From IMG/VR virus record IMGVR_UViG_3300046314_000075, positions 1 through 23,851 of that record: a stretch of 23,851 nucleotides of DNA; one strand, given 5' to 3'. This stretch comes from a virus. This document shows positions 1-23,851 of this stretch, in pieces (position 1 is the first letter of the stretch; each line of letters begins with the position of its first letter). The notes below the pieces were generated by a model. The model was not told where the DNA came from and did no database searches. It worked only from the letters and a program-made list of their open reading frames with translations. Position numbers and translations under genes: made by a program.

Positions 1-147
1 GGGTGGGGGAGGCCCGGCCCGCTGGCCCTGGTGGCGGCGCTAGGGCAGGCCTCAGCCGCAAAAATTATTTTTTCAAGTTTTCATGTATCATCCTGTGGTA
101 TCAGGCAAGCTATTGTAATCCCCGTGCGACAAGGGTACAGTGAACCT
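1..147. other. Leader region before the terminase genes
   Basis: No gene is supported here. The first 55 bases are very G/C-rich and are followed by an A/T-rich run (60-76, AAAAATTATTTTTT). GCGGC (34-38) can pair with GCCGC (55-59) just before that run, which would make a weak terminator-like hairpin for an upstream gene, but the stem is only 5 bp and the loop is long. A reading frame stays open upstream of 148 from an ATG at 31, but those residues look like translated noncoding sequence. No convincing -35/-10 pair was found. Confidence 0.3.
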
Positions 148-720
148 ATGGAGTTGCCCGTCCCGTCGTTCTTGTCGGTGTCAATCGAACCGCCGCTGTC
201 CCCGCAAGAGGTCAAGCGTCGTATGTTCGCGCAGTTCGACGCTGCTTGGCCGAGGCTCCTGGACCGCATCTACGCGGGTGACACGCTCAGTCGTGCTGTG
301 CGCGAGTATCCGCTGCCGCTCGACTACGGTGCGCTCAACAAGTGGGTCACGAACGACCCCCGTCGTATGGGTGACTATATGACGGCTCAGGAGGCGCGTG
401 CTGAGGTCTGGGCTGATCGTATGATTGAGCACGCCGAGGGTCGCGCGATGATTGGCGACAGCAACATCCCCGTCGAGATTGAACGGTCGAAGTTCGCGAA
501 CGAGACGTATATGAAGTTGATGGGTCGTCAGTCACGTCGTCGTTACGGTGACATCAAGCAGGTCGAGGTGACGAGTCACATCTCTATCGCTGACGCGCTC
601 AACGCATCGACAACCCGCGTGATCGAGGCGGAGTATGCTGTGTTGGATGACCCGTCGTCCAGTGAGAGCGAGATTCGTCTGCTGGTGTCGTCAACCAACA
701 CCGAGGACGAGGATGAGTAA
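148..720 (+). CDS. terS: Terminase small subunit, Sf6/P22-like
   Basis: Likely the DNA-recognition subunit of the packaging motor, which marks phage DNA and hands it to the large terminase encoded 6 bases downstream. The 190-residue product has the layout of Sf6-type small terminases: an N-terminal HTH-like segment (about residues 45-75, 'LNKWVTNDPRRMGDYMTAQE'), a helical segment with 'EARAEVWADRMIEHAE', a basic 'MGRQSRRRYGD' motif matching the 'NPRKYGD' region of that family, and a variable acidic tail ending EDEDE. The ATG at 148 is preferred over the ATG at 31 because an AAGGG lies about 12 bases upstream and the extra 39 residues look random. Residues 3-9 (LPVPSFL) recur at the start of the helicase. 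The family call rests on motif pattern plus position before terL; a generic HTH protein is the alternative. Confidence 0.75.
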   Translation: MELPVPSFLSVSIEPPLSPQEVKRRMFAQFDAAWPRLLDRIYAGDTLSRAVREYPLPLDYGALNKWVTNDPRRMGDYMTAQEARAEVWADRMIEHAEGRAMIGDSNIPVEIERSKFANETYMKLMGRQSRRRYGDIKQVEVTSHISIADALNASTTRVIEAEYAVLDDPSSSESEIRLLVSSTNTEDEDE

Positions 721-726
721 CCTCCT

Positions 727-2301
727 GTGAAGAAGGTCGTCTATACCGCGCAGGAAGAACAGGCGCTGATGCGCCACCTGCTGAACCCGGAGCTTGCCAA
801 CGACCCGTACAAGTGGGTAATGGCGGTGTTTCCGTGGGGTGAGTCCAACAAGCCGCTCGCGCACTTCAAGGGTCCGAGGAAGTGGCAGGTTGCGGTGCTC
901 AAGCGCATTGCCCGTCACATCTGGGAGGGCAAGACGTTCAACCTCGCGCAACTGCTCCAGCTCGCGCGGGTGTCTGGTCGTGGTATCGGCAAGTCGGCCC
1001 TAGTCGCCTGGTTGGTGTTGTGGTTCCTCAGCACGCGCATCGGTGCGACGGCTATCATCTCGGCTAACAACGAGGAGCAGCTTCGTAAGACTACCTTCGC
1101 GGAGATTATGAAGTGGAACACGATGGCGTTGAACAGCCACTGGTTCGAGGTCGTGGGCATCACCGCGACCCCTGCGAAGTGGTTGAAGGACATCGTAGAA
1201 CGTGATCTCCACAAGGGTACGGGTGCGTGGGGTGCGTTCGGCAAGCTGTGGTCGGAGGACAACCCAGACGGCTACGCCGGTGCCCACAACCACGAGGGTA
1301 TGATGGTCATCTTCGACGAGGCGAGCGGCATCCCGGAGGCTATCTGGTCGGTCGCCAAGGGGTTCTTTACGGAGCCCACGGCGAACCGCTTTTGGCTGGC
1401 GTTCAGCCAGGGTCGTCGCAACTCGGGCACGTTCTACAGCGTGTTCCACGGGCTACAGCGCGAGAGCTGGGACACCGACAGCATCGACGCGCGAGACGTG
1501 GAGGGGACGGACAACGCGGTCTACGAGGGGATCATCAACGAGTACGGCGAGGACTCGGACGAGGCACGTGTCGAGGTCTACGGTCGGTTCCCGTCGAACG
1601 ACGACATATCGTTCATCTCGCCTGAGCGGGTGAGGAAGGCGATTGAACGTGGCACTACAGAAGACAAGACGGCTCCGATCACCATCGGTATCGACCCGGC
1701 TGGCATCGGTAAGGACGGGTTTCTCGTCGTCGTTCGGCAGGGTATGGTCGTCCTCGCCATCCGTCGGTATTCTATCGAGGACACTGAGCGCGGTACGATG
1801 CTGGGTGTGGACTATGTGATTGACGCGATCGAAGAGTTCAGCCCTGACCTGACCGTTATCGACGAGACGGGGTTGGGTATCGTGTTCAAGCATCGCCTGA
1901 CAGAGCTGGGCTACAAGGTCAAGGGCGTAAACTTCGCGTGGAAGTCGAAAGACCCTGCTCGGTACGCGAACAAGCGTGCTGAGATGTGGGATTCGGTGAG
2001 GAAGTGGCTTGAGACGGCGACGATTCCGAACGACAAGCGCCTGGTGGCTGACTTGACGGGGGTTCGGAAGAAGCCGACGGGCACGAAGAACGCGCTGATC
2101 CTTGAATCGAAGCAGGAGATGAGGGCACGGAAGATACCGTCGCCCGACTCGGCTGATGCGTTGGCTGTAACCTTCGCATATACAGTTCGGCATCGAGAGG
2201 GGTATAATCGCAGCACGGCGAGCAAGCCATCGTTGCGGCGTGTGTCTGGTCGCAGGGGAGCCCCGTCGGGGGCTACTGGGACAGCCTGGCTAGGGAACTG
2301 A
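727..2301 (+). CDS. terL: Terminase large subunit (ATPase/nuclease packaging motor)
   Basis: Docks on the portal, pumps DNA into the prohead and cuts the concatemer. Visible in the 524 residues are a Walker A variant SGRGIGKS (83-90), an 'SANNEEQLRKT' segment typical of the family (112-122), and Walker B MMVIFDE (192-198). These are followed by an RNase H-fold nuclease with acidic residues at IGIDPAG (D323), TVIDETG (D379) and PSPDSADAL (D477, matching the PSPNLADAL motif of Sf6 gp2). Length fits the family (about 470-550). It starts at GTG 727 with GAGGA-type pairing inside the end of terS (703-713). The stop overlaps the portal start as TGATG, implying translational coupling. A TATAAT at 2213 lies inside the gene but lacks a -35 or TGn element. 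Confidence 0.96.
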   Translation: MKKVVYTAQEEQALMRHLLNPELANDPYKWVMAVFPWGESNKPLAHFKGPRKWQVAVLKRIARHIWEGKTFNLAQLLQLARVSGRGIGKSALVAWLVLWFLSTRIGATAIISANNEEQLRKTTFAEIMKWNTMALNSHWFEVVGITATPAKWLKDIVERDLHKGTGAWGAFGKLWSEDNPDGYAGAHNHEGMMVIFDEASGIPEAIWSVAKGFFTEPTANRFWLAFSQGRRNSGTFYSVFHGLQRESWDTDSIDARDVEGTDNAVYEGIINEYGEDSDEARVEVYGRFPSNDDISFISPERVRKAIERGTTEDKTAPITIGIDPAGIGKDGFLVVVRQGMVVLAIRRYSIEDTERGTMLGVDYVIDAIEEFSPDLTVIDETGLGIVFKHRLTELGYKVKGVNFAWKSKDPARYANKRAEMWDSVRKWLETATIPNDKRLVADLTGVRKKPTGTKNALILESKQEMRARKIPSPDSADALAVTFAYTVRHREGYNRSTASKPSLRRVSGRRGAPSGATGTAWLGN

Positions 2302-4517
2302 TGATCGACCTTGATGACGCCCCTGAGGGCTCCAAGAAGTCCAAGGATGATGTGCTTGAGCTTGGTCGTGCGCGGCTAGAGCAGGCGATCACCGTCCTGA
2401 CGCCTACGCGCGACCTGGAACTTGAAGACCTGAAGTTCGCGGCTGGGTCGTCGGACAACAACTACCAGTGGGACGAGGGTGTGCTGGCGGCGCGGGTGTC
2501 GGATGAGGACGCGCGTCCTACGCTGACGATCAACAAGCTGCCGCAGCACATCAAGCAGGTCACGAACGACGCGCTCCAGAACCCGCTCGCGGGCAAGGTG
2601 GTGCCTGCTGACGGTGAGGGTGACCCTGAGATCGCAGAGATCTACCAGGGTGTTATTCGTCAGATCGAGGCGGACAGTGACGCTGATGTGGCGATCAGCA
2701 CCGCGAACGAGAACCAAGTCACGTTTGGCGAGGGTTACTTCCGCATCCTGACCGAGTTCGTCGATAGCAAGTCGTTCGACCAGAAGATCGTCATCGGTCG
2801 CATCCGCAACTCGTTCTCGGTCTATATGGACACGAACGCGCAGGATCCTACTGGTCGTGACCAGGAGTGGTGCTGGATCCTTGAGGAGATCAGCAAGACC
2901 GAGTACACCAAGAAGTACCCGAAGGCCACGCCTATCTCGCAGTTGAACGACCTGGGCGTCGGCAACAAGTCGATGGCGGGTTGGATTGGCGACACGACGA
3001 TTCGCATCGGCGAGTACTTCTACCGTCACACCGAGATGGGTACGCTGCACCTGTATCCGAATGGTGTGAGTGTGTGGAAGGGTAGCCCTGAGGACGCCCA
3101 GCTTCGCGAGATGTACGGTGAGCCGATCAACTCGCGCGAGTCGGAGAAGGTCAAGCAGATCAAGTGGGTCAAGACCAACGGCGTTGACATCCTTGAGGAG
3201 TCGGTGTGGGCGGGTGAATACATCCCTGTCGTCCGGGTGCTCGGCAACGAGTTTGAGATCGACGGCGAGGTGACGTACACGGGCATCGTGCGTAACGCGA
3301 AGGACGCGCAGCGCCGGTACAACTACCTCGCGAGTGCTGAGATCGAGATGATCGCGCTCGCTCCGAAGGCCCCGTTCATCGGCTACGCCGGTCAGTTCGA
3401 GGGTTACGAGGACGACTGGAAGACGGCGAACCGGAAGAACCACCCGTACTTGCAGGTCAACACGGACGTTACGGACAGCGAGGGTCGGATGGTCCCGCTG
3501 CCGCAGCGTGCGATGCCCGCGCAGCCGCAGAGCGGCATCATCGCGGCTAAGATGGCTGCCTCTGAGGAGATCAAAGAGACGACGGGGCAGTACAACGCCT
3601 CGCTCGGTCAGACCTCCAACGAGCGCACGGGCAAGGCGATCCTCGCCCGTCAGGCTGAGGGTGACAAGAGCACGTACCACTACCTGTCGAACTTGAGCCG
3701 TGCGGTGCGTCATATGACCCGCATCCTCATCGACTTGATCCCGAAGATCTACGACACCCAGCGCGTCATTCAGGTGATGGGCGAGGATGGCGAGTCGAAG
3801 CCGGTCAAGATTGACCCTGAGCAGCCGCAGGCCGTGACGGAGAACGTGAACCCGCTCACGCAGGTCGTGGAGAAGATCTACAACCCGAACGTCGGCAAGT
3901 ACAGCGTCATCCCGATGGCTGGTCCCAGCTACGCTACGAAGCGCCAAGAGGCTGCTGAGGCGATGAGCAAGATCATCCAGACGAACCCACAGTTGATGGG
4001 CACCGCTGGTGACATCCTCGTCAAGAATATGGACTGGCCGGGTGCTCAGGAGGTCGCGAAGCGGCTTGCCAAGACCATCCCGCCGGAGCTTATGTCTGAC
4101 GATGACCCCGCTGTTCAACAGGCCAACAAGAAGGTCGAAGAACTGATGGGTCATCTTGAGCAGGCGATGAAGATGCTTGAGAACGTGAAGAACTCCCAAG
4201 AGGCACGTGAGTTGCAGATCAAGGAGTACGAAGCGGAACTCAAGGGTCGCGAGATTGGGATCAAGGAGCAGGAAGTTCAGGTCAAGTGGATGGACGCTGA
4301 GACTCGCCGGTTCCAGGCTGTGAGCGCGTCGAACCCCGAGGCGTTGACGGCTGATCAGATCCACGACATCGCAGCGGGTACAGTAGACGCGGCGCTCGAC
4401 CAGTTGATGCAGCCACCGCTTGAGATGCCCGAGCCCGAAATGCCACAACCCCCGCCGATGCAGCAGGGTCAACCCGAGCAGATGCCCGAGGAGCCTCAAG
4501 CTCCTCCGATGATGTAG
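2301..4517 (+). CDS. Portal protein, P22 gp1-like
   Basis: Forms the dodecameric ring at one capsid vertex through which DNA is packaged and ejected. The 738-residue length is close to P22 gp1 (725). Family-typical features are the N-terminal 'RPTLTINKLPQHIKQVTND' segment (about 69-87), the 'EQVTFGEGYFRI'-type region near 136-150 and the central 'SNERTGKAILARQAEGD' helix (about 435-451), all common in P22-type portals. A long charged coiled coil spans roughly 598-675 and a Pro/Met/Gln-rich tail fills about 700-738. In P22 the C-terminal barrel sits in this region and senses packing. It overlaps terL by one base. An AGGAGG just after its stop serves the next gene. Confidence 0.94.
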   Translation: MIDLDDAPEGSKKSKDDVLELGRARLEQAITVLTPTRDLELEDLKFAAGSSDNNYQWDEGVLAARVSDEDARPTLTINKLPQHIKQVTNDALQNPLAGKVVPADGEGDPEIAEIYQGVIRQIEADSDADVAISTANENQVTFGEGYFRILTEFVDSKSFDQKIVIGRIRNSFSVYMDTNAQDPTGRDQEWCWILEEISKTEYTKKYPKATPISQLNDLGVGNKSMAGWIGDTTIRIGEYFYRHTEMGTLHLYPNGVSVWKGSPEDAQLREMYGEPINSRESEKVKQIKWVKTNGVDILEESVWAGEYIPVVRVLGNEFEIDGEVTYTGIVRNAKDAQRRYNYLASAEIEMIALAPKAPFIGYAGQFEGYEDDWKTANRKNHPYLQVNTDVTDSEGRMVPLPQRAMPAQPQSGIIAAKMAASEEIKETTGQYNASLGQTSNERTGKAILARQAEGDKSTYHYLSNLSRAVRHMTRILIDLIPKIYDTQRVIQVMGEDGESKPVKIDPEQPQAVTENVNPLTQVVEKIYNPNVGKYSVIPMAGPSYATKRQEAAEAMSKIIQTNPQLMGTAGDILVKNMDWPGAQEVAKRLAKTIPPELMSDDDPAVQQANKKVEELMGHLEQAMKMLENVKNSQEARELQIKEYEAELKGREIGIKEQEVQVKWMDAETRRFQAVSASNPEALTADQIHDIAAGTVDAALDQLMQPPLEMPEPEMPQPPPMQQGQPEQMPEEPQAPPMM

Positions 4518-4527
4518 GAGGAGCACT

Positions 4528-4812
4528 ATGCGAACTTGGAACATTCCAGGCCCCGTCGCCACGACCTCGGCTGACCAACTGTTGGTCACTGACGCACAAG
4601 TCAGGGCACAGGAAGGTGTCGTCAGCGTGACCGTCAACGCTACGGTCCCGTGGGGTGTCACGAATGGTAGCGGTGTGGACACTGGGTTCACCAACTGCGC
4701 GAACTCGTACCCTGCGAACGTCGCGGTGGAGTTGAACCACCGTGCTGGTGATCTGTGGATCATCAGCAACGGCGTCGGTGTCGTCACCGCTTCGATCAAC
4801 TCGGTGCCGTAA
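4528..4812 (+). CDS. Small virion-region protein, unknown function
   Basis: Codes for 94 residues that I do not recognise. The start at ATG 4528 is supported by a strong GGAGGAG (4517-4523) directly after the portal stop. The product is Val/Thr/Asn-rich with little charge and alternating hydrophobic residues ('EGVVSVTVNATVPWGVTNGS', ending 'LWIISNGVGVVTASINSVP'), suggesting an all-beta fold. Its place between portal and scaffold fits a small capsid decoration or cement-type protein; that is inference from location and composition only. Its stop overlaps the next start as TAATG, so the two genes are probably translated together. Confidence 0.8.
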   Translation: MRTWNIPGPVATTSADQLLVTDAQVRAQEGVVSVTVNATVPWGVTNGSGVDTGFTNCANSYPANVAVELNHRAGDLWIISNGVGVVTASINSVP

Positions 4813-5429
4813 TGAGCGGCCCTATGGCGGGCTTCGGCCCGATGGCGTTCTCGCCGTTCCCCTACGGTGCAGTCCCCTCGTCGGGTGTCGCGTCTGACAA
4901 GTTCGTTGACCTGTTCAACGACCAGACTGCGACCGGCTACAAGTCGTGGATCATCACCCACCAGACGAGCACTATTCTCCCGTGGGCTGAATGGGGTGTC
5001 ACTAAGGACGCCACCAGTCGAATTATGATCGAGGACAATACTAGCAGCAATAGCGTTGCTACTCCGTCTATTCGACGCATCCAGGCGGGTACTGCGGCAA
5101 CCCTCGACATCTACCAAGGAACCACCGACACGGGTTCCAACGCGATCAACGCCTTCCGGTTCCGCATCGGAACGGGGTCGTCGGTGGTCACCCGTCCACT
5201 GTGTGTATGGCAGAACAACGCTACGACGGTTGCATCCATCACCGGTGCAAACAGTCTGACTGTTCAGTTCCCCATCACTCATCGGTCGTACACGGTTGCG
5301 ACCCTTCCGAGTGCGGCGATCGCAGGTCAAGAGGTTTACGTGTCGGACGCTGCTGTGGCCCCGTGTTTGGCGTTCACCAATGGCACCAACTGGAAGCGTT
5401 GCGACAACGCCGCTACCACCGTCGTATAA
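4812..5429 (+). CDS. Putative head appendage/structural protein
   Basis: A 205-residue protein translated from the ATG overlapping the preceding stop (TAATG). An in-frame ATG at 4755 was rejected because it lies inside the previous gene and gives a basic, noncoding-looking N terminus. The N terminus is Gly/Pro/Met-rich ('GPMAGFGPMAFSPFPYGA'). The body is Thr/Ser/Ala-rich and probably beta. The C-terminal stretch, 'VATLPSAAIAGQEVYVSDA' then 'FTNGTNWKR', follows the 'ATLPSA...G..v.VsDa...p...YsNG.nWr' pattern seen at the ends of many phage fibre and appendage proteins. A head fibre or appendage is therefore reasonable, but no attachment or receptor domain can be identified. Confidence 0.8.
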   Translation: MSGPMAGFGPMAFSPFPYGAVPSSGVASDKFVDLFNDQTATGYKSWIITHQTSTILPWAEWGVTKDATSRIMIEDNTSSNSVATPSIRRIQAGTAATLDIYQGTTDTGSNAINAFRFRIGTGSSVVTRPLCVWQNNATTVASITGANSLTVQFPITHRSYTVATLPSAAIAGQEVYVSDAAVAPCLAFTNGTNWKRCDNAATTVV

Positions 5430-5439
5430 GGAGTTCATC

Positions 5440-5760
5440 GTGACACTAGAGAAGTTCAAGCACCTGTACGAAGTCCTCCTGCGCTTCGACGCGGACGGCA
5501 AGCTGCAAGGTGCTCACGCGCAGTACCTTGAGGGCATCAAGGAAGACGGCGTTGTTCTGTCCGCGCAGCCCGGTGGCGCACTACCTCTCTCGCTGGTTGA
5601 CAGCGCCGACGGTCTGACGCTCAAGGGCGTGCTGGGTGACTCGCTCTCGGCGGTCATCGAAGCGAAGGAAGCTGCTGAGGCTGACGCCGCTGCGGCTCGC
5701 GCTGAGATGGAAGCCAAGGACGCCAACATCCAGACCATGCTGGAAGCGGCGACCAAGTAA
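5440..5760 (+). CDS. Small helical phage protein, unknown function
   Basis: A 106-residue protein from GTG 5440, chosen because AAGGAG (5428-5433) sits 6 bases upstream. The frame is open further 5' but only across the previous gene. The N-terminal half is mixed ('LEKFKHLYEVLLRFDADGKL'). The C-terminal third is an Ala/Glu-rich helix ('VIEAKEAAEADAAAARAEME') that could form a coiled coil. It is the last gene before the promoter-bearing gap ahead of the scaffold gene. I do not recognise the family; a minor virion or assembly factor is a guess from location. Confidence 0.8.
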   Translation: MTLEKFKHLYEVLLRFDADGKLQGAHAQYLEGIKEDGVVLSAQPGGALPLSLVDSADGLTLKGVLGDSLSAVIEAKEAAEADAAAARAEMEAKDANIQTMLEAATK

Positions 5761-5768
5761 CAACGTCG

Positions 5769-5798
5769 TTGACGTAGTTACACACTCGGTTGTATGAT
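5769..5798 (+). promoter_or_regulatory. Sigma70-type promoter upstream of scaffold and coat genes
   Basis: TTGACG (5769-5774) and TATGAT (5793-5798) are separated by 18 bases, each one mismatch from consensus, inside the 88-base gap between 5760 and 5849. Transcription would start near 5805, leaving a leader of about 44 bases with the Shine-Dalgarno AAAAGGGAG (5835-5843). A dedicated promoter here would boost scaffold and major capsid expression. Confidence 0.6.
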
Positions 5799-5848
5799 TC
5801 AAGTGTACCGGCCCACATCTGACCGGGCGTTCCTAAAAGGGAGCACGA

Positions 5849-6643
5849 ATGTCGGACAACTCTTTCCAGGCGGCGGAAGTCGCCTCTGACGCGGCAGCAC
5901 CCGCGCCCGAGCTTGAAGCCACGGCGGGCAACGAGTCGGCGGAACAGGACACGCCGCAGGGCGACGAGCCCCGAGAACCCAAGACCTTCACTCAAGAGGA
6001 GTACGAGCGCGGTATCCAGAAGGAGCGTGCGAAGGCTGAACGTCGTGTCCGTCGTGAGATGGAAGCCCGTCAGCAAGAGGCGCAACGACCGGTTCACCAA
6101 CCCACGTTCGATGAGTTCAACGGCGACGCTGCGGCGTTTGTCGAGGCACTGTCGGAGTGGAAGGCTGAACAGAAGCTGGCTCAGCGTGATCAGTACCAAC
6201 ATCAGCAGACAGTTGAGTCGTCTTACGAGGAGCGAGTCGAACAGGCTCGTGACGCCAAGTACCACGACTACGACGAGGTTGTAGGGAAGCCTTACGAAGA
6301 CGGCGGTCCCGCTATCTCCGACCTGATGGCTGAGGCTATCAAACTGGAGGCCAACGGCGTTGACGTGGCGTACCATCTGGGTACCAACGTCAAGGAGTCG
6401 ATCCGCATCGCGAAGCTGCCCCCGTTGCAGCAGGCGATTGAGATCGGCAAGCTCGCGGTCAAGCTCGCTGGTCAAGCTCCTCCCACGAAGAAGGTCAGTT
6501 CCGCCCCCAGCCCCATCCGGCCCGTTGGTGCTAACTCAGCCGCACCGGCTGTCAATCCCCTCGACCCTCGCTCTACCAAGACGATGAGCACGAAACAGTG
6601 GATTGACGCTCGGAACGCGCAAGAAGCCGCTAAGCGGCAGTAG
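5849..6643 (+). CDS. Capsid scaffolding protein
   Basis: Probably guides coat-protein assembly into proheads and then leaves. The 264-residue product has the composition of podovirus scaffolds. It begins with a disordered acidic, Ala/Pro/Glu-rich N terminus (1-45), then a highly charged helix ('EEYERGIQKERAKAERRVRR', about 50-80). A Glu/Gln/Lys-rich helical middle follows, with 'EERVEQARDAKYHDYDEVVG' and 'LPPLQQAIEIGKLAVKLAG', typical of proteins lying directly before a P22/podovirus coat gene. The C terminus is basic ('MSTKQWIDARNAQEAAKRQ'), the property P22 scaffold uses to bind coat. It is positioned immediately before the coat gene with its own promoter and Shine-Dalgarno. No sequence signature is absolute, so the call depends on context plus composition. 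Confidence 0.78.
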   Translation: MSDNSFQAAEVASDAAAPAPELEATAGNESAEQDTPQGDEPREPKTFTQEEYERGIQKERAKAERRVRREMEARQQEAQRPVHQPTFDEFNGDAAAFVEALSEWKAEQKLAQRDQYQHQQTVESSYEERVEQARDAKYHDYDEVVGKPYEDGGPAISDLMAEAIKLEANGVDVAYHLGTNVKESIRIAKLPPLQQAIEIGKLAVKLAGQAPPTKKVSSAPSPIRPVGANSAAPAVNPLDPRSTKTMSTKQWIDARNAQEAAKRQ

Positions 6644-6673
6644 CAACAGGCTTAGCCCGAGAGGACTCCGACA

Positions 6674-7873
6674 GTGAGCAATAACTTGCTGACCATCGAT
6701 ATGGTCACGAACGAGACGCTTCGCGTCTTGATGAACAACTTGTCCCTGGTCAAGAAGGTCAACCGTCAGTACGACCCTTCGTTCGCCGTCAGCGGCGCGA
6801 AGATTGGTTCGACCCTGCGCATCCGCAAGCCGAACCGCTACGTCGTCAGCGATGGTCCGAACCTTGTTGTTCAAGACAACGACGAACAGTGGACGACCCT
6901 GACCGTCTCGACCCAGAAGCAGATCGGCATGGGCTTCACGTCCGCCGAGTTCGCTCTGTCGCTGGACGAGTTCAAGTCGCGCTACATTGACCCGGCGGCG
7001 AGTCAGCTCGCGGCTACGATCGACGCGGACGTGGCGAGCGTCTACAAGTGGATTGGCAACTCGGTCGGCACCGCCGGCACCACGCCTGCCACCTCGCAGG
7101 TCATCCTGTCGGGTCAGCAGCTCTTGGACGAGATGGCCTGCCCGCGCGAAGGCCGCTTCGCCGTCATCAACCCGGCTGCCAACGCGGCGCTGGTCGAAGG
7201 CACCAAGGGGCTGTTCAACCCCACCGGCACCATCTCCAAGCAGTACAACACCGGCAACATGGGCTCGGCGCTCGGCCTGCCGTTCGATATGTCCCAGTCG
7301 ATCAACAACTTCACCACGGGCTCGCGTGCCGCGTCGGGTCACACCGTCACGACCACGATCAGCACGCAGGGTCAGTCCACCATCGCTCTGACCACGGCCG
7401 GCGCGACGGATACCTTCAAGCAGGGTGACGTGTTCACCGTTGCTGACTGCTACGCCGTCAACCCGCAGACCCGCCAGTCCACCGGCTCGCTGATGCAGTT
7501 CTGCGTCCTCGCTGACGCAACCGCCTCTGGCTCGGCTGTCACGCTGACCGTTGCTCCGATCTACACGTCGGCTGTCGCCCTGGCGACCGTTGACTCGTTC
7601 CCGGTGGCTGCCAAGGCTGTCGTGTTCCGCGGCGCTGCCTCGACCGGCTACCCACAGAACCTGATCCTCCACCCCGACGCGGTGACGTTCGCGACCGCCG
7701 ACCTGGTGCTGCCGAAGGGCATCGACATGGGCTCGCGTGCTCAGGCCGACGGCATCTCGATCCGCATCATCCGCGACTACGACATCGGCACCGACCGCCT
7801 GGAAACCCGCCTGGACGTGCTCTACGGCTTCGCCGTTCAGCGTGACGCGCTGGCCTGCCGGCTCTGGGGCTAA
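6674..7873 (+). CDS. Major capsid protein, P22 coat-like
   Basis: The 399-residue shell subunit (P22 gp5 is 430). The N terminus 'ETLRVLMNNLSLVKKVNRQY' and the following 'GSTLRIRKPNRYVVSDG', then 'TLTVSTQKQIGMGFTSAEFA' and 'ATIDADVASVYKW', match the pattern of the P22 coat family, which has an HK97 core with an extra inserted domain. The C-terminal part with 'GISIRIIRDYDIGTDRLETR' and 'DVLYGFAVQRDALACRLWG' is also typical of that family (ends 'ldvLyG.a....ea.vrl'). It starts at GTG 6674 with GAGAGGA upstream (6659-6665). Codon choice shifts toward C-ending codons relative to the upstream genes, as is common for highly expressed capsid genes. Confidence 0.92.
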   Translation: MSNNLLTIDMVTNETLRVLMNNLSLVKKVNRQYDPSFAVSGAKIGSTLRIRKPNRYVVSDGPNLVVQDNDEQWTTLTVSTQKQIGMGFTSAEFALSLDEFKSRYIDPAASQLAATIDADVASVYKWIGNSVGTAGTTPATSQVILSGQQLLDEMACPREGRFAVINPAANAALVEGTKGLFNPTGTISKQYNTGNMGSALGLPFDMSQSINNFTTGSRAASGHTVTTTISTQGQSTIALTTAGATDTFKQGDVFTVADCYAVNPQTRQSTGSLMQFCVLADATASGSAVTLTVAPIYTSAVALATVDSFPVAAKAVVFRGAASTGYPQNLILHPDAVTFATADLVLPKGIDMGSRAQADGISIRIIRDYDIGTDRLETRLDVLYGFAVQRDALACRLWG

Positions 7874-7897
7874 GGCCCGAAGGAAGGACTACACACA

Positions 7898-8323
7898 ATG
7901 CCTACCTACGCTAACGGGCCTACCCCCGCACTCCCCATCGCTGGCGGAGGCATCTCCTTCGTCAACAACAACCCCGGTGAGATGGTCCTGCGTCAGCAGG
8001 TCGCTCCGACGCTCTACACCACCACGGCTACCATCACGGTGGCCGAGCTGGCGACCCGCATCCTGTCGTACACGGGTGCGGGTCACACCCTGACGCTCCC
8101 GACGCCCGCGCTGCTGGACGCCGCGATGCCCAACGTCCAGCAGAACGACTCGTTCGACTTCTCGGTCATCGCGACCACCGGCATCGCCACCATTGGTCTG
8201 CCTACCGGCATCACCAACGTCGGCATCCTGACCACCGCCGCGTCCACCGCGACGATGTTCCGCCTCCGCAAGACCAACGCCCCTGGCGCTACGTCGGCGT
8301 GGGTCATCTACCGGGTGGGCTAA
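7898..8323 (+). CDS. Small virion structural protein
   Basis: A 141-residue protein beginning at ATG 7898 with AAGGAAGGA upstream. The residues 'ITVAELATRILSYTGAGHT' followed by 'LTLPTPALLDAAMPNVQQND' and later 'ATMFRLRKTNAP' form a pattern I associate with small beta-rich domains in phage head or appendage proteins ('t..eL..gil..tg..atltLPTaa.l....' ending 'F.lrkt'). It directly follows the coat gene and shares its GC-rich, C-ending codon style, so capsid decoration or a head-completion role is plausible. It could also be a short fibre module. Exact function is not visible. Confidence 0.82.
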   Translation: MPTYANGPTPALPIAGGGISFVNNNPGEMVLRQQVAPTLYTTTATITVAELATRILSYTGAGHTLTLPTPALLDAAMPNVQQNDSFDFSVIATTGIATIGLPTGITNVGILTTAASTATMFRLRKTNAPGATSAWVIYRVG

Positions 8324-8326
8324 CAG

Positions 8327-8650
8327 ATGGGCGTGTTCTACATCCAGCACCCCGTTCACGGCATCCACGTCGCTACGACCGACGTGGAGGCTGCGAACTG
8401 CAAGGCCAACGGCTGGTCCGATTGGGCTCCTGGTGACGCCGATCCCGTCCTCTCCCCGAGGAAGCCGATCCCCGACATCAAGGTCAAGTCGGCTGAGTCC
8501 GAGGTCGAAGTCCTCAAGGCTCAGATGGCTGCGCTCCTCGCTCGGCTCGATGCCGCCGAGAGCAAGGTCGAAGACAAGCCCGTGAAGAAGGCTGCTGCGG
8601 CTCCTGCCGTGCCTGACTTCCTCAAGGATGCTACCAAGCCGCAGGGCTAG
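8327..8650 (+). CDS. Small head-region protein with coiled coil
   Basis: A 107-residue product starting 4 bases after the previous stop, ahead of the gp4-like gene. The first 40 residues ('FYIQHPVHGIHVATTDVEAA', then 'NGWSDW') form a short module found at the start of small proteins next to podovirus head-completion genes. A middle heptad-like helix ('EVEVLKAQMAALLARLDAAE') predicts a coiled coil. The tail is Lys/Ala/Pro-rich and likely flexible. The role is unknown; a minor capsid or assembly protein is likely by position. Confidence 0.8.
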   Translation: MGVFYIQHPVHGIHVATTDVEAANCKANGWSDWAPGDADPVLSPRKPIPDIKVKSAESEVEVLKAQMAALLARLDAAESKVEDKPVKKAAAAPAVPDFLKDATKPQG

Positions 8651-8665
8651 TAAGGAGGGTCTTCC

Positions 8666-9379
8666 GTGGCTACTGCGGGCGACCAGATCAACGCTGCTCT
8701 ACGTCTAATCGGTGTGCTGGCCGAGGGTGAACAACCCTCGGCCGCTACACTGTCAGACTCTATTGCTGCGTTCAACCAGATGCTCGACTCGTGGAGCACC
8801 GAGCGACTGTCGGTGTTCTGCACGATCGACAACACCGTGACCTGGCCTAGCGGTCAGTCCACCCAGACCATCGGACCTACGGGTGACTTCATCGTCACGA
8901 CCTGTCCGTTGGAGATTGACGACGCGACGTACTACGCCATCGGCAACATCAGCTACCCGCTGACCCTCGTCAACGAAGCACAGTACAACTCGATCACGCT
9001 CAAGTCGTCCACGTCCACGCTGCCTCAGGTGATGTACGCTGAGAAGGTGCCTGGTCTGAACGAGAACCGCATCAGTATGAAGATGTGGCCCGTGCCCACG
9101 CAGGACATCGAACTGCACATCATCAGCGTCTCGCAGCTGTACCAGATCACGGACGAGACTGATGTTCTGTACTACCCGCCTGGATACCTTCGTACAATCA
9201 AGTACAACCTCGCCGTCGAACTGGCTCCCGAGTTCGGTGTTGATCCTTCGCGCACGGTGCGTCAGATCGCCCGTGACAGCAAGCGGAACATCAAGCGCAT
9301 CAACAACCCCGGCGATGTGATGACGATGCCGAACGGTTTGATGGGCACTCCCCGGTACAACATCTTTGCTGGGTACTAA
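8666..9379 (+). CDS. Head-tail adaptor / DNA stabilization protein, P22 gp4-like
   Basis: Probably the first ring added below the portal after packaging, closing the head and binding the tail hub. The 237 residues open with 'AGDQINAALRLIGVLAEGEQ' and 'FNQMLDSWSTERLSVF', the helical pattern characteristic of gp4-family proteins ('ALR.iGvla.GE.ps......l..LN.mLd.W..erl'). The middle is beta-rich, and a later helical part carries 'YYPPGYLRTIKYNLAVELAP' and 'ARDSKRNIKRINN'. It is longer than P22 gp4 (166) but similar to many gp4 homologues in other podophages. It starts at GTG 8666 with AAGGAGG (8652-8658) upstream, and its neighbour is a gp10-like gene as in P22. Confidence 0.86.
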   Translation: MATAGDQINAALRLIGVLAEGEQPSAATLSDSIAAFNQMLDSWSTERLSVFCTIDNTVTWPSGQSTQTIGPTGDFIVTTCPLEIDDATYYAIGNISYPLTLVNEAQYNSITLKSSTSTLPQVMYAEKVPGLNENRISMKMWPVPTQDIELHIISVSQLYQITDETDVLYYPPGYLRTIKYNLAVELAPEFGVDPSRTVRQIARDSKRNIKRINNPGDVMTMPNGLMGTPRYNIFAGY

Positions 9380-9382
9380 TCG

Positions 9383-10831
9383 ATGAAGTCGCCTATCCTT
9401 GGCTCCTCGTATGTCGCGCGTTCGGTGAACGCTGCTGACAATCGGATGGTCAACCTGTTCCCCGAGATCGTACCCGAGGGTGGCAAGGAGCCAGCCTTCT
9501 TGCAGCGTGCGCCTGGGATGACGAATTTCTTTGACTTCGGCGGATCTGTCCTGGGGATGCACGCGTATCAGTACGGTAACTCTGATTACCTTGCCTTTGT
9601 GACGAACGGTGGTCAGTTGTGGTTGTCCGCCAACGCGGGTGCCCCTGTGTTCATAGGGGGTGGCTTCACACCTGGTGTAGCCAGTATGTCAAACAATGAC
9701 TACCAGTTATTCATCACATCAAACACTGACGGCTATGTTTACGACATGTCCACTTCCAGTCTCACACAAGTAGCAGGTTCGTCGTTTGCACCAGACAACA
9801 TCGCGGCCGGCACGGTTGTCTACTTGGACGGATATTTTGTTTTCAACTCCCCTGTAAGCGGCTTGAACAAGCGTGTGTATGTCACCGACCCCGGTGACGG
9901 CTCGGTCATCAACCCTCTCGCATACGCGACCGCTGACGCGACACCAGGCATTGTGCAAACCATCGCGACCATCAACAACGAACTGTGGGTGTTCCTCACT
10001 GATGGCGCAGAAGTCTGGTCGAATGTTGGTGCGACTCCGTTCCCGTTCGCGCCTATCCAGGGTTCGTTCAACGAGGTTGGTTGCGCTGCCGTCGCCAGCG
10101 TGGCTACCCTCGACAACTCGCTGTTCTGGCTTGGTCAGGACGCACGCGGCAAGGGTGTCGTTTACCGCACCAACGGCTATCGTGCTGACCGCGTTTCCAC
10201 TCACGCAGTCGAATGGCAGATCCAACGCTACGCGGACATCTCCGATGCCATCGCGTACACGTACCAACAGGACGGTCACGCCTTCTACGTCATCACGTTC
10301 CCCACGGGCAACGCTACGTGGGTGTACGACGTGTCTACGCAGGCGTGGCACGAACGAGCATCGTGGGATGGTGTGAACTTCAACCACCACATCGCGACTT
10401 GCCAAGTGTTCTACGACGACAAGACGCTCGTAGGCTGCACCGATGGCAAGGTGAACATCCTGAGCACCGATGTATACACCGAGCCAGGTGTGACTACCCG
10501 GTGGTTGCGGTCGTGGCGTGCGCTACCGCCCGGACAGAACAACCTCAAGCGCACGGCTCATCACTCGTTGCAGATCGACTGTGAGACGGGCAACGATGCC
10601 ACGGGTGAACGTAACGTCGAACTGCGCTGGTCAGACGATGGTGGGCACACGTACAACTCCACCCCGCGAGTCGCATCGTTGGGTGCGTACCTCGACTACT
10701 CCAAGCGGGTCATCTTCCGTCGTCTGGGTATGACCACCCAGCTTCGTGACCGCGTGTACGAGCTGTCGGGTGAGGACTCTGCGATCTTCATCATGGGTGC
10801 TGAACTGATCCTGAGCCCGACCGATGCTTAG
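9383..10831 (+). CDS. Tail hub / packaged DNA stabilization protein, P22 gp10-like
   Basis: Forms the tail hub beneath the gp4 ring and helps keep DNA inside the capsid. The 482 residues (P22 gp10 is 472) begin with the family-typical 'GSSYVARSVNAADNRMVNLF' and 'PAFLQRAPGM'. Propeller-like repeats follow, with 'QTIATINNELWVFLTDGAEV', 'SLFWLGQDARGKGVVYRTNG' and 'FPTGNATWVYDVSTQAWHER', and the C-terminal half has 'VELRWSDDGGHTYN' and 'RLGMTTQLRDRVYELSGED', all common in gp10-like proteins. The start is 4 bases after the gp4-like gene. The end overlaps the next gene by 8 bases, so the three are likely co-translated. Confidence 0.87.
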   Translation: MKSPILGSSYVARSVNAADNRMVNLFPEIVPEGGKEPAFLQRAPGMTNFFDFGGSVLGMHAYQYGNSDYLAFVTNGGQLWLSANAGAPVFIGGGFTPGVASMSNNDYQLFITSNTDGYVYDMSTSSLTQVAGSSFAPDNIAAGTVVYLDGYFVFNSPVSGLNKRVYVTDPGDGSVINPLAYATADATPGIVQTIATINNELWVFLTDGAEVWSNVGATPFPFAPIQGSFNEVGCAAVASVATLDNSLFWLGQDARGKGVVYRTNGYRADRVSTHAVEWQIQRYADISDAIAYTYQQDGHAFYVITFPTGNATWVYDVSTQAWHERASWDGVNFNHHIATCQVFYDDKTLVGCTDGKVNILSTDVYTEPGVTTRWLRSWRALPPGQNNLKRTAHHSLQIDCETGNDATGERNVELRWSDDGGHTYNSTPRVASLGAYLDYSKRVIFRRLGMTTQLRDRVYELSGEDSAIFIMGAELILSPTDA

Positions 10832-11705
10832 GATCCCGTCGTTCGGCGTCAAGCTCACAGACCTCAAGAACGGCTTGATTACCCGCGAATGGTTCCGCTT
10901 CCTTGAGGCGCTGTATCTTGAGGTCCAGTCAATGAACTCCGACTTTATGCTCAACGTCGCGCGGGGCCTTGTCTCCGGGATGCGGTCGGTCAACAAGTGG
11001 GGTCACGCCCCGAGCGGCATGCAAACAACCCTTACGGATGTGTGGGACCGCGCCAACGCCACGCCCACGCAGCAGATCTGGCTTGCGCCAACGGCTGCCC
11101 GCGTCCATGCGCTTGTCTCGACGTCCGCCAGCGACGACGGCTCGCCAGCCGGCGTAGGTGCCCGCACCGTCATCGTCTACGGCCTGACAAGCTGGGACAC
11201 GGCAGAGACGACAGAGACGGTGACGCTGAACGGGACCGCCTCAGTCAATACCGTCAACTCCTACGTCATCATCCACAGAATGGCGGTCGCGACGTTCGGG
11301 GCATCTGGTCCCAACGTCGGCACGCTCACCGCAACGGCGGCCACCGATGCCACCGTGACGGCCGCAATTCTGCCCGGAAACGGACGCACAGAAATGGCCG
11401 TCTATGGCGTTCCCTCAACACAGACCGCGTACCTCAGCAAGTTTCACGCCAGCATCAACGACGGGGCGGCGACCGCGCGCGTGGACTTCTACGGCAAGGT
11501 CGCGTCAGACCCCGCCAACTTCCCCGCCGTGTTCTCGCTGGCACGGTCATTCTGTATGACCAACACCGGCACGGGCACGTACGCAGAGGAGTTTAACCCA
11601 CCGATGGCGATCCCCGGCCCTTGTATCCTCAAGTTGTCGGGCATCGCCTCGGCCGCAGACATTGACGCCAGTGGCGGGTTTGACCTCATCCTAATCGACA
11701 ACTAG
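10824..11705 (+). CDS. Tail structural protein (tail needle/hub position)
   Basis: A 293-residue protein overlapping the gp10-like gene by 8 bases. Two parts are visible. An N-terminal helical segment 'LKNGLITREWFRFLEALYLE' (14-33) is of a type often found at the virion-binding end of phage tail proteins. After about residue 50 a beta-rich domain begins 'VNKWGHAPSG' and contains 'GVGARTVIVYGLTSWDTAET' and 'ETVTLNGTASVNT'. This resembles a domain frequent in marine and environmental phages ('NKfGr.p.........vwD', 'gaGArtv.i.GLd', 'e.vtLnGt'). In P22 the tail needle gene gp26 follows gp10, so a needle or hub-tip role is possible. Codon use (more GCC, ACA, TCA) differs from its neighbours and may indicate separate acquisition. 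Confidence 0.78.
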   Translation: MLRIPSFGVKLTDLKNGLITREWFRFLEALYLEVQSMNSDFMLNVARGLVSGMRSVNKWGHAPSGMQTTLTDVWDRANATPTQQIWLAPTAARVHALVSTSASDDGSPAGVGARTVIVYGLTSWDTAETTETVTLNGTASVNTVNSYVIIHRMAVATFGASGPNVGTLTATAATDATVTAAILPGNGRTEMAVYGVPSTQTAYLSKFHASINDGAATARVDFYGKVASDPANFPAVFSLARSFCMTNTGTGTYAEEFNPPMAIPGPCILKLSGIASAADIDASGGFDLILIDN

Positions 11706-11707
11706 GG

Positions 11708-11716
11708 TGGTATAAT
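11708..11716 (+). promoter_or_regulatory. Extended -10 promoter before the ejection genes
   Basis: TGGTATAAT is a perfect extended -10 (TGnTATAAT) placed two bases after the preceding stop. The nearest -35-like TTGACC (11680-11685) is 25 bases upstream, too far, but extended -10 promoters do not need one. A start near 11723 would give a leader of about 105 bases before the gene at 11828. Confidence 0.5.
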
Positions 11717-11727
11717 AAACGGGCCAG

Positions 11728-11817
11728 GTGCTCGAACCCGGCGACTTCATCAGCACCCTTGCCGGTACAGCAACCTCGCTGAATATGATGGTCAGCGGTC
11801 GCGAGATCACCCAGTAG
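11728..11817 (+). CDS. Possible 29-residue ORF or remnant in the leader
   Basis: A short frame from GTG 11728 to TAG 11817 encodes a peptide containing 'LEPGDFISTLAGTATSLNMM' and ending VSGREITQ, which looks protein-like rather than random. It lies between the promoter at 11708-11716 and the gene at 11828, and its stop overlaps the AGGAGG Shine-Dalgarno of that gene. The ribosome site for the GTG is weak, and two stop codons (11713-11718) block extension upstream. It could be a leader peptide, the C-terminal remnant of a lost gene, or chance. Confidence 0.25.
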   Translation: MLEPGDFISTLAGTATSLNMMVSGREITQ

Positions 11818-11827
11818 GAGGTTCAGT

Positions 11828-14215
11828 ATGGGTAGCAAGGAACTAGCTAAGATTCGTGAGTCGGTAGTGGCGCAAGTCAAGGCCGGCACGATGACTGCTA
11901 AGGACGCCTACCCGGCCCTCCGGGGTGGATCGTACAAGCGCGGTGAGTTCGAGAACCTTGAGAACCAGGCGAAGGCCGCGGGCAAGGGTCAATGGGCGTC
12001 GTTGAGCACGTCGGCCAAGAACGCCGCGGCAGCAGCGCCCGTCATCAAACCCCCATCGAACACCCCCGCCAAGTCGGACCAGCGCGCCAAAGCATTGGGT
12101 GTTGACCCTCGCGAGTACGCAGCCGACCGTAACACGACCGTTGCGTCGCCTAAGAACGCGTTGTCCAAGTCGGACCAGCGCGCAGACGCGCTAGGTGTCG
12201 ATCGCCGCGAGTACGCGTCGAACCCGAACAAGTACGATAACGTTCAGAAGAACGCGCTGGCTACGTCGAAGTCCACCCCTGCACCTGCCACGGGTTACAG
12301 CCTGACGAGCACCAAGGGTCTGGACATGGGTGACGCTGTAGGAAAACAGACTGCTATGTTCAAGTCGTCAGTGAACGCTGCGTTGACCGAACTCGACAAA
12401 CTGACGGCTGCTGGTCGTGGTATTGGCCCAACAGCACAAGACCTTCGCAATATGATCGCCACGTATTCTGGTGAACTCGTGGGCAGTGGCGCACTTAGCT
12501 CCGCTGAGCGCAGCCAGTACATCGCTATGATGGACTGGGCGAACGACTCAACCACAGGAGCACGACCGACACTTGGCGACAAAGCAGGTGAATCGCTGCC
12601 CACGGTCAATTGGGTTGACGAGTTGTGGGACAAGACCCCCGCGGCTACTGCCGAGCAGATGGCAAACCGTGGCGACGGATCTGTCACTGTTGGCAGCCAA
12701 GGTAACTCAGTGTCTGACCCGAAGTTGCAGGCGGGCATCATCAAGGATGTTGACACTAACCTCGGTGATAGAATCGAGAAGTTGACCAAGACTGTCAGTA
12801 ACACAGATCCCACCATCGCAGGCTCTGGTCGTCAGCTTGGTGGCAAGCCCGACACCCCTTGGAGTGGGCCAGTCACTCCAACGGGTCAGGGTGCGTTGCC
12901 TGCCGCAACCATCGGTTCGGGTGCGGCAGGTACTAAGGAGGCCGTTGCTGCTGCTGTAGCTCGCGCAGTTGCCGAGAAGGCCGACCCTGCTACCATCGCG
13001 GCTATCGCCAAGCAAACCGCGATTGCCTACGGTGCGTCTACTGACGCTGCAACCAACATCGCAGCTGACGTGCTGATGAACAAGGGCGTTCCGATGGAGA
13101 CGGCGATCCGAATGGCGTCTAGCGCACCCTCGTCGGTCGCAGGTAGTACGGCGGGACCAGTCGCCGGATACGGTAGTACCGCACCCGGCGTTACGTCTAA
13201 CGGTGTCACGGGTGTCACGGGTCAAGCTGACGACGCAGGTGTTACCACGTCGCAAGGTACTACCCCCACACCACCCGTAGCGGCAGGCGGGTCTACTCTA
13301 GTCAACGGTGGAACGGGAACTGTGCAAACACCCGTCGCAACAGGTAGCGAGTCGTCGCCGCTGGTCAATGGTGGAACGGCTCCCCCACCTACCGGCGGCT
13401 TCGATCCCGTGACGGGCCTACCGCTCGTGCTTGGTGCCGCGGGTGCTGCTGCTTCCGTGCTGACCGGCAACGCGATGGCTGACGCGCAGATTCGTGCTGC
13501 TCAGATCCAAGCTGACTCGGCCGAGAAGGCCCGTGCGTTCCTAGAGTCGCAGTACAACCAGTCGCGCACCGACTTCACGCCCTGGCGCTCTGCCGGTGAA
13601 GAAGCCCTTGGGTACGACCGCGACGTGCAGGGTCAATTGGTCGAACGTGCGTCGGGTGGTCTTCGCACGTTCGAGGCTGACAACCCGCAGTTCAAGTCTG
13701 ACCCGTTCAAGTTCGACACGACGGGTGCGAACGCTGACCCGTCGTACAACTTCCGACTCAGCGAAGGACTCAAGGCACTCCAGTCATCGGCCGCTGCGAA
13801 GGGGATGCTTCGCTCGGGTAACACGATGCAAGCCATCACTGACTACGGTCAGGGTGCTGCGAGCCAAGAGTACAACAACGCTTTCAGTCGATACCAGACC
13901 AACAAGACCAACGACTTCAACATCTTCAACACACAGCGTGGGTCCAAACTCAACGCGCTCCAATCGCTCGCGGGTGTCGGTCAGTCGGCTGTCACGCAGA
14001 TGAGCAACGCTGGTCAGAACTACGCCACCAACGCTGGCAACGCGATGATGACGGGTGCCAACGCTACTGCGAACGGTATGACCGGCGCTGCTAACGACCG
14101 CGCGAGTGGTTGGATGGGTGGTATCCAGACCGGGATGAACGCGCTCGGTATGGCGATCAACTACGGCAATCAGCGTGATATGAGCAACGCTTTCGCCAAG
14201 TACTACGGGAGCTAG
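11828..14215 (+). CDS. DNA ejection (transfer) protein 1 with C-terminal conserved domain
   Basis: A 795-residue internal virion protein, probably expelled into the host with the genome. The N-terminal half is low-complexity (Ala/Ser/Thr/Lys-rich) and contains a 32-residue tandem repeat. The middle is Gly/Thr/Val/Pro-rich. A hydrophobic Ala-rich segment ('LGAAGAAASVLTGNAMA', about 534-550) precedes a conserved-looking C-terminal domain. That domain has an 'IQADSAEKARAFLESQYNQS' helix (about 560-579), 'DFTPWRSAGEEAL', then 'DPSYNFRLSEGLKALQSSAA' and 'LRSGNTMQAITDYGQG', a signature I associate with podophage DNA-transfer proteins. The start is ATG 11828 after GTAGGAGG (11814-11821). The first of three consecutive large ejection-type genes, matching the gp7/gp20/gp16 arrangement of P22 in role though not in recognisable sequence. 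Confidence 0.82.
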   Translation: MGSKELAKIRESVVAQVKAGTMTAKDAYPALRGGSYKRGEFENLENQAKAAGKGQWASLSTSAKNAAAAAPVIKPPSNTPAKSDQRAKALGVDPREYAADRNTTVASPKNALSKSDQRADALGVDRREYASNPNKYDNVQKNALATSKSTPAPATGYSLTSTKGLDMGDAVGKQTAMFKSSVNAALTELDKLTAAGRGIGPTAQDLRNMIATYSGELVGSGALSSAERSQYIAMMDWANDSTTGARPTLGDKAGESLPTVNWVDELWDKTPAATAEQMANRGDGSVTVGSQGNSVSDPKLQAGIIKDVDTNLGDRIEKLTKTVSNTDPTIAGSGRQLGGKPDTPWSGPVTPTGQGALPAATIGSGAAGTKEAVAAAVARAVAEKADPATIAAIAKQTAIAYGASTDAATNIAADVLMNKGVPMETAIRMASSAPSSVAGSTAGPVAGYGSTAPGVTSNGVTGVTGQADDAGVTTSQGTTPTPPVAAGGSTLVNGGTGTVQTPVATGSESSPLVNGGTAPPPTGGFDPVTGLPLVLGAAGAAASVLTGNAMADAQIRAAQIQADSAEKARAFLESQYNQSRTDFTPWRSAGEEALGYDRDVQGQLVERASGGLRTFEADNPQFKSDPFKFDTTGANADPSYNFRLSEGLKALQSSAAAKGMLRSGNTMQAITDYGQGAASQEYNNAFSRYQTNKTNDFNIFNTQRGSKLNALQSLAGVGQSAVTQMSNAGQNYATNAGNAMMTGANATANGMTGAANDRASGWMGGIQTGMNALGMAINYGNQRDMSNAFAKYYGS
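12071..12216 (+). repeat. Tandem repeat, 96-base period, in ejection protein 1
   Basis: AAGTCGGACCAGCGCG occurs at 12071-12086 and again at 12167-12182, and GCGAGTACGC at 12111-12120 and 12207-12216, giving a period of exactly 96 bases (32 codons). The encoded unit is K-S-D-Q-R-A-x-A-L-G-V-D-x-R-E-Y-A plus a spacer containing KNAL. The KNAL spacer recurs after the second copy, so there are two units and a partial third. Synonymous differences between copies suggest an older duplication. Confidence 0.85.
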
Positions 14216-14219
14216 TAAG

Positions 14220-15671
14220 ATGCCGCTTGATCCGACACTTGCGCGGGGCTTTGACCTCCCGAAGATCGAAAGCCCTATCGACCAGATGGGCGGTGCGTTG
14301 ACCAACGCGCTGATGATGAGCAAGATGAACACGTCACGGGACGAGAGTCTTCGTAACGCGATGCTCGACAAGGTGATGCGTGCTCGTATGCGTCCCGACG
14401 GCACCTACGACCAGGGCGGCGTGCTCTATGATATGGCGCAGGCAGGTCTTGGTCGTGGTGTGACGGGTCAGCAGAAGTCGTTCGCTGACCTTGCCGAAAC
14501 CCAGTCGAAGACCGCTGAGAACAACGCTCAGGCTCTTGGTGCGAAGGCTACTGCCAAGAAGGCTGCCGCTGAGACTCGCGAGAAGCTTGTCGGTATGATC
14601 CCTATGCTCCTCAAGGGTGCCAACACCATTGACGACGTGCGGACCAGCCTGTCTCGCTACGCGCAAGACCCGAGCTTCATTGACTCGATGGGTGGCATTG
14701 ACGCGACTAAGGTGTTCTTTGAGGGTATCGCTTCCGAGGCCAAGGGTGCTGAAAAGATGGGCACGTTCCCTCAGTGGCTCTACTCGTACCAGACCGACCC
14801 GAAGACGGCGACCGAGAAGAAGGTTGACAGTCGCGACCTCGGCGGAACGATGGTCACGTCGTCGTACAACGTGTCGGGTCCCAACGCAGGTAAGCTTCGA
14901 ACCGAGACGACTGAGAAGATCACCGAGAGCCCGAAGGCACCCAGGATGATTATCAACACCAAGTTCCCCGACCAGCCCGCAGTTGACTCGTTTGGCGATA
15001 CGTTCGGTAAGAACGAGGCGAACGATCTGTCTGCGAGCAAGGAGGCCGCCAACACCGCACCTACGGTGTTACGTAACGTGAGCAATATCCGCGGACAGTT
15101 GAAGAAGGCGTTTACGGGCAAGGCTGCTGGTGCCATCACTGACATCGTTGCGTGGGGCAAGGCCGCTGGTCTTAACGTGCCCAACGATCGCCTTGTTGCG
15201 AGTCAGATTGTTCGCAAGTACCTCAAGGACAACATTTTTAACCTGATCGCCAAGCACAAGATGGAGGGTGCGTCAGTCACCCCGTTTAGCAACGTAGACA
15301 TGAAGATCACAGAGGACGCATCGGCTAATCAGGAACTCGACCCTGTTGCGATTAACCGACTCATGGATGACCTTGAAGACGCAGCATACGAGTCTGCCAA
15401 CAAGTACAACCGCACCTACGACACCGTGATGAACGGTCCCCGCATCAGTCCCACGGTCAAAGCGTTGATGACGCAGAAGGTGGATATGCCGCCCCGTCAG
15501 TACCGTGACGACGACGGTGACGTGATCGGTGAGCAGTACATCCAGCGATTGCGTGCAAACCCCAACGCGGCGGCTGCGTTCGACAAGGAAGTGGGTGTCC
15601 CTGGTCTGGCGGCGAAGATCCTCAGGAACCAAGGAGGTACCTCCACGCAGGCCGCCCCTTTCAACCGGTAG
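14220..15671 (+). CDS. DNA ejection protein 2 (zero-frame product)
   Basis: A 483-residue, mostly helical, Ala/Lys/Asp-rich protein with no obvious membrane segment, lying between two other large ejection-type genes. It begins at ATG 14220, 4 bases after the previous stop. Recognisable only in general terms: 'DQMGGALTNALMMSKMN' near the start, a charged helix near 90-125 ('KATAKKAAAETREKLVG'), and a region near 340-400 with 'IFNLIAKHKMEGASVT'. It ends with TQAAPFNR. Two codons before the stop is a C CCT TTC slippery heptamer followed by a hairpin, so a fraction of ribosomes may continue in the -1 frame to make a 609-residue form (481 residues plus 128). Function is inferred from position and size. 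Confidence 0.8.
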   Translation: MPLDPTLARGFDLPKIESPIDQMGGALTNALMMSKMNTSRDESLRNAMLDKVMRARMRPDGTYDQGGVLYDMAQAGLGRGVTGQQKSFADLAETQSKTAENNAQALGAKATAKKAAAETREKLVGMIPMLLKGANTIDDVRTSLSRYAQDPSFIDSMGGIDATKVFFEGIASEAKGAEKMGTFPQWLYSYQTDPKTATEKKVDSRDLGGTMVTSSYNVSGPNAGKLRTETTEKITESPKAPRMIINTKFPDQPAVDSFGDTFGKNEANDLSASKEAANTAPTVLRNVSNIRGQLKKAFTGKAAGAITDIVAWGKAAGLNVPNDRLVASQIVRKYLKDNIFNLIAKHKMEGASVTPFSNVDMKITEDASANQELDPVAINRLMDDLEDAAYESANKYNRTYDTVMNGPRISPTVKALMTQKVDMPPRQYRDDDGDVIGEQYIQRLRANPNAAAAFDKEVGVPGLAAKILRNQGGTSTQAAPFNR

Positions 15672-15695
15672 CGCCGCAGGGTCAGCCTGTCGCGC
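15656..15695 (+). promoter_or_regulatory. Predicted -1 programmed ribosomal frameshift site
   Basis: Slippery heptamer C CCT TTC (15656-15662) fits X XXY YYZ exactly in the zero frame (CCC, TTT, C). After an 8-base spacer (15663-15670) comes a stem of GCGCCGCAGG (15671-15680) and CCTGTCGCGC (15686-15695) around the loop GTCAG, with nine of ten positions able to pair (one G-U, one C-C mismatch). The zero-frame stop TAG is 15669-15671, two sense codons after the heptamer, and the -1 frame is open for 128 codons beyond. All elements have the spacing of known -1 signals; no experimental support is available here. Confidence 0.72.
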
Positions 15696-16048
15696 CGAGG
15701 CGTCCAGCACCGCGTCGTCCGTCGCTCAAGACGGCACCTGCCGAACCCAAGATGGGGAACGCCTTTGCACGCCCCGTTGGTCCGCGAGTGCCCGACAAGG
15801 AAACCGTCCGCGGCGATGAGGTTGCGGCTGCTGTCCGTGACGAGTTCCCGTGGGTGAACGTGCAACGTATCGCGCCAGGTACGGGAGATGTTATCCTAGG
15901 ATACGGGAAAGCAATCAGCCAGCGTGAGCTTCGGAAGTTGCAAGACGCTGGTGACAAGTACGGATACTACTTGTTCGAGGAGAAGGGTCAACCTCCTCGG
16001 CTGATCCCATTGGAACGGTCGCAGGGCAAGAACAAGGGGCGTAAGTGA
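15662..16048 (+). CDS. -1 frame C-terminal extension of ejection protein 2
   Basis: After slippage at 15656-15662 the -1 frame reads a Pro/Arg/Gln linker of 30 residues ('QPVAPQGQPVAPRRPAPRRP' then SLKTAPAEPK) and then a 98-residue folded-looking part. That part includes 'ETVRGDEVAAAVRDEFPWVN', 'GTGDVILGYGKAISQRELRK' and a basic tail GKNKGRK. The linker is clearly protein-like. There is no ATG, GTG or TTG in this frame between the slip site and ATG 15752, and that ATG has no Shine-Dalgarno (upstream bases CCGAACCCAAG). Frameshift fusion therefore explains the frame better than a separate gene from 15752. The stop overlaps the next start as TGATG. The alternative is an independently translated 98-residue protein. 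Confidence 0.7.
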   Translation, partial: QPVAPQGQPVAPRRPAPRRPSLKTAPAEPKMGNAFARPVGPRVPDKETVRGDEVAAAVRDEFPWVNVQRIAPGTGDVILGYGKAISQRELRKLQDAGDKYGYYLFEEKGQPPRLIPLERSQGKNKGRK

Positions 16049-18117
16049 TGCCGGAAGACTTTAGCGACTACCGGAGGAACAAGGGTGCGAAGCCTGTCGC
16101 TGCGCCGTCTGACGACCCATCGTTCAGCGATTACAAGACGGGCAAGAAGGCAGCGAAGAAGGCTGCTGCGCCCGCACCCGCCAAGGAGAAGGACTACCGC
16201 TGGCGCGACATTCCGGCTGCTGCGTATGAGAACTACGGCCAGTCGATGTACGACTTTGGTGGGAACGTCTATGACGCTGCGATGCACCCGCTTGACACGG
16301 TCAAGAAGGCCGGAGGTATGGCCGCTGCCGTCCTTGACCTTCCGTACAACGGTCAGGCTGGCGTTGAAGCGTTGAAGGCTGTCGGTGAGACGTACAAGAG
16401 GAAGTACACCAGGGATGGTCGTCCAAGTCTCCAAGCGCTCAAGAACTCTATGGCGACGGAACCGATCTCAACCGCTGCTGACATCGTGACCGTCGCAGGT
16501 CTGCCTGCTGGTGGTGGTCTGACCGTCGCCGGTCGTGCTGGTCAAGCTGCTGGTGCCGTGGGTCGTGCTGCGGCTCGCGTTGCACCGTCCGTTGCAAGCT
16601 CCCGCGCGGTGGGTGCTGCGCGAGCTGTGGCGAACACGCCGGTTGGTCCGCTCGGCACGGTCGGTGAGATCGCGGGTGCGGGTGCCAAGGCGCTCGTTGC
16701 ACCTACGCTGTCGGCCAACGACGCCGCTGCTTTCGGGTTCCGCAAGGCGATCCCTGCGATCGCCACCCGTGCTCGTGCGATCGCTGACCCTGTTCACGCC
16801 AAGGTACACGAGATGGTCGGAGGCACCGCCCGCGCATCACAGATGCGTGCAGCCCTCGCCAAGCCCCCTGTGCTGCCGTTCGACGTGCCCACGCCTGGTG
16901 CTCAGATCACGTCCCAGATGGACGCACCGGCAATCGCTGGTTGGCAGAATGTGGGTGACGCTCTCACGGGTGCGAATGTGCCCCGTGCTGCCGCGCAGAC
17001 CCGCGCGATGCAGAACGCCGTCCAGTCGATTCGAGGTGGTACAGCTACTCCGATCGACCAGCGCATCACCGACTTCATCGGCAAGAAACAAACCGACGCT
17101 GCTCGCGACTACGGGATCTCGGACAACGAGTGGATGCAACTCACGCCCTCGTTGAGTCGTGATATCAATCTGCCGTACAACAACAACATCCTGGACCAAG
17201 CGACAAAGATTCAACTCCAGAACCTCAACACGCTGGGTCAACCTGCCGCTTACGACATTGGTACTCGCGGACTACTCGGGGAATACCAGCGACTCGGTAC
17301 ACCCGTGCCCACCCCCGGCGCACGTATGTTGAGCGGCAAAGACGTTGACTTGTTGAAGAAGGGTCTAAACCAGATCACCAACCCGGTGAACCCTCCCACC
17401 ACTCCGATCCCTATCGAAGTGCAGAAGGCGCTGCGGGATACCACGTCGCGAGTGGTCGGCGAAGCAAGGGCCGCAATCCCTTCGTATGGTACATCACTCG
17501 ACAACTTCGCTGCCAACAGCAACAACGTCGATGCCACCACCTACGCTCGCAGCCTCAGCAACTCGTTGCAGAACGCCCCTGCGGGTGAGGGTACGATCTT
17601 CTCCGATGTGGGCTCGTTCAGCAATATGCGTAACCGTGCGATGGACTCGCTGACCGGCCGCTCGGCAATCCGTCAGTCCACGGGACAGCCTCGCTACCCG
17701 CTGGGTGAGCGGTCGCTGCTTCGTCCTGACGAGAGTGCCCGCCTCGACGCCGTTCAGAACCTCATCGGTCGTGAAGCCAGCTTGGGTCAGCAGACCCGCG
17801 GCGTCACCCCTCCGAACTTCTCAAGTATGTTGTCGGACAACCTGGGTTTCCGGTCGGACACTCCGTTCCTCGGCAGCTTGGTCAAGGGTCAGAACGCGAT
17901 GCTTGAGCGGGAGATGGCTGAGGCGGTACGCACGGGGAAGGGGCTCGACGAAGTGATCGCGAAGTACGGCAAGGACCAGAAGGGCATTGACGACATCGCA
18001 GCGGTGTACCACGCGTTGACCAACAAGTACAACCCGCTCCACCCGCTGCGCGTGATGAACAACAACCCCGCCCTGTACAACGTCCTGGGTCAGCGCGACC
18101 AGCAGGAGCAACAGTAG
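16048..18117 (+). CDS. DNA ejection protein 3
   Basis: A 689-residue protein from ATG 16048, which overlaps the previous stop (TGATG); an adjacent in-frame GTG at 16045 is less likely. The N-terminal portion is charged and carries 'YRWRDIPAAAYENYGQSMYD' and 'YDAAMHPLDTVKKAGGMAAA', a pattern ('n..e...hP.dt') seen near the start of large phage internal virion proteins. Roughly residues 145-218 form a long Ala/Gly/Val-rich stretch that could insert into or cross a membrane. The rest is helical and polar with no enzymatic motif. Last of the three ejection-type genes before lysis. No transglycosylase motif was seen in any of the three. Confidence 0.78.
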   Translation: MPEDFSDYRRNKGAKPVAAPSDDPSFSDYKTGKKAAKKAAAPAPAKEKDYRWRDIPAAAYENYGQSMYDFGGNVYDAAMHPLDTVKKAGGMAAAVLDLPYNGQAGVEALKAVGETYKRKYTRDGRPSLQALKNSMATEPISTAADIVTVAGLPAGGGLTVAGRAGQAAGAVGRAAARVAPSVASSRAVGAARAVANTPVGPLGTVGEIAGAGAKALVAPTLSANDAAAFGFRKAIPAIATRARAIADPVHAKVHEMVGGTARASQMRAALAKPPVLPFDVPTPGAQITSQMDAPAIAGWQNVGDALTGANVPRAAAQTRAMQNAVQSIRGGTATPIDQRITDFIGKKQTDAARDYGISDNEWMQLTPSLSRDINLPYNNNILDQATKIQLQNLNTLGQPAAYDIGTRGLLGEYQRLGTPVPTPGARMLSGKDVDLLKKGLNQITNPVNPPTTPIPIEVQKALRDTTSRVVGEARAAIPSYGTSLDNFAANSNNVDATTYARSLSNSLQNAPAGEGTIFSDVGSFSNMRNRAMDSLTGRSAIRQSTGQPRYPLGERSLLRPDESARLDAVQNLIGREASLGQQTRGVTPPNFSSMLSDNLGFRSDTPFLGSLVKGQNAMLEREMAEAVRTGKGLDEVIAKYGKDQKGIDDIAAVYHALTNKYNPLHPLRVMNNNPALYNVLGQRDQQEQQ

Positions 18118-18399
18118 ATGAGCGAGGACACGATGACCGAACGCGCCACCACCGTCCCCGCCTCCCACCAGTCGTTGTCAGTCGAGGTACAACTAGCGGA
18201 ACTCCGTCGCTGGCTTGAGGGGTACATTGACGCCGAGGGCAAGAGACACCCCGGCGTCATAGAGATGGTCGCGAAGCTGCACGACGAGCTTGAGAAGCGC
18301 AACGAGCGGTACGAAGCCATCCGTCGTGGCGTGTGCGTCGGCTTCCTCGGTACGCTGTTCGCAGCGGCGATCGTATGGTTCAAGGACCACTACAAGTAA
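18118..18399 (+). CDS. Small membrane protein, XhlA-like (lysis region)
   Basis: The 93-residue product has a helical, charged N-terminal part ('VEVQLAELRRWLEGYIDAEG', then 'KLHDELEKRNERYEAIRRG') and one C-terminal membrane segment, about residues 71-88 ('GVCVGFLGTLFAAAIVWF'), followed by a short charged tail. A cytoplasmic coiled coil with a single C-terminal anchor resembles XhlA-type proteins that assist holins. It starts immediately after the preceding stop with AGGAG upstream and lies directly before the endolysin gene. It may be a holin, an accessory to one, or a spanin-like helper. Confidence 0.78.
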   Translation: MSEDTMTERATTVPASHQSLSVEVQLAELRRWLEGYIDAEGKRHPGVIEMVAKLHDELEKRNERYEAIRRGVCVGFLGTLFAAAIVWFKDHYK

Positions 18400-18410
18400 G
18401 GAGCAACCCG

Positions 18411-18785
18411 ATGTCGAACTACTCCCAGCACTTCACCCTGCGCGAGCTGGACTGTCACTGTGGGTGTGCCACCCCTCCACACGTCGCGAAGAACCTGGCG
18501 AACCTGGCACAGTCGTTGGAGTCGCTTCGTACCCGTCTGGGTGGCGTGCCTCTGCACGTCAACTCGGGCTACCGCTGCCCTGCGTACAACGCTCGCATTG
18601 GTGGTGCGAGGGAGTCGCAGCATATGAGCGGCAAGGCTGCTGACCTGAGCGGCAAGTCGGTGTCGCCTGCGCGGATCGCACAGCACGCCGAGCTGATCCC
18701 AGGGTTCAAGAACGGCGGCATCGGTCGCTACAAGTTCTTCACCCACGTTGACATTCGCGAAGGTGCGGCGAGGTGGAACGGATGA
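18411..18785 (+). CDS. Endolysin: M15-family zinc peptidase
   Basis: A 124-residue enzyme predicted to cut peptide bonds in peptidoglycan (D-Ala-D-Ala carboxypeptidase or L-alanyl-D-glutamate endopeptidase type) for host lysis. Zinc ligands and the catalytic region are intact: 'SQHMSGKAADLS' (S69-S80, with H71 and D78 matching the SxHxxGxAxD motif) and 'FTHVDIR' (H112, D114). The upstream 'PLHVNSGYRCPAYNARIGGA' is also typical of the family. It starts at ATG 18411 with TAAGGAG (18397-18403); an in-frame start further upstream lies inside the preceding gene and is rejected. No signal peptide, so export depends on a holin. It ends in an ATGA overlap with the next gene. Confidence 0.93.
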   Translation: MSNYSQHFTLRELDCHCGCATPPHVAKNLANLAQSLESLRTRLGGVPLHVNSGYRCPAYNARIGGARESQHMSGKAADLSGKSVSPARIAQHAELIPGFKNGGIGRYKFFTHVDIREGAARWNG

Positions 18786-19057
18786 ACCCCGACCAGAACA
18801 CCATCCTCGTCCTGGCCTTCGCAGCGGGTGTGCTCGCGTCGACCAGCACCGAGGTCGTGAACCGAGCCACGAGTACCAAGCTGTCCGTCGCCTTCCTGCG
18901 CCTCATCACGATGGGGTTCGTGGTCGCGCTGGTCGTCACGTTCGCGCTGCTCCAGGCCGCCGGGAAGGGCGTTGCGTGGGACGCCGTGGGTGCTCAGACC
19001 TTGGCCGCCTGGTTCGTGGCTCTGGGCGTCCACGACGCTGCAGGGAAGAAGGACTAG
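18782..19057 (+). CDS. Putative holin
   Basis: A 91-residue hydrophobic protein translated from the ATG in the ATGA overlap with the endolysin stop; an in-frame GTG at 18773 would add three residues. Hydrophobic segments are about residues 7-22 ('TILVLAFAAGVLAST'), 38-58 ('FLRLITMGFVVALVVTFALL') and 68-84 ('VGAQTLAAWFVALGV'), giving two or three membrane passes. The C terminus is short and charged (AAGKKD). Small size, multiple membrane segments and coupling to the endolysin gene fit a holin. The single-pass protein at 18118 is the other candidate, and the two may act together. Confidence 0.78.
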   Translation: MNPDQNTILVLAFAAGVLASTSTEVVNRATSTKLSVAFLRLITMGFVVALVVTFALLQAAGKGVAWDAVGAQTLAAWFVALGVHDAAGKKD

Positions 19058-19090
19058 ATCTACCCCGACTCGCTACCGGAGTAGGACCAC

Positions 19091-19128
19091 AAGAAGCCCC
19101 GCGACCTTCACAGGCGGCGGGGCTTCTT
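19091..19128 (+). terminator. Hairpin terminator after the late operon
   Basis: AAGAAGCCCCGC (19091-19102) pairs perfectly over 12 bases with GCGGGGCTTCTT (19117-19128) around a 14-base loop, 33 bases after the holin stop. There is no long U tract, but the A-rich start and T-rich end of the arms could let it work in both directions. Confidence 0.8.
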
Positions 19129-19168
19129 GCTGGCACAACCCAACACCAGGACACCCATCATACCAGAA

Positions 19169-19196
19169 ACCCCCGCGGCGGTGAAGCAGCGGGGGT
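19169..19196. terminator. Second hairpin, possibly bidirectional terminator
   Basis: ACCCCCGC (19169-19176) pairs with GCGGGGGT (19189-19196) around a 12-base loop. On the plus strand it is followed by CTTGGTTTAG. On the minus strand the arm runs into TTTCTGG, so it could stop the convergent operon ending at 19393. Confidence 0.6.
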
Positions 19197-19392
19197 CTTG
19201 GTTTAGTAGTGGCACCACACCCTGACGGATGCTACGGCTCTCACAGACAGGCAGGTTCGCCAACACTACTACCGAAAGGTGAAGGGGTGATGCGAGCAGA
19301 CCCGCACGTCAGAGAGCCCCTACGGTCTGACTGGCACCAGGGCGGGTGGTGTGAACACGTACCCTGAACGACCAGGAGAGAACTTTATCACA
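19197..19392. other. Intergenic stretch between convergent operons, with hairpins and a possible tiny ORF
   Basis: No established gene. TAGTAGTG (19204-19211) can pair with CACTACTA (19264-19271) enclosing 52 bases, and GTCAGA (19308-19313) with TCTGAC (19326-19331). A 25-codon plus-strand frame (ATG 19290 to TGA 19367, beginning MRADPHVREP) is preceded by AAGGTGAAGGGG, which could act as a ribosome site, but the peptide has no recognisable feature. No tRNA cloverleaf was found. The stretch could be a small RNA, a spacer, or a remnant. Confidence 0.4.
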
Positions 19393-19824
19393 CTACTTCG
19401 CGGAACGCAAGCGTGAAGCTCGGCGACTCAGAGTTTCACGCCTGACACCGAGGCGGCGAGCCACAGCTTCCAGCGTTTCCCAGTTCTTACGGTCAGCAAG
19501 AGCTGCTGCGACTTGCTCATCGGTAACGTCGGGAGCGTACTTGGCGTGGTCGGGTGACACACACCATCGGTCGCCACAGGACGTTACCAGACGACGGGTC
19601 GGTAGTTCACCGTGACGGTATGCCCACGCTGCCCGGCGGGCGTGTACTCGCTCGCCCTGGTACTGAGCAGATGGCTGGCGACCACCCTTTGCACGGCAAC
19701 CCATCACCGCACCCGTCCACTTCCAACACCCACCGACTTGCTCGACCTGAGTCATCAAGTCGTCCTCGGTGTGGAGCAGGCTCCTGTTCGACAGAGGACG
19801 AGCCGCCCGATCACAACTTCTCAT
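19393..19824 (-). CDS. HNH-type endonuclease-like protein with C-terminal HTH
   Basis: A 143-residue protein whose ATG overlaps the stop of the zinc-ribbon gene (TGATG). The middle matches the phage HNH pattern: 'GGCWKWTGAVMG' (about 31-42), 'HARRAAWAYRHGELPTRRLV' (62-81), then 'TSCGDRWCVSPDHAKYA'. In most relatives the segment after the 'hG.ip' motif reads 'v.H.C....CvnPdHl'. Here the first His is replaced by Thr (VTSCG), while the CxxxxC and PDH parts remain, so catalytic activity is uncertain. A C-terminal segment 'WETLEAVARRLGVRRETLSR' looks like a helix-turn-helix. Probably a free-standing homing endonuclease or its DNA-binding derivative at the operon end. An earlier in-frame start (20058) is rejected because it would run through the helicase end and the zinc-ribbon gene. 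Confidence 0.75.
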   Translation of the reverse strand: MRSCDRAARPLSNRSLLHTEDDLMTQVEQVGGCWKWTGAVMGCRAKGGRQPSAQYQGERVHARRAAWAYRHGELPTRRLVTSCGDRWCVSPDHAKYAPDVTDEQVAAALADRKNWETLEAVARRLGVRRETLSRRASRLRSAK

Positions 19825-19964
19825 CACCACACCTTCTTCTTGGGTGCAAGTCGTTTCGCCAAACATTCCACGCACCATCGTCCGTTGCCGTGCGGGGTGA
19901 AGCTGGACGCCAGCGCCGAGACGATGCCGCAGCCTGAGCAGCCGTACCACGTTGTAGGTTTCAT
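19824..19964 (-). CDS. 46-residue zinc-ribbon protein
   Basis: A short gene linked at both ends: its ATG lies in the helicase stop (ATGA) and its TGA overlaps the next ATG (TGATG). The peptide begins MKPTTWYGCSGCGIVSALAS, continues through SFTPHGNGRWCVECLAKRLA and ends PKKKVW. Two CxxC pairs (C9/C12 and C31/C34) separated by 18 residues form a textbook zinc ribbon, and the C-terminal KKK is basic, so nucleic-acid binding is likely. Its position between helicase and HNH genes suggests a replication or recombination accessory role; that is inference. Confidence 0.8.
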   Translation of the reverse strand: MKPTTWYGCSGCGIVSALASSFTPHGNGRWCVECLAKRLAPKKKVW

Positions 19965-22900
19965 ACACCCTTCTCCAGTCGGTACTGCTTAACCGACCTG
20001 CGTAGCCCGTCCTGTGTCGTCGCCTTACTGTCGAGTGCGATAGACTGAATCTGGTCAACTGTCTTCGTCACCATAATGCGGTGACACATCACTGGCTTGC
20101 CCTGACCCTGCCTGAGAATACGCGCGTTCATCTGTGAGTACAGGTCGAGGCTCCAGTTCAGACCGAACCAGACGATGACGTTGCCATTCTCCTGCAACCC
20201 GTCGATCCCGTGGCCGGCGCTGGCCGGATGAGCAAGCATCAGTGGACAGTCGCCAGACTTCCACCGTCGCATCGCCTCATCTAGCGACTTCTGCGACTTG
20301 CACTCGGTCAGGTTGACGGGCTTCAAGTCCTTGAACCGCTTCATTATGCGGTCAGCGTCACTCTTGAACGAGTACGCGCACAGCACCGGGTTGCCCTGCG
20401 CCTCGTCGATAATGTCTTCTAGTGCGTCTAGCTTGAGGTCGTGGACCACCTGGTAGTCGCTGCTCTCGGTGTTGTGATACAAAGCGCCCGCCCCGTATTG
20501 GAGGCAATTATGAGCGATGAACACCTCACCGTTACGACCTCTTACGGTGAATCGGTGACGTGGGCCTGCGTTGATGATGTCGTAGACACGGGTTTGAACA
20601 GGTCCATCCCCGACCATCCCCGGTCCATCCGTTTGCGTATCGTGATACCTTGTAGGTTGAACACCCTCGCCGCCTCGGCAACCGTCATAGGACCGAACCA
20701 TGTTTGAACGATCACGTTGAATCGAGTGTTGTTGCCCTGTTCCTGTCTGGTTGCCCAGCGACAGTTTTCCTTGTGATAGTTCCCGTTCACGTCGATGCGA
20801 TCGAGCGTCAAGTCGTCCGAGTAACCGTGTGACATATCTGACCAGAACTTGTCGAACTCGTTCCACTCGGGACACACTGTAATCCCGCGCCCACCGTAGT
20901 TCTTCCAATCCTTGTCTTGAGGGTTGGCGCATCGAGAACGCATCGCCATCCAACTCACCCACGGACGAGTATGCGACATTCCGTGGGTCTTCTTCCACTT
21001 GCCGTGGGCACACCCGCAAGACTTGACTGCTCGCTGTCTGTGTGTTGACCGCAGACTTTGACCTTGCAGTACCAGTTCGTTCCCACAGTCGCACTTGACT
21101 CGCCACGTAGCGCGTGCGGAAGTGCTGTTCTTCCTCTGAACACTCCCCTCCCTCGACATCACTGTAAGGAGTCCGAACCGCTGCCCGGTCAAGTCCTTCG
21201 CCGGATTGCTCATTCAGAACCTCGTGCGCCTCACGCCACCCCTGGTTCGTCAAAACCTTGTGGTCAGGGGTCATACCGACACCCCAGCACTCTACCACGT
21301 TCTTATAACCGTTGCAAGCGATACCGGAAACGTTTACCCATTCTACGCCGTCCCAAACTTGGTCAGCAGACGTGACGATTTCGATTCGCTTCCATCCGTC
21401 GTATGTCAAAACCTCGGTGCCCTCAGCGAGACATTTATTCATCAGCGCGGCCTTGTTGAAGACCTCGACAGTACACTCGTCAAGCTGCAAGAACATCTCG
21501 CGTTCTAGCTTCTCGTAGTTGTCGCGCAGCTCGCCGGTCATCTCGATCGAGATGTCGTTGACGATCATATCCGGCAGCGGGTTGTAGTCCGCTGCTGACA
21601 TCTCCAGCGTGATGTCCGAGATGAGCGCCTTGATGTCCGTCTCGGCGTTCGCCATCGGCACCTCCTTGTATGGTCCTTCCTTGTGGTAGAACTTCGTCTT
21701 GAACGGCGTCTTGTGTCGCCCGAGCCGCTGACCCTTGTCGATGACGAGGTACTGGCCGTGGAGATCCTTGTAGCCGTTGGACGCAGGTGTACCCGTGAGT
21801 CCCGTCGTCCAGTCGAAACACTGCTCGATCTTCAAGAACGACTTGACCCGGTTGGTGGTGCTATTCTTCATCTTAGAACAGTTGTGGACTAGGACTCCTC
21901 CGACGTAGTAGGTTTCCGCCTCCTCGACATGGATATTCCAAACATCGACGCCACTTCCTTGTTCGTGATGTAGAACACTTTCCACCCACGTTCCTCCAGT
22001 AGAAGTCGCTTCTTCTCGTCCCTCATTTTCCCAAGGACGGTACTGTGCGACTGACCCTGAACTTCGATAGCTATCTTGTTCACAGGGTCCGCAAAGTCGA
22101 TCTTGTAGTGAGTCGGATAACCCTCCGACTTCTTGATCTCCCTGAAGATGTACTCTTGCTGGAACTGCGGCGGTAGCATCGTACGTAACAAGTTCTCTGC
22201 CCACGAGCCACCCGTCCCGTTCCCGCCGTTCAGGTGTGAGTGATCGAGCCTCTTGTGTGACTCGCTCATTTTTGAACGCATTTCCTCGGGCCAAGGAATC
22301 CCCTTGTTCCAAGTCCCGTACTGTTCGCGGTGTCTCTGTAGCGCCTTGATCCCACCCGAAGTGATCGCCTTCTTCACTTCTGGTTGTTGCATCCTCCAGG
22401 TGCTCGCGCACGCCTTGGAACAAGTGAACTGCTCGTCCCTCCGCTTCCAGAACACCGCCTGGCAAATCTGACAAGACCCTTCCCCGAATCTCCGAATGTT
22501 GTGGGGCTTCATTCAACACATCACCCTTCTTCAAGTTGCCCGCGGCAACCCAATCGTCACCCACACTAAAGGGGTGATTAGGGGTGCAACGCAGCACGCT
22601 ACCGTTACTCAACCGCACATCGACAAGCGATGTCGTGGTCTTCTGCATCGTGTTCAACACACGGCGAGGACCGATGTGGGTAGATACTACGTCGCCAATC
22701 TTCAACTTGTCAATAGCAATATGAGAATCTGGTGTCTGAACCAGGGTGCCTTTGACGAAGCACTCGTCCCATACCAGCCCGTTCGCAGGCACCGGGATAC
22801 CCGCTGACAAATAGTAAGTGTGGAGGAAGCTGGACAACCACTTCAAGTTCTCGTAGTTCACAAGGTACACGTCGGCAGGCTGCATCATCGCCCTGGAACG

Positions 22901-23227
22901 CGAGTCCTTGTTGCCCGTCACCAGCGAGAACTTGAGGTGCTTCGTGTGCTCCCACTTGAGAGCTTCCTGCCGCCAGACCATCTTGCAGACCCGGATGGGT
23001 GCGACGATGATGACGCCGCGCAGCACACCCAGCTTGCGCAGGTGGGAGATGGTGCTCAAGGTGATAACCGTCTTGCCCAGACCCATATCGAGCCACATCA
23101 TCGAGTTAGGCATCGATGTTTGGTGTATGATCGCCTTCTGCTGGTAGGGGAACAGGTCAGCAGCCGAGCGCAGGGCCTTGGTCGGCGGGGGCTTAGTGAC
23201 CGTTAGGAAGGAAGGTACGGGGAGCAT
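19961..23227 (-). CDS. SNF2/DEAD-type DNA helicase precursor with two inteins
   Basis: The precursor is 1088 residues; removal of two inteins leaves a 485-residue helicase of the SNF2-like type common in phage replication regions. Numbered from ATG 23227: Walker A DMGLGKT (47-53), VAPIRVCKMVWRQE (motif Ia region), motif II VWDE/CSK (split after E155), motif III TGLTGTPASNG, NK/CLQYGAGALY (split), and motif V LAHPASAGHGIDGL. Motif VI is QMNARILRQGQ. The start at 23227 overlaps the VRR-NUC stop (TGATG); an in-frame ATG at 23248 would add seven residues inside the upstream gene. Because intein 1 splits the catalytic DE motif, the ATPase should be inactive until splicing. The last bases overlap the zinc-ribbon start. 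Confidence 0.93.
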   Translation of the reverse strand: MLPVPSFLTVTKPPPTKALRSAADLFPYQQKAIIHQTSMPNSMMWLDMGLGKTVITLSTISHLRKLGVLRGVIIVAPIRVCKMVWRQEALKWEHTKHLKFSLVTGNKDSRSRAMMQPADVYLVNYENLKWLSSFLHTYYLSAGIPVPANGLVWDECFVKGTLVQTPDSHIAIDKLKIGDVVSTHIGPRRVLNTMQKTTTSLVDVRLSNGSVLRCTPNHPFSVGDDWVAAGNLKKGDVLNEAPQHSEIRGRVLSDLPGGVLEAEGRAVHLFQGVREHLEDATTRSEEGDHFGWDQGATETPRTVRDLEQGDSLARGNAFKNERVTQEARSLTPERRERDGWLVGRELVTYDATAAVPARVHLQGDQEVGGLSDSLQDRLCGPCEQDSYRSSGSVAQYRPWENEGREEATSTGGTWVESVLHHEQGSGVDVWNIHVEEAETYYVGGVLVHNCSKMKNSTTNRVKSFLKIEQCFDWTTGLTGTPASNGYKDLHGQYLVIDKGQRLGRHKTPFKTKFYHKEGPYKEVPMANAETDIKALISDITLEMSAADYNPLPDMIVNDISIEMTGELRDNYEKLEREMFLQLDECTVEVFNKAALMNKCLAEGTEVLTYDGWKRIEIVTSADQVWDGVEWVNVSGIACNGYKNVVECWGVGMTPDHKVLTNQGWREAHEVLNEQSGEGLDRAAVRTPYSDVEGGECSEEEQHFRTRYVASQVRLWERTGTARSKSAVNTQTASSQVLRVCPRQVEEDPRNVAYSSVGELDGDAFSMRQPSRQGLEELRWARDYSVSRVERVRQVLVRYVTRLLGRLDARSHRRERELSQGKLSLGNQTGTGQQHSIQRDRSNMVRSYDGCRGGEGVQPTRYHDTQTDGPGMVGDGPVQTRVYDIINAGPRHRFTVRGRNGEVFIAHNCLQYGAGALYHNTESSDYQVVHDLKLDALEDIIDEAQGNPVLCAYSFKSDADRIMKRFKDLKPVNLTECKSQKSLDEAMRRWKSGDCPLMLAHPASAGHGIDGLQENGNVIVWFGLNWSLDLYSQMNARILRQGQGKPVMCHRIMVTKTVDQIQSIALDSKATTQDGLRRSVKQYRLEKGV
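20507..21433 (-). mobile_element. Intein 2 in the helicase (NK/CLQ site)
   Basis: A 309-residue insertion, precursor residues 599-907. Splicing features: first residue Cys in CLAEGTEVLTYDGW (block A), block B 'GVGMTPDHKVLT' with TxxH, a block F-like 'RVYDIINAGPRHRFTV', and the end VFIAHN followed by extein Cys (block G). Extein flanks NK and CLQYGAGALY join to a normal helicase sequence. The in-frame middle (about residues 75-280 of the intein) has no LAGLIDADG or HNH motif and looks like shadow translation, because a complete HNH gene lies there in the +1 frame (20542-21213). Splicing domains are about 80 residues (N) and 25-30 residues (C), the size of a mini-intein. Confidence 0.93.
20542..21213 (-). 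CDS. HNH homing endonuclease nested out of frame in intein 2
   Basis: A 223-residue gene in the +1 frame relative to the helicase/intein frame, same strand, wholly inside intein 2. Domains: 'DLTGQRFGLLTV' start typical of a phage HNH family; zinc-ribbon cysteines CDCG (41-44) and SCGC (65-68); 'MRSRCANPQDKDWKNYGGRG' and 'ITVCPEWNEFDKFWSDM'; HNH core 'LTLDRIDVNGNYHKENCRWA' (135-154) with EQGNN after it; C-terminal HTH 'MTVAEAARVFNLQGITIRKR' (176-195). This order is diagnostic of free-standing HNH homing enzymes. The start ATG is preceded by ACGAGG with a 6-base gap. The last 18 residues are low-complexity and coincide with intein block F, suggesting the domain proper ends before them. Likely cuts intein-less helicase alleles. 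Confidence 0.9.
   Translation of the reverse strand: MSNPAKDLTGQRFGLLTVMSREGSVQRKNSTSARATWRVKCDCGNELVLQGQSLRSTHRQRAVKSCGCAHGKWKKTHGMSHTRPWVSWMAMRSRCANPQDKDWKNYGGRGITVCPEWNEFDKFWSDMSHGYSDDLTLDRIDVNGNYHKENCRWATRQEQGNNTRFNVIVQTWFGPMTVAEAARVFNLQGITIRKRMDRGWSGMDLFKPVSTTSSTQAHVTDSP
21881..22762 (-). mobile_element. Intein 1 in the helicase (WDE/CSK site, motif II)
   Basis: A 294-residue insertion, precursor residues 156-449, immediately after the Walker B Asp-Glu. Splicing features: first residue Cys in CFVKGTLVQTPDSHIAIDKL (block A), block B 'LRCTPNHPFSV' with TPNH, 'NLKKGDVLNE' closing the N domain, block F 'VDVWNIHVEEAETYYVGG', and the end VLVHN followed by extein Cys-Ser-Lys. Flanks rejoin to LVWDECSKMKN, a standard motif II. 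Residues between about 90 and 270 of the intein carry no endonuclease motif in this frame; instead an EDxHD-type endonuclease gene occupies the +1 frame (21889-22512). The last His-Asn and +1 Cys are intact, so splicing should be functional. Confidence 0.93.
21889..22512 (-). CDS. Vsr-like (EDxHD) homing endonuclease nested out of frame in intein 1
   Basis: A 207-residue gene in the +1 frame relative to the helicase frame, wholly inside intein 1. It starts with a zinc-finger-like segment (C14/C17 in SCQICQ and C31/C35 in TCSKAC), then a NUMOD3-like DNA-binding motif 'GTWNKGIPWPEEMRSKMSES' (66-85) and a Gly/Asn-rich 'LNGGNGTGGSWAENLLRTML'. A PD-(D/E)XK/Vsr-like core follows with E106, 'YKIDFADPVNKIAIEVQGQS' (136-155, D139, E150), H156, and D165 in 'RDEKKRLLLEERGWKVFYI'. 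The usual 'EVDGxxH' reads EVQGQSH here. The ATG (22512) has AGAAGGG 11 bases upstream. The stop TAG falls in the GVLV codons just before the final His-Asn, so its tail overlaps the C-terminal splicing block. Confidence 0.88.
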   Translation of the reverse strand: MKPHNIRRFGEGSCQICQAVFWKRRDEQFTCSKACASTWRMQQPEVKKAITSGGIKALQRHREQYGTWNKGIPWPEEMRSKMSESHKRLDHSHLNGGNGTGGSWAENLLRTMLPPQFQQEYIFREIKKSEGYPTHYKIDFADPVNKIAIEVQGQSHSTVLGKMRDEKKRLLLEERGWKVFYITNKEVASMFGISMSRRRKPTTSEES

Positions 23228-23517
23228 CAGATTCCTAGACCCGCACACATACTGTTGATGATGTCCTTACCCTGGTCGATGTTGTCCACGACGTAGACCT
23301 GCACATTCTGTTGACGCAGGCGAGTGTGCTCGCGCTCCTGCGCTGGGGTCGGCGACTTGCCCTCTGCCTTGAACTCTATGAAGAAGATATGACCCGACGG
23401 CAGCACCATCATACGGTCAGGTACAGCAGCTCGGTTGGGGCTGGTGAACTTGTACGCGAGGAAACCCTTGCTCTTGGCGTAGTCGCACACAGCGGCTTCT
23501 ATTTCACGTTCCAACAC
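23227..23517 (-). CDS. VRR-NUC domain nuclease
   Basis: A 96-residue single-domain PD-(D/E)XK nuclease. Pattern: 'VLEREIEAAVCDYAKSKGFL' (E4/E6 region and G18), 'NRAAVPDRMMVL' (D34 in VPDR), 'GHIFFIEFKAEGKSPTPAQE' (E48-x-K50, Q60), then 'VQVYVVDNIDQGKDI'. All catalytic positions are present. The start is taken as GTG 23517, where TAGTG overlaps the stop of the upstream gene; an in-frame upstream start would run into that gene. The stop overlaps the helicase start (TGATG). VRR-NUC proteins next to SNF2-type helicases are common in phage replication modules and act on branched or flap DNA. Confidence 0.9.
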   Translation of the reverse strand: MLEREIEAAVCDYAKSKGFLAYKFTSPNRAAVPDRMMVLPSGHIFFIEFKAEGKSPTPAQEREHTRLRQQNVQVYVVDNIDQGKDIINSMCAGLGI

Positions 23518-23816
23518 TACGACACCGACTTCCCATCGAACCAAAGGATGAACAGGACGCAGCAACAAGCGTGCGCCAGGTGATGCAGACCACTCTCCTC
23601 GTCGTTGACCTCGCCACGGTGCCAGGCGTCGAGGTGACGCATAGCAGCGTCGTAGTAGCGGGTCTTGGCGTCAGGCACTTGGCACCAGTTGTTTTTCGAG
23701 TATTTCGTAGCGCCGTACTCCAGCACCGCGATGACCTGGATGATCGTGCCGCTGGGCAACAAGGACCAACGAGGCTTGGTCGCGTCAAGCTTGGTGCCGA
23801 CATCTGACTTAGTCAT
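23517..23816 (-). CDS. dATP/dGTP diphosphohydrolase-like protein (DUF5664 type)
   Basis: A 99-residue protein with a pattern I recognise as the phage domain annotated as dATP/dGTP diphosphohydrolase N-terminal (DUF5664, MazG-like fold). The pieces are LDATKPRWSLLP (10-21), 'VLEYGATKYSKNNWCQV' (31-47), 'RYYDAAMRHLDAWHRGE' (53-69) and 'DEESGLHHLAHACCCVLFIL' (72-91). The His and acidic residues (RH, E, DEESG, HH) are those expected to hold metal. It would hydrolyse purine dNTPs or related nucleotides. Start ATG 23816 is preceded by TGGAG at short spacing. In the same frame upstream codons encode YQRGDHYRLEH without a stop to the window edge, so a longer N terminus cannot be excluded. Confidence 0.8.
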   Translation of the reverse strand: MTKSDVGTKLDATKPRWSLLPSGTIIQVIAVLEYGATKYSKNNWCQVPDAKTRYYDAAMRHLDAWHRGEVNDEESGLHHLAHACCCVLFILWFDGKSVS

Positions 23817-23851
23817 GTGCTCCAGGCGGTAGTGATCCCCACGCTGGTACT
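23813..23851 (-). other. Possible 3' end of an upstream gene at the window edge
   Basis: A minus-strand frame enters from the right edge (STSVGITTAWST) and stops at TGA 23815-23813, which would overlap the ATG at 23816 as ATGA, the coupling used elsewhere in this operon. Too short to identify; the frame continuous with the next gene (YQRGDHYRLEH) is an alternative. Confidence 0.3.

Follow-up and report, generated by a model that had tools for sequence, protein, structure and literature searches.

Phages T7 and T3 extend their capsid protein by a -1 frameshift (PMC5009743). Their gene 10 (10A/10B) resembles the locus described here in that a podovirus virion protein would gain a C-terminal extension through a late -1 shift and exist in two forms, although the extended protein is a capsid protein there and an ejection protein here. 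The YYZ part of the T7 slip site is UUC, as in our phage. Its X_XX part is G_GU (PMC5009743). Whereas the T3 extension is Ig-like (PMC5009743), ours is predicted to adopt an unrelated alpha/beta fold, and an Ig-like virion extension of the T3 10B type was rejected on the strength of the model, which gave, at moderate confidence, the order alpha-beta-beta-alpha-beta-beta.

An internal virion protein of the Alteromonas phage vB_AspP-H4/4 (gp39/gp40; MF278336) has been annotated as a -1 frameshift product (PMC5658483), so that both are podoviruses in which a -1 shift, annotated there, would yield an internal virion protein. vB_AspP-H4/4 is T7-like, and its zero frame encodes a short putative endolysin while the shifted product is the large internal protein; here, in contrast, the zero-frame product appears to be a complete ejection protein already, and the extension would add a new domain. 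The original prediction, which knew of no such frameshift in a podovirus ejection protein, has to be softened in view of this annotated case, the one found for internal virion proteins (PMC5658483), and of the T7/T3 capsid precedent (PMC5009743).

C-terminal extensions of coat or tail proteins by ribosomal frameshift are also described for Lactobacillus phage A2 and the Listeria phages A118, A500, and PSA (PMC5009743), but these are neither podoviruses nor are their extended proteins ejection proteins, and some of the shifts are +1. The lambda G/GT pair shares with our locus a programmed -1 frameshift yielding a minor extended form; it is, however, a non-virion chaperone encoded beside the tape measure gene, while our pair lies between ejection genes. 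A tail assembly chaperone of the G/GT type was rejected for our P22-like podovirus because of this location, which is no tape-measure position. The closest counterpart by gene order is the position of P22 gp20 and T7 gp15, P22 gp20 having 471 aa (PMC8954989) against 483 aa here. The word "frameshift" is absent from a 2022 review of ejection proteins (PMC8954989). We propose, with a probability that we judge to be about 0.58 and on the basis of one genome, that programmed -1 ribosomal frameshifting extends the middle ejection protein of this phage.

The Middle Ejection Gene and Its Homologues

The window, i.e., the whole stretch of DNA analysed here, corresponds to a 23,851-base IMG/VR record from a P22-like phage with environmental DNA as its sole source. 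Pfam revealed a P22-type portal (PF16510) and coat protein (PF11651) in the window, and PHROG matches identified two further proteins, one gp10-like (phrog_578) and the other a gp7-like ejection protein (phrog_598, DNA ejection, E 3.3e-30). The gene of the latter (11828..14215, plus strand; 795 aa) is the upstream neighbour of the gene at 14220..15671 (plus strand), whose zero-frame product has 483 aa, and a gp16-position ejection protein of 689 aa from its ATG, with distant matches in loci L100 and L160, is encoded at 16048..18117 (plus strand). Lying between the gp7-like and gp16-like genes and downstream of gp10, the gene at 14220 occupies the position of P22 gp20. DSL-LC05, the nearest annotated phage by portal, has the identical gene order with a 470-aa protein in the middle slot, and the order gp7-like, middle, gp16-like was also found in 100 syntenic loci. 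About 245 loci were gathered when the portal, gp10-like, gp7-like, and middle genes served as seeds; the middle gene alone, the gp16-like gene, or a search in genome contigs gave no loci.

The middle protein of the window has no match in Pfam or PHROGs, so the function of its gene rests on synteny and on homology to same-slot proteins. One of these, L171, matches residues 1-358 (E 2e-27), and L164, L165, and L167 match the C-terminal half (L164: E 4e-8). The gene at 14220 can be identified as the middle ejection gene of a podovirus related to P22, and synteny and same-slot homology agree with its earlier designation as an ejection gene. All kin are distant, the nearest being L171, whose contig end falls inside the middle gene before the point of the heptamer, and no DNA-level relatives of the region were found.

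In the alignment, L164, L165, and L167 terminate at ...FDAKYGAGxADRALxGQ, where the aligned part of the window protein reaches residue 471 (RNQ). The corresponding C-terminal helical motif of the window protein, LRANPNAAAAFDKEVGVPGLAAKILRNQ (15531..15632, plus strand), is predicted to form helices at 438-473 with a pLDDT of about 71-80. As the best-matching homologues end at this motif, the 483-aa form would be complete and the -1 part an addition. Beyond residue 471, the window protein reads GGTSTQAAPF, followed either by NR and the stop or by the shift. The model of the 483-aa form, with a mean pLDDT of 54, was too uncertain for a fold search.

The distance from the middle gene to its 3' neighbour ranges from -56 to +20 nt in the 100 syntenic loci, some of which come from overlapping contigs, and none of the 100 has an intervening ORF or a -1 domain after the middle gene. 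Such a domain, not seen in the middle proteins of these loci, is predicted here. The stop of the -1 ORF and the start of the gp16-like gene overlap as TGATG, and the end of the -1 ORF restores in this way the tight junction between middle and gp16-like genes that is typical of the syntenic loci.

Across about 100 loci (L002, L088-L251), the middle ejection proteins terminate in a few recurrent peptides, apparently whatever the sequence before them, namely IDALLxKYK, ANDPLGLGIR, SNPLLR, TVSNW, VIDFGSLK, GGFKYLGKE, AEQAELxQLRxRFGK, and FDAxFGAGSAARVLKGK, while their gp16-position neighbours frequently end in ENQNALAR or RIDLTGMANK. The recurring C-terminal peptides look like exchangeable tags, perhaps for packaging or docking.

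Elsewhere in the window, an ORF of 1095 aa for an SNF2-type helicase (19961-23248, minus strand) contains two intein-like insertions, one matched by Pfam Hint/intein-splicing models and the second seen by eye. Inside each insertion, the same strand encodes an endonuclease-like ORF in another reading frame (21889-22512, minus, DUF559, E 1.6e-5; 20542-21213, minus, HNH, phrog_374, E 6e-59), giving a helicase gene with out-of-frame homing endonucleases in two inteins. A further HNH-endonuclease-like ORF (19393-20058, minus; phrog_1872, E 2e-13) adjoins the helicase gene.

The Slippery Site and Its Surroundings

The consensus of -1 slip sites is X_XXY_YYZ with Y = A/U and Z = A/U/C (PMC10885494). 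The heptamer C CCT TTC at 15656..15662 (plus strand) is a perfect match in phase with the ATG at 14220 and, read as C CCU UUC, fits the accepted type (Y=U, Z=C; PMC10885494). It is followed by AAC CGG TAG, the zero-frame stop (15669..15671, plus strand) lying 6 nt past the heptamer, so that both the heptamer and the two sense codons before the stop are as originally described. Across the 5,682 codons of this GC-rich contig, only 3 in-frame X_XXY_YYZ sequences are present (0.05% per codon), and a chance heptamer would therefore be expected in about 0.2% of cases in the last four codons of the gene and in 0.8% in the last fifteen.

A hairpin at 15671..15695 (plus strand; -14.0 kcal/mol) follows after an 8-nt spacer (15663-15670) and consists of 4+5 bp (9 bp) with a 1x1 mismatch. 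Its coordinates and spacer were correctly predicted, and its distance from the slip site is suitable. The z-score is -1.2, 25 of 200 shuffles are as stable, and it ranks in the top 2.7-7.5% of 40-80-nt windows. With a stability slightly above chance, the hairpin does not stand out for a sequence of its composition and counts as the weaker evidence.

A Shine-Dalgarno-like sequence, AAGGAGGT (15631..15638, plus strand), lies 17-18 nt 5' of the heptamer. Shine-Dalgarno stimulators of -1 shifting act at a spacing of 9-14 nt (PMC5009743); AAGGAGGT falls outside this range and was rejected as a stimulator and left uncounted. Shine-Dalgarno sequences close to gene ends may serve the restart of translation (PMC5009743). 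Just 5' of the slip site, GGAGGTACCTCC at 15633-15644 forms a perfect 12-nt palindrome, which includes the Shine-Dalgarno-like sequence.

The Shifted Frame and Its Predicted Product

No stop interrupts the -1 frame between 15533 and the TGA at 16046-16048, and the extension after the heptamer comprises 128 codons plus the stop (15662..16048, plus strand). Its first ATG, GTG, or TTG past the heptamer is the ATG at 15752, which lacks a Shine-Dalgarno sequence and, as the sole in-frame ATG, opens an ORF of 98 aa (15752..16048, plus strand). Translation predicts 483 aa for the zero-frame product and 609 aa for the shifted one, with AAPF-QPVAPQGQPVAPR as the junction peptide of the latter. Given the stop rate of the shadow frames, 128 stop-free codons have a p of about 0.004, and shadow runs of this length are also present elsewhere in the contig.

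Codon log-odds revealed that the frame preference moves from the zero to the -1 frame between about 15606 and 15741, with the zero frame favoured until about 15650 and a neutral linker after it, and the -1 ORF is coding by this measure, clearly so from about 15741. The +1 frame is non-coding, and a +1 shift is accordingly not supported. The best switch points for a fusion are 15663-15669, with a score of 80.5 versus 77.1 for a separate gene from ATG 15752; the fusion is only slightly ahead, so codon usage alone is not decisive. The codon log-odds of 15662-15751 total 0.75, and translation of this part is not favoured by codon usage alone.

The linker adds to this picture. The zero frame begins a Gly/Thr/Pro/Ala linker (GGTSTQAAPF) past the homologue ends, which the -1 frame carries on, and this continuity favours a fusion. 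In the -1 frame, the linker (15662..15697, plus strand) contains two copies of QPVAP, 21 nt apart (15662-15676 and 15683-15697), the first of which follows immediately 3' of the heptamer, next to the first two shifted codons, and runs across the zero-frame TAG. The copies, CAA CCG GTA GCG CCG and CAG CCT GTC GCG CCG, differ in three nucleotides, all at third codon positions and all synonymous. With synonymous differences alone and a location across the stop, the repeat suggests that the -1 fusion is translated. Support for the -1 fusion frame comes from synteny, the ends of the homologues, codon usage, and the QPVAP repeat. The original prediction mentions neither this repeat nor AAGGAGGT nor the TGATG overlap with the gp16-like gene.

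In a single-sequence AlphaFold2 model of the extension, which is of moderate confidence, the linker is loosely predicted and leads into an alpha-beta-beta-alpha-beta-beta domain at 15797..16009 (plus strand; extension residues 48-118) with a block pLDDT of about 74-85. A meaningless frame would be expected to yield such a folded model only rarely. The earlier claims of a -1 frame running 128 codons with no start before 15752 and no Shine-Dalgarno sequence there, of two forms of 483 and 609 residues, and of a Pro/Arg linker preceding a folded-looking part are all in accordance with our analysis. No homologues of the -1 domain were found in phage records, viral contigs, plasmids, genome contigs, Pfam, or PHROGs, sequence matches in the PDB were at chance level, and Foldseek gave no match at E <= 0.001, the top matches being either small, uncharacterised viral proteins or phosphatases with a partial overlap.

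Alternative Explanations

The alternative that survives best, though we consider it unlikely, is that one base was lost from CCCCTTT by a sequencing or assembly error and that the true gene is a single ORF of 609-610 codons with an in-frame C-terminal module. A lost base in this run, whose homopolymer context makes it a likely place for an indel, would give an identical picture on our single metagenomic contig; the fusion frame is a natural continuation of the gene, and relatives carry varied in-frame C-terminal modules. Against such an error stands the count of split structural genes, which was 0 in 569 kb of aligned coding sequence from related viral contigs partly selected for good matches. 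When single bases were removed from the window's genes in a simulation, an in-phase heptamer arose in 2.3% of the deletions; just 0.6% placed one no more than 9 nt from the new stop, a share of 1.4-1.9% when the deletion fell in runs of 3-4. The split-gene and deletion results raise the odds of frameshifting some tens of times, to be set against its low prior in this gene class.

Less probable still is that the 98-aa ORF from ATG 15752 is translated alone or by coupling, the heptamer being a coincidence. The ORF has its own ATG, coding-like codon usage, and a score (77.1) near that of the fusion; the whole of the folded domain is encoded within it, and a similar fold is predicted for small viral proteins of 77-87 aa. 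However, its ATG is without a Shine-Dalgarno sequence, the 80 nt that separate it from the upstream stop are a long way for re-initiation, an 80-nt gap would remain where neighbours abut in relatives, and the QPVAP repeat 5' of the ATG looks translated. A real, recent one-base deletion in the phage lineage, by which the extension was lost and its frame left to decay with no programmed shifting, would be tolerable because the 483-aa form is complete in comparison with its homologues, but it is highly improbable given 128 -1 codons that are still coding-like and show no further stops or decay.

Proposed Mechanism and Significance

Under programmed -1 frameshifting, most ribosomes would read 14220-15671 to the TAG and produce the complete 483-aa middle ejection protein. 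On C CCU UUC, a minority would slip back by one base with the tRNAs for Pro (CCU) and Phe (UUC), which would re-pair with CCC and UUU in a tandem slippage. The shifted ribosomes would add 128 codons, giving the 609-aa form with its Pro/Arg linker and small alpha-beta-beta-alpha-beta-beta domain. Both forms would then be packaged, and some copies of the ejection complex in the virion would carry the extra domain. Our inferences from the locus concern the slippage itself, its rate, the presence of both forms in the virion, and whatever role the domain may have. Of the originally predicted programmed -1 extension, the identity of the gene and the fusion frame have been substantiated, and ribosomal programming is the likeliest cause, with no relative of the -1 domain found in viral contigs, phage records, plasmids, or genome contigs, and with a hairpin z-score of -1.2. 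More tentatively, and with slightly less than even confidence, we suggest that the two forms occur in a set ratio and that the injected trans-envelope complex includes a few subunits with the extra domain, which would make the ejectosome asymmetric.

Gene callers would miss the extension or label it as a separate orphan gene. If real, the locus would show clearly how recoding can fix the proportion in which a DNA-ejection protein is made in two forms; a mechanism known from capsid and tail genes would reach the injected machinery, and there would be a testable reason for unequal ejectosome subunits.

Follow-up and report, generated by a model that had tools for sequence, protein, structure and literature searches.

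Inteins are usually described as one polypeptide in which the endonuclease is an in-frame domain. The locus studied here raises the question whether an intein can share its DNA with a homing endonuclease gene that is read in another frame and translated on its own. The window (the whole stretch of 23,851 nucleotides that was analysed, a metagenomic fragment, IMG/VR record IMGVR_UViG_3300046314_000075) contains on its minus strand a SNF2-family helicase gene (19961..23248) of 1095 codons, which hosts two inteins and has a predicted spliced product of 492 amino acids. The gene is matched by the Pfam models SNF2-rel_dom (3.9e-12) and Helicase_C (7.4e-7) and by PHROG 62, DNA helicase (8e-103). Because the helicase of phage DSL-LC05, about 63% identical to that of the window, lacks both inteins and has a continuous NKCLQ, the empty insertion sites of both are fixed. 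Intein 1 (21881..22762, minus strand, 294 codons) interrupts helicase motif II at WDE/CSKMK. Intein 2 (20507..21433, minus strand, 309 codons, Cys1 to Asn309) occupies the site NK/CLQ and extends from the Cys after AALMNK to the Asn preceding CLQY. Two minus-strand ORFs adjoin the helicase gene. The one directly upstream (23227-23568) is small and VRR-NUC nuclease-like, with a weak Pfam match, and a nuclease gene likewise precedes the helicase in DSL-LC05. The downstream one (19393-20058) contains a WKWTG...CVSPDH stretch which by eye resembles a free-standing HNH protein; a Pfam search of this ORF gave no model above the cut-off.

We conclude that intein 2 is very probably a dual-frame mobile intein, in which one stretch of DNA encodes in two frames a splicing intein and a homing endonuclease that is translated on its own. 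In the helicase frame (frame 0) the intein has no stop codon, compared with 8 in +1, where the longest open run is 223 codons, and 16 in +2, where it is 67. The N-terminal half of a Hint domain (21214..21433, minus strand, CLAEGTEVLT...MTPDHKVLTNQGWREAHEVL) has a mean column identity of 56% in alignment A2 and a block pLDDT of 76-98. The C-terminal half (20507..20587, minus strand, VYDIINAGPRHRFTVRGRNGEVFIAHN) is conserved in all aligned relatives, with a block pLDDT of 94-96. All terminal residues (C1, N309 and the +1 Cys) are present. In the motif alignment of 25-28 relatives, C1 is invariant (28 relatives), and so are T55 and H58 of block B (T..H) and D285, F295 and H308 of block F/G. The AlphaFold2 model of the 309 residues is confident only at about residues 1-90 and 281-309, and its top Foldseek matches are intein structures (Mtu RecA intein, 8.5e-4, probability 1.00). 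The overlapped middle has pLDDT mostly below 50 and is predicted to be disordered; this, together with low frame-0 identity, led us to reject the middle as a functional protein in its own right. Splicing blocks around a motif-free middle, as proposed in the initial annotation, are thus borne out. Terminal residues, a Hint fold with its blocks and precise absence from a homologous host gene all mark the element as an intein, which, judged by these features, should splice itself out of the helicase.

Read in +1, the middle of intein 2 contains an HNH homing endonuclease gene (20542..21213, minus strand) of 223 codons plus stop, running from ATG to the stop codon. A Shine-Dalgarno-like GAGG lies ahead of the start at 21220..21223 on the same strand (CACGAGGTTCTGA-ATG; duplex energy -6.6). 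The tail of the gene overlaps the first part of the Hint C-terminal half, and the frame-0 landmarks C1, TPDH, VYDIINAGPRHRF and HN/C lie outside the overlap. These boundaries of intein 2 and of its nested gene, like the insertion site and the phase, are exactly those given in the initial annotation. The ORF matches PHROG families 374 (6e-59) and 3377 (1e-48), both HNH; no HNH model matched it in a Pfam search. Residues C41, C43, C68, H77, N150 and C151 are invariant across 48 nested relatives and C66 is conserved in at least 90%, in agreement with the zinc ribbon and NCRWA core recognized earlier. The window protein is full length and carries all family-invariant residues. The AlphaFold2 model of the +1 HNH protein has a mean pLDDT of 89.5; a sequence search found no solved relatives, and the confident model gave no significant Foldseek match in the PDB.

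To assess how widespread this arrangement is, relatives were drawn from HNH loci and by scanning with the frame-0 Hint alignment, a search that did not look for HNH, although the alignment was built from nested members. They comprise 84 distinct inteins with a nested HNH gene, 55 in +1 and 29 in +2; the count in frame is zero. One locus (L205) contains an N, and its status is uncertain. The +2 genes belong to another, more distant HNH subfamily and sit mostly at a different polymerase site (CGYG or CILG), host labels for this set and for locus L061 resting solely on sequence motifs. The phage sequences that match the window HNH best are each nested in +1 within a DNA polymerase gene, in Caulobacter phages, APSE phages and Shewanella phage SFCi1. 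Isolated phages with an out-of-frame nuclease include Caulobacter RW, APSE-1, Shewanella SFCi1 and Corynebacterium phi673, and the hosts of the layout extend beyond the window helicase to DNA polymerase A and several helicases. An APSE-like polymerase gene (L050) has two inteins, at 1455-2315 and 2787-3707, with nested HNHs in +2 and +1, and two further loci (L216, L221) have a similar two-intein, two-phase polymerase arrangement.

The second intein of the window repeats the layout with an unrelated nuclease. Intein 1 (Pfam Intein_splicing 6.8e-9, Hint_2 2e-7) contains a nested gene of the DUF559 family (21889..22512, minus strand, 207 codons; Pfam DUF559 1.6e-5), again in phase +1, for which codon shuffling predicts 7.4 frame-0 stops where 0 are seen. 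Among 73 DUF559 relatives 68 are nested, every one of them in +1, and the inteins that hold them interrupt many helicases as well as some other hosts. Taken together, about 150 related phage inteins of the HNH and DUF559 lineages share the two-frame layout. The initial annotation had argued from this single gene that two unrelated nuclease families make a reproducible architecture, and had proposed a search for HNH genes nested in +1 in other inteins; the reading is upheld by the 55 HNH and 68 DUF559 cases, and the +2 set came in addition. On a tree of HNH proteins (a quick search, with SH-aLRT support only), nested +1 HNHs cluster in a group of 27 rows, 25 of them labelled nested (SH-aLRT 95), and the 5 members at the helicase site group together (SH-aLRT 98). 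Because of this clustering the +1 HNH arrangement appears largely inherited; the +2 HNH and DUF559 cases look like separate origins.

Are both frames maintained by selection, or is one of them open by chance? When the codons of the window HNH were shuffled with protein and codon usage kept, a mean of 6.98 frame-0 stops was expected and 0 are present (P(0)=0.0002). The same shuffles gave 347 expected stops for the 55 +1 HNH inteins, 104 for the 29 +2 HNH inteins and 553 for the 68 DUF559 cases, with 0 seen in each set, a zero that is itself a matter of selection, as an open host frame was what qualified a gene as "nested". The shuffles are conservative, since the codon pools are already depleted of T-ending codons. 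The evidence therefore resides in the number of relatives that qualify, in the Hint halves at both ends and in the free-standing control that does not qualify, rather than in the absence of stops as such. All nested relatives examined have Hint halves at both ends wherever the locus extends far enough. Of the 175 HNH relatives that were not classed as nested, all but one have stops in the corresponding frame, and the single exception, at a locus edge, is itself part of a polymerase intein.

Substitutions tell the two frames apart. Counted at HNH codon positions 1/2/3 they number 1827/1499/3514 in the +1 set and 236/168/722 in the +2 set (pairs of loci are not independent), and in the adjoining Hint-N region, for which frame 0 was counted, the third position has its usual excess. 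All three lineages (HNH +1, HNH +2 and DUF559) have substitutions concentrated at nuclease position 3 and rarest at position 2. Selection on frame 0 alone would produce the opposite pattern, because in +1 position 2 of the nuclease is position 3 of the host. Moreover, in practically all pairs compared, identity is higher for the HNH protein than for frame 0. A chance ORF is rejected by the shuffles and the substitution pattern, which indicate that the HNH frame is evolving as coding sequence, under purifying selection across the family; the initial annotation had made its reading depend on conservation of this frame. The best explanation for frame 0 through the overlap would be that it is constrained mainly to stay open, the +1 frame carrying the selected protein.

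The choice of phase has consequences for the nested protein. A gene nested in +1 can put a stop into frame 0 only where a codon with T as its last base is followed by AA, AG or GA. Since NNT is always synonymous with NNC (which we checked), any protein can be nested in this phase without amino-acid cost. Correspondingly, codons of +1 nested genes ahead of AA, AG or GA end in C 966 times and in T 0 times, as against a C:T ratio of 2206:1688 elsewhere. In +2, a TGA results whenever Met is followed by a codon whose first base is A. Met before Ile, Met, Thr, Asn or Lys occurs in 0 of 48 instances in +2 HNHs (11 expected) and 78 times in +1 HNHs (81 expected), an avoidance that follows from frame 0 being open. 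Even so, these counts show that +2 carries a protein-level price and +1 none.

How would the nested enzyme be produced? In 40 of the +1 HNHs the start codon lies exactly six codons before a D-x-T-G motif. An SD-like duplex of -5 kcal/mol or stronger precedes all 40 of these starts, compared with 27% of internal ATG/GTG/TTG codons (p=1e-20). The conserved start and SD are strong but indirect evidence, pointing to internal initiation of the nested gene. We propose that the precursor made from the helicase mRNA would self-splice by means of a compact Hint domain, whose halves are joined in frame 0 by an unstructured linker. The linker DNA, read in +1, would serve as a complete HNH gene provided with a start codon and ribosome-binding site of its own, and ribosomes initiating internally on the same mRNA would translate it into a separate enzyme. 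This enzyme would cut intein-less helicase alleles at or near NK/CLQ, and repair would copy the intein across. Homing is inferred here from family membership and distribution.

The distribution fits such a cycle. Among helicase relatives one locus is empty (L006), one has intein 1 only (L275), several have intein 2 only (e.g. L034, L051, L195), and the window and L274 have both; this is the comparison of helicases with and without intein 2 that the initial annotation had called for. Empty, single and double states are those that would be expected of a homing element.

Some relatives have lost parts of the layout. Three mini-inteins (L201:3001-3498, L203:3001-3444, L210:2210-2614) have lost the HNH core by internal deletion with frame 0 left open, and what is left of the HNH N terminus can still be read in +1. 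At L174:3787-4707, in an Arsenophonus endosymbiont genome, the HNH frame is shortened and a stop lies in the C-extein; this is apparently a decaying prophage gene. The host frame of a polymerase intein at L256:3001-3966 has five stops, the nested HNH is intact, and the C-terminal intein half is immediately preceded by an ATG. We considered a recoded phage for this case and rejected it, as the five stops cover all three kinds and recoding of one stop codon would be insufficient. Frame 0 is likewise broken at L225:1717-2721, L263:1717-2721 and L267:1286-2287, where Hint N ends at a stop, the HNH ORF lies between the halves, and Hint C starts from a separate ATG (MLVPVYDI...) just ahead of VYDI, in another frame. 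All three lie in a polymerase-type gene together with a nested intein that is intact. They resemble natural split inteins beside a free-standing homing endonuclease gene (HEG), and such fractured relatives suggest a route from an overlapping endonuclease gene to a split intein.

Several other explanations of intein 2 have to be weighed against a dual-frame element. The window copy might be an ordinary in-frame HNH intein in which compensating indels, or assembly, have shifted the nuclease. The window is indeed a metagenomic fragment, and one decayed relative (L174) does have a shifted frame, but separately sequenced isolated phages have the same phase, the start codon, SD and stop of the nested gene are conserved, and none of the 84 relatives has the HNH in frame, an outcome on which the initial annotation had staked its reading. 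We regard an artefact as extremely improbable. Removal at the RNA level, by an intron with an internal HEG and an incidental frame 0, draws on the textbook knowledge that HNH genes are often carried by group I introns. No Rfam match was found in 19000-23851, however, and an intron would not need a frame 0 that has all splicing residues and is free of stops in 84 relatives; the probability left to it is next to nil.

Two further alternatives accept both frames and differ on the enzyme. The HNH could be reached from the intein frame by programmed ribosomal frameshifting, giving an intein-N/HNH fusion and no free enzyme. A single shift would suffice to reach +1, yet a start codon with SD is conserved at a fixed place, related intein domains have nested genes in both +1 and +2, and some nested ORFs start only a few codons ahead of the conserved start, which makes frameshifting very unlikely. 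Finally, the window HNH might be a dead relic, open only by chance or recency, in an intein that no longer homes. True relics occur among the relatives, three internally deleted and one decayed (L174). Against this stand a full-length protein with every family-invariant residue and a confident model, and the improbability in codon shuffles that both frames stay open by chance; we consider a relic unlikely. The dual-frame mobile intein accordingly stays our preferred reading.

How does this element compare with known systems? Classical homing inteins, HNH inteins included, reportedly have an in-frame endonuclease domain, in a description attributed to Dalgaard in 1997. As in intein 2, the endonuclease interrupts Hint between its N and C halves; there, however, it is part of the intein polypeptide, whereas here it would be a separate protein from another frame, in frame in none of 84 cases. 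Fractured genes with split inteins and a free-standing endonuclease are said to have been described by Dassa in 2009. Their separate HEG between intein halves is the form shared by L225, L263 and L267, but their host is broken, whereas the window and most relatives have an unbroken host gene and intein with the HEG overlapping.

The ShiLan domain, or Pacc40 gp60 insertion, is an out-of-frame HNH in a phage methylase, known from two cases (Arsenault, Gosselin, Gogarten 2025, Genes 16:178, PMC11855218). Like intein 2 it is a phage insertion with an open host frame and an HNH in another frame, and it is inferred to home. Unlike intein 2, whose frame 0 is a Hint intein with catalytic residues, it has no splicing domain and stays in the methylase; its HNH start has no detectable ribosome-binding site, whereas here the SD is conserved, and its two cases compare with about 150 here. 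APSE-1 P45/P46 (NC_000935) shares with the window a +1 nested HNH in the same intein family, in a different host gene; judged from the record annotation only, an HNH ORF overlaps the DNA polymerase, and the overlap is given without the intein arrangement. Only a 140-codon piece of the APSE-1 nuclease is annotated, and that of Caulobacter phage RW is unannotated. In the open-licence literature we found no paper describing out-of-frame endonucleases nested in inteins. Actinobacteriophage inteins with "non-canonical architecture" are the subject of a preprint cited in the ShiLan paper, and related cases may be described there.

We think it rather likely that overlapping-frame coding is the standard organisation of whole phage intein lineages, with at least three origins (HNH +1, HNH +2, DUF559 +1). 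It is free at the protein level in +1, in +2 forbids Met before Ile, Met, Thr, Asn or Lys, and would also offer a route to fractured split-intein genes. If true, overlapping-frame coding would be new as a general class in inteins. That the endonuclease of the intein families studied is a gene of its own, on shared bases, changes the way in which phage inteins and overlapping genes should be annotated. The layout explains apparent mini-inteins with long featureless linkers, and nested inteins are a large natural set in which to measure the cost of dual coding. The suggested path from an overlapping endonuclease gene to a split intein has practical weight because split inteins are tools of protein engineering. 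With about 150 related inteins sharing it, the dual-frame layout is a widespread organisation of these selfish elements and not a sequencing error.
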